NCBI GenBank assembly: GCA_001875345.1
Contig: MIZA01000025.1
Coordinates: 1-53,175 of the forward strand
From: Marine Group III euryarchaeote CG-Epi1
Lineage (GTDB): Archaea > Thermoplasmatota > Poseidoniia > MGIII > CG-Epi1
DNA length: 53,175 nt
Direction: 5' to 3'
The notes beneath the pieces were generated by a model, which saw only the letters and a program-made list of their open reading frames with translations, ran no database searches and was not told the DNA's origin. Shown here in pieces: positions 1-53,175 of this stretch; position 1 is the stretch's first letter; the number at the start of each line of letters is the position of its first letter. The translations under genes and the position numbers were made by a program.

Positions 1-435
1 GCCCGACCTGGCTCATTTAGATGTCCTTCCTGTAAATCAGTTTCTGATGTAGATGCAAATGGTGAAATGGAAATAACAGAGAAGGCAGATGATGCAAAGG
101 AAGAGGCTGAAGAGAAATCAACTGCAGCAGTACCCAAGGAAGAAGAGCCGAAAGAAAAGTCAAAAAGCCGTTTGTCACGAATGGAACAATTCTTGGCAGG
201 CAATAAGGAAGAGGAGAATGAGGAAAAGCCTAAAGGTCCAAAACTATCAGCATCTGAAAAATTAAAGCTATTGAAAGAAGATAGTGAGAGTAAATCAAAC
301 AGTTCTCAAGAATTTGTGGAAGTCGATGAAGAATCTGACGAAGATTTGTCTGATGATGATGACCCTAAGCGTTCTAAAAAACGTAAAAGCCCTCCGAAAG
401 GCGGCAGCTTTGGCCCAACAGTCGGCGGATTTTAA
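1..435 (+). CDS. C-terminal part of a zinc-ribbon, acidic-tailed protein (5' truncated)
   Basis: The reading frame is open from base 1, so the true start lies outside the window. The first visible residues contain a CPSC knuckle, which looks like one half of a zinc ribbon. The rest (about 120 residues) is highly charged and low in complexity: Glu/Lys-rich, then an acidic Ser/Asp stretch, a Lys/Arg patch and a Gly-rich tail ending in GGF. Such a tail is probably disordered. The stop codon overlaps the start of the YchF-like GTPase gene by one base (TAATG), so the two are probably co-transcribed. I do not recognise a specific function. An internal ATG at 67 is an alternative start only if the upstream coding is spurious, which the CPSC motif argues against. 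Confidence 0.6.
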   Translation, partial: ARPGSFRCPSCKSVSDVDANGEMEITEKADDAKEEAEEKSTAAVPKEEEPKEKSKSRLSRMEQFLAGNKEEENEEKPKGPKLSASEKLKLLKEDSESKSNSSQEFVEVDEESDEDLSDDDDPKRSKKRKSPPKGGSFGPTVGGF

Positions 436-1604
436 TGAAAGTAGGTTTAGTAGGAAAACCTAACGCTGGCAAATCAACTTTTTTTAATGCGGTAACATCA
501 GCTGTAGCACAAATAGGAGATTATCCATTTACAACAATAGATAAAAACGTGGGAATTGCCCATGTTCGAAAACCGTGCCCGAGTAAAGAATTAGGATTGA
601 TACCAAATCCCAATAATTCATTGTCTGAAGATGGAATACGCTATATTCCAATTGAAGTAATCGATGTTGCAGGCTTAGTTCCTGGAGCTCATGAAGGTAA
701 GGGAATGGGCAATAAGTTTCTTGACGATCTCAGGCAAGCAGATGTACTTATTCATGTCGTAGATTCTTCTGGTAAAACAGATTTAGAGGGTAACTCAGTT
801 GAATTAGCTGATCCCTTGGAGGAAATTTCTTTTTTAGAAAATGAGTTACATCATTGGATTGCAAATATTATAATTCGAAATTGGTCTCGTAGCGCTAGAG
901 CGGTTGAAGCTGGAGAGAAAATTGAAAATTTCTTGTCAGAAAGGTTAGCAGGTTTAAAAATTAGTAGAGAAGCTGTAATACTTTCATTACGAAAATCTGC
1001 AATATCAAAGCCAATTATGAAATGGGATATTGATGATGCTCTAATTTTAGCAAGAACTATTCAGCAAGTATCCAAGCCCATAGTTATAGCGGCAAATAAG
1101 GCGGATGTGGCTTCGGAACAAAATAAGAAGAATTTAGAGCGAGTCTCAGCCATTTTAACCTCATCTGATTTTGAATTGGCACTTAAGAATGCAAGTAAAG
1201 CTAATTTGATAGAATATAGTCCCGGTTCATCTAAATTTTCTAGTGATAGCAGTAATTTGAAAGATAATCAAATTAATGCCTTAAAATTAATTTCAGATTT
1301 TCTAGAAGAAAATGGCTCAACTGGAGTTCAGGAATGCCTTGAAAAAGCAGTTTTAGATAAATTGGATTTAATTGCAATATATCCAGTTGAAGACGAAACA
1401 CATTTCACTGATGGTCAGCAAAGAATTTTGCCAGATGCCTTTCTTCTTCCAAGAGGGTCAACTGCATTAGATTTAGCATACAAAGTACATACAGATATTG
1501 GAGACAGCTTCATTAGAGCAATAGATTGCAATAGCAAAAGAGTGATTGGCAGAGATCATGAGCTAAGCGATGGAGATATTATAAAAATTGTCGCTGGCTC
1601 ATAA
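435..1604 (+). CDS. YchF/OLA1-type GTP/ATP-binding protein (Obg family, TGS domain)
   Basis: This is a 389-residue translation-factor-class P-loop NTPase. The P-loop GKPNAGKS lies at residues 7-14, a G3 motif DVAGL near 77-81 and a G4-type ANKAD near residue 220. The C-terminal 80 residues form a TGS domain (LPRGSTALDLAYKVH, ending in a GDIIKIV segment). The domain order, length and large helical insertion after G3 match the archaeal YchF/OLA1 branch. The archaeal members keep NKxD, unlike bacterial YchF, so GTP may be the preferred nucleotide (family knowledge). These proteins associate with ribosomes. The ATG at 435 overlaps the upstream stop by one base. The 3' end overlaps the next gene's TTG start by 17 bases. 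Confidence 0.9.
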   Translation: MKVGLVGKPNAGKSTFFNAVTSAVAQIGDYPFTTIDKNVGIAHVRKPCPSKELGLIPNPNNSLSEDGIRYIPIEVIDVAGLVPGAHEGKGMGNKFLDDLRQADVLIHVVDSSGKTDLEGNSVELADPLEEISFLENELHHWIANIIIRNWSRSARAVEAGEKIENFLSERLAGLKISREAVILSLRKSAISKPIMKWDIDDALILARTIQQVSKPIVIAANKADVASEQNKKNLERVSAILTSSDFELALKNASKANLIEYSPGSSKFSSDSSNLKDNQINALKLISDFLEENGSTGVQECLEKAVLDKLDLIAIYPVEDETHFTDGQQRILPDAFLLPRGSTALDLAYKVHTDIGDSFIRAIDCNSKRVIGRDHELSDGDIIKIVAGS

Positions 1605-2292
1605 AGATAGAATAAGTGAGTTAGATTCTCTTAAGGCCTTAGCCTTAGTTATGATGCTTATCTCAAATTTTGTTTCAGATTTAAGTTTCTTTAAGATTAT
1701 GGAAGTTACTAAGGGTGACCCTTGGTGGTATCTTGCTAGAGCTACTGCATCTTTATTTGTTTGTATTTCCGGATTTTCATATTATTTAGCAAATCGAGAA
1801 AGTCCAAATTTCACAAGAGTATTTTTAAGGACAAAAAAGCTAATTTTTTGGGCATTTATGATTACAATTGTAACTTATTTTTTTCAACCAGATGCATATA
1901 TCCGTTTTGGAGTTCTGCATCTTTTAGCTTTAGCTAGCTTAGTAGCTTTCCCGTTTGTCAAAAAACCAATTATCGGCTTCTTGTTTGGTTTATTATTATT
2001 CTTTTTACCGTTGTCATCAGAATCAATGTTGGTGTGGATAGGGTTGAGAGAAACTGGTTTTTTTGCAGTAGACTATTTCCCATTGAATCCTTGGCTTGGA
2101 TTGTTTTTCATTTCAATGGTTTCAGCACGATTTTTCTATCCAGATGGTAAGGCCTTATCAAATATAAAATGGCCTGAAAAATGGATTTGGTTAGGAAGAA
2201 ATACTCTGTTGATTTATGTTTTTCATCAGCCCTTTCTAATAGCTATAATGCTTCTTACCGGAATCATTAGTTTTGATCAAGTGTTAGATTAG
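1588..2292 (+). CDS. DUF1624/HGSNAT-type membrane acyltransferase
   Basis: A 234-residue polytopic membrane protein with about six or seven hydrophobic segments. It opens with an R-x-x-E-L-D-S-L-K motif leading into the first membrane helix. It also has the FGVLHLLALAS segment and a YFPLNPWLGLF motif, all characteristic of the heparan-alpha-glucosaminide N-acetyltransferase catalytic family (DUF1624). Such proteins move acyl groups across a membrane onto sugars or other acceptors; the substrate here is unknown. The start is a TTG at 1588 inside the end of the YchF-like gene, and no better start sits before the conserved ELDSLK motif. Translational coupling with the upstream gene is likely. 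Confidence 0.7.
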   Translation: MSLAHKDRISELDSLKALALVMMLISNFVSDLSFFKIMEVTKGDPWWYLARATASLFVCISGFSYYLANRESPNFTRVFLRTKKLIFWAFMITIVTYFFQPDAYIRFGVLHLLALASLVAFPFVKKPIIGFLFGLLLFFLPLSSESMLVWIGLRETGFFAVDYFPLNPWLGLFFISMVSARFFYPDGKALSNIKWPEKWIWLGRNTLLIYVFHQPFLIAIMLLTGIISFDQVLD

Positions 2293-2322
2293 AGTAATAT
2301 ACTTGCCTCAGACTACCTTCTT

Positions 2323-2988
2323 GTGATATCAGATAATCTTAATGATATTCAGCGTAGAATCGATTCAGCACTTAAGGAATCAGGTAGAAAACCTGATTCT
2401 TGTACTTTAATTGGTGTTTCTAAAACTAAACCATTATCCCAAATAAGAGAAGCTTTTGATTCAGGTTTGAGAGATTTTGGTGAGAATTATGTTGAAGAAT
2501 TTGTTTCCAAATATAGAGAATACAGCCCTAGCGAATTAAATTATCATTTCATGGGAAGGCTACCGACAAAGAAAGTACGTAAAATAGTAGGCAATTCGTC
2601 GCTAATTCATTCAGTTAGTTCATTGAAATTAGCAAAGAAAGTAGATTTTGTAGCAGGAGAAGAAGACATGGTCCAAAAAATTTTAATTCAGGTCAACCAG
2701 GGTAATGAATCTTCAAAAAGTGGATTTAGTATCAATTTAGGAGATTATTTTGAGGAATTAATATCACTTTCAAATATTAATATTTTAGGTTTGATGACCC
2801 TACCTCCATTTTCAGAACCCGCACGTCCTTTCTTTGTTTCATTAAGAAAATTAAGAGATAAATTAGAAAGTCAATTTAACATAAAATTACCTTATTTGTC
2901 AATGGGGATGTCTGGAGATTTCGAAGAGGCCATAGAAGAAGGTTCTACGCACGTTAGAGTAGGAACTTCAATATTTGGTAAGCGCTAA
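2323..2988 (+). CDS. YggS-family pyridoxal-phosphate homeostasis protein
   Basis: A 221-residue single-domain TIM-barrel PLP protein. The VSKTKP motif puts the PLP-binding lysine at K34, followed by the family motif FGENYVEE and a C-terminal LSMGMSGDFEEAI plus VRVGTSIFG phosphate-binding segment. Family members buffer pyridoxal phosphate and influence amino-acid and keto-acid pools; no enzyme activity is established. The start is GTG at 2323, with a TATA-like TAATATA at 2295-2301 about 25 bases upstream, which fits a leaderless transcript. The gene converges on the FMN reductase gene, and the two stop codons overlap by 4 bases. Confidence 0.9.
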   Translation: MISDNLNDIQRRIDSALKESGRKPDSCTLIGVSKTKPLSQIREAFDSGLRDFGENYVEEFVSKYREYSPSELNYHFMGRLPTKKVRKIVGNSSLIHSVSSLKLAKKVDFVAGEEDMVQKILIQVNQGNESSKSGFSINLGDYFEELISLSNINILGLMTLPPFSEPARPFFVSLRKLRDKLESQFNIKLPYLSMGMSGDFEEAIEEGSTHVRVGTSIFGKR

Positions 2989-3494
2989 GATAATGCTTCA
3001 CTAATTCTTATTAAATCTTTTCCAAGTTCACTAATTCGTTGTTTAATTTCAGGGCTTGTTATTTTATTTCCATCAAAATCATTCTTAAGAGCGTATACAA
3101 ATTTTGGAATGATAATGCATCGATAATCTATCATTAAGGAGTTTGCGAATGACATCACGGACATGTAACTACTTTTACCACCCGCAGCGCAGATAAAACC
3201 AAATACTTTGTCGTACAACATTTTTCCACCTAACTCAATAACATTTTTGGCACCAGAACTAACATTGAAATTGTATATGGGTATTGCCATGATTATTCCT
3301 TTGGCATTCTTTACTTTTTTACGAAAGTCTATGACTTCTGGTAAATCGTAACACTTGTCTCCATCACACATGGGTAATGGATTATTTTGTAAATCAAAAA
3401 ATTCAGAGTCTTTAACACTTTCAGCGAGAACCTTGGCCATTATTTTACTTCGGCTACCCTCTCTTAAACTAGTACTAATTACTAAATAACTCAT
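2985..3494 (-). CDS. NADPH-dependent FMN reductase-like flavoprotein
   Basis: A 169-residue flavodoxin-fold protein. The N-terminal STSLREGSRSK loop is the FMN phosphate-binding segment of the NADPH-dependent FMN reductase family. The mid-protein IPIYNFNVSSGAKN motif and the FICAAGGKSSYMS segment bind the isoalloxazine in relatives. It probably reduces FMN, quinones or another electron acceptor with NAD(P)H; the physiological acceptor cannot be read from sequence. Its ATG overlaps the end of the upstream LVIVD lipoprotein gene by 4 bases (ATGA), so the two are probably co-translated. Confidence 0.8.
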   Translation of the reverse strand: MSYLVISTSLREGSRSKIMAKVLAESVKDSEFFDLQNNPLPMCDGDKCYDLPEVIDFRKKVKNAKGIIMAIPIYNFNVSSGAKNVIELGGKMLYDKVFGFICAAGGKSSYMSVMSFANSLMIDYRCIIIPKFVYALKNDFDGNKITSPEIKQRISELGKDLIRISEALS

Positions 3495-5443
3495 GCATTA
3501 AACAAGGGAGGGAATACATAGTCAGGATGTTTATCTCCATCATATTGTATTACATAAATTCCAGTAACCATTTCCGAAACAAAGATGTAACCTCTAGGGT
3601 CATATTGTAATCCCCAGTCAAAAGGAATCATACAAGAAGCCCAACAGTCTGCCATATCATATCCTAGTTCTTCAGTGGCATTATCTAGCCAGTCAGGTCC
3701 ATGAGGCAGATAATATCCTAGGGTGTCGGTAGTTCCCATTTTTTCTATAGCTTGCCAACCTTGGTCAGGACTTACTATTCCATCTTTCCAAACTATAGTT
3801 TCCCATATCCTATCGTGACCAGTTATCCACGTTCCAGCATGATAGTGAGTCCAATAAACATTTCCATTTGTACCCGTATCTCCATTGTGTGGAGAATAAA
3901 TATATATATTTGGAATGAAATGATGTTCATGTTCACTTCCATCGCTCCTGACGCCTTTTCCAGGTAGCTTCCATTCTGAAACTAAAAATGGTTTCGCAGG
4001 ATCAGTAGTATCAATTGTTCTTACATATCCGGTGTGATTATCGTTTTGCCCATATTCAGGTGCTATCAAAGTATAATGTCTCCAGTTTACACCGAATTCA
4101 GGATCATCAGGTCCAGTTCCACAAGAAGCAGGCCACTCAGATTCATCTACGTATTTTGATATTCCATTACAAATTAAATGGTCGTATGGTACTGCATAAT
4201 GAATCCAGCCATTACCTTCAAGCTTTGAAGTCCATACTTCGGCACTCATTCCAGCATGACCGCCTCCTTCAGGACCATACCATCCGCTGGAATCAGTAGG
4301 GCAACCCAACCATCTTCCCACTTCATTATTTTGAGGCCATGTTAGTCCATTAGGATCTGCGACAGGAGGCGGATTTGATACGTCTAGTATTCTTAATCCT
4401 GCATCCCAATAAGAAACGTATAGCAGTATTTGATTTGTAATAGGATGTCTATGAATTACATTATCATGATTAAAGACTGTACCTCCACATGTAGTGGCAG
4501 GATCGGGTGAATATCCTCCCCATCGGACAATTTCTTTAGATTCATTTTCACCTTGAATAAATGATTCCAAACCGTCAGGTGCATAGAATATTTGAGTTCC
4601 CTTGTACAGCCCAGCTCCATTTATTTCAGGATAAGGATCGGCTCCAAACAAGAATACTTCACAATCATCTGTATTCCAGTCAGGAATATCATTACTACAG
4701 TATACGTGAATATCTTGGTTGTGGAAACCTGCTGGAGGATTATTCCATTCAGCTCTTTTAACAGGGTAAGATTTGTCACTTACATCAATTAAATCTAGTC
4801 TATTAGCTCCGCTGTTTGCATCGTCATCATTAGGTATAGGATCTAATTCAGAATTTGTGAGTTCGTGATTAATCAATACCCAATTATTGTCTTGTGTTAC
4901 TTTAATGTCAATTATTCTTGCTACTTCGGCATAGTATGTCGAAAGTAAGATAATATTGTTTGGCTCACTTATATCCAAAATTTCAAATTGATTGTAGCTT
5001 GAAACGTACGCATAACATCCGCCTTGTGTTCCAACCTTTACGCAGCCTTCAAGGAAATTACCTTCAATTGCTATTTCTGAATTATCTCCGGGAGTGGGGG
5101 CTACATTTTTGTATTCTGGATAACAAGGCCTACCTGCAGTATTATCTAATTCAGCAGGAGGCTTTTCGTTACCATCACAGTTTAAATTATGATAATCAAT
5201 TAAAGTTATATTATCAGTTTGTAGAAAATGTTGCATTAAGTTAGTATGTTGATGATTTTGATCTAGCCCTGTACAATTCTCACAGTTTTCAGATTCAACA
5301 ATCGGGTCTACCCATCCTTCGGTTTCACTACTGCTGGACGAACTGTCGTCTAAACATCCTGAAAATGCTATTCCAATAAATAGAAAAGTTATGCTGTAAC
5401 TCAAAATTTGTTTCTTAATCAATCTTCCACACCATACATGCAT
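3491..5443 (-). CDS. LVIVD-type beta-propeller lipoprotein
   Basis: A 650-residue exported protein. The N-terminus has a basic start, a hydrophobic core and a lipobox-like AFSGC with C30 as the likely lipidated residue, followed by a Ser/Glu spacer. The mature part shows repeated units of the type ILDISEPNNIILLS, LIDVSDKSYP, ILDVSNPPPV and TIDTTDPAKPFLVSEW. These are LVIVD repeats that build a beta-propeller, comparable in layout to selenium-binding-protein-like propellers. Several His-rich stretches (for example HEHHF) and paired cysteines could bind metal or form disulfides. It probably sits on the outer face of the membrane. Substrate and function are unknown. It is transcribed divergently from the thioesterase gene. 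Confidence 0.75.
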   Translation of the reverse strand: MHVWCGRLIKKQILSYSITFLFIGIAFSGCLDDSSSSSSETEGWVDPIVESENCENCTGLDQNHQHTNLMQHFLQTDNITLIDYHNLNCDGNEKPPAELDNTAGRPCYPEYKNVAPTPGDNSEIAIEGNFLEGCVKVGTQGGCYAYVSSYNQFEILDISEPNNIILLSTYYAEVARIIDIKVTQDNNWVLINHELTNSELDPIPNDDDANSGANRLDLIDVSDKSYPVKRAEWNNPPAGFHNQDIHVYCSNDIPDWNTDDCEVFLFGADPYPEINGAGLYKGTQIFYAPDGLESFIQGENESKEIVRWGGYSPDPATTCGGTVFNHDNVIHRHPITNQILLYVSYWDAGLRILDVSNPPPVADPNGLTWPQNNEVGRWLGCPTDSSGWYGPEGGGHAGMSAEVWTSKLEGNGWIHYAVPYDHLICNGISKYVDESEWPASCGTGPDDPEFGVNWRHYTLIAPEYGQNDNHTGYVRTIDTTDPAKPFLVSEWKLPGKGVRSDGSEHEHHFIPNIYIYSPHNGDTGTNGNVYWTHYHAGTWITGHDRIWETIVWKDGIVSPDQGWQAIEKMGTTDTLGYYLPHGPDWLDNATEELGYDMADCWASCMIPFDWGLQYDPRGYIFVSEMVTGIYVIQYDGDKHPDYVFPPLFNA

Positions 5444-5454
5444 TTTCTGAGCAC

Positions 5455-5471
5455 ATTATATAGTTTAATAC
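5455..5471. promoter_or_regulatory. Divergent core promoter region (TATA-like boxes)
   Basis: The 46-base gap between the divergent lipoprotein and thioesterase genes holds ATTATATAG at 5455-5463, centred about 31 bases before the thioesterase ATG at 5490. On the other strand GTATTAAA (5464-5471) is centred about 25 bases before the lipoprotein start. Both distances fit archaeal leaderless promoters. Confidence 0.5.
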
Positions 5472-5489
5472 GGGTTCCTTTCCATCAAT

Positions 5490-5882
5490 ATGGAAGAAAC
5501 AATATCACCATTGACGTCTATACCAACTTTGAGGCAGTTGGCAATGCCAAAAGATACTAATGCCCTTGGTACAATATTTGGTGGTGTAATTTTAAGCCAA
5601 ATTGATCAAGCTGCAGCAATTGAAGCTCATAAATATCACAAAGGAGCAGTTGTAACTGTGGCCATGGATGAAATCGAGTTTAAGCAACCTGTTTTTGTTG
5701 GTGATGTAGTTTCCTATTATGCAACCACTCATAAGTTAGGCAGAACATCAGTCACTATAGACGTTCATGTTTTCGCACAGAGGCAATTTGCTGAAGAAGG
5801 CAAATTTATACCTGTTACGGAAGCTAGAGCAGTTATGGTTGCAGTAGATTCAGACAATAAACCAATAGCATTGAATAAGTGA
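5490..5882 (+). CDS. YciA-like acyl-CoA thioesterase (hotdog fold)
   Basis: A 130-residue hotdog-fold protein. It carries the acyl-CoA thioesterase motif DTNALGTIFGG followed by the helix LSQIDQAAAIEA, whose Asp is catalytic in YciA relatives. FKQPVFVGDVV and a terminal ARAVMVAVD strand complete the fold. It probably hydrolyses short- to medium-chain acyl-CoAs in the cytoplasm, which could relieve CoA trapping during the branched-chain amino-acid breakdown encoded elsewhere in the window (inference). Its TGA overlaps the GTG start of the LysE-family gene by 3 bases. Confidence 0.88.
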   Translation: MEETISPLTSIPTLRQLAMPKDTNALGTIFGGVILSQIDQAAAIEAHKYHKGAVVTVAMDEIEFKQPVFVGDVVSYYATTHKLGRTSVTIDVHVFAQRQFAEEGKFIPVTEARAVMVAVDSDNKPIALNK

Positions 5883-6472
5883 ATATCCCTTTACTAATTG
5901 CAGCCCTAGTTTTCTTAATTCCGATGTACATAACACCAGGTCCAAACAATATCCTTTGTGCAGTTCATGGTTCTCAGCACGGTTTTCGGGCTACAATACC
6001 CTTGATTTCAGGCTTTGTGATTGGTTGGTTTGTAATGGGATTATTCGTAGCGCTCACGATTGATTTCTTAGAGCAAAATACAGGTTTACTAACATATTTG
6101 ACAATGATTGGGGCATCTTACATGATTTATCTATCTTACAAAATAGCTACTTCTAAACCACTTGATGATGGTCCAAATGAGAGTCAGAGATTAACGCCTC
6201 TGACGGGAGCCATGTTACAATTTGTTAATGGTAAAGCTTGGATTCACGATATAGTTTTGTTGGGTAGTTTTGGGACTATTTTTGGAACTGGTATTTTGGC
6301 AAAGATGACTTTAATTATTTTTTCTATTATTCTTTGTCTACCTTTTGTTGCTCTATGGGCTGGCTTCGGTACATTCTTAAGAAATTTTTTTACTTCTCCC
6401 GAATCGTCGCTAATGTTAAACAGAGTAATGGGTTTTTCATTATTTATCGTGGCAGTGTGGCTTCTTGTTTAA
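5879..6472 (+). CDS. LysE/RhtB-family amino-acid exporter
   Basis: A 197-residue membrane protein with about six hydrophobic segments. The first segment carries the LysE signature: M-Y-I-T-P-G-P-N-N, then a G-S-Q-H-G-F-R loop and a second helix with SGFVIGW. LysE/RhtB proteins export amino acids or their analogues. Here the likely role is overflow efflux in an amino-acid-degrading cell, but the substrate cannot be predicted. The start is GTG at 5879, overlapping the thioesterase stop (GTGA), so the two genes are probably translated together. Confidence 0.85.
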   Translation: MNIPLLIAALVFLIPMYITPGPNNILCAVHGSQHGFRATIPLISGFVIGWFVMGLFVALTIDFLEQNTGLLTYLTMIGASYMIYLSYKIATSKPLDDGPNESQRLTPLTGAMLQFVNGKAWIHDIVLLGSFGTIFGTGILAKMTLIIFSIILCLPFVALWAGFGTFLRNFFTSPESSLMLNRVMGFSLFIVAVWLLV

Positions 6473-6478
6473 AATATA

Positions 6479-6544
6479 GCCTCTCAGCACTCATAGGGCT
6501 CTTCAAAGCACAAGGCTCAGCCGCAATATTTACATCACAGAGGC
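6479..6544 (-). ncRNA. Candidate archaeal box C/D 2'-O-methylation guide sRNA (possible tRNA-Met C34 guide)
   Basis: Read on the minus strand, the gap between the LysE-like and lipA genes has the full archaeal C/D layout. There is a 5' stem GCCTC (6544-6540), C box GTGATGT (6538-6532), an 11-nt guide (6531-6521), D' box CTGA (6520-6517), C' box TTGAAGA (6506-6500), a 12-nt guide (6499-6488), D box CTGA (6487-6484), and GAGGC (6483-6479) closing the stem. Guide lengths of 11 and 12 match the family. The D guide pairs with a target CACUCAUAGGGC. Five bases from the D box this points to the C of CAU, which fits C34 in an elongator tRNA-Met anticodon loop, a known archaeal C/D target. The D' guide target (CCGCAAUAUUU) is unidentified. 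A TATA-like AATAAATTATT lies at about 6569-6579. Confidence 0.7.
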
Positions 6545-6568
6545 CTATGCCTAGTGGGTAGTGCAAAA

Positions 6569-6579
6569 ATAATTTATTG
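6569..6579 (-). promoter_or_regulatory. TATA-like box for the C/D sRNA
   Basis: AATAAATTATT on the minus strand is centred about 28-30 bases before the predicted sRNA 5' end at 6544, the expected archaeal spacing. It lies next to the lipA promoter on the other strand (TAATATTATTA at 6585-6595), so the two units appear to be divergent. Confidence 0.4.
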
Positions 6580-6584
6580 ATAGA

Positions 6585-6595
6585 TAATATTATTA
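6585..6595 (+). promoter_or_regulatory. TATA-like box of the lipA-bkd-lipB operon
   Basis: TAATATTATTA is centred about 29 bases before the GTG start of lipA at 6619, consistent with a leaderless transcript driving the six-gene operon. No other gap large enough for a promoter occurs before lipB. Confidence 0.45.
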
Positions 6596-6618
6596 GGGAT
6601 ATCCCATCTGAAAAATAG

Positions 6619-7545
6619 GTGCTAGCAAACAAAAAACCTAAGAGGTTGCCAGAATGGTTCAAAGTTACCTTACCTTCAGGTGAGGATATGCAGCGTTATA
6701 ATTCAACTACTTCTTCTGTTAAGGACAATAAATTACATACTGTGTGTGAGGAAGCAAGGTGTCCAAATATTCACGATTGTTGGGGTAGAGGTACCGCAAC
6801 TTTCATGGTTGCGGGAAAAGCTTGTACACGAGGCTGTCGTTTTTGTGCAGTAGATACAATCCGCAATCCACCACCTCCAGATGAAGATGAGCCAATAAAG
6901 CTAGCAGAAGCGATAAAGAATATGGGCTTGACATATTCAGTAATTACTGTAGTAAATAGAGACGATATGGATGATGGAGGTGCACTCCACTACAAGAAAT
7001 GTATAGACAAAGTACATGAAATATGCCCTAAAGTTGGTATTGAATTCTTGTGCAGTGATTTGAGTGGCAATGTTAATGCGTTAGAATTTTTATTAGATAA
7101 TTCACCGCTTACTGTGTTTGCTCATAATGTTGAAACAGTTAGAAGACTTACACCAAGAGTTAGAGATCCGAGGGCTACATTTGATCAAAGCTTGTTAATT
7201 TTGAAAAAGGCTAAAGATTTCAGACCAGATATAATTACTAAGACAAGTATAATGCTTGGGCTTGGTGAAACAGAAGAGGATTTGTTAAGCGCATTCAGGG
7301 AGTTAAGAGATGCTAAAGTTGACTTGTTGACTTTAGGCCAATATCTTTCCCCAGGTCCTAGGTACCATCCAGTGGTGTCTTTTCCTTCACCTGAAACTTT
7401 TGATAGCCTTGCCCAGATAGCAAAAGAGATGGGTTTCAAAGCGATTGCCTCAGGTCCAATGGTTCGTTCATCTTACAGGGCAGAATCTTTAGTTGCTGCA
7501 GCAAAAGGCGAAACATTTGATATTGAATTGAAGGTGGTAGCATGA
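6619..7545 (+). CDS. lipA: Lipoyl synthase
   Basis: A 308-residue radical-SAM enzyme that inserts two sulfurs into protein-bound octanoyl groups. Both iron-sulfur clusters are visible: the auxiliary cluster cysteines C43, C48 and C54 (motif CEEARCPNIHDCW) and the radical-SAM CxxxCxxC at C69, C73 and C76. The C-terminal RSSYRAES supplies the conserved Ser ligand region typical of LipA. The start is GTG at 6619, matching both the TATA-box distance and family length. It is the first gene of an operon with all subunits of a branched-chain 2-oxoacid dehydrogenase and lipB. Its end overlaps bkdA1 by 4 bases (ATGA). Confidence 0.95.
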   Translation: MLANKKPKRLPEWFKVTLPSGEDMQRYNSTTSSVKDNKLHTVCEEARCPNIHDCWGRGTATFMVAGKACTRGCRFCAVDTIRNPPPPDEDEPIKLAEAIKNMGLTYSVITVVNRDDMDDGGALHYKKCIDKVHEICPKVGIEFLCSDLSGNVNALEFLLDNSPLTVFAHNVETVRRLTPRVRDPRATFDQSLLILKKAKDFRPDIITKTSIMLGLGETEEDLLSAFRELRDAKVDLLTLGQYLSPGPRYHPVVSFPSPETFDSLAQIAKEMGFKAIASGPMVRSSYRAESLVAAAKGETFDIELKVVA

Positions 7546-8768
7546 GTAAGAAGGGAAAAACACTATTTGTCCCAGATGCTCCGTTTAGACCTGGAGATAA
7601 ACCAGATTTTTCAAATCTTAATTTACCTGAAGCAGGCTCTTCAGATAAACCAGAGATATCAGTAGATCCTTCTGAAATTAGAGATTTAGCATTCGGATTG
7701 GTAAGAGTTTTAGATGATGATCATAAGGCAGTAGGTTCTTGGGATCCTAATCTTAAGCCCTCAGTTCTCAAAGAAGGATTAAGGCATATGACTCTGTTGA
7801 GAATTTTTGACGATCGTATGCTAACTATGCAAAGACAAGGCAAGCTATCATTTTACATGAAATCTTTGGGTGAAGAAGCTGTAGCAATTGCACAAGGTAT
7901 GGCTTTAAGATCTGATGATATTTTATTTCCTTCTTACAGGCAACCAGGCTTACAGTTTGTTCGCGGACGTAATTTAGTAGACATGATTTGCCATTGTATT
8001 ACGAATTCCAAAGATAACGTCAAAGGCAGGCAAATGCCAGTCCATTATTCTTGGAAAGAAGGTAATCTAGTTTCTATATCTAGCCCAGTGGGAACTCAAT
8101 TCCCTCAGGCAGTTGGTTGTGCAATGGCTTCAGCTTACAAAGGTGAAGATAATGTATCTATTTCCTGGCTAGGAGATGGTACAGCAGCAGAAGGAGACTT
8201 TCATTATGCTCTTAATTTTGCATCAGTTTACAAGGCTCCTGTAATTCTCAATGTAGTTAATAATCAATGGGCAATATCAACACATAGAAATTTTTCATCA
8301 GGTGAAGCAACATTTGCTTCTAGAGGTATTGCTTATGATATGCCAAGTATAAGAGTAGATGGTAATGACTTTTTAGCACTCTATTCAGTTACAAATTGGG
8401 CTGCTGAAAGGGCACGTAAAGGAGAGGGGGCTACTTTCATCGAAGTATTCACTTACAGGGCAGAAGCGCATTCAACTAGCGACGACCCTACAAGATATAG
8501 GCCTAAAGACGAATGGAAGTCTTGGCCTTTGGGCGATCCTTTAGAACGTCTGAAATTGCATTTAATTGAATTAGGCGAGTGGTCTAAAACGGATCAAAAT
8601 AAGTTGGAAAAAGAGCTCGATGAGTTAGTTATTAAATCATACAAAGAAGCAGAAAAATATGGAACATTAAATGAGGGTCCTTGGGCCTCTGAGGAGACTT
8701 TGTTTGAAGATGTTTACAAGAAACCTCCAAGGCATTTGAGAAAACAAAGACAGGAGTTGGGAATTTAG
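7542..8768 (+). CDS. bkdA1: Branched-chain 2-oxoacid dehydrogenase E1 alpha subunit
   Basis: A 408-residue thiamine-diphosphate enzyme subunit. The TPP/Mg motif runs from GDG (211-213) to NN (240-241). The phosphorylation-loop region reads HSTSDDPTRYR (310-320), the form found in branched-chain keto-acid dehydrogenases rather than pyruvate dehydrogenases. The roughly 45-residue N-terminal extension and overall length also match bacterial BkdA1. With the beta subunit it decarboxylates the 2-keto acids of Leu, Val and Ile and transfers the acyl group to the lipoyl arm of E2. The next gene starts directly after this stop. Confidence 0.92.
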   Translation: MSKKGKTLFVPDAPFRPGDKPDFSNLNLPEAGSSDKPEISVDPSEIRDLAFGLVRVLDDDHKAVGSWDPNLKPSVLKEGLRHMTLLRIFDDRMLTMQRQGKLSFYMKSLGEEAVAIAQGMALRSDDILFPSYRQPGLQFVRGRNLVDMICHCITNSKDNVKGRQMPVHYSWKEGNLVSISSPVGTQFPQAVGCAMASAYKGEDNVSISWLGDGTAAEGDFHYALNFASVYKAPVILNVVNNQWAISTHRNFSSGEATFASRGIAYDMPSIRVDGNDFLALYSVTNWAAERARKGEGATFIEVFTYRAEAHSTSDDPTRYRPKDEWKSWPLGDPLERLKLHLIELGEWSKTDQNKLEKELDELVIKSYKEAEKYGTLNEGPWASEETLFEDVYKKPPRHLRKQRQELGI

Positions 8769-9782
8769 ATGGCTCAAATGAATATGATTCAAGCAGTCAA
8801 TTCAGCATTAGATATAATTCTTGAAAAAGATTCTAATGTTTGCATTTTTGGAGAAGACGTAGGATATTTTGGAGGAGTTTTTAGATGTACTGATGGCCTT
8901 CAATCAAAATATGGAAAGCATAGAGTATTCGACTCTCCATTAGCAGAAGGTGGTATTGTTTCTACTGCAATTGGCATGGGAATTAATGGTTTGAGACCTG
9001 TAGCAGAAATTCAGTTTGCTGACTACATATTTCCAGCTTTTGATCAGATTACAAACGAATTAGCTAAACTTAGATACAGAAGTGGAGGCGAATATTCAGC
9101 CCCAGTTACCATAAGAACTCCTAGTGGAGGAGGAATAAGAGGAGGTCACTATCACTCACAAAGTCCTGAAGCTTATTTCACACACACTCCAGGATTAAAA
9201 GTTGTAATACCTTCAAATCCTCATGATACAAAAGGTCTTTTGATTTCTGCAATAGAAGATGATGACCCCGTTATCTTCTTTGAACCTAAGAGGTTGTACA
9301 ATGGTCCTTTTGATGGCGACCACAAAAAGGCAGCATTGAAATGGGATACTCATCCAAAGGGAGAAGTCCCTGAGGAATACTATTCAATTCCACTCGGAAA
9401 AGCCTCAATAGAAAGAGAAGGAAGTCAACTTACTGTATTGTGCTATGGAACAATGGTACACGTTGCCCGAGAAGCGGTTAAATTGAGTGGAATAGATGCC
9501 GAGATTATTGATCTGAGAAGCTTAGTTCCCTTAGATATTGATGCTATTACAAAATCTATTGAAAAGACTGGAAGGTGTGTAATTGTGCACGAAGCACCTA
9601 AAACCAGTGGTTTTGGAGGAGAGTTATCTGCACAAATTCAAGAGTCATGTTTCTATCACTTAGAGGCGCCAATTACGCGCGTCACCGGATGGGATACACC
9701 ATTCCCTCATTCTTTGGAGTGGTACTATTTCCCAAGTCAGGAAAGAGTTATAGAGGCGATGAAGAAAACAATGGAGAGTTAA
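8769..9782 (+). CDS. bkdA2: Branched-chain 2-oxoacid dehydrogenase E1 beta subunit
   Basis: A 337-residue transketolase-like beta subunit. It has GEDVGYFGGVFRCT (residues 28-41), characteristic of branched-chain E1 beta, and the LAEGGIVSTAIGMG segment with E60, the glutamate that contacts the TPP aminopyrimidine. The glycine-rich loop with GGGIRGGHYHSQSPEA and the C-terminal IDLRSLVPLD and VHEAPKTSGFG motifs are all present. It forms the alpha2beta2 E1 with the preceding gene product. It starts immediately after the bkdA1 stop, and one base separates it from the E2 gene. Confidence 0.93.
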   Translation: MAQMNMIQAVNSALDIILEKDSNVCIFGEDVGYFGGVFRCTDGLQSKYGKHRVFDSPLAEGGIVSTAIGMGINGLRPVAEIQFADYIFPAFDQITNELAKLRYRSGGEYSAPVTIRTPSGGGIRGGHYHSQSPEAYFTHTPGLKVVIPSNPHDTKGLLISAIEDDDPVIFFEPKRLYNGPFDGDHKKAALKWDTHPKGEVPEEYYSIPLGKASIEREGSQLTVLCYGTMVHVAREAVKLSGIDAEIIDLRSLVPLDIDAITKSIEKTGRCVIVHEAPKTSGFGGELSAQIQESCFYHLEAPITRVTGWDTPFPHSLEWYYFPSQERVIEAMKKTMES

Positions 9783-9783
9783 A

Positions 9784-11025
<1,242 letters not shown>

Positions 11026-11031
11026 GATTAT

Positions 11032-12450
11032 ATGGCAGAAATTAGAAATTGTAAAGTATTGGTTGTTGGCGCCGGGCCCGGAGGTTATGTTGCTGCAATC
11101 AGAGCAGGTCAACTCGGTTTGGATACTGTAATTGTAGAAGGTTCAAGGGCAGGAGGAACTTGTCTGATTAGAGGATGTATTCCTTCAAAAGCGATGATAC
11201 ATGCAGCTTCAGCTTTTGAAAGTTTAGAGGCACATTCGGGAAAAGGTAAAATGGGAATTAGTGTTTCAGGTAAGCCTAGAGTTGACATGAAAGAATTAGT
11301 TTCATGGAAAGAATCTATTGTAAACAAATTGAATAAAGGTGTGGAAACATTGCTTAAAGCTGCAAAAGTGGAACTTATTTCAGGTTGGGCTAAATTTAGA
11401 AATGCTAAAACATGTGAAGTCAGTGGCGGAGACAAAGAGTACATAATTAACGCAGAACATGTCATTCTTGCAAATGGTTCGAAGTCCGTAGAATTACCCT
11501 TTATGCCGTTTGATAATAACATAATTTCATCAACAGAAGCATTGGAGCTTTCTGAAGTTCCTAAAAAATTAGTAGTTATTGGTGCAGGTTACATTGGACT
11601 CGAACTGGGAATAGCATACAGAAAATTGGGTTCGGAAGTCACTTTTATTGAAGCTTTAGATCAAATATTACCAATTTATGATGCAGAGATGACACGTCCA
11701 ATTAATTTATGGCTTAAAAAGCATAAAGTCAATGTCAATTTAGGTGCTAAAGCAAAAGGAGCTGTTACTAAGGGTAAAGTGACAACCGTAGAATATGTAG
11801 ATTCCTCAGGCAAAAATCATAAAATTAAAGCCGATAAAGTTCTCGTAACAGTAGGAAGGAAGCCCAATACACAAGGTTGGGGTTTGGAAAAAATGGCAGT
11901 TGATATGGATGGTCCATTTATCAAAGTGGACAAGCAGTGCAGAACTTCAATGAAGAATGTTTGGGCTATCGGAGACGTAGTCGGAGAGCCAATGCTTGCC
12001 CATAAAGCATCAGCACAGGCCGAAGTGGTTTCTGAAATTATAGCAGGACATAGAAGAGAGTTTGATCCTGTTTCAATTGCTGCAGTTTGTTTCACAGATC
12101 CTGAAATTGTAGGTGTCGGTTTAACACCAGATGAGGCTAAAAAAGAAGGTATAGAAACTGTGGTAGGTAAATTCCCATTTGCTGCAAGTGGAAGAGCTTT
12201 AGCAATGGGCGCAGGTTCTGACGGGGGCTTCGTTCGCATAACATCACGAAAAGATAACCAAGTAATAGTAGGAATACATGCAGTAGGTTCTCATGTTTCA
12301 GAGCTATCTGGAGAATTTGCATTGGCTCTTGAGATGGGGGCAAGGTTAGATGATATAGCAGGAACAATACATGTCCATCCAACTCTGACAGAAGCTTTTG
12401 CAGAATCTGCACTTGCCAGTTTAGGACATGCAATTCATATTTCAAATTGA
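11032..12450 (+). CDS. lpd: Dihydrolipoamide dehydrogenase (E3)
   Basis: A 472-residue FAD disulfide oxidoreductase. The FAD-binding GAGPGGY starts at residue 13. The redox-active disulfide is C44/C49 in GGTCLIRGCIPSK. The NAD-binding motif is GAGYIGLELG, a second FAD motif ends in AIGDV, and the catalytic dyad is H449 and E454 in HPTLTE. It reoxidises the dihydrolipoyl arm of E2 and reduces NAD. Its gene sits directly after the E2 gene, and its TGA overlaps the TTG start of lipB, so it is the dedicated E3 of this complex. Confidence 0.95.
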   Translation: MAEIRNCKVLVVGAGPGGYVAAIRAGQLGLDTVIVEGSRAGGTCLIRGCIPSKAMIHAASAFESLEAHSGKGKMGISVSGKPRVDMKELVSWKESIVNKLNKGVETLLKAAKVELISGWAKFRNAKTCEVSGGDKEYIINAEHVILANGSKSVELPFMPFDNNIISSTEALELSEVPKKLVVIGAGYIGLELGIAYRKLGSEVTFIEALDQILPIYDAEMTRPINLWLKKHKVNVNLGAKAKGAVTKGKVTTVEYVDSSGKNHKIKADKVLVTVGRKPNTQGWGLEKMAVDMDGPFIKVDKQCRTSMKNVWAIGDVVGEPMLAHKASAQAEVVSEIIAGHRREFDPVSIAAVCFTDPEIVGVGLTPDEAKKEGIETVVGKFPFAASGRALAMGAGSDGGFVRITSRKDNQVIVGIHAVGSHVSELSGEFALALEMGARLDDIAGTIHVHPTLTEAFAESALASLGHAIHISN

Positions 12451-13088
12451 TTGATATCGATATAATTCAGGCAAATAATTCTACTCATCAGGAAATAGAT
12501 CAATTAATGATTGAATTGCAAGAAGATAGGATAAATGGCAAAATTAGAGATACGTTAATCTTTGTTGAACACCCTGAGATAGTGACTATTGGGAGGCGAG
12601 GTATGCTTGATGGCTTAACAGCACCAGATAATTTTCCTTCTTCTCAAGTAGATAGAGGTGGTGGACTTACTTGGCATGGTCCAGGTCAACTTGTGGGATA
12701 TCCTATATTTCTATGGAAAGAAGAATCGGTTAGAGAAGTAATAACTACAATTGAAGAATGGATAATTATGTCATTGTCCGAGTTTGGTATTGACGGATTA
12801 CGTGATGATTCTATGCAAGGAGTATGGTTTGAGGGACATAAGGTGGCTAGTATTGGTTTGGCATTTAGTAAGTGGGTATCAAGACATGGATTTGATGTAA
12901 ATTTAAACACTCCAGAAGGAAGAATAGAGTCTGTTGAAGGTTGTGGCTTGCCATTAGGTAAACATGCGGCATTAGCTAAATTTGGTTACAATATTTCTAT
13001 AACAGAAATGCAAAATGCGTTACTTAGTAAAATGCCAGAGATTTTAGGAAGAAAAGTCAGTAGAACTATTAACTTAGAAAACCTTTGA
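12447..13088 (+). CDS. lipB: Octanoyl (lipoyl) transferase
   Basis: A 213-residue cofactor transferase of the biotin/lipoate protein ligase fold. Conserved segments are RGGGLTWHGPGQ (70-81), the catalytic lysine in HKVASIG (K132), HGFDVNLN (147-154) and the catalytic cysteine C166 in EGCGLPLG. LipB moves octanoate from acyl carrier protein to E2, after which LipA adds sulfur. Having both in the bkd operon suggests local lipoate synthesis rather than scavenging. The start is TTG at 12447, overlapping the lpd stop (TTGA). The 3' end overlaps the convergent trpS gene by 20 bases. Confidence 0.93.
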   Translation: MIDIDIIQANNSTHQEIDQLMIELQEDRINGKIRDTLIFVEHPEIVTIGRRGMLDGLTAPDNFPSSQVDRGGGLTWHGPGQLVGYPIFLWKEESVREVITTIEEWIIMSLSEFGIDGLRDDSMQGVWFEGHKVASIGLAFSKWVSRHGFDVNLNTPEGRIESVEGCGLPLGKHAALAKFGYNISITEMQNALLSKMPEILGRKVSRTINLENL

Positions 13089-14427
13089 TTAAATGCTGAT
13101 TTTGTTCTTTAAGTTCGTGATGTTCCTTCATCCAAGATTCGGCTTTTTCAACACAAATGGATTTTATCTCACCAGTTAGCAGCTTTCCAGAAACGTATTC
13201 CTCTCTAATTTTTTCTAATTCATTGTCGTTTTCTTCGAAAAAGTAGCGAAGGTATTGGTATGCGACATCAATGTCAGGATTTCCTCCCTTTTTACGGTGT
13301 TCTTCAACAGTAGGCTGGCCACCTGAGAATGAAGATTTTATTTTCTTTTCTATTGTCTTCATTGAATCATTTAAGAAAATTGTTGTTTCCGGCATACTAG
13401 AACTCATCTTACCACCAGTCATACCTACTGCAAATTGGTGATATGTAGATGAAGGCTGCATTAGTCCCATTCCTCCTAATTGCCTTTCAAGTGACAATAA
13501 TTCGTATTGAATCTCAGAATAGTTTTCAGCAGTGGCATCTTTGATATCGATTGTGCCGTGTTTTGGATTTGAATTAATTTGAGTATAACCTGCCTTATTA
13601 ATTGCACTAATTGCCCTATCAATGACTATCTTCCTTTGAGTTTTATCAACGCCTCCATCATTCTTCATTCCCATAATATCTTGATTATTATCTTGAATTG
13701 ATAATCCAATAGTTAAGTTTCCTAATTTATTTTTGTTCACATTGAACCAATTAGTTTTAGAGACCATGCCTCTCGTTAATCTGATATGCGGATCCTGATC
13801 CATTCCTACGGGAACAACTATAGGCCTTAAACCTCCATATTCCTCTAATTGGGGATGTACAATATCGCCAGCTTGAACCAATGGTGATTGAACATGTGCA
13901 AGACTTGTTTTACCTGAAAATCCATAAATTGCTTCCATTTCAGAGAGATTAGTTTTCGTACCTAACGTAAATCCCATTTTCTGTACTATTGCTCTTTCAG
14001 ATTGAAAATATATTGATGTCTTATCTGGATTTAATCCCATTCCAGCATAATTTGAGATATATTCTTCGATAGCATATTTCCTACATTTTTCTAAGCTAAG
14101 GCCCCTTGTTGCATGAGCTTCCAAGTCAGCTACAGCAATCGTAACATCCCCTCCTAAATCTTGGAACCACCTAGCTTGGTCGATTACCATTTTGTGGCCT
14201 AAATGCATCTGACCTGAAGGCATAAGTCCAGATAAAACTCCGAAAGGTTTTCCAGCTTTTCTTGCACTTAGTATAGAATCTAAATCTCTATGAGCAAAAA
14301 TTATCCCTCTTCTATGAAGATGTGTAGGTTCAGGCAAAGTAGTATGATCTATTTTTTCTAGACCAAATTTTTCGCAAATTTCGTCATAGTTTTTGATACC
14401 TTTACTTGCCCAAGGGTCAATTTCCAT
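13069..14427 (-). CDS. trpS: Tryptophanyl-tRNA synthetase (archaeal type)
   Basis: A 452-residue class I aminoacyl-tRNA synthetase. It has the archaeal N-terminal DPWAS motif (residues 4-8), the HLGH signature at 75-78, GMDQDPHIRLTR for tryptophan/ATP binding near 208-219, and KMSSS at 340-344. About 90-100 residues are inserted between the GMDQDP and KMSSS motifs relative to short homologues. Comparable insertions occur in other euryarchaeal TrpRS, so I do not treat it as an anomaly. It is convergent with and overlaps lipB, and is divergent from dinB across a 76-base gap holding TATA-like AT-rich stretches. Confidence 0.95.
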   Translation of the reverse strand: MEIDPWASKGIKNYDEICEKFGLEKIDHTTLPEPTHLHRRGIIFAHRDLDSILSARKAGKPFGVLSGLMPSGQMHLGHKMVIDQARWFQDLGGDVTIAVADLEAHATRGLSLEKCRKYAIEEYISNYAGMGLNPDKTSIYFQSERAIVQKMGFTLGTKTNLSEMEAIYGFSGKTSLAHVQSPLVQAGDIVHPQLEEYGGLRPIVVPVGMDQDPHIRLTRGMVSKTNWFNVNKNKLGNLTIGLSIQDNNQDIMGMKNDGGVDKTQRKIVIDRAISAINKAGYTQINSNPKHGTIDIKDATAENYSEIQYELLSLERQLGGMGLMQPSSTYHQFAVGMTGGKMSSSMPETTIFLNDSMKTIEKKIKSSFSGGQPTVEEHRKKGGNPDIDVAYQYLRYFFEENDNELEKIREEYVSGKLLTGEIKSICVEKAESWMKEHHELKEQNQHLIKGFLS

Positions 14428-14503
14428 TATTTACGCAAAGCTTGGGGACTTAAAGATAATACCCATCAAACTTACTGTTATTTTCCCTATCCGTTACGGG
14501 ATT

Positions 14504-15571
14504 GTGACTCGCTTAGAATGGCCCAGGGCAATTTTGCATTTAGATATGGATGCATTTTTTGTCAATGTTCATATTTTAGAAAATCCAAGCGATAAAGGAA
14601 TTCCACTTGCAGTTGGTGGAAAGCCGGGCCAAAGAGGAGTCATTGCTTCAGCTTCTTACGAAGCTCGTGCAAAGGGAGTACGTTCGGCTATGGCTTCAAG
14701 TAAAGCTTTGAAACTTTGTCCCGAGATCAAATTTGTCTCTTCAAACAGGCCCATGATTCGCTCTTGCTCAGCTAAAGTCATGGAGATTTTAGCGAGATAT
14801 GGAACCTTGGAGAAGATGAGTGTTGATGAAGCCTTTGTAGATTTATCTCTTCAAAAAAATCCCGAAGCTTTGGTTAAGACAATATTGAAACGGATCAAGT
14901 TAGAAACAAATTTACCTTCTTCAGCAGGTTTAGCAACATCTAAATTAGTTGCTAAGATAGCTTCAGATTTTGAAAAACCAGAGGGTTTCACAGTCGTTCA
15001 GCCGGGAACTGAATCTAAATTCTTAGCGCCATTAGAAATAAGAAAAATATACGGAATTGGTCCTAAAACAGCATCACGTTTGAATAGTCTTGGGATTGAA
15101 AAATGTTCAGATATAGTTTCAATAGATATTCAGAAGTTATTGCCTATATTTGGGCAATATTCAGTTAATTTAAAGAACAAGGCAAAAGGAATAGATAATA
15201 GACTAGTTGATCCTTCTCCATGGATTGCTAAACAGCAGGGAACCGAGACTACTTTTGAATCAGATATTAAACAAGCAGCAGATGTGGAATTAGCTTTGCA
15301 GGAGTTATCTAAAGAAGTTTCTGAAAGTATTGAACAAATGGGTCGCTCGGCGAGGACTATTACCATCAAATTACGCTGGCCTGACTTCACAACTATTACG
15401 AGGCAGAAGACAGTTCCAGGAGAGATTCATAAATCAGAGGACATTTACAAGGTAGCAAAGGCCTTGTTGTACGAAAACTGGGAGCCAGGAAAGCCAATAA
15501 GACTTTTAGGAATTTCAGCCAGTCGTTTAGGAGTATCTGATCAGCAAAAGCTAAATTTAGAATTCGAATAA
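14504..15571 (+). CDS. dinB: DNA polymerase IV (Y-family, translesion)
   Basis: A Y-family polymerase of 355 residues from the proposed start. The LHLDMDAFFVNVH motif carries the first metal-binding acidic residues, YEARAKGVRSAM follows, and EKMSVDEAFVD carries the catalytic SxDE. A helix-hairpin-helix with YGIGPKTASRL precedes the little-finger domain. I chose GTG at 14504 because it starts just before the conserved palm. The open frame extends upstream to 14393, but that would run inside trpS and add unconserved residues. The C-terminal QQKLNLEFE resembles a degenerate clamp-binding peptide (weak). Its last 15 bases overlap the convergent rfcL gene. Confidence 0.9.
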   Translation: MTRLEWPRAILHLDMDAFFVNVHILENPSDKGIPLAVGGKPGQRGVIASASYEARAKGVRSAMASSKALKLCPEIKFVSSNRPMIRSCSAKVMEILARYGTLEKMSVDEAFVDLSLQKNPEALVKTILKRIKLETNLPSSAGLATSKLVAKIASDFEKPEGFTVVQPGTESKFLAPLEIRKIYGIGPKTASRLNSLGIEKCSDIVSIDIQKLLPIFGQYSVNLKNKAKGIDNRLVDPSPWIAKQQGTETTFESDIKQAADVELALQELSKEVSESIEQMGRSARTITIKLRWPDFTTITRQKTVPGEIHKSEDIYKVAKALLYENWEPGKPIRLLGISASRLGVSDQQKLNLEFE

Positions 15572-16993
15572 GCTTTTTTGTTTGTTATCATTTTTTGGGA
15601 CAATTCGTTTAGGTTCATCCTCATCCTTCTCTTCTATCACAGGTATATAGTCTAGGGTTACAATTTCTTTTTCCTGTCTATATTGCTGCGATTCTTCCAT
15701 TATAGATATAAGATTTTTATTCTTTTTATCAGTATTTAGTAAAATAGCAAGTTCGTTTTCATTTAAATCTAGACTCCCTACTATCTCAGCAGCTTTACTA
15801 TTATCATTTTGGCAAATAGTAGCTATTACACCTATTTGCTCCATTTTTGATTCTTTAATTGACTGATGAGTGGCAGCACCTACTTTTTTTGCTAATGAAT
15901 CTCTGTACCCTCTTTGAAATCGACTTGCTCCCATTTTTCTGATGTATGATGGAAACTGAGGTCTTCTTCCGCTTGTTGGGTGCATTTTAGATAAAGCAAC
16001 GCCGCTCGAAATTAATTCAGAAGCATATCCCCATAAACCATAATTTTGATTTCTTATTACTCTTGCAAGTAATAAATCTGCGTATGCCACTTTTGAATAT
16101 GCTCTATCAATATCACTTGGATTTTTATAGACTATAGGTATGTTATCACTAACCCATGTTGCAACGTCTCTAGGCGGTTCGTTCAGGTCAAAAATAGCAG
16201 TTCTTGGTTCATCAAAAGTATTTCCATGAAAAATAGTGTTTAGAGTTTCAAACATTTCAGTTTCTCGATCCCTTGATCCTACTTTTTCCAAATCATCGTG
16301 GGCAATTTTTTTATTTCCTTCAGACAGCGATTGTAAATCGTTTATTGCGCCTCTTAGGTCACCTTTAACATTTTCGGCCATAGCTCTGATTGTTTCGTTA
16401 TCAATTTCCAAGTTTTCTTTTTGGCAAATCATTTGTAAAACAGTAGAAATTGACACAACAGATGGTCTTTGGAATTTTAGGTTTAGACACAATCTTTTGA
16501 TTTTAGCTCCAGTTCCTTTAGTTAAATTGTACAAATCATTAACGGTAATTACAACAGGTTGTTTAGTTTGCTCGAGAGTCTTTGAAATGGCCCTTTTTCC
16601 GCCTCTATCACTGTAATTCTTCACTTTATTCTTGGATTGTTGCGCTCTTTCATACAAATTATCAGCTTCATCTAGAAGTATCAAGTTTCTATCAGATAAT
16701 CCCTCACTTCCGAAAGTTTGGAAAAGTCCAGCTCTTAATGCAGTTCCTTCAATTACAGCTCCAGATCTAGCATCAGAAGCATTCAATTCGATTACTTCCC
16801 ATCCCATATCATTTGCTAAAGCGATAGCTGCAGAAGTTTTACCACAGCCAGGAGGTCCAGAAAGAATAACTCCTTTCTTAACCATTTTTTCACCCCATGA
16901 GCCTGCCCATGATTTTAAATCGTTAATAACTTTCGTATTCCCGATTATATCCGACAGACTTTGAGGTCTATATTTTTCAGCCCAAGATTCCAT
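15557..16993 (-). CDS. rfcL: Replication factor C large subunit
   Basis: A 478-residue clamp-loader AAA+ ATPase. Walker A is GPPGCGKT (46-53) and Walker B LLDEAD (106-111), followed by sensor and helical-lid regions and the typical archaeal RFC-L collar domain with a lysine-rich tail. The C-terminus QKSLFEF (472-478) is a PIP-box that would dock onto PCNA, as known for archaeal RFC-L. The start ATG overlaps by one base the stop of the upstream membrane-protein gene, so the two are probably co-translated. It converges on dinB, another clamp user. Confidence 0.94.
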   Translation of the reverse strand: MESWAEKYRPQSLSDIIGNTKVINDLKSWAGSWGEKMVKKGVILSGPPGCGKTSAAIALANDMGWEVIELNASDARSGAVIEGTALRAGLFQTFGSEGLSDRNLILLDEADNLYERAQQSKNKVKNYSDRGGKRAISKTLEQTKQPVVITVNDLYNLTKGTGAKIKRLCLNLKFQRPSVVSISTVLQMICQKENLEIDNETIRAMAENVKGDLRGAINDLQSLSEGNKKIAHDDLEKVGSRDRETEMFETLNTIFHGNTFDEPRTAIFDLNEPPRDVATWVSDNIPIVYKNPSDIDRAYSKVAYADLLLARVIRNQNYGLWGYASELISSGVALSKMHPTSGRRPQFPSYIRKMGASRFQRGYRDSLAKKVGAATHQSIKESKMEQIGVIATICQNDNSKAAEIVGSLDLNENELAILLNTDKKNKNLISIMEESQQYRQEKEIVTLDYIPVIEEKDEDEPKRIVPKNDNKQKSLFEF

Positions 16994-17784
16994 TATTCAC
17001 CTAGCTTCATTGTAAAATGCATTTTCTGATATCTTAGTATTGATTTAGCGTTTCTTGCGACAATCCAAAGACAAAAGAAAATGCAAGTCCCGCAAAATAT
17101 CATTGTGGTTCCAAATGAAGATTTAAATTCAGGACTATTTAGTTTGAAAACAGACATATTCCAATCTGTATTCCCCATGTAAACTAGAGAAGATCCTACC
17201 ATTAAAGCCAGAAAACCAGCAAATATTAGCGCCCTACTTCCTGTACGTTGGTACAATTGTAATACGGGTGAAATTATAGTTAAAAATAAAGCAACCCCAA
17301 AAAGAGTAAAAAATAAGCTCATGAATTTGGTTTGATAATAATTGATTGTAGATGTAGGAAATCCTCCTGACATAGCGCTTTCAGCAATCATAGGCATAGG
17401 AGCGTAAGCGGCCACTATGCAACCTAGAAAAACGAATCTTGCTACCATTAGTAATAATTGTGAACGACGACTATCCACCTCCAATTTTTCTAATTTCTTG
17501 TAAGTTCTTTTCAAAACCCATCTTGAGATTGCCATTGTGCTAGAGGCAAGCGGAACAAAAACAGCAGTTACCAAAATTAAGCCACCAACCAATTGTCCCA
17601 TAATATCACCACCAGAATCTCGACCTATCAAAGAAGATAATGATAGAACTTTATCAGTACTTGTGTAGACTAATATTCCTTGTCCAATGTATAATAAAGC
17701 AAGTAAAAAGCCTGCAATGAAAATTCTAGTTCCAAAACTGCTGTAAATGTATGCGTCTGGCTGATCTCTTACAAACCTTACCAC
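16993..17784 (-). CDS. Conserved-looking multi-pass membrane protein, unknown
   Basis: A 263-residue protein with about six hydrophobic segments (near residues 20-40, 62-88, 110-130, 152-175, 184-203 and 225-245) and a basic loop KRTYKKLEKLEVDSRR between segments 2 and 3. I do not recognise a family. It lies between hel308 and rfcL in the same direction and shares one base with the rfcL start codon, so it is expressed with DNA-maintenance genes. Whether that reflects function or only gene packing cannot be told from sequence. Confidence 0.65.
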   Translation of the reverse strand: MVRFVRDQPDAYIYSSFGTRIFIAGFLLALLYIGQGILVYTSTDKVLSLSSLIGRDSGGDIMGQLVGGLILVTAVFVPLASSTMAISRWVLKRTYKKLEKLEVDSRRSQLLLMVARFVFLGCIVAAYAPMPMIAESAMSGGFPTSTINYYQTKFMSLFFTLFGVALFLTIISPVLQLYQRTGSRALIFAGFLALMVGSSLVYMGNTDWNMSVFKLNSPEFKSSFGTTMIFCGTCIFFCLWIVARNAKSILRYQKMHFTMKLGE

Positions 17785-17810
17785 TAAATCAACTATCAGA
17801 GAGCTGTTAA

Positions 17811-19961
17811 TTAGGCTAACTCAAAGCGCATTTGTTGCGGATCTTTTTTTCCAGCTAACTTTTCAGCCAATTTTTTACCGATTCCAGGTATTTCACTCAA
17901 GTCAGAAGGTTTTGCATCGCGAATTGAACTTTGGCTTGTAAATCCTGCATTAAACAAGGATCTTGCCCTTACTCTTCCTATTGAATCTATCTCCAGTAAT
18001 GGTAGCAATTCCTTTCTGACTCCGTTCGAAATTCTAATTTCCAATTCAGCTACCATTTTTGTAGTGTTAGGTGATATTAGTTCAGATAATTCGGACATCG
18101 AATAAAGAATCCAACCTGCAGTCTCGACTTTTGCCCTAATGTCTCCAGGAGTGGTAGAATATCTTTTCATTAAATGTTCTTCAGGAGTTTCTTCCACCCA
18201 ATCCATCAGCAGTAAAGCAGTTTTCAAATCCCAAAGATAGAATTCAAGTTCAGTGTGTTCTACTGGCGGAGGCAACATAAGATCAGCTTCCATTTGCATT
18301 AAATGAGTAAGATACGTTTCCATTTCATTTTTTCTAACGTATAGTGAATAAATGTCGGGAGTTCTTGTAATAGTGTGTAGCAAGCCCAGCGGATTTGCAG
18401 GTACTTCAGATTCAAGAGACTTTCTAATTATGACTCCAGAAAGAGGATCAATGTACAATTGAGAAACTTTTCTACCAAATGGAGTAGCTTTTAGTTTCTC
18501 TTTAAGAGGGGCATTTGCGGGAATAAATTCACCATCAATTTTACCTTCTATTTCGATTAAACCTTCTTCTTCTAAAAAATTAAGTACTTTGTTTATACGA
18601 TGTTGGGTTCTCCAAAGTTCGCCTTGAGCTCCAAATAGTGTCTTTTTGAGGAAAGAATGCATTTCTTCAGTTGTACTGATGGTTCCGGAAGAGATCAAAG
18701 AAAGTAAATGTGTTCTTAGTGCAGGCTCACTGCCTAATCTAGAAAGTACAGGCTCAGTTTCACCCTCAAAATAAGTCTCTATAATTTGAGCTTTTTGTTC
18801 TTCATTTTTTGCAATTAAAACACCTTCTCCATCAACATCAAATCCAGGTCTTCCAGCCCTTCCCAGCATTTGTTGAATCTCTAAAACGGGCAAAGGTTGA
18901 TTTGATTGGAAACTGGAATCCCAGCGAGTTAAATCTCTGATAATTACTCTTTTGGCAGGTAAATTCACTCCTGCAGCTAAAGTAGGCGTTGCACACAAGG
19001 CCTTAATTTTTTTCTCTCTAAATCCTTTTTCAATAATTTGACGTTGTCTATTAGTTAAGCCCGCATGATGATACGCTACGCCTCTTTCAATTAATTTTGT
19101 AAGATTTGAATCCACAGATGTAACTTCGTCAGCTCCAGTTTTTAATTCATTTGTATATTCTTTCAACTTTTCAATTTCTTCATTTTTTAACCTTTTACCT
19201 ATGAGCATACCAAGTCTTTTTGCTTGGGCTTCGGCAGATCTCCTTGTATTAACAAAAACCAAACATTGGTCAGGTAAATTATCAAGGGCTATCCCTTCAG
19301 TGCCATCAATATCTATTTTCTTAAATTCATCTCCATCCCACTCAATTTCATTGGCAATACAAATTCCCTTCTTTAGTGGAACCGGACGAAAATCACTCTC
19401 GACTAGTGTTGCTTCTAACCAGTCTGCAACTTGCCTTGAGTTGGAAACTGTTGCCGATAACCCTATAATTTGTATGTCAGGATTAATTTCTCTAAATTTT
19501 GATAAAGTAACTTCTAGTGTTGGCCCTCTGTTAGAATCATTGATTAAATGTATTTCATCTGAAACTAGACATCCTACTTCGGTTAGCCATGCAGGATTAT
19601 GTCGAATCAACGAATCTGCTCTTTCAGAAGTTGCCACAATAATATCATATTTTGAAAGTCCTCTTATTTTATCAAAATCTCCTACAGAAACACCAATCTT
19701 AGCTCCATTAAGAATATTCTTGCAAATGTCTCTTAATTCATTGACCTTTTCCCATGCAAGAGCTCTTAAGGGAACTAAAAAAATTCCCTTTTTCCCTTCG
19801 TTTACAGCCTTCATAAGGGCATTGTAAGCAACTACGGTTTTTCCTGCTGCAGTAGGTACAGACATCAGCAAAGATTCATTCCTCTCTATTGCCTGCATGG
19901 CCTCTTTTTGAGGAGGATACAATTCTTTAATATTTAGATAATCTAATAATTGGTCAAGCAA
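17811..19961 (-). CDS. hel308: Hel308/Hjm-type superfamily 2 DNA helicase
   Basis: A 716-residue Ski2-like helicase. Walker A is PTAAGKT (36-42), the DEIH box is at 135-138 and LSAT near 165. Motif V-VI segments read ATPTLAAGVNLPAKR and QMLGRAGRPGFD. A winged helix, ratchet domain and C-terminal helix-hairpin-helix (IPGIGKKLAEKLAG) complete the archaeal Hel308 architecture, and the length is typical. Hel308 unwinds lagging strands at stalled forks in other archaea. The start is TTG at 19961, two bases after the upstream stop and directly before the Q-motif region, so translation is probably coupled. Confidence 0.92.
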   Translation of the reverse strand: MLDQLLDYLNIKELYPPQKEAMQAIERNESLLMSVPTAAGKTVVAYNALMKAVNEGKKGIFLVPLRALAWEKVNELRDICKNILNGAKIGVSVGDFDKIRGLSKYDIIVATSERADSLIRHNPAWLTEVGCLVSDEIHLINDSNRGPTLEVTLSKFREINPDIQIIGLSATVSNSRQVADWLEATLVESDFRPVPLKKGICIANEIEWDGDEFKKIDIDGTEGIALDNLPDQCLVFVNTRRSAEAQAKRLGMLIGKRLKNEEIEKLKEYTNELKTGADEVTSVDSNLTKLIERGVAYHHAGLTNRQRQIIEKGFREKKIKALCATPTLAAGVNLPAKRVIIRDLTRWDSSFQSNQPLPVLEIQQMLGRAGRPGFDVDGEGVLIAKNEEQKAQIIETYFEGETEPVLSRLGSEPALRTHLLSLISSGTISTTEEMHSFLKKTLFGAQGELWRTQHRINKVLNFLEEEGLIEIEGKIDGEFIPANAPLKEKLKATPFGRKVSQLYIDPLSGVIIRKSLESEVPANPLGLLHTITRTPDIYSLYVRKNEMETYLTHLMQMEADLMLPPPVEHTELEFYLWDLKTALLLMDWVEETPEEHLMKRYSTTPGDIRAKVETAGWILYSMSELSELISPNTTKMVAELEIRISNGVRKELLPLLEIDSIGRVRARSLFNAGFTSQSSIRDAKPSDLSEIPGIGKKLAEKLAGKKDPQQMRFELA

Positions 19962-19963
19962 CC

Positions 19964-20503
19964 TTACCAGCTCTCATCCTGTTCATTAATTCCAAATTCA
20001 GGTTTACTCTGAAAAGTAAAGTAAAGGGCAGAAGCTCCGCATAATGTAGAAAGTAAGAGTCCTCCTAATCCGACGATTGCAGCTGCACAACCGACTAAAA
20101 CAAGGTTATAATTTTGTCTCATGACTAGTAACGCACCCCCTACAAATGAAAGAACAGCACAAACGAGTTCCCAAATCATTCCAACTTCTATAACATTGCT
20201 CACAAAAGATTCATCAATTTCTTCTCCCTCTTCGTCAATTTCTAGCCCCATCTCTTGCATAACTTCATTGTACTTTACAGTAACTCCTTGAATTTTATCA
20301 CCATCATTAAGAATTCCATTCATAGTTGTTGCAGTACCTAGTAAAACAAAACCAGCAATTATAAGCAAAAGTGCGGCAACATTTGGTTTATTAGTCGATG
20401 GATATAAAGAAACAACACTAGTCTCTCCTTCGTTTTCAGAATCTCCCCAGTCTAAAGATTCGTACTCAGTTTCTTCCCATTCATTAGACTCTTCACTATC
20501 CAT
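19964..20503 (-). CDS. Acidic N-tail, four-helix membrane protein, unknown
   Basis: A 179-residue protein. The first 38 residues are strongly acidic and rich in Glu, Ser and Trp. They are followed by about four hydrophobic helices with an acidic loop (IDEEGEEIDES) between the first and second. No family is recognised. The layout of an acidic cytoplasmic tail plus a short helix bundle recurs in other unknown proteins of this window, such as the product at 33688. It sits two bases upstream of hel308 in the same direction. Confidence 0.6.
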   Translation of the reverse strand: MDSEESNEWEETEYESLDWGDSENEGETSVVSLYPSTNKPNVAALLLIIAGFVLLGTATTMNGILNDGDKIQGVTVKYNEVMQEMGLEIDEEGEEIDESFVSNVIEVGMIWELVCAVLSFVGGALLVMRQNYNLVLVGCAAAIVGLGGLLLSTLCGASALYFTFQSKPEFGINEQDESW

Positions 20504-20539
20504 TGTTTACCTATTCCTAAAGCCGTAATAATAGTTGCT

Positions 20540-20818
20540 CTATTTTCTAAGAGCTTTCAAGGTTCCACTAGTTTTGATTGGCTTAAGTCCTAATTTATCG
20601 ATATTATCTTCCATCAATTTTCGCAATATAATTGATTTAGTATGATCAATAAGAATAATACTATTTTTTTCTTCAAACTCTATAATTCGCCATCTGATTT
20701 TACCATTAAGACTTTCCGAATTTTTATTTAAGAAGGATTTGATAAGTCCCATTTCAGGTTTTTTATGATGTTCGAAGAGGATGTATCTTTTTCTTCCTCT
20801 TTTTTGCTTAACTACCAA
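20540..20818 (-). CDS. rnp2: RNase P protein component 2 (Pop5 family)
   Basis: A 92-residue basic protein. The N-terminal KRGRKRYILFE and C-terminal KTSGTLKALRK match the ends of the archaeal Pop5/Rnp2 fold, where an initial RYI-F strand and a terminal SGT-K-R strand flank two helices. The length is short but within the family range. Pop5 binds the catalytic domain of RNase P RNA and helps mature tRNA 5' ends. The stop of the upstream gene directly abuts its ATG, so the two form an operon. Confidence 0.8.
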   Translation of the reverse strand: MVVKQKRGRKRYILFEHHKKPEMGLIKSFLNKNSESLNGKIRWRIIEFEEKNSIILIDHTKSIILRKLMEDNIDKLGLKPIKTSGTLKALRK

Positions 20819-21337
20819 CTATCTTAATGCCTCATTAATTTTTTCAATTATAATTTCAAGTTTTTTTACTCTTTCATTTAAATCAGCAATTTCTAAGCTC
20901 AATTTTTCATTAGTTTTAGAACCGTTTTTAGCCTTTTTTACAATCCAAGCATCGGTTTCTTCTTTCTTTTTAAGCATTTCATCCATTTCAGAAGAATCGT
21001 CTTTATCGTCTTCTATAATCTCATCATCAATCTCTTCTGTAACGAACTCAGCTTCTTCTTCACTAGGCAAGTCCAAGTCTTCAGAACTTTCTTTATTTTG
21101 AGATTTTTCTCTTTGATAGTCTTCTACAGTCATTATATTTCCTTCACTATCCGATTTAATGATATTCTCATTTTGTAGTTCTTCTAGCGATGGGGCAAAT
21201 TGAGACATTTCACCTCCAGCATCTTTGAACGCTAAGAATAAACTTCCCGAATCTAACTTGTATCCTTCCATTTTTAAAATATTTACAATTGTAGTTTTTG
21301 CAGATGTTAAATCATCATCACTTGGAGGGTATGCCAT
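20819..21337 (-). CDS. Acidic, coiled-coil protein upstream of pop5, unknown
   Basis: A 172-residue soluble protein. The first 65 residues look like a small helical domain with a possible winged-helix pattern (TIVNILKMEGYKLDSGSLFLAFK). A highly acidic, probably disordered stretch covers about residues 75-115. A basic segment and a C-terminal heptad-like coiled coil follow (LSLEIADLNERVKKLEIIIEKI). It abuts pop5 without a gap, so it may act with RNA-processing or translation proteins, but that is only context. No family is recognised. Confidence 0.6.
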   Translation of the reverse strand: MAYPPSDDDLTSAKTTIVNILKMEGYKLDSGSLFLAFKDAGGEMSQFAPSLEELQNENIIKSDSEGNIMTVEDYQREKSQNKESSEDLDLPSEEEAEFVTEEIDDEIIEDDKDDSSEMDEMLKKKEETDAWIVKKAKNGSKTNEKLSLEIADLNERVKKLEIIIEKINEALR

Positions 21338-21399
21338 ATATTTTCATTAGTAGCTTAATTTTATAGTTTTCTCAACTCAATGCGTTTAATCCCCCCCAA

Positions 21400-22503
21400 T
21401 TGTCAACATTTGTGTCACTTGCTGATAAGATAGCCGAAATTGAGGAAGAAATTGCCAACACTAAGTACAACAAGGCAACTCAACATCATGTAGGGAAGTT
21501 AAAAGCTAAGCTGGCTCAATTAAGGGAAGAAGTAGTAGCAAGTTCATCGGGCCCTAAAGGTAGTGGGTATGGAGTTCGCAAGGCAGGCGATGCAACTGTC
21601 GCTCTAGTTGGCTTGCCAAGTGTGGGAAAATCTACATTGTTGAATTGTTTGACTGATGCTGAAAGTGAGACCGGATCATATGCTTTCACGACCCTAGATG
21701 TAGTTCCAGGAGTTCTGAAATATCGAGACGCTAATATTCAAATTCTCGATCTTCCAGGGTTAATCGAGGGAGCTGCAAGAGGTGCTGGTCGAGGTAAGGA
21801 AGTGTTGTCAGTTATTCGTTCTGCAGATTTAATTGTTCATGTTATTGATGCGCTGGAGCCTGCACCTCATGTTATTTTAAAGGAATTAACTGATTCAGGA
21901 GTTCGTTTGAACAGTCGCCCTCCTAACGGTAGTATTTCAAAGACGGGAATTGGGGGAATCGAAGTAATTTCAACAATTACACAAGATCTAGAGGATGAAG
22001 CTATCAAAGGTATAGTAAGAGAGTACGGAATAGTTAATGCACAAGTAGTTTTTAGGGAAAAAGTAACAATTGATGATATTGTAGATATTCTTTCTGGAAC
22101 AAGGGTTTACACACCTTCATTCAATGTAATAAGTAAAGTTGATATGGTCCGTGCTTCAGATATTAAGAAAATCAAAAAACTTTGTGGTTCTATTAAAACA
22201 ATTGAAGTTGCAGCCCCGACAGGTGTTGGTATCGAAAAATTAAAGGAGCAAATCTATGAATCACTAGAATTTGTTTCGATATATATGAAGCCTCAGGGAG
22301 AAAAGGCAGATTTAGAAGAACCAATGGTAGTTAGGAAAGGAACCACAATAACCGAAATATGCCAACGATTACATCGCGATTTCGTTAGGAAATTTAGATA
22401 TTCCCAAATATGGGGTCCGTCTGCAAAGTTTCCAGGCCAGACAGTTGGTTTGAATCACAAAGTTCTAGATGGAGATATAGTAAGTATAATTACTCATAGA
22501 TAG
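21400..22503 (+). CDS. DRG-type Obg-family GTPase
   Basis: A 367-residue GTPase. The N-terminal helix-rich segment IEEEIANTKYNKATQHHVGKLKAKLAQLREE is the hallmark of DRG proteins and is not found in other Obg relatives (given here in pieces: IEEEIANTKYNKATQH and KLKAKLAQLREE). G1 is GLPSVGKS, G3 DLPGL and G4 SKVD, and a C-terminal TGS domain ends in DGDIVSIITHR. DRG proteins bind ribosomes and are conserved in archaea and eukaryotes. The start is uncertain: TTG at 21400, or GTG at 21412, which has a TATA-like GTTTAATC about 25 bases upstream and matches the N-terminus of homologues better. Confidence 0.88.
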   Translation: MSTFVSLADKIAEIEEEIANTKYNKATQHHVGKLKAKLAQLREEVVASSSGPKGSGYGVRKAGDATVALVGLPSVGKSTLLNCLTDAESETGSYAFTTLDVVPGVLKYRDANIQILDLPGLIEGAARGAGRGKEVLSVIRSADLIVHVIDALEPAPHVILKELTDSGVRLNSRPPNGSISKTGIGGIEVISTITQDLEDEAIKGIVREYGIVNAQVVFREKVTIDDIVDILSGTRVYTPSFNVISKVDMVRASDIKKIKKLCGSIKTIEVAAPTGVGIEKLKEQIYESLEFVSIYMKPQGEKADLEEPMVVRKGTTITEICQRLHRDFVRKFRYSQIWGPSAKFPGQTVGLNHKVLDGDIVSIITHR

Positions 22504-22508
22504 GTAAA

Positions 22509-22532
22509 TTATTCATGGAAGAGTATGAATAA
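22509..22532. terminator. Hairpin between convergent genes
   Basis: TTATTCAT (22509-22516) and ATGAATAA (22525-22532) form a perfect 8-bp stem with an 8-base loop, right between the convergent DRG and SAP-protein genes. It may act as a transcript-end element for both strands. Archaeal termination more often uses T-tracts, so this is tentative. Confidence 0.35.
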
Positions 22533-22536
22533 ACTC

Positions 22537-23490
22537 TTAATTTTCTAATCTTTTTATTAATTCAGCTTTTTTACCTGCGGTAGAAAGCCCCTTTTCCTTA
22601 AGTTCAGCTTTCAGTTCAGCAACTTTCATAGCTTTATAATTTTTCTTTTCAGAATCATCTGTGGTAACTTTTGAACTTTTTTCTTTATTTTTACTAAATA
22701 GACCCTTAATAGCTGAAGTGCCTTTACCAAAACCTGACCTTACGGCAGAAGTACCTCTTCCAAAACCAGACTTAACAGCTGAAGTTCCCCTTCCTAATCC
22801 TGATCTCACAGCACCGGCTCCTCTACCAATACTTGATTTCATTAGGTCTGCACTCTTACCTACAGCACTTCCCGTTTTTGTTAAAATTTGTTTTGCCTTT
22901 GGAGAGTCATCACTTTTGGATTCTTTTTTAGTTTCCACTTTCTTTTTTGGTTCTTTCTTAGATTCTTTTTTTGGAGTAAGTTTCATCTGAGATTTTTGTT
23001 TAAAGACAATCTTTGGCTTTGATTTTTGTGTAGCTTTCTTTTCATTATATTCTTTTCTAGCAGAATCTGCAGCTACAGATTCAGGTAACTTATCTCCAAA
23101 TCTTTCATTATATCTATCTTCCAGACTTTTGCCTTTTGAATCCATCATGAAGTCCAGTTTTTTATGAATGTCAAATAATGGTTTGTTACTTTTCTTAGAC
23201 CATTCTTTGCTAGTATTGTTTTGATTTGCATCAGTACTTACTGAAATATTAGCATCGGCAACAACACCTACAGGTGCAACTTCAACTACAGGCTGAGCTG
23301 CAGGTACGGGTTGAATGGCAGGGGCAGCTTGTACTGCAGGAGCAGCTTGAACTGCAGGAGCAGCTTGAACTGCAGGTACTGCTGGAGCAGCTTGGACCGC
23401 CGGAGCAGCTTGAACTGCAGGATTACCTACAGGCTCTAAGACAGGAGGGCTCTTTTTTGCTTTTTTCTTTTTTCCACCAAACCAGGCCAT
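22537..23490 (-). CDS. Basic SAP-domain protein with two repeat arrays
   Basis: A 317-residue, strongly basic, low-complexity protein. In order: a Lys-rich start (residues 6-13), an AVQAAP-type Ala/Pro repeat (25-58), an acidic-to-neutral linker, a Lys/Glu stretch (145-200), four 11-residue repeats of the form GRGTSAVRSGF (222-265), a charged linker, and a C-terminal SAP motif (about 286-317, MKVAELKAELKEKGL...KKAELIKRLE). SAP motifs bind AT-rich DNA or RNA, so a nucleic-acid or chromatin role is likely. The repeats resemble linker-histone-like tails in composition only. A GGTGA Shine-Dalgarno-like motif lies just before its ATG, overlapping the stop region of a 42-codon ORF. Confidence 0.75.
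   Translation of the reverse strand: MAWFGGKKKKAKKSPPVLEPVGNPAVQAAPAVQAAPAVPAVQAAPAVQAAPAVQAAPAIQPVPAAQPVVEVAPVGVVADANISVSTDANQNNTSKEWSKKSNKPLFDIHKKLDFMMDSKGKSLEDRYNERFGDKLPESVAADSARKEYNEKKATQKSKPKIVFKQKSQMKLTPKKESKKEPKKKVETKKESKSDDSPKAKQILTKTGSAVGKSADLMKSSIGRGAGAVRSGLGRGTSAVKSGFGRGTSAVRSGFGKGTSAIKGLFSKNKEKSSKVTTDDSEKKNYKAMKVAELKAELKEKGLSTAGKKAELIKRLEN
22696..22827 (-). repeat. Four 33-base coding repeats in the SAP-domain gene
   Basis: Four consecutive 33-base units encode GRGAGAVRSGL, GRGTSAVKSGF, GRGTSAVRSGF and GKGTSAIKGLF. Each unit carries one or two Arg/Lys in fixed places, giving a regularly spaced basic face every 11 residues. Confidence 0.85.
23317..23418 (-). repeat. Ala/Pro/Gln-rich coding repeat in the SAP-domain gene
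   Basis: An 18-base unit encoding AVQAAP recurs about five to six times (residues 25-58), with one imperfect copy (AVPAVQAAP). It probably forms an extended linker between the Lys-rich N-terminus and the rest of the protein. Confidence 0.8.
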
Positions 23491-23494
23491 TTTT

Positions 23495-23623
23495 TCACCA
23501 ATATTTTTTAACTATTTCGACTAGCCTTTCAAAGAGACTTGTTAGAGAAGGAGAACTTTTAGCTTTTACACCATTATCAGCATCTCCGAGTCTAATTTCG
23601 GCCTCATCTTTGCTAGGCGACAT
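23495..23623 (-). CDS. Possible 42-residue small protein upstream of the SAP-domain gene
   Basis: A short frame from ATG at 23623 to TGA at 23495 encodes MSPSKDEAEIRLGDADNG followed by a helix-like LTSLFERLVEIVKKYW end. It fills most of the gap between the CLC gene and the SAP-domain gene, and its stop lies 4 bases before the SAP ATG. The TGG-TGA end of this ORF doubles as the GGTGA ribosome-binding site of the next gene, which is typical of translational coupling. The amphipathic C-terminal helix supports a real peptide, but no homologue is recognised. Confidence 0.4.
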   Translation of the reverse strand: MSPSKDEAEIRLGDADNGVKAKSSPSLTSLFERLVEIVKKYW

Positions 23624-23659
23624 TTTATTGTATCTATACTTCTCAATTAAAAGCTTGTT

Positions 23660-25492
23660 TCAGCCCTTTTTATCATCTAGACTCATTTTCTTACGAGTTA
23701 ATCTCTGACGATTATATGCCTTAATTATATCGCCTTTTGTAATTATTCCAATTAGTTTTTTCTTATCAGAGGAATCTACCACTGGCAAATGGCTAATCTC
23801 TCTAGAACCCAAACAATCTAAGGCTTCAGAAAGTGTGTCTCTAGGAGTTACAGTGATTAAATCAGTAACGCAATAATCTTTAATTGTTAAATGTCTCTCA
23901 TGTTTAACTGCTGCATTATGTATGTCAGTCCACGTAATAATTCCATAAAGTTTTCCTCTCTCATCAATGACCGGCAAACTCATGTGGCCAGTATCTTCAA
24001 TTATTTGTAAGGCCAATTCCAAGGGTTTATCGGGAGTAATAGTCATTACTTCATTACTCATTGCTTCTTCGACAGTGATCATCCTCATTATATCCTGCTC
24101 GGCACCTAGATCAATATTTATTCCCATTCTGGCTAATTTAGAAGTATAGGCAGATTCTTTGGAGATAACATAACACGTTGCATCGGCTACTACACATGAA
24201 AGCATTAATGGTAAAATAATTTCATATGTTGCAGTCATCTCAAAAAGCAGAACTATTGCTGTTAGTGTGGCCCTTGTTGTAGATGCAACAAACGCCGCCA
24301 TTCCCACTAAAGCAAATGCACCAGGATGTGTAATGATTCCTAAATCACTCATAAACAAACCCATTCCAGCCCCTATTGCAGCTCCGATAAACAAACTAGG
24401 AGTAAAAATACCGCCAGAACCACCTGAGCCAATAGACACAGAAGTAGCTATTATCTTTAGTGCCATTATTGAAAATATAAAGATGAACAGATCGTCGATA
24501 ATTGAATTAGTATTATTGTCGCCTGTTAAATTTTCACCGACACTTATGTTTCCATTTTCGTCACTATCTAATGATATCAAGTCAGATGTAACATCAAATC
24601 CATTTCCTAGAATTTGTGGAAATGAAAGAGCAATAAGGCCTACAAAAAGTCCTCCAAGACATGTTTTTAGAGGCACAGGGATAGCTTTCAATTTTTCGAA
24701 TTCTATTTCAACAAAATTAAGAGATTTTATGAATATAGACGCAGTAAATCCAGTTAATATTCCTAAAATAATGTAAAATGGATATTCGATGGCAGATCCC
24801 AATTTGTATTGAGGAATACTATCAAAAGCAGCAACGTCGCCAGTTAAACTTCTACCAACTGTGGTCGCAATTACTGCAGCTACAACGATCGGAATGAATG
24901 ATTTAGTCTTTAGTTCCGCCAAAATGAGTTCAATAGCGAATAATACTCCTCCGAGAGGTGCGTTAAATGCAGTTGTAATAGCTGCAGCAGCTCCGCATCC
25001 TACTATTGTTCTTGTTTCATCAACAGTCTTTCCAGTTCTTTGACCTATTTCAGAAGCAAGAGTTGACGATACAACCACCATAGGGCCAACCCGTCCTAAA
25101 GACATTCCAGTTCCTACACTTGTTATAGCAGCAACACACTTGGCTAATCCCTGCTTTGCACTTAGTCTTGCTTGTTTAAAGGCTACAGCTTCCATAACAA
25201 GAGGTACACCTACTCCCTTTGCTTCTCTTGACCAGTATTCAATTATTAATCCTGCGATTAGCCCTCCTAATGCAGGAACAAAAATAATAAGCCATGGCCT
25301 ATCGGATTCAGTTATATTATTTTGAACAAGTGAATCTCCATAGAATATACCTTGCATTAGTCCAGTCATTGAGATAAAAACCCATGTTAGAATCGCTGCA
25401 CTTGCCCCTGTAATTGCAGCTACAATATTCAGTTGTAGCATTGGGGAATTTATTATGCCTCTTAAGCGACTAAAAGCTTCAGAATCGTTCAA
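23660..25492 (-). CDS. CLC-family chloride channel with CBS pair; coupling glutamates missing
   Basis: A 610-residue CLC protein with the full membrane domain and two C-terminal CBS domains (about 470-595). The CLC landmarks are present but altered. GVGVP (93-97) has Val where the chloride-coordinating Ser usually sits. GRVGP (133-137) has V135 in place of the gating Glu, and E188-L189 replaces the Glu pair that includes the internal proton Glu. GSGGSGGIFTPS is intact. This combination predicts a passive anion channel rather than a proton-coupled exchanger (inference from studied CLC proteins). A loop at 309-320 (D-S-D-E-N-G-N-I-S-V-G-E) matches an EF-hand calcium loop. Its start overlaps the map stop by 4 bases. 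Confidence 0.9.
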   Translation of the reverse strand: MNDSEAFSRLRGIINSPMLQLNIVAAITGASAAILTWVFISMTGLMQGIFYGDSLVQNNITESDRPWLIIFVPALGGLIAGLIIEYWSREAKGVGVPLVMEAVAFKQARLSAKQGLAKCVAAITSVGTGMSLGRVGPMVVVSSTLASEIGQRTGKTVDETRTIVGCGAAAAITTAFNAPLGGVLFAIELILAELKTKSFIPIVVAAVIATTVGRSLTGDVAAFDSIPQYKLGSAIEYPFYIILGILTGFTASIFIKSLNFVEIEFEKLKAIPVPLKTCLGGLFVGLIALSFPQILGNGFDVTSDLISLDSDENGNISVGENLTGDNNTNSIIDDLFIFIFSIMALKIIATSVSIGSGGSGGIFTPSLFIGAAIGAGMGLFMSDLGIITHPGAFALVGMAAFVASTTRATLTAIVLLFEMTATYEIILPLMLSCVVADATCYVISKESAYTSKLARMGINIDLGAEQDIMRMITVEEAMSNEVMTITPDKPLELALQIIEDTGHMSLPVIDERGKLYGIITWTDIHNAAVKHERHLTIKDYCVTDLITVTPRDTLSEALDCLGSREISHLPVVDSSDKKKLIGIITKGDIIKAYNRQRLTRKKMSLDDKKG

Positions 25493-26382
25493 TTTGTAAG
25501 GACCTCAGAACCTGAATTTGTTATTAAAACAGTATGCTCAGATTGTGCTACCATTCCTTTACCAAGCTCATCTAGAACAGGATAATATGAGATAATGCCT
25601 GCTCTCATAAGTTTTGTTAAGCTATTTGCTGCGTCATTCGTTTGAATATCATGCAGCCATCTCTCAGCGAAGGGTAAGCCTTTGTATCTGTGCTGTATTT
25701 CATCTATCATTTCAGCTGCCTTTTCATCTCTGATATTTCGAACTTGTCTAACGTGATAAATGTTTGAGTTTCTCTTACCTCCAACGCGTCCAGCCCCATC
25801 AGTGACAAAAGGTTCGATTGCAATAATATCCCCAGGTTTCAATACTGCACCACCGTTCTCTTTTACATTAGGTACCGAGATTCCGCTGTGAAGATTATAT
25901 CGTTTAATTCCATGTCCAGTCAAATTTGCAATTGGTTTGTATCCACGGTTTTCAATAGTAGTTTGTACGGCATAACCTATCATGCCTACATTAATTCCTG
26001 GCCCAGCTACTTCGATAGCTGCATTAAGTGCTTCACGAGAAGTATCTATGAGTTTACCATATTTTTCAGTTCCAACTTCTACCGTTAGAGCGTTGTCTCC
26101 AATATAGCCATCAATATGAACTCCAACATCTAATTTCACTAGATCGCCTTTTTGGAATTTTTCAGTAGTCTTAGTAGAGGGAGTCCAGTGAGCTCCGACA
26201 TTATTAATTGCGAGGTTTGTTGGAAATGCTAATTTCCCTCCATTATCATAAACATAGTTTTCAATTTTTTCAGTTATGTCTAGCATGGATTTGCCCTCTT
26301 CAATCAGCCTTTTACCAAAGTGTAAAGCATCATGTGCTAGCTTTCCGGCTTCTTTCCACTTTTCTAATTTATTAATGTCCAA
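25489..26382 (-). CDS. map: Methionine aminopeptidase, type II
   Basis: A 297-residue dinuclear metallopeptidase that removes N-terminal Met. The metal ligands can be placed at D85 (LDVGVH), D96 (GDNA), H157 (TGHGI), E190 (AIEPF) and E282 (QSEHT). The substrate histidine is in GAHWT (H65). The helical insertion between the last two ligands marks the type II form used by archaea and eukaryotes. It overlaps the upstream sua5-like gene by 11 bases and the downstream CLC gene by 4 bases, so the three are probably one transcription unit. Confidence 0.95.
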   Translation of the reverse strand: MDINKLEKWKEAGKLAHDALHFGKRLIEEGKSMLDITEKIENYVYDNGGKLAFPTNLAINNVGAHWTPSTKTTEKFQKGDLVKLDVGVHIDGYIGDNALTVEVGTEKYGKLIDTSREALNAAIEVAGPGINVGMIGYAVQTTIENRGYKPIANLTGHGIKRYNLHSGISVPNVKENGGAVLKPGDIIAIEPFVTDGAGRVGGKRNSNIYHVRQVRNIRDEKAAEMIDEIQHRYKGLPFAERWLHDIQTNDAANSLTKLMRAGIISYYPVLDELGKGMVAQSEHTVLITNSGSEVLTN

Positions 26383-26947
26383 TTATATTCTCCAATGTGC
26401 TGCCGTATAAAGCACCGATGCGGACTATTTTAGGAGTATCTTTAGTTAAATCAATTATAGTGGATTCAACTCCAGAAGGCTTTTCACCGTCTAGGTAAAT
26501 ACAAGAATTGCCGAATATTTTTTTTGCTTCATTTAAATTTTTAGCGATATTTTCACCGTGGATATTTGCGCTGGTAGTAATGATTGGATTCTTTTTGGCC
26601 AGAGATACAGAGGTGTTATTTTTTGGTATTCTTATTGCTATGTTTCCGTTTCGTGTAACACCTTTAGCGAATTCAACCTTAGATTTCAGTATGGCAGTCA
26701 CAGGCCCAGGAAATAATTTTTCAATTATGTCTTTCTGCGTTTTGTTAGTAATACAGTATTCAGAGATTAAATTTACATTGTTAACCAAGATGCTTACTCC
26801 GTTTTCCTTTTTACCTTTTATATTGAATAGATTGTTTACAGATTCTTGATCAAAAGGATTACATCCTATTCCCCAAACCGTATCAGTTGGGTAAACAATA
26901 ATTTTGCCTTTTTTGAGAGCACTTCTAGCCTCATCAATGGTTAACAT
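26372..26947 (-). CDS. Sua5/YrdC-family threonylcarbamoyl-AMP synthase
   Basis: A 191-residue YrdC-domain protein. The N-terminal GKIIVYPTDTVWGIGCN motif and LFNIKGKKEN, then IAIRIPKN and TTSANIHGEN, and a C-terminal SGVESTIIDLT strand are the substrate-binding elements of the family. It makes threonylcarbamoyl-AMP for the t6A modification of ANN-reading tRNAs. The protein is YrdC-length and lacks the extra C-terminal Sua5 domain. Its 3' end overlaps map. Confidence 0.92.
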   Translation of the reverse strand: MLTIDEARSALKKGKIIVYPTDTVWGIGCNPFDQESVNNLFNIKGKKENGVSILVNNVNLISEYCITNKTQKDIIEKLFPGPVTAILKSKVEFAKGVTRNGNIAIRIPKNNTSVSLAKKNPIITTSANIHGENIAKNLNEAKKIFGNSCIYLDGEKPSGVESTIIDLTKDTPKIVRIGALYGSTLENIIGH

Positions 26948-26969
26948 TAGTTAACGAAGAAAGTACTTG

Positions 26970-28148
26970 TTAAAATCGTTTTTCACTGCGATGTTGAAGA
27001 GGTGTGAAAGTTCGGTCAATTTGTCCAACATATCTAGCTCGTGGACGTATTAATCGATTATTTTTGTATTGCTCTAAAACATGTGCGGTCCAGCCAGCCA
27101 CCCTCGACATCGCGAAAAGAGGTGTGAATAAATCCGTAGGAATCCCTAATTCGTAAAGTAGTGGGGCAGAATAAAAGTCTACATTTGTTATAATTGATTT
27201 TCTTTTCCTTACTTGTCTCTCGATTTCCTCTGCGGTTCTGTAAATTTCCATGTTGCCGTTTTCTTTACAAACTAACTCAGTCATATTTTTTAGATGTATT
27301 CTTCGTGCATCATCAACTTTGTAAACTCTGTGACCAAATCCCATAATTTTTTGTTTGTTATTGAAAGCATTTTCAATATACTCTGAAGCATTTTCTGGCT
27401 TCCCAACTTCCAGAATCATATCCATTGCTTTCTCATTGGCACCTCCGTGCAGTGGACCACTTAGAGTACCTACCGCAGAAGTAATTGCAGAGTGTAGATT
27501 TGCTAAGGTTCCAGCAGTTACCCTTGCAGAGAAAGTAGAAGCATTAAATCCGTGATCAGCTAGTAGTATGAGGTAAAGATTCAAAGCATTAATCTGAATT
27601 TTTGAGGGTTCATCTCCATGGAGCATTCTTAGAAAATCTTCAGCATGACCTCGTTCAGGATCAGCTTTGATTATTGGGAGACCTTCCCTTAGGCGATGTA
27701 TCATTGCAACAGCAGTTGCAATTTGTCCTACAAGTCTCAGAGCTTTTGGAGCTAATTCACTTAGAGGTACATTTTTTTCATAATGGCCAAGGGCAGATAC
27801 AACAGTTCTTAGAGTACTCATAGGCGAAGTTTTTCCTACTAATTTGGTAATAACTTCAACTACGTCATCAGGTAGCACTCTTGCCTCACCTATATTTTTA
27901 GTCATTTCGCTTAAACGGTCTTCTGTAGGAAGTTCATAATCATATAAAATACAGATGGTTTCTTCAAAAGTAGTATCCAAAGCTAAATCATCAATATTAA
28001 ATCCACAATATCTTAGTATGCCTTTTTCCCCATTTACTGAGCTTAAATTTGTATCAGCCGCTACAATTCCTTCTAATCCTTTTGTTGGCTCAGGTATTGA
28101 ATCCTTATTATCTTTTGGTAATGACACATTATTCAGTAAAGGAACCAA
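26970..28148 (-). CDS. gltA: Citrate synthase
   Basis: A 392-residue citrate synthase of the short (type I-like) class. Substrate and catalytic residues can be assigned as H199 (ADHGFNASTF), H234 (GPLHGGANE), H273 (GFGHRVY) and D324 (NVDFYSAPLL). The usual first His of the LILHADH motif is Leu here (LILLADH), which is not a catalytic position. It condenses acetyl-CoA with oxaloacetate, taking acetyl-CoA from the branched-chain and leucine routes encoded elsewhere in the window. The TTG start at 28148 fits the AT-rich TATA-like region near 28170; a GTG seven codons later is an alternative. Confidence 0.95.
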   Translation of the reverse strand: MVPLLNNVSLPKDNKDSIPEPTKGLEGIVAADTNLSSVNGEKGILRYCGFNIDDLALDTTFEETICILYDYELPTEDRLSEMTKNIGEARVLPDDVVEVITKLVGKTSPMSTLRTVVSALGHYEKNVPLSELAPKALRLVGQIATAVAMIHRLREGLPIIKADPERGHAEDFLRMLHGDEPSKIQINALNLYLILLADHGFNASTFSARVTAGTLANLHSAITSAVGTLSGPLHGGANEKAMDMILEVGKPENASEYIENAFNNKQKIMGFGHRVYKVDDARRIHLKNMTELVCKENGNMEIYRTAEEIERQVRKRKSIITNVDFYSAPLLYELGIPTDLFTPLFAMSRVAGWTAHVLEQYKNNRLIRPRARYVGQIDRTFTPLQHRSEKRF

Positions 28149-28168
28149 TATTTAGGGATTTGCCGAAT

Positions 28169-28501
28169 TTATTTTTTATATTCAGTGACTCTTATGCCAA
28201 GATCGCCCTTGATAGCAGGCCTTTTCATTATTATTTCCATCTTTTTATTAAATGCTTCTTCAAGGTCGACATCCATAGCTATTGAGTGACCAAAAATTAA
28301 AATTAAGATGTCTGCCAGTTCTTCAGCTTTTTCATTTTTAGATTTTCCTTTCGTGAAGCATTCAGCTAATTCTCCAAGTTCTTCAATAGTCAGTAAAATA
28401 CGATAAGACATATCGTGCCCATTATTTTCTTTATTGGCAAAGTCATGTTTGTCGTGAAATTCTTCCACTTTTTCAAGCATTTGAGTAAATGTTTGACTCA
28501 T
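28169..28501 (-). CDS. MazG-like nucleotide pyrophosphohydrolase
   Basis: A 110-residue all-alpha NTP pyrophosphatase domain. The EELGEL motif and the later EELADILI segment supply the four acidic Mg ligands (ExxE and ExxD). MazG-like enzymes hydrolyse non-canonical or excess (d)NTPs; the substrate is not predictable. It lies between the Asn-synthase-like and citrate synthase genes, with small gaps on both sides. Confidence 0.8.
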   Translation of the reverse strand: MSQTFTQMLEKVEEFHDKHDFANKENNGHDMSYRILLTIEELGELAECFTKGKSKNEKAEELADILILIFGHSIAMDVDLEEAFNKKMEIIMKRPAIKGDLGIRVTEYKK

Positions 28502-28526
28502 TCTTCTCTAATAGAGTTGCCTTTTA

Positions 28527-29456
28527 TTACTTTTTCAAGACATTTTCAGCTACAGAAATACAAGACATAAAATCTTCAGCAGCTTCCCTGAGGCTACCCA
28601 TATTCTGAGCTTTAACTTTTGCCTTCATAATATTGCTTTCAACAGAACTTTCAACCCATCCATCGTTTTCAGGATCGGTTGCTTTTTTAATCGATTCAGC
28701 TACTTTATTAGATTCAAACGGTATTTCAAAATTTATCAAATATTTGTACTTCCTTTTCAGAACTTTTTGACTCCCGCTTCCGTATTGAGCAGCTTTCTTT
28801 TTTCTATTTGCAATTTTTTCGGAAAGCCCAAGTCCTATTGCAGCTTTCCTCAGTTTTTCTTTACCTACGACTCCAATATGTTGCTCTTGAGAATATAGTT
28901 TAGAGGCTTGAATAACGTCTTTCGAAAGGTAAGGGCATGAAAGTTTAAGCCCGAACATCTTAGATATTTCCTGTTCCCTATTTGGAATTATTTCCAATAA
29001 GGATTTAGTTTCTTCGTCGAGGTTAGTATTTTTCATAGATTCACGAAAGCGCGCATATCCTCCAAATACTTCATCTGCACCTTGGCCGCACATTAAGATT
29101 TTATTTTTGGCATTTTTAGCAGCAACCCAAAAGGGGAGCATAAATCCCACTTCAAACTGCGTTAATTTTAGTTTTTTTTGTAAAATAGCAGCTTCTGATA
29201 TTAGTTCTTCATCGTTTAATTCTTTAACTGTTAAATCTAGGTTGATAATCTTTGCAGCTGACTTAGCTGCATCGATATCATGCGAGTCTTTTACACCTAC
29301 TGCAATTAATTCAACATTGGTATATTTACTTGCTAAGAAAGCAACAAGTGCGGAGTCAATTCCTCCAGAAAAGGAAACAGTAATATTCTTTTCACAATCA
29401 TTTCTAACAGCTTTTTCTATAGCTTGTCCGATTTCAGAAAGTTTATCTTTGCTCAC
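28527..29456 (-). CDS. Asparagine-synthase-like amidotransferase domain without glutaminase part
   Basis: A 309-residue protein matching only the C-terminal synthetase half of asparagine synthase B. The ATP-pyrophosphatase loop is SFSGGIDS (28-35), the aspartyl-AMP segment CGQGADEVFGGYARF lies near residue 120, and a CPYLSKDV and LRKAAIGLGL tail follows. The N-terminal Cys-dependent glutaminase domain is absent, so it would need free ammonia, a partner glutaminase, or a different reaction. Its start overlaps the TBP-like gene by 4 bases. True substrate is unknown; asparagine synthesis is one possibility. Confidence 0.75.
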   Translation of the reverse strand: MSKDKLSEIGQAIEKAVRNDCEKNITVSFSGGIDSALVAFLASKYTNVELIAVGVKDSHDIDAAKSAAKIINLDLTVKELNDEELISEAAILQKKLKLTQFEVGFMLPFWVAAKNAKNKILMCGQGADEVFGGYARFRESMKNTNLDEETKSLLEIIPNREQEISKMFGLKLSCPYLSKDVIQASKLYSQEQHIGVVGKEKLRKAAIGLGLSEKIANRKKKAAQYGSGSQKVLKRKYKYLINFEIPFESNKVAESIKKATDPENDGWVESSVESNIMKAKVKAQNMGSLREAAEDFMSCISVAENVLKK

Positions 29457-30031
29457 GCTAAAATACTGGATTCAATGAGATTTTTTAATTCTTTAAATGC
29501 TTTTTTGGCTTTTGCTTCACTTACAATGTCAGTAATAACAGCAACGCCCGATTCAAAGAGAATAAAGCTAGCAAGGGGGTTATCAACACGTATAATCAGT
29601 CCTTGAAATCTTAAGGGATCATATTCAGAACCTGGAATTGCGTTCGAGATTAATTGTAAATCCAATCTTTTACCGAAATTTAATCTAGTTACCATATTTT
29701 CAATTTTAGTAGCTCTTTTTGTACTAATTTTAGGATCAATATCTCTTATTGATGATTTTAATTTAGCAATTATCTCTTTACCTTCTTGAAGTGAAGCTAT
29801 TCCAGTTACTAACACTTTTCCATTACTAAATAAAACACCTGCAGCCTTCAAACGTTTATGTCCAATGAATTTTGGATTAGTTCTATCTAATTCTATAATT
29901 ACTGAGGGATTGCCAGAGCTAGAGTATCTTGCATTAGGTAATTCGGTTGCCAATTTAATTAATTCAATATCCTTTCCTAAGTGGGATGCGACAATGACAT
30001 TTTCAATTTCTAGGTTAGCCACGCTAATCAT
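29453..30031 (-). CDS. Divergent TATA-binding protein paralogue
   Basis: A 192-residue protein with the two TBP half-repeats. Repeat 2 (about 107-190) is close to normal: EYDPLRFQGLIIR supplies F142 and FILFESG supplies F159, two of the DNA-kinking phenylalanines. Repeat 1 (about 4-95) is degenerate. ARYSSSGNPSVII puts N41 where the first intercalating Phe normally is, F68 (VLFSNGK) remains, and about 10 extra residues separate the two positions. There is no acidic C-terminal tail. It probably still binds DNA but may have changed sequence preference or bending. It is co-transcribed with the Asn-synthase-like gene (ATGA overlap). Confidence 0.82.
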   Translation of the reverse strand: MISVANLEIENVIVASHLGKDIELIKLATELPNARYSSSGNPSVIIELDRTNPKFIGHKRLKAAGVLFSNGKVLVTGIASLQEGKEIIAKLKSSIRDIDPKISTKRATKIENMVTRLNFGKRLDLQLISNAIPGSEYDPLRFQGLIIRVDNPLASFILFESGVAVITDIVSEAKAKKAFKELKNLIESSILA

Positions 30032-30061
30032 TGAGGCCGGGCAAGTTTAAGATATTAATCC

Positions 30062-31066
30062 TTATGCAAATTCGTCAAATGGGTAGGGATCTGGTTTAAT
30101 CCTACCAAGAACAATTTGGGTTTCGGGGACTGTAAGAAGTGGCATAGGCCATGTTGGTCCATCTTCAATAGCCAGTCTTGGACAAGCTGTAATTACTGCA
30201 GCATCTATCCCCATTCCCAGCAGTTGTTCATGAGATTGGTGTATGCTACCAACCATTATAACTTCTTTTCCTGCATCTTCCAACGCTTTTGACATTCTTT
30301 CAGCAAGTTCAATTCTTTTTTGGCCAATTTGATTTGAGAAAAGTACAGCCCATCTCTTTGCATCTTTAGCAACGGAAATTGCAGCATATCTTTGTTTTAA
30401 GAAAGGTTTTGGATCGGCTTCACTTACTTTGGCATTATGCGGATCAACGCATGCTACTCTCTTTCCTGTTGATAAAGCTACAGTTAACGGGTGAAATAAT
30501 CCAGTACCTATGTACAAAAACCCATCAACTTTTAATCTTCTTGCTGAGGAGGAGTTGCAGCCCAGTAGTTGGCCAGCTGCAGCCAGTCGTGGCCCACCTT
30601 TAGTTACACTTGCATCAAAGCCAATATTTTCTAATTTCTCAGTAGCTTCATCAATCATATGTAAATGTTGGGCAGTAGTCACAATTCCTATTTTTTTAGG
30701 TAACATCTCTTTTATTTCTTTCAAACTATCTTCTTTAAGATTTAACTTTCCAGTATGTTTTACAGGTACAAAATAAGTGGGTATTGCATAAAATTCTGAA
30801 TGATAGGGCATAGGCATATGGCCTAAATGAATAAGAGCATCAGCCCCGACTTCTTCCAAAGGTCTGTCTGCTAAGTCGCATGCTCCGTAGGTAGGCTCAC
30901 CCCATAAAATTACGTTTGCTCCAGTTAATTCCTTAATTTTTTTAGTGATAGTATGAGATTTAACCTTTAGTCCATCTGGGAGCTGTATTCCTATTAGCTT
31001 CTTATCTTTTAATTTCGTACAAACTTCGTCTATTCCAGTTTCCCAGTCAAACTTTATCTCAGACAT
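30062..31066 (-). CDS. dph2: Diphthamide synthase subunit Dph2 (3-amino-3-carboxypropyl transferase)
   Basis: A 334-residue atypical radical-SAM enzyme that starts diphthamide formation on the His of elongation factor 2. The three cluster cysteines are visible at C63 (YGACD), C170 (QLLGCN) and C295 (ITACPRLAIED), each in its conserved motif and in a separate repeat of the fold. Archaea use one homodimeric Dph2, consistent with this single gene. A TATA-like TATTATATTA on the minus strand (31091-31100) is centred about 29 bases before the ATG, indicating a leaderless mRNA. Confidence 0.95.
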   Translation of the reverse strand: MSEIKFDWETGIDEVCTKLKDKKLIGIQLPDGLKVKSHTITKKIKELTGANVILWGEPTYGACDLADRPLEEVGADALIHLGHMPMPYHSEFYAIPTYFVPVKHTGKLNLKEDSLKEIKEMLPKKIGIVTTAQHLHMIDEATEKLENIGFDASVTKGGPRLAAAGQLLGCNSSSARRLKVDGFLYIGTGLFHPLTVALSTGKRVACVDPHNAKVSEADPKPFLKQRYAAISVAKDAKRWAVLFSNQIGQKRIELAERMSKALEDAGKEVIMVGSIHQSHEQLLGMGIDAAVITACPRLAIEDGPTWPMPLLTVPETQIVLGRIKPDPYPFDEFA

Positions 31067-31106
31067 TCGTATATTCGGTCTTGTAAGCCTTAATATAATA
31101 ATAATG

Positions 31107-31445
31107 TTACAAATTCAGAGTAATCAAATTTAATTCTAGGAGTTGTTTTATGAATTTCTGAACCCTTACATCCGCAGGAGCTACTTCCTCACCAAATTTA
31201 CGATCAAATTTAGAAATAATTTCTGCTATATTATTTTCACCGTTACAATTTTCCCAGATGAATGTTGTAAACTTATCCAAAGGTCTTCTAACTTGGTCAG
31301 GCCCCCCTATTCTATCTTTAACCCATTTCTCAATCCTACCAAATTTTTTAGGATAAATAATTGTTATTTTCCCATTTTCGTAGACCGATTCTATTTCATT
31401 ATTTTTAATCTGGGTTGGTCTATGCTCAAGTAAATTTTCTTTCAT
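31107..31445 (-). CDS. PqqD-like small protein
   Basis: A 112-residue soluble protein. Residues about 55-110 follow the PqqD pattern: a leading L-D-K-F segment, FIWENCNGENNIAEIISKF, then a helix and a terminal FIKQLLELNLI strand. In PQQ and RiPP pathways PqqD binds a leader peptide and presents it to a radical-SAM enzyme. No such enzyme or precursor is visible nearby, so it may serve a distant partner or have a different role. It overlaps the upstream small membrane protein gene by 4 bases. Confidence 0.6.
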   Translation of the reverse strand: MKENLLEHRPTQIKNNEIESVYENGKITIIYPKKFGRIEKWVKDRIGGPDQVRRPLDKFTTFIWENCNGENNIAEIISKFDRKFGEEVAPADVRVQKFIKQLLELNLITLNL

Positions 31446-31624
31446 ATTTTTTCCATTCCTATTATCATAACGCCCAATGTCGCAGCTCCTGCAATAGCCG
31501 CATATTTCACGGCCAATTCTTTACTTTCCCAAACAAATCTTGAAACCCACACTAACCAACCACAAAATAGTGCAATAATCAGCAGAGTAGCAAATAGAAT
31601 GGTCCAAACATCCATATTTGTCAA
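31442..31624 (-). CDS. Small two-helix membrane protein, unknown
   Basis: A 60-residue protein with two hydrophobic segments (about 7-30 and 38-56) separated by a short charged loop (RFVWESKELAVK). No family is recognised. Its stop overlaps the start of the PqqD-like gene (ATGA), and it lies just downstream of the tRNA-Gln gene on the same strand. The coupling suggests the PqqD-like protein works near the membrane (inference). Confidence 0.5.
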   Translation of the reverse strand: MTNMDVWTILFATLLIIALFCGWLVWVSRFVWESKELAVKYAAIAGAATLGVMIIGMEKI

Positions 31625-31642
31625 TATGGTGGGTTTAATTAG

Positions 31643-31718
31643 TGGTAGCCCCGCCAGGATTCGAACCTGGGTCTCAAGATCCAGAGTCTCAAATGATGGA
31701 CCACTACACTACGGGGCT
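31643..31718 (-). tRNA. tRNA-Gln (CUG anticodon)
   Basis: The minus strand folds as a complete tRNA. The acceptor AGCCCCG pairs with CGGGGCT, the D-arm is GTG/CAT, and the anticodon stem is TGAGA/TCTTG with loop CTCTGGA, putting CTG at positions 34-36. A 4-base variable loop and the T-stem CCAGG/CCTGG with loop TTCGAAT follow, then discriminator A73. The next three bases are CCA, so the 3' end may be encoded. No intron is present. The anticodon CUG reads CAG (Gln). Confidence 0.93.
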
Positions 31719-31758
31719 TCACTATAATTCTTAATTTGATACACGAAGAATATTATTT

Positions 31759-32061
31759 CTAGTCATCGTAAAAGCCATCATCGTCTTCGAATTCAAACTC
31801 TGTTTTTTCTGTATTCTCTGTAAAGTCAATTTTATCAGGGAAATATCTCAAAATTACAACATCGTCTAAGTCTTGTACCCATCTGTATGGAATTATTACA
31901 TTTGCTCCGTCTTTTACTAAGCTAGGAGTAGTCCCAGTAATGAGTAAAGCTGAAACAATGCGTTGAGTAGTATCTAAAAGAACATCATGAACTACACCCA
32001 ATCTCATTCCTTTTCGAGTGTAAACCGTCAGTCCTGGCAGTCTTGAAGCTTCGTTTAACAC
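31759..32061 (-). CDS. PRC-barrel domain protein
   Basis: A 100-residue protein. The first 75 residues form a PRC-barrel: LPGLTVYTRKGMRLGVVHDVLLD, a VSALLITG strand and VIIPYRWVQDLDDVVIL (given here in pieces). The C-terminus is strongly acidic. Stand-alone PRC-barrel proteins are common in archaea and are linked to RNA metabolism and cell division in some lineages (family knowledge). The start is GTG at 32061. AATTATATC on the minus strand near 32079-32087 gives a TATA box about 22-25 bases upstream. It is divergent from the eS17 gene. Confidence 0.75.
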   Translation of the reverse strand: MLNEASRLPGLTVYTRKGMRLGVVHDVLLDTTQRIVSALLITGTTPSLVKDGANVIIPYRWVQDLDDVVILRYFPDKIDFTENTEKTEFEFEDDDGFYDD

Positions 32062-32127
32062 AACCTTCCATAGAGCAATGATATAATTGGTTTGTGTTGC
32101 ATTTATACAATATCAAATAATAATAGA

Positions 32128-32136
32128 TTATAAATA
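32128..32136 (+). promoter_or_regulatory. TATA box of the eS17 / geranylgeranyl reductase operon
   Basis: TTATAAATA is centred 28 bases before the ATG at 32160, one of the clearest core promoters in the window, and implies a leaderless mRNA. Confidence 0.6.
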
Positions 32137-32159
32137 GGCCCTAAAATTAAAGCGAATAT

Positions 32160-32351
32160 ATGGGTAGAGTAAGACCGACTTACATCAAACGTGTTGCTAT
32201 TGAATTAGTAAGAAATTATTCAGACAGATTTAATGAAGATTTTGACCATAATAAATCAATTGTTGAAGAGTTGACTGACGTAGAAAGTTTGACTATGAGA
32301 AATAGAATAACTGGATATGTAACTCGTTTCAGGAAGCAAGGTCAAGTTTGA
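32160..32351 (+). CDS. rps17e: 30S ribosomal protein eS17
   Basis: A 63-residue ribosomal protein. MGRVRPTYIKRVA opens the protein and LRNRITGYVTR-like residues (MRNRITGYVTRF) close it, both diagnostic for eS17, with the NKSIVEELTDV segment between. The archaeal form lacks the eukaryotic C-terminal extension, matching this length. Its TGA overlaps the TTG start of the next gene, so the lipid reductase is probably translated by coupling. Confidence 0.95.
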   Translation: MGRVRPTYIKRVAIELVRNYSDRFNEDFDHNKSIVEELTDVESLTMRNRITGYVTRFRKQGQV

Positions 32352-33637
32352 AACATTACGATGTTGTAGTAGCAGGTGCAGGCCCTTCAGGTGCTACAGC
32401 AGCATATTATTTGGCTAAGCAAGGTAAAAGCGTAGCTTTTGTAGACAGAGCAAAATTTCCTAGAGAAAAAGCATGCGGCGGGGGCCTTTGTGTTCACATT
32501 GAAGAGTTTGATCATATTATTAATAATTGGGATGATTTTCTTGAATCAAAGTGTCAAAGGGGTATAGTTTATGGGCCTGAATTTTTACCAGTGGATTACG
32601 TTAGTGAGAAACCTTTTTTCTACAATATTCGTAGACTCCAATTCGATAATAAATTAGTAGAATACGCAGTTGCTGAAGGAGCTACATTAATTCAAGGAGT
32701 TGCAGTCAAAGATTTCGAAGTTTTAGATGACAAGGTGATTGTTAAGTTACGAAATGGTGAAGAGCTTAGTGGAGAAGTAATTATTGGTGCTGGTGGTTCT
32801 TACGATTTAGTCTCTAAAAGAATTAGGGAAATAGAAAAAATGCCTATGAATTGGAGAGACGAAGACATTGCAATGGCACTTTATTTTGAAGTAGATGTTG
32901 GTAGAGAGTTCATGGATGAGGTTTATGGCGAAGAAAGGATATCTATGGCCCATATCAAATACGACGGGCTAGACGGCTATGGTTGGTCATTTTCAAAAGA
33001 TACCGTCCTTAATGTGGGAATAGGTTGCCCAAGAAATATTATTAAAAAATTAAAGAAAGAGAAGAAGGGTTGGAGTGAAAGAAAATATTTATTAGATTAC
33101 GTTGAAACACTAAAGGAGCAAGGTTGGTTCCCTAAAGACATAGAGGTAGATAGGAAAATGATATCTGGTGCAAACATCCCTGTAGGTATGGGAATGAGTT
33201 GTACTGTTGGAGATCGAATGATGGTAGTAGGAGATGCCGGAGGTTTTGTATCTCCATTATCTGGTGAAGGACTTTACTATGCATTGGACTCAGGAAGACT
33301 AGCTGCAGAATCTTTAGATGTATTATTCAAAGACGGTAACTTTCAGAAACAAGATTTAATGCATTATCACAGAGCTTGGAGTTCTAAATGGGGCGATGAT
33401 TTAGAATGGTTAAAAGTAGGCTGGCATCTTTTGATGGTTATGCCTAATAGTTTGATAAAATATGCAGCTTTGGATGAAGAAACTAAAGAATTTTTCACAC
33501 ACATGTTTGTCGGGTCAATGCCTGCAGCTAAAATCAAGAACAAAGTTTTAGCTTTGATTGCTAAAGGTGTCTTGAAACATGATGTTCTAAGTCTAATGAC
33601 TGGTAAAAAAGGCGTAGTTCCAGAATTAGCAAACTAG
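32348..33637 (+). CDS. Geranylgeranyl reductase family flavoprotein
   Basis: A 429-residue FAD-dependent reductase. The dinucleotide-binding motif GAGPSGATAAYYL is near residue 10, followed by FPREKACGGGL (the PxxYxWxFP-lacking archaeal form) and the second FAD motif VGDAGGFVSPLSGEGL near residue 295. In archaea this family saturates the isoprenoid chains of membrane lipids; other members act on menaquinone or chlorophyll side chains. The TTG start overlaps the eS17 stop. The exact substrate is not resolved by sequence. Confidence 0.85.
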   Translation: MKHYDVVVAGAGPSGATAAYYLAKQGKSVAFVDRAKFPREKACGGGLCVHIEEFDHIINNWDDFLESKCQRGIVYGPEFLPVDYVSEKPFFYNIRRLQFDNKLVEYAVAEGATLIQGVAVKDFEVLDDKVIVKLRNGEELSGEVIIGAGGSYDLVSKRIREIEKMPMNWRDEDIAMALYFEVDVGREFMDEVYGEERISMAHIKYDGLDGYGWSFSKDTVLNVGIGCPRNIIKKLKKEKKGWSERKYLLDYVETLKEQGWFPKDIEVDRKMISGANIPVGMGMSCTVGDRMMVVGDAGGFVSPLSGEGLYYALDSGRLAAESLDVLFKDGNFQKQDLMHYHRAWSSKWGDDLEWLKVGWHLLMVMPNSLIKYAALDEETKEFFTHMFVGSMPAAKIKNKVLALIAKGVLKHDVLSLMTGKKGVVPELAN

Positions 33638-33687
33638 TTCAAGTTAACGTGGAAAGCCTTTAAGAAGTAACTTTTAGAATGGTTATT

Positions 33688-34698
33688 ATGCAATCTGAAG
33701 AGGATTGGGATGATGGTGAAGACTGGGATGACGATTATGATGATTCTGAGTCTTCCTCATTTCTAGATATGGAATTGGCTACTAAGATGAAGATAGCAGG
33801 AGCTGTTGGGATTGCATTGTTAATTATTTTGTCATCAACTATATTCACAAATTTTGGATTTTACAGCGGAGCAGGTAGCATATCTGTGCTTATTGATGTT
33901 AACGAAGGTAAAGATGCTAACGATAACACATTTACATTTAATGTTCTAGCAACATCTCCAGCTTTTGGTAGCTTAGCTAAAGATGGAAAGTATACAATAA
34001 CCAATGTACCGAATTCTGTTGATTACTCTGGAGGTTCAATACCTGCTTTTTCAGGCTCTTTTGACTTGACTGACGATGGAAGAGGTTCAGTATCAATTGC
34101 TTATTCAGATTTATTCAAAATGAATGGAAAGTATAGTGTAGAAGTTGAACTTGGAAGTCAAAAAGCTACAGATTCTGTAATTCTAAATAAGTTTTCAGAG
34201 AGCGCAGTTGCAGACTTAGTTCAATTCGACGGAAGTAAACCTTTGGACAGAGATGATGGAGTTATCACTAATATGCATTTTTCAAGTGAGGTAATTGACA
34301 ATCCAGATTCAAATCTTGATACATCAGTTATAATTATTCCTTCAGTTACAGGCACAATAACAATTTACTTTTCTGAAGAATTATTCGAAGAGGGTGAAGA
34401 TGAAGATTATTGGGATTCAGATAATGGTCGTGAACTTGAAGTAGTAGAAACTATGCAGTTTTCATATTTTGGAGATCAGATGTCAGTAATTTATGAATCT
34501 GGAGCATCCGAGGAAGGTCCAAATTTCAATCCTTTTATTTTTGATACTTCTGAATTTTACGGAGACAGTGGAGACTATGCAATAGTTATTGAATTTACTA
34601 ATGATTTAGGTTCAGATATAACTGAAAAGCAAGGTCAAAGCAATTGGAAATGGTTCCACATTTGTAATACTAATTCAGATGGAACCTGCTCAGATTAA
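33688..34698 (+). CDS. Acidic-tail, single-span membrane protein with beta-rich exterior, unknown
   Basis: About 336 residues from the proposed start. The first 30 residues are acidic and Trp/Asp-rich, then one membrane helix (about residues 35-57) precedes a roughly 275-residue domain rich in beta-strand, Ser, Asp and Gly. That domain should face outwards (type II topology). The final residues include two cysteines (CNTNSDGTC) that could form a disulfide. No family is recognised. I prefer ATG at 33688 over ATG at 33679 because CTTTAAGAAG at 33658-33667 is 26 bases upstream of the former, the usual leaderless spacing. Confidence 0.6.
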   Translation: MQSEEDWDDGEDWDDDYDDSESSSFLDMELATKMKIAGAVGIALLIILSSTIFTNFGFYSGAGSISVLIDVNEGKDANDNTFTFNVLATSPAFGSLAKDGKYTITNVPNSVDYSGGSIPAFSGSFDLTDDGRGSVSIAYSDLFKMNGKYSVEVELGSQKATDSVILNKFSESAVADLVQFDGSKPLDRDDGVITNMHFSSEVIDNPDSNLDTSVIIIPSVTGTITIYFSEELFEEGEDEDYWDSDNGRELEVVETMQFSYFGDQMSVIYESGASEEGPNFNPFIFDTSEFYGDSGDYAIVIEFTNDLGSDITEKQGQSNWKWFHICNTNSDGTCSD

Positions 34699-34705
34699 TT
34701 TTAAT

Positions 34706-35386
34706 TTACCTAAAGTCTCTCATTTTAGTAACTAAAAACCAAAGATTCCATATTCCATCTTCCCATGTATTCAGTTTGACTTCTCCAACTCGAGCATGGA
34801 AAGGAACTGGAATTTCTACAGCTCTTAAACCCCTTTTGAAAGCCTCAATTTTAAATTCCTCAGATAGTGGCATTCCATCGCTCGTCAAATTAACTTTTCC
34901 TATGACTTCTTTTTTGAAAACCCACATTCCACTTTGCGAATCTTTTATGTTGATTCCGTGAAATAGATTTGTTCCAAATGTTAGCCCCCAATTACCAATT
35001 TTATGAGTTACAGACATAGCATCGGAATCCATTCGATCTAGCCTATTGCATGTTACAAAGTCTAAATTATGGTTAATCAAAAATGCTAAAACATGAGGGA
35101 TTTTATCAGCAGGATAAGTCGTATCTCCATCAATAGTAGCCACGTAATCCGTATCTATTAAACTAAATCCTGTTTTGTAAGCCCTTCCATATCCTTTCCG
35201 AGGCTCGTTATGAACTATAGCTCCTCTTTTCTCGGCTTCTTCTGCAGTATTATCTGTTGAATTTCCATCAACTATTAAGACTTTAACATCTAGCCATGGT
35301 AAATCTCTAGGTATTTGATCTATAGTGGGTCCAATAGACTCACCTTCGTTCAAAGTAGGAATTATCACGGTTAAACTAATACTCAT
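34706..35386 (-). CDS. Family 2 glycosyltransferase (dolichyl-phosphate sugar synthase-like)
   Basis: A 226-residue GT-A fold glycosyltransferase. TVIIPTLNEGESIG starts the nucleotide-binding domain, DGNSTDNT follows, and the DxD metal motif is in TIDGDTTYPADKI. The catalytic region has LSEEFKIEAFKRG and VPFHARVGEVKLN. It resembles enzymes that charge dolichyl or polyprenyl phosphate with a sugar for protein glycosylation. It lacks C-terminal membrane helices. Donor and acceptor cannot be assigned from sequence. Confidence 0.82.
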   Translation of the reverse strand: MSISLTVIIPTLNEGESIGPTIDQIPRDLPWLDVKVLIVDGNSTDNTAEEAEKRGAIVHNEPRKGYGRAYKTGFSLIDTDYVATIDGDTTYPADKIPHVLAFLINHNLDFVTCNRLDRMDSDAMSVTHKIGNWGLTFGTNLFHGINIKDSQSGMWVFKKEVIGKVNLTSDGMPLSEEFKIEAFKRGLRAVEIPVPFHARVGEVKLNTWEDGIWNLWFLVTKMRDFR

Positions 35387-35436
35387 GTTACTGAAGTATG
35401 GAGGTCTGGTTTTAAGGCCAACTATACTAGCTTACT

Positions 35437-35622
35437 ATGGCCTTTATGATTCGTAAGCTGTCTTCATCCCTGAGTTTCATGGTTGGATTAATTTTAATTT
35501 TATCTTGGTTTTATTGGGCAGATTCTCCAATTTTGTTATTACTTTTCGGTTTAGTATTATTAATATTAGGAATTATAGGTGTTGTAACTACTATAGTAAA
35601 AGAGGAGGAAGAGCTGGAATGA
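35437..35622 (+). CDS. Small two-helix membrane protein, unknown
   Basis: A 61-residue protein with two hydrophobic segments (about 10-29 and 31-53) and an acidic tail KEEEELE. It stands alone between the divergent glycosyltransferase gene and pyrD. The short, mostly Leu/Ile composition gives little to assign a family, but the frame is intact and fills an otherwise empty gap. Confidence 0.5.
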   Translation: MAFMIRKLSSSLSFMVGLILILSWFYWADSPILLLLFGLVLLILGIIGVVTTIVKEEEELE

Positions 35623-35669
35623 TTGTTCCATTAACCTTATATCTAACCAGTTATCGACTTTATTTTTAG

Positions 35670-36785
35670 ATGAGTCTCCTATACAGAACCCTTCTTAGGC
35701 CGGCAGTTTTTTTGCAAGATTCAGAACGCGCGCATTCACGGGTTTTAGCTATGCTATCTAAAATGTCTAGAACTAGATTCTCTCTTTCGATGTTAGGAGC
35801 ACTTTATCGTTCACCTGATCTTCCAGTAAATGTTTTTGATATTGATTTTCCAAATCCCATTGGAGTAGCTGCAGGCATGGACAAAAACGGGGCGGCGGTT
35901 CCTTCATGGCAATCAATAGGTTACGGATTTTGTGAAATAGGCGGCGTTACTCTTCATGAGCAACCAGGAAATCCAAAGCCTAGGATGTTCAGGATAAACA
36001 AAGAGAAGGCTCTTATCAACCGCATGGGTTTCAATAACATCGGTGCAAATGCCCTTCAGGAACAGTTACAATTTTGGAAGGATAAGGGCTTATGGCCAGA
36101 TTCACCAGTAGGAATTAACTTAGGTAAATCAAAAGTAACTCCACTTGAAGAAGCGCCTTCAGATTATTCAGGTTCAATTAAAATTCTATGGAATCACGCA
36201 GACTTTTTTGTCATAAATGTAAGCTCGCCTAATACTCCTGGCCTTAGAGACCTTCAAGAGTCAAAAAATTTGGATTCTATTATAAAAAATTGTTGTGAAA
36301 TTAATAAACAAAAGTCTGTTGAAAAAGGTACTTCAGAAAAACCTCTTTTAGTTAAAATTGCTCCTGAGCTAGGAGATGGGTTCTTGGAAGATATTGTTAA
36401 ATTAGTAAAAAAGTACAAGCTTTCAGGAATTGTAGCAACTAATACTACTATACAAAGACCAAAGGCAAAGCATCAATCATCTGAAAAGGTTTACCAAGAG
36501 AAAGGCGGACTAAGTGGTGCACCTCTTAAGGATCAGAGTACCGAGATGATTAGAAAAATTTTTAAGATGACTAATGGTAAAGTTCCTATTATTGGAGTTG
36601 GAGGGATTCTTACAGCAGATGACGCATGGGAAAAAATAAAAGCAGGAGCTTCAATCTTACAGCTTTACACTGGCTTAGTATTTGAAGGTCCAGGAATTGC
36701 TAAAAGTATTGTAAAAGGATTGAAAAAGCGTATTGAATCCGAGGGTTTTGAATCTATAGCAGAAGCAGTCGGAATAGAAGCTTAA
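35670..36785 (+). CDS. pyrD: Dihydroorotate dehydrogenase, class 2 (quinone-linked)
   Basis: A 371-residue FMN enzyme of pyrimidine synthesis. The N-terminal 40 residues form the amphipathic helices that dock class 2 enzymes on the membrane (LLRPAVFLQDSERAHSRVL). GVAAGMDKNGAAV, INRMGFNN and the catalytic-Ser segment VSSPNTPGLRDLQ are class 2 motifs. IGVGGI and GASILQLYTG bind the FMN phosphate. It would pass electrons to the membrane quinone pool. Class 2 is a minority form in archaea, so an old transfer from bacteria is possible. CTTATATCT (35636-35644) is a TATA box about 30 bases upstream. Confidence 0.92.
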   Translation: MSLLYRTLLRPAVFLQDSERAHSRVLAMLSKMSRTRFSLSMLGALYRSPDLPVNVFDIDFPNPIGVAAGMDKNGAAVPSWQSIGYGFCEIGGVTLHEQPGNPKPRMFRINKEKALINRMGFNNIGANALQEQLQFWKDKGLWPDSPVGINLGKSKVTPLEEAPSDYSGSIKILWNHADFFVINVSSPNTPGLRDLQESKNLDSIIKNCCEINKQKSVEKGTSEKPLLVKIAPELGDGFLEDIVKLVKKYKLSGIVATNTTIQRPKAKHQSSEKVYQEKGGLSGAPLKDQSTEMIRKIFKMTNGKVPIIGVGGILTADDAWEKIKAGASILQLYTGLVFEGPGIAKSIVKGLKKRIESEGFESIAEAVGIEA

Positions 36786-36786
36786 T

Positions 36787-39700
36787 TTATTCTCTAATTA
36801 TAAATTGACTTTGACACATTGGACATCCAACTTGTATCGGTCTCTGTTCGGTATTTATCGTTATTTGTCCAGAACAGCTCGGGCAAGATAAAGTGGTTGG
36901 TCCAGTGTCTTCAAAATCAAAGAAGTCTTCTTCTTCATCTTCATTTCGGAAATATTTCATTCCAACAACAGCACCCAGTGCCAAAATACCAGCTATACTT
37001 CCACCAATTAGAAGAGTATTACTGCCTTCATCCTCACTTCCAGTTCCTCCAGTATTGGTCTTAGTTGTAACGAATATGAACCATGTTCCACTTGTACTAC
37101 TTCCTCCATCATTATCAACAACAGTAAGAGTTAGCTCATAGCTTCCTTCAATGTCAAATTTATAATTAAGATTTTCTTGATTATTTATCTCAGAGTCTAT
37201 TCCATTGTTAAGAGTCCATGTAAAACTAACAATATTTCCATCATTATCATAAGAAGACGAACTGCTGAATGAAGCAATATCGCCTTGTTCTAGGTTAAGA
37301 AATTGTTCATTTACAGGAATTCCGTTGATTGTTGTAGATATAGTAGCAACAGGATTCATATTTTCTTCTTCAGCTTCCTGAATGTATGCGTATTTACTAA
37401 TTGATTCATCATATTCCTCTATTTCAGAAGTAATTTGTATACTACCAGACTCATAAGGTGTCCATGTAAACGAAATTGTATTCTCTTGGTTAGATCCCAC
37501 TTCAAGACTTTCCTGATAAAGTAAATTCTCAGCAGCATAAGTTGAAACTAATGCATTACCCTCTTTTCCGCCATTATTGGATACTGTTATGGTAATTATG
37601 GTTTCTTCACCAACGAATAAAGGATCATTCCAAGATATACTTTTTAATTCAAAATCTTCTTTTGGTTCTTGAATTTCAATTTCTTTTGTAACTTCATTGT
37701 TTTCTTCAGTAGTTTCTACAGGGTCTGCGTTGTTCAATTCAACCGTTACAATGCTCATTCCTTCTTCAGCAGTCCAGAGATATGATATGGTCTTCGATGA
37801 TTCTGCAGAAACTTGTTCCCTTCCATTGTCCACAGCACTTCCATCTATCATTATTTCGTAATCAACGCTTCCGCTTGTTTTACCTAAATTCAGAATATCA
37901 AAATTTATTGTAATTTCATTTCCATCTTCCAATTCACCTACAAATTCAATATTTGCTGGGGAGAAATCAGGCTCGTCTGGTGCAGGTCCTACATCAATTT
38001 CAAAACTTCTTTCATCATTGTTGTCATTTTGATCTTCAGGTTGTATTCCCACTAATCTAGCACTTAGAGTATTTGGACCTTCTTCAGCAATCCATTGTGT
38101 TTCGATAGTTGTTTCTTCTTCAACTTCTATTACTTCACTTTGTATAGTTGAAAACTTTCCAGTAGCATTGTGATACCATCTCAATTCAAAACTTTCAGAT
38201 GGTTCGGTTCCTTGGTTTTTTATCTTTGCGTAAATATTTATGTATTCATTATCAACAGGATCTTGATTATCAGTCCATACCTCAGTTATAGTAAGATCGA
38301 CCCCTTCAGCAGGTGCAGCTCCAACGCTTATAGTTTTCTCAAGTTTATTGGCGCTAGTATCACTTTCAGATGGTGAAACATCATAGACTTCAACTTCTAG
38401 ATCGTATTCACCTTCTTCAGGAGTCCATTCAAAAGTCCATGTTATGCTTGAATCTACAGATATTGTATCTAATGACTCCTCACTAAGAATCTCGCTACCA
38501 TCTGATGTCAATTTAATCGAAGCACTTTCGATGTCCACATTACCTTGATTTTCAATATCTACAGTTATAGTAACAGTATCTCCTTCCAACGGAGTTTCAG
38601 GTGTTGAGGTAATTTCAGTAACTACTGCATCAGGTTGATTTATATCAACTATTTCATATCCATCAATGTATCCATATCCGTAATAATAATTGTACTTATC
38701 ACTTTCATTAGGTTCAGATGGACTTCCATCATGTTCTCCATCCCATGCTTCAGAGAAATCTTGCAATCGGTCTCTTACACCATTAGTTGTTGAAGTAGGT
38801 TTCAGCGAACCATCAGCTTCTAGCAATAATGCCGCTAACCCAGCTACAATAGGCGTAGCCATACTGGTTCCACTAAGAGTGGACCATCCCTGAGCATTAC
38901 TATCTCCGAAGAAATTAGCATGTCCTGCAGCAGCTCTAATATCACTTCCAGGGGCTACAACAGATGGTTTCAATTCATCCCATCTATCATTATCACCATC
39001 ATCTTGTCTAGGGCCATAATTGCTGTAACTAGCTAAATCATCATCATTTCTATTAACGTTGTCATTATTGTCTATAGCTCCAACTGCAATACTCCAATCT
39101 GCAGCTGCAGGAGAAGGTACTTCCTCATCACCATCATTACCCATAGCAATGATTACTGCAATGCCTGCTGCATTAGCTTGGTTAACCAGTTGTGATTGAG
39201 AATCGGTACCATCGCTGTCACTGGTTGTTCCCAACGACATAGACATAATATGCACTCCATTATTTTTTTCACCGTCGTTTTCCCAATCAGTGTTTACATT
39301 CTCAATACATGCCTCTATTGCTTCGTTAATATCAGCAGCAGAACCAGAACCCCAATCTGCCATTACTTTCATGTCTATAAGGCGTGCTCCTGGTGCAACA
39401 CCGATAAAATCTATTTCTCCATCACCATCTTCGTCATCATCTCCTCCCATTCCAAGAACAGTTGATGCAACGTGTGTTCCATGCCCGTCGAAATCATCGG
39501 GATCTTCGTTACTATCTTCTTCAGTTGTAAATTGATAATTTCCATTTTCATCAGTAGGACAACCTCCATCACAATTCATTCCTGCAATAAATCTTCTAAC
39601 GCCTTGGTCTTCAAAAACATCGAATGTTTCATGTTCATTATCGACGCCAGTGTCTAAAACAGCAACATTGATACCTTCTCCATAAAGTCCTTTATCCCAA

Positions 39701-40119
39701 ACAACTGGATTATATTCAGAAGATTCTCTTACTTTAACAGCTTTGACAGCTGTGTCTAGCATAGGATAAACTGGAACTTGCCATTCAACCAGTTTTAAAT
39801 CTGAAACTGAAGTTAAATCTCGTAATTTTTCTGAATGAACATTATCTATTCTAATTGCATCAATGTATTTGTAAACATGAGTTACTTCTAACCCCAATTC
39901 TCTTATTTCGTTAACGTGCTTATCGGAAGTTGCAGTAGAGAACATCATAATGACAGCTACATCTTCACCCTTTGCCACCAGATGGTCCATTCTGTCATCT
40001 ATTCCGTCTGCATTTTTGTCGAAGAAGGTAACATCAAAAGTTGTATTTTCTTCAATGGCAGAACCCATTGGCAAAACAAGATTTAAAATCAATAGTAAGA
40101 CGATGCCTCCGGCTCTCAT
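36787..40119 (-). CDS. Giant secreted subtilisin-like protease with CARDB, PKD and membrane-anchored zinc ribbon
   Basis: An 1110-residue exported protease. A signal peptide (about 1-21) and a calcium-loop-like DKNADGIDDRMD (34-45) precede a propeptide-like region. The S8 catalytic domain has D156 (VLDTGVD), H213 (DGHGTHVAST), oxyanion N328 (MGND) and S419 (GTSMATP). Several CARDB-type Ig-like domains follow (about 500-950), each with a VTVxNxG pattern. A PKD-like domain spans about 950-1030, a membrane helix about 1040-1062, and an acidic linker leads to a C-terminal zinc ribbon with C1079, C1082, C1099 and C1102. The zinc ribbon would lie in the cytoplasm, which is unusual. It is 41 bases downstream of the clostripain-like gene. 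Confidence 0.92.
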   Translation of the reverse strand: MRAGGIVLLLILNLVLPMGSAIEENTTFDVTFFDKNADGIDDRMDHLVAKGEDVAVIMMFSTATSDKHVNEIRELGLEVTHVYKYIDAIRIDNVHSEKLRDLTSVSDLKLVEWQVPVYPMLDTAVKAVKVRESSEYNPVVWDKGLYGEGINVAVLDTGVDNEHETFDVFEDQGVRRFIAGMNCDGGCPTDENGNYQFTTEEDSNEDPDDFDGHGTHVASTVLGMGGDDDEDGDGEIDFIGVAPGARLIDMKVMADWGSGSAADINEAIEACIENVNTDWENDGEKNNGVHIMSMSLGTTSDSDGTDSQSQLVNQANAAGIAVIIAMGNDGDEEVPSPAAADWSIAVGAIDNNDNVNRNDDDLASYSNYGPRQDDGDNDRWDELKPSVVAPGSDIRAAAGHANFFGDSNAQGWSTLSGTSMATPIVAGLAALLLEADGSLKPTSTTNGVRDRLQDFSEAWDGEHDGSPSEPNESDKYNYYYGYGYIDGYEIVDINQPDAVVTEITSTPETPLEGDTVTITVDIENQGNVDIESASIKLTSDGSEILSEESLDTISVDSSITWTFEWTPEEGEYDLEVEVYDVSPSESDTSANKLEKTISVGAAPAEGVDLTITEVWTDNQDPVDNEYINIYAKIKNQGTEPSESFELRWYHNATGKFSTIQSEVIEVEEETTIETQWIAEEGPNTLSARLVGIQPEDQNDNNDERSFEIDVGPAPDEPDFSPANIEFVGELEDGNEITINFDILNLGKTSGSVDYEIMIDGSAVDNGREQVSAESSKTISYLWTAEEGMSIVTVELNNADPVETTEENNEVTKEIEIQEPKEDFELKSISWNDPLFVGEETIITITVSNNGGKEGNALVSTYAAENLLYQESLEVGSNQENTISFTWTPYESGSIQITSEIEEYDESISKYAYIQEAEEENMNPVATISTTINGIPVNEQFLNLEQGDIASFSSSSSYDNDGNIVSFTWTLNNGIDSEINNQENLNYKFDIEGSYELTLTVVDNDGGSSTSGTWFIFVTTKTNTGGTGSEDEGSNTLLIGGSIAGILALGAVVGMKYFRNEDEEEDFFDFEDTGPTTLSCPSCSGQITINTEQRPIQVGCPMCQSQFIIRE

Positions 40120-40160
40120 AGTTTACCACCCCTGTATAGGTCTAAAAAATGTTGCATTGA

Positions 40161-42731
40161 TTATGTTCTTCTCATCCTTACTATAAAAATGGAGAATATC
40201 ACAAATCCAATTGCAGAAATTGCAATTAAATTTAGACCTGAAAATTCTTCCGATTCAGATTTCTCAATTCCTTTTATTTCCAAAACAATATTAGCTGAAA
40301 TATTCTCATTTCCTATACTCTCTACCTCAAAGTTAGCTTCATATTTTGATGTAGTGTCAGTTTCTAATCCTTGAGTGTCTATTTCTTTAGTTTCGTATGC
40401 TTCAAGTTCAAAATATGTTTCAGTAAGATATAAAGTCAAACCCTTTTCAAGCTCTTTTGATAGTTTGAAAGTATCTTTACCGTTTCCAGTATTTGTTACT
40501 ATAATTTTAACGCTTGAGTCCATTTGTTGAGCAGCTATGCTGACTCCATAGTATTGAGGTATAGTGACACTTACGTTTCCATACCCTCCAATATTACCAT
40601 TTCCGTTTAGGATTTCAAAAGGTATTTTTGTCTCTCCCCTTTTCGCGTCAATTGGAGGTTTCAGTTTAATCAATGCCTTACTTTCAGCATTTACATGCAA
40701 AATATTTGTATTATTAATCTCCCAAGATTCAGGTAAACTAAAGTTAAAATGTACTAGGTCCCACGACTGCTCTGACGAGTCTATAATAGTTATTTCAGTT
40801 TCTAGCCACGGAAAATAGTACCCATTGTCGTCACTTTCTAATTTAATGGTGTTCAAGTTTTTTACAATAGAGTTATAGTAGTGGGAGTGCTCGCTATGAA
40901 TATAAAATGAGAACGAAGTCATATTATTTTCAGGATCGATTTCGTAGTAATCTGAAGAGAAAACACTTAAATTTATATTTACATTTTGAGAAAAATTATT
41001 ATTATCCAATATTTCATTATCGCTTAAAGTCCAGTTGATGATTTCTCTTGGGTTCAATTTAGTATAGTTTATAATTTTGACTTTATCTTCATATTCTATT
41101 TTTAACGAGACATTATTAGCATTAACTGTACCTAAATTTCTCATTTGGCCTTTTACAAAGAATTTATCGTTAATATCAACACTTTTTACCTGTGACAATA
41201 CGCCTTCCGATGTTTCACTAATTAGTTCTGGCATATCGAGATGCAAATCTGGCAGATTTAGATCAACGAATAAGTTTTCTTTGTAATAGTAGTCTTGTAA
41301 ATAACCATCATCGTTATACAGTGTTAATTCAATAGAATAATTTCCAGATTTTTTTGGTTGAACTAATAAATTGTCAAAGCTATTATTTTCAAGATTTTTG
41401 GTAATGGTCTCTATGACATCACCTTGCGAATTGATCATTTTAAATTTTAATATCGAGGCTTCACCATCAAAAGTTCCGTTAACAAGCACGCTATCATTGT
41501 GTCCCGTTCCGGTATCTATACTTTTAGAACTAATATTTTCAAAATTAGATTCTGATTGAATCGATGTCTCATAATTAGATATAAAGTCAAACCATGTATT
41601 TTCCATTATTTCAAGATTACTATATCCGTATTTTACTCCTTCAGTTGGAAAATAAATAGTCATTCCATTTGCTCTTTCAACATTAAGCTTTTCAGGCTTT
41701 ATCCAATGGTCTTCAAACATCACAGTTTGGTTTATACTGTTTCTCAAATCACGTGCAGCTTCTTTTACAGAGATTACAGGTAACTCTTTTTCAAGTTTAA
41801 TAGTTAAATCATAAAGATCCCTATAGTTTGGGTTTTGGTCGAATCGCTGCGTATCATCTCTAGCCTTTTTAATTTCGTTCTTAAAAACAGGCAATACGCT
41901 ATTTAATTCAGTGCTAAAATTATCTAAATCATTCCATAAGCTTTCTAAGTTATTGCTGGAAACTACTGAAGCAGTTACAGAATAGCTAGTGTAAACTGAG
42001 CCGTTCCGGTATGATTCGACATAATCATTAACTACATGATATGCTAACTCTTCATCATTTAGATTCTTATTTAATTTATACAGCAAATTATTGTAGGTCC
42101 ATCCTTCTAGAGGCTCATAAGCTTCTGATCCGTGAACCATTGTTGCATGATTTTTTAGTTCATACATAATTTCAAACATGCCCATTAGACAAGCATCAAA
42201 ACCTATTAGTGTAAAAGGAGATTCATTTGTAACTTCTCGATATTCCTTAAGTGAAAGATTAATCTCTGGCACTGTCAAAAAACTATTTCCGTCTTCAGCT
42301 ACTTTTTCCCATCCACTACCATGATTCCAAATTATCAATATCTTTCTTTTAGCGGGAAATTCATTGGATGCCCAAATTAAAAAATCTCTTAAGGTATCTC
42401 CATCACCCATATCCAATTCATTTCCCCAGGTTTCATTCACTTCACTTAAATTTCGCTCAACTAAATCGTGCTTTAGAACATGATATAGGTGTGAATCATT
42501 GTCTTCTATCTTATCTGTTAAAGCAACTATATCTAAATCATCATTTGATCCAACCATCTTCATTTCATTTAAATCATCGGTTAATTCATTGTATAGTGTG
42601 TTATCTCCAGCCATATAGACGTAAAATCCCCACTCTGGAATTTCATCTTCTGCTGAAGCATCATAATTGGTGTGTCCAAAAACGGTAGATAGTAAGAAAA
42701 AAGCAACAGCTATACTTGTTTTCTTACTCAT
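40161..42731 (-). CDS. Clostripain-family (C11) secreted cysteine protease
   Basis: An 856-residue exported protease. The signal peptide covers about 1-27. The peptidase C11 domain spans about 33-390, with the catalytic His in IIWNHGSGW (H137) and Cys in FDACLMGM (C181). These enzymes cut after basic residues and often mature themselves. The remainder is built of beta-sandwich, CARDB-like segments with many Asn-x-Ser/Thr sites, and ends in a membrane helix (about 833-852) and RMRRT. The protein is therefore probably held on the cell surface. It is in the same direction as the subtilase and 38 bases downstream of the DUF4430 gene. Confidence 0.9.
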   Translation of the reverse strand: MSKKTSIAVAFFLLSTVFGHTNYDASAEDEIPEWGFYVYMAGDNTLYNELTDDLNEMKMVGSNDDLDIVALTDKIEDNDSHLYHVLKHDLVERNLSEVNETWGNELDMGDGDTLRDFLIWASNEFPAKRKILIIWNHGSGWEKVAEDGNSFLTVPEINLSLKEYREVTNESPFTLIGFDACLMGMFEIMYELKNHATMVHGSEAYEPLEGWTYNNLLYKLNKNLNDEELAYHVVNDYVESYRNGSVYTSYSVTASVVSSNNLESLWNDLDNFSTELNSVLPVFKNEIKKARDDTQRFDQNPNYRDLYDLTIKLEKELPVISVKEAARDLRNSINQTVMFEDHWIKPEKLNVERANGMTIYFPTEGVKYGYSNLEIMENTWFDFISNYETSIQSESNFENISSKSIDTGTGHNDSVLVNGTFDGEASILKFKMINSQGDVIETITKNLENNSFDNLLVQPKKSGNYSIELTLYNDDGYLQDYYYKENLFVDLNLPDLHLDMPELISETSEGVLSQVKSVDINDKFFVKGQMRNLGTVNANNVSLKIEYEDKVKIINYTKLNPREIINWTLSDNEILDNNNFSQNVNINLSVFSSDYYEIDPENNMTSFSFYIHSEHSHYYNSIVKNLNTIKLESDDNGYYFPWLETEITIIDSSEQSWDLVHFNFSLPESWEINNTNILHVNAESKALIKLKPPIDAKRGETKIPFEILNGNGNIGGYGNVSVTIPQYYGVSIAAQQMDSSVKIIVTNTGNGKDTFKLSKELEKGLTLYLTETYFELEAYETKEIDTQGLETDTTSKYEANFEVESIGNENISANIVLEIKGIEKSESEEFSGLNLIAISAIGFVIFSIFIVRMRRT

Positions 42732-42769
42732 AAGTGGCCTCTATTGTAAGAGTATAAAAGCTCTTTGAG

Positions 42770-43204
42770 TTATATTTCGTTAGTATATATCCATTCTACG
42801 ACATCATCATTCGTGATGATATTTCTATTTGGAGCGATGTCACTGTAAAATCCATTTAAGGTATATTGCCAACTGTATCCCTCTTCTTTTTCACAATCGT
42901 CACAATCGTTTACAAGAATATCTGTAACAGTTATTCCTTGTCCATCGTTTGTAGTCATAACCTCATAATTTCCTTCACTACTAGCGGCCATCAACAACCC
43001 AAATACTGTTGATTCAGTAGTTGTAATAGATTCGAAAGTTAAAGTGTCATTATCTCCTGCGTTTGAATAAGATATAGTTAGTTTTGCAGTCACTATTGTT
43101 GAAGTATCAACTTCCTCATTTCCAAAGCCTAGCTCATTAACAATTCCAGCAATAACTACGATGTTTATCAGTGCAACTGCGACTAATATTTTAGTTTTGC
43201 TCAT
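42770..43204 (-). CDS. DUF4430 (transcobalamin-C-like) exported protein
   Basis: A 144-residue protein. A single N-terminal hydrophobic segment (about 5-25) acts as signal or anchor. It is followed by a DUF4430 domain with TVFGLLMAA, DGQGITVTDIL, SWQYTLNG and DDVVEWIY, the conserved sequence of the small beta domain also found at the C-terminus of transcobalamin and intrinsic factor. A CDDC pair (101-104) sits in a loop. In transcobalamin this domain helps enclose cobalamin. Its gene overlaps the DUF6580 gene by 14 bases, which ties the two products together. It could be an external corrinoid or other ligand-binding protein (inference). Confidence 0.75.
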   Translation of the reverse strand: MSKTKILVAVALINIVVIAGIVNELGFGNEEVDTSTIVTAKLTISYSNAGDNDTLTFESITTTESTVFGLLMAASSEGNYEVMTTNDGQGITVTDILVNDCDDCEKEEGYSWQYTLNGFYSDIAPNRNIITNDDVVEWIYTNEI

Positions 43205-43769
43205 AACTAGTAATCTCGTCTTCCACGTTCAGCTCATTATTCATGCCTTGAGAGAAAAGAGCATAGAATGGAAATCCAATTAAAGTAAATGTAACCAAAC
43301 TTGAGATTAGATGGTAGAGCATGAAAGGTAATCCTAAAACATAAACTAAAATTAAATTGTCTAAGGTGTGGTTGTAAGTCAATAAAAAGACTCCAAAGTT
43401 AGTCCATATATCATACATCAAAGTGACTAAAATTCCAGCTCCCCCGAATTTATAGACTGTTCCTGGTTTAATTCCTCCTTTGATATTATTTTTAAATTTA
43501 GAAGTTAAAAGCGAAACAAGTAAAAATCCCGAATATGTAAACAAGATTATTTTAGATCCACCAAAATATCCAAGGTATATGTCACTAGAAACAATCATAG
43601 TAATGGTTACTACAAACGTCCAGTTCCTTGGCAATACTAGTGCAGATAAGAAGCTAGCCACCATTACAGTTTCAAAATTTGGATAATCATGAAGTACAAT
43701 TCTACCTACAAATCCTAGGATAAAAACCGATATTGCGGTTGCAAATAATCTATTAGAACGTTGTTCCAT
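43191..43769 (-). CDS. DUF6580 family membrane protein (ECF-type substrate-binding subunit-like)
   Basis: A 192-residue protein with about six hydrophobic segments. The first loop has PNFETVMVASF and a later segment SSDIYLGY, followed by TNFGVFLLTYNHTLDNL and VLGLPFMLYHL. These match the DUF6580 family, whose members resemble the substrate-specific S-components of ECF vitamin transporters. No ATPase or EcfT gene lies in the window; shared ECF modules are often encoded elsewhere. The downstream DUF4430 gene starts inside this one, suggesting a membrane carrier plus external binding protein. Confidence 0.72.
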   Translation of the reverse strand: MEQRSNRLFATAISVFILGFVGRIVLHDYPNFETVMVASFLSALVLPRNWTFVVTITMIVSSDIYLGYFGGSKIILFTYSGFLLVSLLTSKFKNNIKGGIKPGTVYKFGGAGILVTLMYDIWTNFGVFLLTYNHTLDNLILVYVLGLPFMLYHLISSLVTFTLIGFPFYALFSQGMNNELNVEDEITSYEQN

Positions 43770-43823
43770 TAACTTTGCAACCTAGGGCCTTAGATAAAAG
43801 TTAATCTGTGCTTCATTACTAGC

Positions 43824-44573
43824 TTATTTACCTATTATGACTCTCTTAGATATTTTTTTCCATACTGCACCTTTGTCTTTGTTAGCTAAAGGATTTGCTG
43901 GACTCGGGTGCGGTATTTCTTCTATTGTTATTCCTTCAAGATTATTTTCTCTTATTGCATTTTGAGCCATCTTATTGGCGTATTTTCCAACGCCTATGAT
44001 TTTTTCTGCATTTAGCAAATTAATGATGTCAGAAAGGTATTTGTTACAAATTCTAAAAATTTCTTCAGCTGATGATTTTTTCAGTTTATCTGGAGTTATA
44101 TTTTGACCTGCAGAGTTAAACATCCATAATGGAAAGTGGTTTAAAACAAAAATATTCTTAAAAGCATTACTAGGCGGTCCGTATATATCTTCTATTAATC
44201 CCCATATTCTTTTACCTGATATTTCAGGTTTTTTACATTCCAGGCCGGTTATTCTTCTTTTGGGATGAACTTTTACAGGCTCTTTAACTTCTAAATTAGT
44301 AATATTCAAATATTTGCTGACTTTTTTAGGACAACCAAAAGGAATTCCGGTATTCCCCATTCCGTGTCCCGGATTCATTCCCATAACTATAGTTTTGGCC
44401 CCAAGCGAACCATAATTTTCCAGATATTTTTTATGTGGTTCCCATGCATAATTTAAGGGATTATAAGCAAATTCAACATTATTATTGTCCTTAATTATTT
44501 TACCCTTATAATAATCACAATTTTCTCTTAGTTTGTGAGTAATTTCTATAAGATTTGCACTCTTTAAATTCAT
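43824..44573 (-). CDS. SMUG1-type uracil-DNA glycosylase (family 3)
   Basis: A 249-residue DNA repair enzyme. It follows SMUG1 almost throughout: YNPLNYAWEPH, the catalytic GMNPG (N67) with GNTGIPFG, HPKRRITGLECKKPEISGKR (in pieces: HPKRRITGLEC and PEISGKRIWG), the uracil-pocket Asn in VLNHFPLW (N145), and the catalytic/wedge HPSPANPLANK (H222). SMUG1 removes uracil and oxidised pyrimidines from DNA. The family is best known in animals and scattered bacteria, so its presence in an archaeon is notable. CAATATATC near 44596-44604 is a TATA-like box about 27 bases upstream. Confidence 0.9.
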   Translation of the reverse strand: MNLKSANLIEITHKLRENCDYYKGKIIKDNNNVEFAYNPLNYAWEPHKKYLENYGSLGAKTIVMGMNPGHGMGNTGIPFGCPKKVSKYLNITNLEVKEPVKVHPKRRITGLECKKPEISGKRIWGLIEDIYGPPSNAFKNIFVLNHFPLWMFNSAGQNITPDKLKKSSAEEIFRICNKYLSDIINLLNAEKIIGVGKYANKMAQNAIRENNLEGITIEEIPHPSPANPLANKDKGAVWKKISKRVIIGK

Positions 44574-44610
44574 ATTTTCAAGCTCTCAAATGATTCAATA
44601 TATCTGCTGT

Positions 44611-44640
44611 ATTTAAATAAACAAACCCCTTATTAAGGGG
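44611..44640 (+). promoter_or_regulatory. TATA box and palindromic putative operator of the CARDB surface-protein gene
   Basis: ATTTAAATA (44611-44619) is followed by the perfect palindrome CCCCTTATTAAGGGG (44626-44640), placed where transcription would begin, about 25 bases after the TATA box. A palindrome overlapping the start site is a classic repressor-site position in archaea. The ATG is at 44668, so unlike most genes here this one should have a leader of roughly 25-30 bases. Confidence 0.5.
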
Positions 44641-44667
44641 CACAAGATTGGTAACATAGGCGATTTT

Positions 44668-47544
44668 ATGGTAGATAATCGAATAAGTAAAGTGTTTGTC
44701 AGTTCAGTTGCAGCTTTGTTGTTACTGTCAAGTGTTGTATTTTTGGCAGGAACTCAAGCAGATGCCTCTGATGATTTACAAATTTTAGATATTTTTGAAC
44801 CGGCCGGAACTCCACCACCACGTGAGAATGTAGAATATGACTATATTGTTAAGTGGAGGAACATTGGAGAGGATGCTTATACTGCTAAGGTAGTATTGTA
44901 CGAACCTTCCTCAGGTGGAGATTGTTCATCATCCACAGTTGCTGAAGAAACAGATGAATTTACCATGTCTCCAGGTGAAAATGGTGAAGTAACATTATCG
45001 ATTACATTCGAACAGACTGGTGAAGTTTGTATCACAGCAGCTGTGAATGAAGGCGGTAGTGACTATGGTGTTTACGAATTTTTCGTAGTTGTTGAACCTG
45101 AAACTGGAGAAGCTGACCTTTATGTTTCGCTAGACATGGAAAGCGATCAGGCAGCCCCTGGCCAAGATATTACAGTAGTTTTTGAATATGGTAATGATGG
45201 CGATGTCAGTACTCAAACACCAATTACAATTATGGCTTGGTTTGATGCAACTGGTGAATCTGATGACGGCCCATTTGTAATAGATCCTTCACCTTTAACT
45301 TTCGCATACATTAGTCCAGATCCTGCTGAAGATGAAATTCCACCGGAAAGAATGGAGTGGGAATACACAATTCCACAAGTAGAAGATGGACTTTACAAAC
45401 TAAAAGTTGAAATTGATTCAGAATCAAATAATACTGAGGATTCAGACACGAGTAACAATGTCGACAGTATAGATTTATGTGTTGGAGATTGCAGTCAGCC
45501 AGATCTTAGAGTTAAAGATGTAGGTCCTCAAACTTTGAGTAGTATTCCAGTTGAGCCTGTTGCAGGGACCACAGTTTCTTTCACTTACACCATAGAAAAC
45601 GTTGGTGAGGGAGAAGCAAGAGGAACTCCTAGTGCACCTTTACTAATGCACTTGGAGGTTATGAAGTGTCCAAATGAAGATTGTACTGGTCAAAATTGGG
45701 TAAAGGTAAATGAAAGCCGACCAATAAGACCTGCAATTCCAGGTAACGGTGGCGAATTTAATGATGACTCATTCCTTAGATTAAACTGGACTACGTCACC
45801 TCAAGATTCAGGTTTTTGGAATGTTCGTGTTTTCGTCGATGGTGAAGAATCCATTGAAGAAACAAATGAAACCAATAACAGGGACTTTGCCAGCAGTTGG
45901 TTCAGAGTTAAGAGTAGTTATCTTGAATTAAAGGAGCAGAGACCAGATCTAATAGTAGCAAATATTGATGAGGGTAGCGATATCGTTTATGATAACGAGG
46001 TAACAACGATTGAGGTTGCCGTGACGCAATCAGATCTTGCAGATAGCGTTGCTAACGATGTCAAAGTTTACCTTAGAGTAGAAGACCCAGAAGGTGGAGC
46101 AGTTGATTGGTTCCAAATTGATGAAGGAAAAACAGTAGGTCTGAACGGTGAAACTACATTTTATGAGTATGATTGGTCTCCTACTAAGTTAGGAAGCTAT
46201 GGAATTAGTGCCTATGTTGATAGAAATGATGACATTTTAGAATGGAATGAAGACAACAATGAGTTTGAAGATAAAGTAATTACAGTTTATGAGAAGCTTC
46301 CAGATCTTCAAATTACTTCAGTTGACATATCTCCGGTTAATGATGAAGGATACGCTATGGTTGGAGTTAACAGTGAAATTACGGCCACAATTGCTAACTT
46401 AGGTGTCAGAAATATGACAGATAGTGAGGGAACAAAGCTAGAAGTTACATTCTACACGTCATCACCTTTTACATCCAAATTGGCCACAATTAATGTTGAT
46501 AAAGCATTAGACATGGGTGAAACAACAGATGTTAGCATTCCATTTAAATTCTTAGAAAATGCAGCTTACAGATTTATTGTTAAGGTTGATGAGAGTCAGG
46601 AAATTGACGAGGGAACCGGTGGTCCTGAATTGAATAATGAAGCAGTTAAAAATTCATATGCAGTCAGTTCGGTTGATGCTTATGTTTCCGATATGACGGT
46701 TGATGTTGGAGATGGTCTGGCTGGAAAAGAATGTCCAGTATCCTTCGAAGTAGGTGTAGCTAACATTCCTGAAGGAGGAACTTACAGACTTCATTTCAAT
46801 GTTTCAGTTGATGGTACATTTGGATGGGGTGAAGTATTAGGCTTAGCCACACAAAACTCTACCGGATTTTATCCATTCGGCACAGGATATTCAGTCAGTG
46901 GTCAATATGGATATATTGATTTTAACACTACATACAGCAATCAAACTGTTGTCATACCTTGGATTCCTAACAAAGATAGGACAGATACATACAATGTTTC
47001 AGTAAAAGTAAGCAGTTCTATTAACGTAGACGAAAATAATGATATGTCATATGTTAATAAATTGTCAATTGCAAAGTTAACTACTAATTTAGTAGTAGAT
47101 GCTATCAAAGTAACAGAATCAGATGGTTCAGCTACGATTAAAGTTACTGTTGGATATCCTCAAGGAGAGCAATCTGAGCTTGACGTTGACGTGGCAATGC
47201 ATGTTTACAAAGCATCTGATTATACTAACGGTAATCCTCCAGTTGATACATTAACAGTCAAAAGTATTGAAGGGCTTATTCGCGGAGATTCTAGGTCAGT
47301 CTCATTCACTTGGGCAGTTAACGATGGTAGTTACATTTTTGTAGCAATTATTGATCCCGAAGACTCAATTAAAGAAGTAGATGAATCAGATAATACATTC
47401 CCTTCAAAGGAAGAGACATTTGGTGCATCTAATACGGCCAATCTTGATGAAGAAGAAGAAGAAGATGGTCTTTTACCAGCACCTTCTCTTGCTGCAGCTT
47501 TGGCAATATTTGGTATGGTCGCATTAATCCGTAGAAGAATTTAA
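44668..47544 (+). CDS. Large CARDB-repeat surface protein with C-terminal sorting-like tail
   Basis: A 958-residue exported protein. The signal peptide covers about 1-34 (cleavage near ADAS). The mature chain is a row of CARDB Ig-like domains (about six or seven), each with an N-x-G plus later EWNEDNNEF- or EETNETNN-type turn. The C-terminus is an acidic stretch, then LLPAPSLAAALAIFGMVALIRRR: a short Pro motif, a single membrane helix and an Arg cluster. That layout resembles archaeal C-terminal sorting and lipid-anchor tails such as PGF-CTERM, although the motif differs. It is likely an abundant cell-surface protein. It overlaps the GPN GTPase gene by one base. Confidence 0.85.
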   Translation: MVDNRISKVFVSSVAALLLLSSVVFLAGTQADASDDLQILDIFEPAGTPPPRENVEYDYIVKWRNIGEDAYTAKVVLYEPSSGGDCSSSTVAEETDEFTMSPGENGEVTLSITFEQTGEVCITAAVNEGGSDYGVYEFFVVVEPETGEADLYVSLDMESDQAAPGQDITVVFEYGNDGDVSTQTPITIMAWFDATGESDDGPFVIDPSPLTFAYISPDPAEDEIPPERMEWEYTIPQVEDGLYKLKVEIDSESNNTEDSDTSNNVDSIDLCVGDCSQPDLRVKDVGPQTLSSIPVEPVAGTTVSFTYTIENVGEGEARGTPSAPLLMHLEVMKCPNEDCTGQNWVKVNESRPIRPAIPGNGGEFNDDSFLRLNWTTSPQDSGFWNVRVFVDGEESIEETNETNNRDFASSWFRVKSSYLELKEQRPDLIVANIDEGSDIVYDNEVTTIEVAVTQSDLADSVANDVKVYLRVEDPEGGAVDWFQIDEGKTVGLNGETTFYEYDWSPTKLGSYGISAYVDRNDDILEWNEDNNEFEDKVITVYEKLPDLQITSVDISPVNDEGYAMVGVNSEITATIANLGVRNMTDSEGTKLEVTFYTSSPFTSKLATINVDKALDMGETTDVSIPFKFLENAAYRFIVKVDESQEIDEGTGGPELNNEAVKNSYAVSSVDAYVSDMTVDVGDGLAGKECPVSFEVGVANIPEGGTYRLHFNVSVDGTFGWGEVLGLATQNSTGFYPFGTGYSVSGQYGYIDFNTTYSNQTVVIPWIPNKDRTDTYNVSVKVSSSINVDENNDMSYVNKLSIAKLTTNLVVDAIKVTESDGSATIKVTVGYPQGEQSELDVDVAMHVYKASDYTNGNPPVDTLTVKSIEGLIRGDSRSVSFTWAVNDGSYIFVAIIDPEDSIKEVDESDNTFPSKEETFGASNTANLDEEEEEDGLLPAPSLAAALAIFGMVALIRRRI

Positions 47545-48323
47545 TGGATCACACAGCCCTTCTTTACTTCGTAGGTCCAGCTGGAGCTGGCAAATCTACC
47601 TTAGTGGCTACCCTACAGGAATGGATGCAGCACTACAGATACGATGGAGTTGCAATTAATCTGGATCCTGGCTCTGAAACTGTAGCATATGAAGCTGCAA
47701 TTGATGTTAGAGAAAAATTTACAGTTTCTCAAATAATGGAAGAATATAGTTTGGGTCCAAATGGTGCCCAAGTTGTCTGTGCAGATTTACTAGCGGTTGA
47801 GCTTGACTGGATTAAAGAACAAGTTGATGAAATAAACTGTGATTATTTTCTTGTCGACACTCCTGGCCAAACTGAATTATTTCTTTACAGGGAAGCTTCA
47901 AAAGTATTGGTAGAAAATGTTTCCCCTAGAGCCGGTATTGTTTTACTCTTAGATCCATTACTTTCTAGGACTCCAGATGGCTTTGTAACCCAGCTTTTAC
48001 TTGCATCAGCAGCACATCTAAGATTTCCTATTCCCATGTTTCCAGTATTGACTAAGTGTGATCTACTTAAACCAGAAGAAGTAGATAATGTGCGCGAATG
48101 GGCCGCAAATTTGGACAAGTTGGCAATGGATATGCCTAACTTGTCTGGTATGAGTGGAGTGTTATCTTCCGAACTTTTAAAAGTTTTACAAGTTCTAGCC
48201 TTAGAATCGAATTTATTAGCAGTGTCTTCTAAAGAAGGTGAAGGAATGGATGATCTTTACTCTATTGTCCAATCTACATTTGCTGGTGGAGATGATTTAG
48301 AGGCACACACAGATTCAAATTAG
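47544..48323 (+). CDS. GPN-loop GTPase
   Basis: A 259-residue P-loop GTPase. Walker A is GPAGAGKST (11-19), the diagnostic Gly-Pro-Asn loop is LGPNGA (70-75), the G3 region has DTPGQTE, and G4 is LTKCD. Archaeal GPN proteins are homodimeric. Their eukaryotic relatives assemble RNA polymerase II, but the archaeal role is not known. The ATG overlaps the CARDB gene stop by one base, an odd pairing of a cytoplasmic GTPase with a surface protein. Confidence 0.92.
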   Translation: MDHTALLYFVGPAGAGKSTLVATLQEWMQHYRYDGVAINLDPGSETVAYEAAIDVREKFTVSQIMEEYSLGPNGAQVVCADLLAVELDWIKEQVDEINCDYFLVDTPGQTELFLYREASKVLVENVSPRAGIVLLLDPLLSRTPDGFVTQLLLASAAHLRFPIPMFPVLTKCDLLKPEEVDNVREWAANLDKLAMDMPNLSGMSGVLSSELLKVLQVLALESNLLAVSSKEGEGMDDLYSIVQSTFAGGDDLEAHTDSN

Positions 48324-48362
48324 TGACTATTATTAATACAGGTATTTTTATTGTAAACTAGA

Positions 48363-49097
48363 ATGTCAGATGAAGTGCCATTAATTGTAGAGAGAGATGG
48401 AGAAGCATTGATGCTTAGTCTCAATAATACTCAGAAAAAAAATGCCTTAACTTCGGAAATGATGGGCGCCTTAAGTGGAATATTGGGAGATGTAAAAAAT
48501 TACGATGGCCTCCGTGTCATAGTTATCAAGGGTAATGGCTCTGTTTTTTGTTCAGGAGCAGACATAAATACGTGGAATCCAGAAGAATTACAAGAGTTAT
48601 TATTTTCACTTTCAGATTGCCCAGTTCCGACTATTGCACATGTACATGGAGTGTGCTTTGGAGGGGGAATGGGTTTAGCCTCAGCGTGTGATTTTGTTAT
48701 AGCAGAAGAAGGCACGAAGTTTGGTTTCCCTGAAGTGAAAATTGGCATGATTCCAGCAGTTATCTCACCTTATGTTTCTAGAAAAATGAGTATAAGTCGC
48801 ATGAGAGAGTTATTTATTACTGGCGAAAGTTTTGGAATCAGGCAAGCGTATGATTTTGGTTTTTTATATACTTTGGACTCAGACATAGAAAAATTAATGG
48901 CCAAAATTCGTAAGGGCGCACCCCTTGCTCAAAGTTTTATCAAGAAATTGTTATCTGAAGAAGTAGACAAGGATTACATTGATGAAAGAGATTCTCACTT
49001 AGCAGAATTAATTACTCAAATTAGAGAAGGTTCAGAAGGTCAGGAAGGAATGGCCGCTTTTTTGCAAAAGCGTCCCCCCTCATGGAGTAAAGAATGA
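48363..49097 (+). CDS. liuC: Methylglutaconyl-CoA hydratase-like enoyl-CoA hydratase
   Basis: A 244-residue crotonase-fold enzyme. The oxyanion-hole segments are FCSGADI and HGVCFGGGMGLASACD, followed by FGFPEVKIGMIPAVISPYV. The last motif is the form seen in bacterial LiuC, where the Glu in PEV is catalytic. With the three carboxylase genes that follow it would hydrate 3-methylglutaconyl-CoA in leucine breakdown. A TATA-like CTATTATTAATA lies at 48327-48338. Its stop overlaps the next gene by 4 bases (ATGA). Confidence 0.85.
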   Translation: MSDEVPLIVERDGEALMLSLNNTQKKNALTSEMMGALSGILGDVKNYDGLRVIVIKGNGSVFCSGADINTWNPEELQELLFSLSDCPVPTIAHVHGVCFGGGMGLASACDFVIAEEGTKFGFPEVKIGMIPAVISPYVSRKMSISRMRELFITGESFGIRQAYDFGFLYTLDSDIEKLMAKIRKGAPLAQSFIKKLLSEEVDKDYIDERDSHLAELITQIREGSEGQEGMAAFLQKRPPSWSKE

Positions 49098-50572
49098 TTA
49101 AGAAAATTCTGGTTGCCAATAGAGGTGAAATAGCTTGCAGAGTCATACGTGCTTGTAAAGAGATGTCAATCAAATCAGTTTCAGTATATTCAGATGTAGA
49201 TGTTAATTCGCCGCATGTCAGCATGGCAGATGAGGCAGTCTGTATAGGTCCTGCAAATCCCTCTGAAAGTTACCTTAATTTTGATAAAATAATTGATGCA
49301 GCTAAATCAACATCTTCAGATGCGATTCATCCAGGATATGGCTTTCTATCTGAGAATGGAGATTTTGCTCAGCATGTTATTGATTCAGATTTAATATTCA
49401 TAGGACCTAGTCCAGAGACTATCAAAGTTATGGGAGATAAGGCCGAATCTAAGAAAATGATGGATGAGGCTGGAGTACCAACAATACCTGGGCATGATGG
49501 AGAGCTTAGTGGCAATATTGATTCTATCGCAAAAAATATAGGTTTTCCTTTAATGGTAAAGGCTGCAGCTGGCGGCGGTGGGAAAGGCATGAGAGCTGTA
49601 TACAAGCCTGAAGAGTTATCGGGAGCTATTGAATCAGCCAGTAATGAGGCGCGTAATTCATTTGGTAATGATACATTGATTTTAGAGCGTTTCTTGGATA
49701 AACCGAGGCACATAGAGGTGCAAATTTTAGGAGATCAAAAAGGAAATATTATACATCTTTTTGAAAGAGAATGTACTATTCAACGGAGACATCAGAAGAT
49801 AATTGAAGAATCTCCTTCGTCAGCAATAACTAATAAACTTAGGAAACAAATGGGAGAGGCTGCAATTAAAGCAGCAGAAGTAACAAACTATCATAGTACA
49901 GGTACTGTTGAATTTCTGTATCAAGATGGTGAGTTTTTCTTCTTAGAAATGAATACGAGATTGCAAGTAGAGCATGGTGTTACTGAGATGGTTTGTGGGG
50001 TAGACTTAGTTAAATGGCAAATCCGTATTGCTAATGGTGAAGAATTAACATTATCTCAGAAGGACATCAAACAAAGAGGACATTCAATTGAATGCAGGAT
50101 ATATGCTGAAGACCCTTCACGAAATTTTTTACCTACACCAGGGTTTGTTAGGAAGTTAAATCTTCCAATAGGTCCAGGAATTAGGAACGATGTGGGTATC
50201 ATTGAAGGTCAAGAAGTTTCGAGTTCATATGATCCTCTTTTATCAAAATTAGTTGTCTGGGATTCTAACAGGGCTGATGCAATAGATAAGATGAATTATG
50301 CTTTAGGTAATTTCGTTGTACTTGGGCTGATAACAAATCAGCCATTTTTGAAGGAAGTAATATCTAATGAAGAATTCGTAAAAGGTAATTTTGATACTAA
50401 TTTTATATCAGAGAATTTTGCAGATTGGAAGCTTGAAGATATCCCTCTAGAAGCTATAGCCAGTGCACTGTTATCTTCAAAAAGTTCATCATCAGCAGTT
50501 GTATCTAAAGATTCCAATACAGTCGTCTCATCTCCATGGAATCAAAAAGGACACTGGAGGCAAGGTCTGTAA
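49094..50572 (+). CDS. Biotin carboxylase subunit of an acyl-CoA carboxylase
   Basis: A 492-residue ATP-grasp biotin carboxylase. It starts with ILVANRGEIACRVIRAC, and the ATP loop is KAAAGGGGKGMR. The bicarbonate/biotin site has RECTIQRRHQK and FLEMNTRLQVEH. It loads CO2 on the biotin of the carrier subunit. It lacks the fused biotinyl domain of bacterial MccA; that domain is a separate gene here. It lies between liuC and the carrier, overlapping both (ATGA, TAATG), and pairs with the methylcrotonyl-CoA-type carboxyltransferase at the end of the operon. Confidence 0.93.
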   Translation: MIKKILVANRGEIACRVIRACKEMSIKSVSVYSDVDVNSPHVSMADEAVCIGPANPSESYLNFDKIIDAAKSTSSDAIHPGYGFLSENGDFAQHVIDSDLIFIGPSPETIKVMGDKAESKKMMDEAGVPTIPGHDGELSGNIDSIAKNIGFPLMVKAAAGGGGKGMRAVYKPEELSGAIESASNEARNSFGNDTLILERFLDKPRHIEVQILGDQKGNIIHLFERECTIQRRHQKIIEESPSSAITNKLRKQMGEAAIKAAEVTNYHSTGTVEFLYQDGEFFFLEMNTRLQVEHGVTEMVCGVDLVKWQIRIANGEELTLSQKDIKQRGHSIECRIYAEDPSRNFLPTPGFVRKLNLPIGPGIRNDVGIIEGQEVSSSYDPLLSKLVVWDSNRADAIDKMNYALGNFVVLGLITNQPFLKEVISNEEFVKGNFDTNFISENFADWKLEDIPLEAIASALLSSKSSSSAVVSKDSNTVVSSPWNQKGHWRQGL

Positions 50573-51066
50573 TGAGCGAAAGACTTACTCTTGGTGATAA
50601 ATCTTTTGATGTAAAATTGAGAAGGTCTGGTGACAATTTTACGCTTATCATTGGAGATGATGAATTCCAAGGTTCATATTCTAAAACATTGGACGGAGGA
50701 ATAAATGTAAAGTTTGGTTCTTCAAATTCAATCTGTTATTCAGAAAAGAATCTGGATGAGGTGTATGTTTTTGCTAACGGTAAGAATTATTTTTTCAAGC
50801 ATAGTAAGATTCGATTTGATTCTGTAGATCAAGAAGAAATTAGCGAGGATAGAGTAATGAGTCCTATTACTGGTAAATTATTGGATAGTAAAGAAGCTAA
50901 AGGTAATTCAGTGTCTAAGGGAGATGTCGTCTTGGTTCTTGAAGCTATGAAGATGGAGCATAGATTAACTGCGCCTCGAGATGGTAAAATATCAAGAATG
51001 ACAGAAGTAGAAGTCGGCGGTCAAGTTAAAGAAGGTGATTTTATGTTCGAGTTGGAGGACGAATGA
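50572..51066 (+). CDS. Biotin carboxyl carrier protein
   Basis: A 164-residue protein from ATG at 50572, which overlaps the biotin carboxylase stop by one base. The open frame could reach back to 50536, but that start lies inside the carboxylase gene and adds unconserved residues. The N-terminal half is a beta-rich linker domain that probably contacts the carboxylase. The C-terminal biotinyl domain carries LEAMKMEH with the biotinylated K127. The next gene begins inside its stop codon region (ATGA). Confidence 0.9.
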
Positions 51067-52670
51067 GTACACTAAAGAGTAATCACAACTCAAGTAGTGA
51101 GGAATCATTGCTAAATTTAGAGCATAATAAGAAATTAGTCCAAGATTTAAAAAATAAAATTTCTGAAATCAGCAAAGGAGGTAAAGAGGCAGCTGTAAAG
51201 AAGCATCAAGAGAGAGGAAAATTATTAGTCAGAGATAGAATAGACCTACTAATTGATTCGGATACTCCTTTTTTAGAATTGTCAACCTTAGCAGCGATTG
51301 GTATGTATGATAATGAGGTTCCTTCAGCAGGAATAGTTACCGGAATTGGAGTAGTGCATGGTCGAGAAGTAATGATTATTGGCAATGATGCTACAGTTAA
51401 GGGCGGAACTTATTTCCCATTAACAGTAAAGAAGCATCTGCGAGCACAAGAAATAGCTCAAGAAAATAATCTTCCTTGTATTTATTTAGTTGATTCAGGA
51501 GGTGCTTTTCTCCCGATGCAGGATGAAGTTTTCCCAGATAAAGAACATTTTGGAAGAATATTTTACAATCAAGCCCAAATGTCTGCTCTTGGAATTCCTC
51601 AGATTGCTGTGGTCATGGGTTCATGTACAGCAGGTGGAGCTTATGTTCCAGCAATGTCAGATGAAACTATAATTGTTAAAGAGCAAGGAACTATTTTTTT
51701 AGGTGGTCCGCCGCTTGTAAAAGCTGCAACTGGAGAGGTAGTATCTTCACAAGATTTGGGCGGTGCAGAAGTCCATACAAGGAAAAGTGGTGTAGCCGAT
51801 CATTATGCCCTAAATGATTCACATGCTCTGGAAATTGCAAGAGATATTATTTTTAATTTGAATAGAGAACCTAAGACTAATATATCAATAAGTGAACCTG
51901 AAGAGCCAATCTTCAATCCTGAGGAATTATATGAAATAATTCCAAAAGATTCTAGAAAGCCCTACGACGTTAGAGAAATTATTGCCCGGCTAGTAGATTC
52001 TTCTAAGTTTCATGAATTTAAAGCTAACTATGGAACAACTGTAGTTTGCGGATTCTCTAAAATTATGGGATACCCCGTAGGAATTATAGCCAATAATGGG
52101 GTGTTATTTTCTGAGTCCTCATTAAAAGCAACACATTTCATTGAAATGTGCTGCCAACGTAAAGTACCACTTGTATTTTTACAAAATATTGTTGGCTTTA
52201 TGGTAGGTAAAGACTACGAAGCTGGTGGAATTGCTAAAGCAGGTGCAAAAATGGTGATGGCCGTTTCTAATGCCAATGTTCCTAAGTTCACAGTAGTTAT
52301 TGGAGGATCTTTTGGTGCAGGAAATTATGGAATGTGCGGCCGTGCATATCAACCCAGACAAATGTGGATGTGGCCAAATTCGAGAATTTCAGTAATGGGT
52401 GGAGAACAAGCAGCAGATGTTCTATCAACAATTAAGAAAGACCAAGTTGAATCCTCAGGTTCTAAGTTAAGCCAAAAAGATATAGATGCTATACGAAATC
52501 CTATTTTGGAAAAGTATGAGAATGAAGGAAATCCGTATTATTCAACTTCAAGATTATGGGATGATGGTGTAATAGATCCTCTAGATACTCGGATGATTCT
52601 TGCACTTGGCTTATCTACTGCAATGAATAAGAACGTTGAAAAAACTAATTTCGGCGTTTTTAGAATGTAA
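51063..52670 (+). CDS. liuB: Methylcrotonyl-CoA carboxylase carboxyltransferase subunit
   Basis: A 535-residue crotonase-like carboxyltransferase. The signature [61 protein letters not shown] and [14 protein letters not shown] are those of methylcrotonyl-CoA carboxylase beta rather than propionyl-CoA carboxylase. It carboxylates 3-methylcrotonyl-CoA in leucine degradation; geranyl-CoA carboxylase is a less likely alternative. It closes the liuC-BC-BCCP-liuB operon. Isovaleryl-CoA dehydrogenase and HMG-CoA lyase are not in the window. Confidence 0.93.
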
Positions 52671-52710
52671 TTAGATTAAACCTTAAATATCAGCTCAATT
52701 TGAATATAAT

Positions 52711-52881
52711 ATGGAAGAATCAATTTGCCGTATCGAGCTTGAAACCGAAGATAAAACGTTCATAGCAAAAGTTCAAACAGATATGGGGGGGCCACGTGAG
52801 TATCGTAGTAAGAGATTTGATGGTCTGTTGAATCAAGTAATGAGTGAGCTTCAAGCTGAATTTGAACCTGATTTTGAATGA
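52711..52881 (+). CDS. Small acidic protein, 56 residues, unknown
   Basis: The frame from ATG 52711 to TGA 52881 encodes an acidic 56-residue protein. It has an alternating beta-like start (ICRIELETEDKTFIAKV) and a helical, acidic end (GLLNQVMSELQAEF). CTTAAATAT (52682-52690) is a TATA-like box about 25 bases upstream, and its stop overlaps the next ATG (ATGA). Both support a real gene despite the small size. No family is recognised. Confidence 0.6.
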   Translation: MEESICRIELETEDKTFIAKVQTDMGGPREYRSKRFDGLLNQVMSELQAEFEPDFE

Positions 52882-53075
52882 ATTTTTATCCTTTAATTGG
52901 AATTGGAATTGGTGCTTTTTTAAGTTATTACATCTTAAAGATGTTGGCAAAGAGAATGAAAAGAGATATGCCGGGTTTAGGAGAATTGATGTATCCAATG
53001 CATCATACAGATTCAAGAAAAGATAAGATTAATCAGAGAAAAGCTAAGCTTGCAGAAAAGAAAGGTAAGCATTAA
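52878..53075 (+). CDS. Small membrane protein with basic tail, unknown
   Basis: A 65-residue protein with one N-terminal hydrophobic helix (about 4-24) and a strongly basic C-terminal half (KRMKRD and RKDKINQRKAKLAEKKGKH). The orientation should be outside-to-inside, with the basic part in the cytoplasm, where it could contact RNA, ribosomes or lipid head groups (inference). Its ATG overlaps the stop of the 56-residue gene, so the two are probably co-translated. Confidence 0.55.
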   Translation: MNFYPLIGIGIGAFLSYYILKMLAKRMKRDMPGLGELMYPMHHTDSRKDKINQRKAKLAEKKGKH

Positions 53076-53108
53076 ATGCAGACTTAAGTTGTTAAGCTTA
53101 GGTGTAAA

Positions 53109-53175
53109 ATGCGTTATTTCTTAATTTTAGCTTTCGCTCTAGCAATTTCAGCTACAGTATTTACAGATGCAGCTG
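53109..53175 (+). CDS. Start of an exported protein (3' truncated)
   Basis: The window ends 22 codons into a frame starting at ATG 53109. The visible residues form a typical signal peptide: MRYF, a hydrophobic core LILAFALAISATVF, then TDAA near a likely cleavage site. Nothing can be said about the mature protein. Confidence 0.5.
   Translation, partial: MRYFLILAFALAISATVFTDAA

Follow-up and report, generated by a model that had tools for sequence, protein, structure and literature searches.

In haloarchaea, a separate C/D sRNA guides Cm34 of the intron-containing tRNA-Met; this sRNA pairs with a portion of the intron, so that methylation takes place before splicing (PMC2584109). This mechanism has been published for Haloferax, with 18 candidates listed (PMC2584109), and sR-tMet has been given as the guide (PMC4033218). 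Two further systems resemble it in part: sR49 of Pyrococcus shares the predicted target, Cm34 of tRNA-Met, and is likened by target alone (PMC2584109), while human SNORD97 and SCARNA97 act in C/D RNPs to methylate the same base, C34 of elongator tRNA-Met, but are eukaryotic, work as an RNP pair and are comparable by function alone (PMC6601510). A sequence-only reading of the DNA studied here had proposed a box C/D sRNA with the same target and had stated that modification of C34 by such an RNA is established in other archaea.

The window, by which we mean the whole analysed stretch of 53,175 nucleotides from a Marine Group III (MGIII) euryarchaeote, belongs to an assembly of 1.18 Mb in 25 contigs that is 87% complete. 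Read from position 6544 to 6479 on the minus strand, the element is GCCTC T GTGATGT AAATATTGCGG CTGA GCCTTGTGCT TTGAAGA GCCCTATGAGTG CTGA GAGGC. Its parts and surroundings are as follows.

5879-6472, plus strand: LysE-like gene (name by our own reading)
6479..6544, minus strand: entire box C/D sRNA gene, 66 nt (sequence, descriptor, alignment)
6479..6483, minus strand: 3' half of closing stem, GAGGC; GGGGC in relatives (alignment, stem-pair check)
6484..6487, minus strand: D box CUGA (alignment)
6488..6499, minus strand: D guide GCCCUAUGAGUG, invariant; pairs with A31-A37 and intron start GGGU
6492, minus strand: G of the D guide at D+5, paired with C34 of pre-tRNA-Met
6500..6506, minus strand: C' box UUGAAGA (alignment)
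6507..6516, minus strand: D'-C' spacer GCCUUGUGCU, possible GC-N5-GC mini-hairpin
6517..6520, minus strand: D' box CUGA (alignment)
6521..6531, minus strand: D' guide AAAUAUUGCGG, probably targetless; length and sequence vary among relatives
6532..6538, minus strand: C box GUGAUGU, terminal U fixed across MGIII copies
6540..6544, minus strand: 5' half of closing stem, GCCUC; GCCCC in relatives (alignment, stem-pair check)
6565..6575, minus strand: TATA-like box AAATTATTTTT, kept in relatives; putative promoter
6619-7545, plus strand: lipA (name by our own reading); the sRNA lies in the gap between the LysE-like gene and lipA

The boxes stand in the archaeal C/D order inside a closing stem, both guides fall within the range of about 9-13 nt, and the earlier description of this strand and interval proved exact when box order, 11- and 12-base guides, 10-base spacer and 5-bp stem were read again. 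A loose descriptor requiring C, D', C' and D boxes at normal spacings matched the window once, at 6479-6544, and gave no match in 300 first-order Markov randomisations of the window. The TATA-like box has its centre about 26 bases upstream of the 5' end of the sRNA, within the gap shared with the divergent lipA. Against the assignment stands the long D'-C' spacer, with 10 nt ahead of a C' box of 7 bases, compared with mostly 4-5 in the family. The RNA folds modestly better than its shuffles (z = -1.4); such modest fold stability is usual for C/D RNAs. Judged by its layout and conservation, the minus-strand element at 6479-6544 is a real box C/D guide sRNA gene.

The sRNA carries the C'-D guide-D core UGANGAGCCCUAUGAGUNCUGA that characterises the sR-tMet and sR41 family. 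It shares with sR-tMet (RF02163, haloarchaea) the core GAGCCCUAUGAGUGC-GA, the target C34 of an intron-containing elongator tRNA-Met and the use of intron bases, and differs from it in a longer D'-C' spacer, another D' guide and a C box ending in U. The core of sR41 (RF01126), UGAaGAGCCCUAUGAGcgCUGA, is the same at all but one consensus position, whereas the part from C to D' does not align. Rfam at gathering cut-offs found nothing but a tRNA over the window, with no call of sR41 or sR-tMet. On the gap alone (161 bases), sR41 scored 26.0 bits (E = 1.3e-4, cut-off 54) and sR-tMet 18.4 bits (cut-off 50), and both models aligned the same C'-guide-D part. The covariance search that the sequence-only reading had suggested thus recovers the core, at scores below both cut-offs. 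These cut-offs belong to narrow models, and we therefore call the sRNA a counterpart that would act in the manner of both, and file it in neither Rfam family.

An elongator tRNA-Met gene was not found in the window's own assembly, where only initiator and Ile2-like tRNA-CAU genes were present; these two were rejected as guide targets, with 7 bases pairing. The fit was therefore demonstrated in the sister genome G010, whose sRNA is identical and whose lipA has 97% identity, and in other relatives. A pattern search located the elongator gene in nine genomes of the family, six of which also hold the sRNA. In all nine, a 31-base intron starting with GGGU follows A37, the gene reading ...GTCGGACTCATA|GGGTAAAAATAGTTCCGGCTATGCCTGGGAC|ATCCGA..., and a splicing motif can be read as the anticodon stem, a 3-base bulge ACA, the helix CUCA/UGGG and a 3-base bulge UAG. 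Excision of the 31 bases leaves a normal 77-base tRNA. Because of the intron, ARAGORN does not call this gene, which it misses at eleven loci (L053, L057, L058, L068, L072 and L193-L198), and in routine annotation the gene would seem absent.

Against ACUCAUA|GGG, the D guide forms 10 Watson-Crick pairs, followed by one G-U pair with the next U, and its first base stays unpaired. The duplex energy is -18.5 kcal/mol with the precursor, compared with -8.3 for the spliced tRNA-Met and -8.2 for both Ile2 and the initiator. The guide base five from the D box lies opposite C34 (D+5), a fit that holds in all six genomes carrying both genes and that bears out the proposed assignment to C34 of elongator tRNA-Met. 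The guide predicted GGG after A37, and the tRNA gene, located afterwards, has exactly GGG at the start of its intron; in the relatives, the guide thus spans the exon-intron junction of the elongator pre-tRNA-Met. The target string given earlier, CACUCAUA, needs slight correction, in that position 30 is G, opposite the unpaired first guide base, and it is the intron that supplies the strength otherwise lacking. The proposed comparison of the guide with the genome's own tRNA-Met failed for lack of the gene in that assembly, but succeeded in G010 and other relatives, with the pairing running into the intron.

As the D guide pairs across the junction, the substrate would be the unspliced precursor, and as C34 sits at D+5 in a pairing that needs intron bases, methylation must precede splicing. 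From this complementarity, the sRNA almost certainly guides a methyl group onto the tRNA-Met anticodon before splicing. The D guide pairs with the intron-containing precursor over A31-A37 and GGGU, with C34 at D+5; in the mechanism that we propose, L7Ae, Nop5 and fibrillarin would bind the boxes and 2'-O-methylate C34 ahead of intron removal. Pairing with the intron adds about 10 kcal/mol of binding in comparison with the two other tRNAs that have a CAU anticodon, the initiator and tRNA-Ile2. The pairing also takes in the CUCA of the splicing motif's central helix, and the guide would therefore have to leave before splicing. That both this CUCA strand, part of the bulge-helix-bulge, and the 5' splice site are covered, as read from the sequence, could suggest that the guide chiefly slows or chaperones splicing at the junction, with methylation secondary. 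We consider this very unlikely, given that intact boxes and the C34 register are features of a methylation guide, and that haloarchaeal members of the sRNA family are reported to methylate C34 (PMC2584109, PMC4033218). The minus-strand element is thus, with high probability, the gene of a box C/D sRNA that would guide C34 of unspliced tRNA-Met, as the MGIII counterpart of sR-tMet and sR41.

Homologous gaps were collected by a lipA search over the family, yielding seven relatives from two genera of one MGIII family. The sRNA precedes lipA in 7/7, and the alignment of this gap, which had been put forward as a check, shows boxes and D guide conserved in all of them. The seven distinct sequences agree throughout the D guide and the C', D' and D boxes, and the C box is GTGATGT or ATGATGT in every copy of the clade. 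Its final T, which the sequence-only reading had listed among the imperfections, is fixed in the clade. All five closing-stem pairs hold in the seven distinct sequences: where the 5' half reads GCCCC in place of GCCTC, the 3' half has changed to match, and the changes comprise one compensatory U-A/C-G double and one G-C/G-U, which alone amount to little covariation. The D' guide drifts in length (9-11) and sequence. The gene on the far side of the sRNA changes between relatives, conservation stops sharply at the 3' stem, and the stretch towards lipA, including the TATA-like box, is kept. sRNAs of identical type occur in five contigs of MGIII euryarchaeotes or Candidatus Poseidoniia (L077, L143, L167, L180, L095). 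In members of a third, GC-rich genus (L039-L043), the region upstream of lipA lacks the element.

The fixed position upstream of lipA in seven relatives, together with conservation of the intervening stretch, would also be expected of a plus-strand cis-acting lipA element (leader, operator or riboswitch) in which the C/D pattern is incidental. We regard this as barely conceivable: the guide matches a tRNA precursor at 11 contiguous positions in the correct register, methanogens, haloarchaea and DHVE2 have the core in different genomic settings, and conservation follows the boxes and the guide while the D' guide drifts.

These other settings emerged from a scan with TGANGAGCCCTATGAGTNCTGA over one genome per species (257 billion bases), in which about 0.5 chance matches were expected. 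The 22-base C'-guide-D core was present in at least 116 archaeal contigs. Among the matches listed, all titles were archaeal, covering Methanosarcinales, Methanothrix, Methanoperedens, Methanomassiliicoccales, haloarchaea, DHVE2, Thermoplasmata and one Diapherotrites. At 103 of the 121 sites examined, the core came with both a C and a D' box and with a stem of 3 bp or more; there were 20 different stem sequences, and the D' guides were nearly all distinct (88). At three sites, including that of Diapherotrites, the C and D' part could not be recognised, and these matches may be due to chance.

The D' guide of the window's sRNA is probably without a target. None had been named in the sequence-only reading, and comparison with MGIII rRNA loci likewise gave no convincing match; SSU and LSU genes were searched for in the own genome and not found. 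An 8-base match to tRNA-Ser(CGA) lay on the non-RNA strand and was rejected. At nine loci in other Thermoplasmatota (L103, L110, L112, L114, L133, L134, L146, L154, L175), the D' guide is conserved as AAGAGGGUCAG and fits 23S rRNA AUGACCCUCUU over 10 bases, with D'+5 at the C after AUGA, which we take to lie near E. coli C1920. By this complementarity, the sRNA in those organisms seems to serve two targets, tRNA-Met and 23S. This precedent and the retained D' box favour a second target for the window's sRNA as well, be it an rRNA or a further tRNA. Such a double function is nevertheless unlikely here, since the D' guide varies within the family, the best rRNA-locus match, about 207 bases before 23S in the TATA-box region AATATTATATACCCC, was rejected as chance, and one targetless guide is common in tRNA-targeting sRNAs (PMC7994747).

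Over-long D'-C' spacers often contain an inverted repeat, as in GC-N5-GC at 6507-6516 of the window and GGGCG-CAA-CGCCC in L103; besides the window, such loci include L089, L103 and L112. It is as if a small hairpin stood in for the usual tight D'-C' turn. Both GC pairs of the window's mini-hairpin are invariant across relatives, so that nothing covaries.

We extended the analysis to 245 Thermoplasmatota genomes using three pattern searches, for the guide (at most one mismatch), for an elongator gene with a GGG intron and for an intronless gene, with a tRNA-context filter. The guide was present in 43/62 genomes with a GGG intron versus 0/70 intronless genomes (Fisher p ~4e-20, uncorrected for relatedness). 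Families differ as blocks, and part of the pattern is expected to reflect shared ancestry; within one family (f14), a single intronless genome lacks the guide and 21 genomes have both intron and guide. The 19 intron-bearing genomes without a guide at this threshold, six of them in family f25, may represent diverged copies or real losses, and 16 guide-bearing genomes had no captured elongator gene. The six in f25 (G068, G085, G088, G184, G205, G254) belong to one genus and have a GGG intron, while f25 members G169 and G233 have both intron and guide.

We propose, tentatively and at somewhat short of an even chance, that intron and guide are kept or lost together, that the first intron bases serve as an address marking one of three CAU tRNAs, that the pairing sets methylation before splicing, and that the guide is gone throughout Thermoplasmatota wherever the intron has been lost. 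The mechanism itself is known; what is new is the MGIII branch and the phylum-wide tie to the intron, and a literature search found no match joining 'Marine Group III' with 'snoRNA'. With this sRNA, the uncultured MGIII joins the archaea in which the wobble base of elongator tRNA-Met has a guide of its own. The family is old and widespread, and the two Rfam models overlook this branch of it. The survey of 245 genomes also makes testable whether some archaeal tRNA introns persist since a guide RNA needs them to distinguish the CAU tRNAs.
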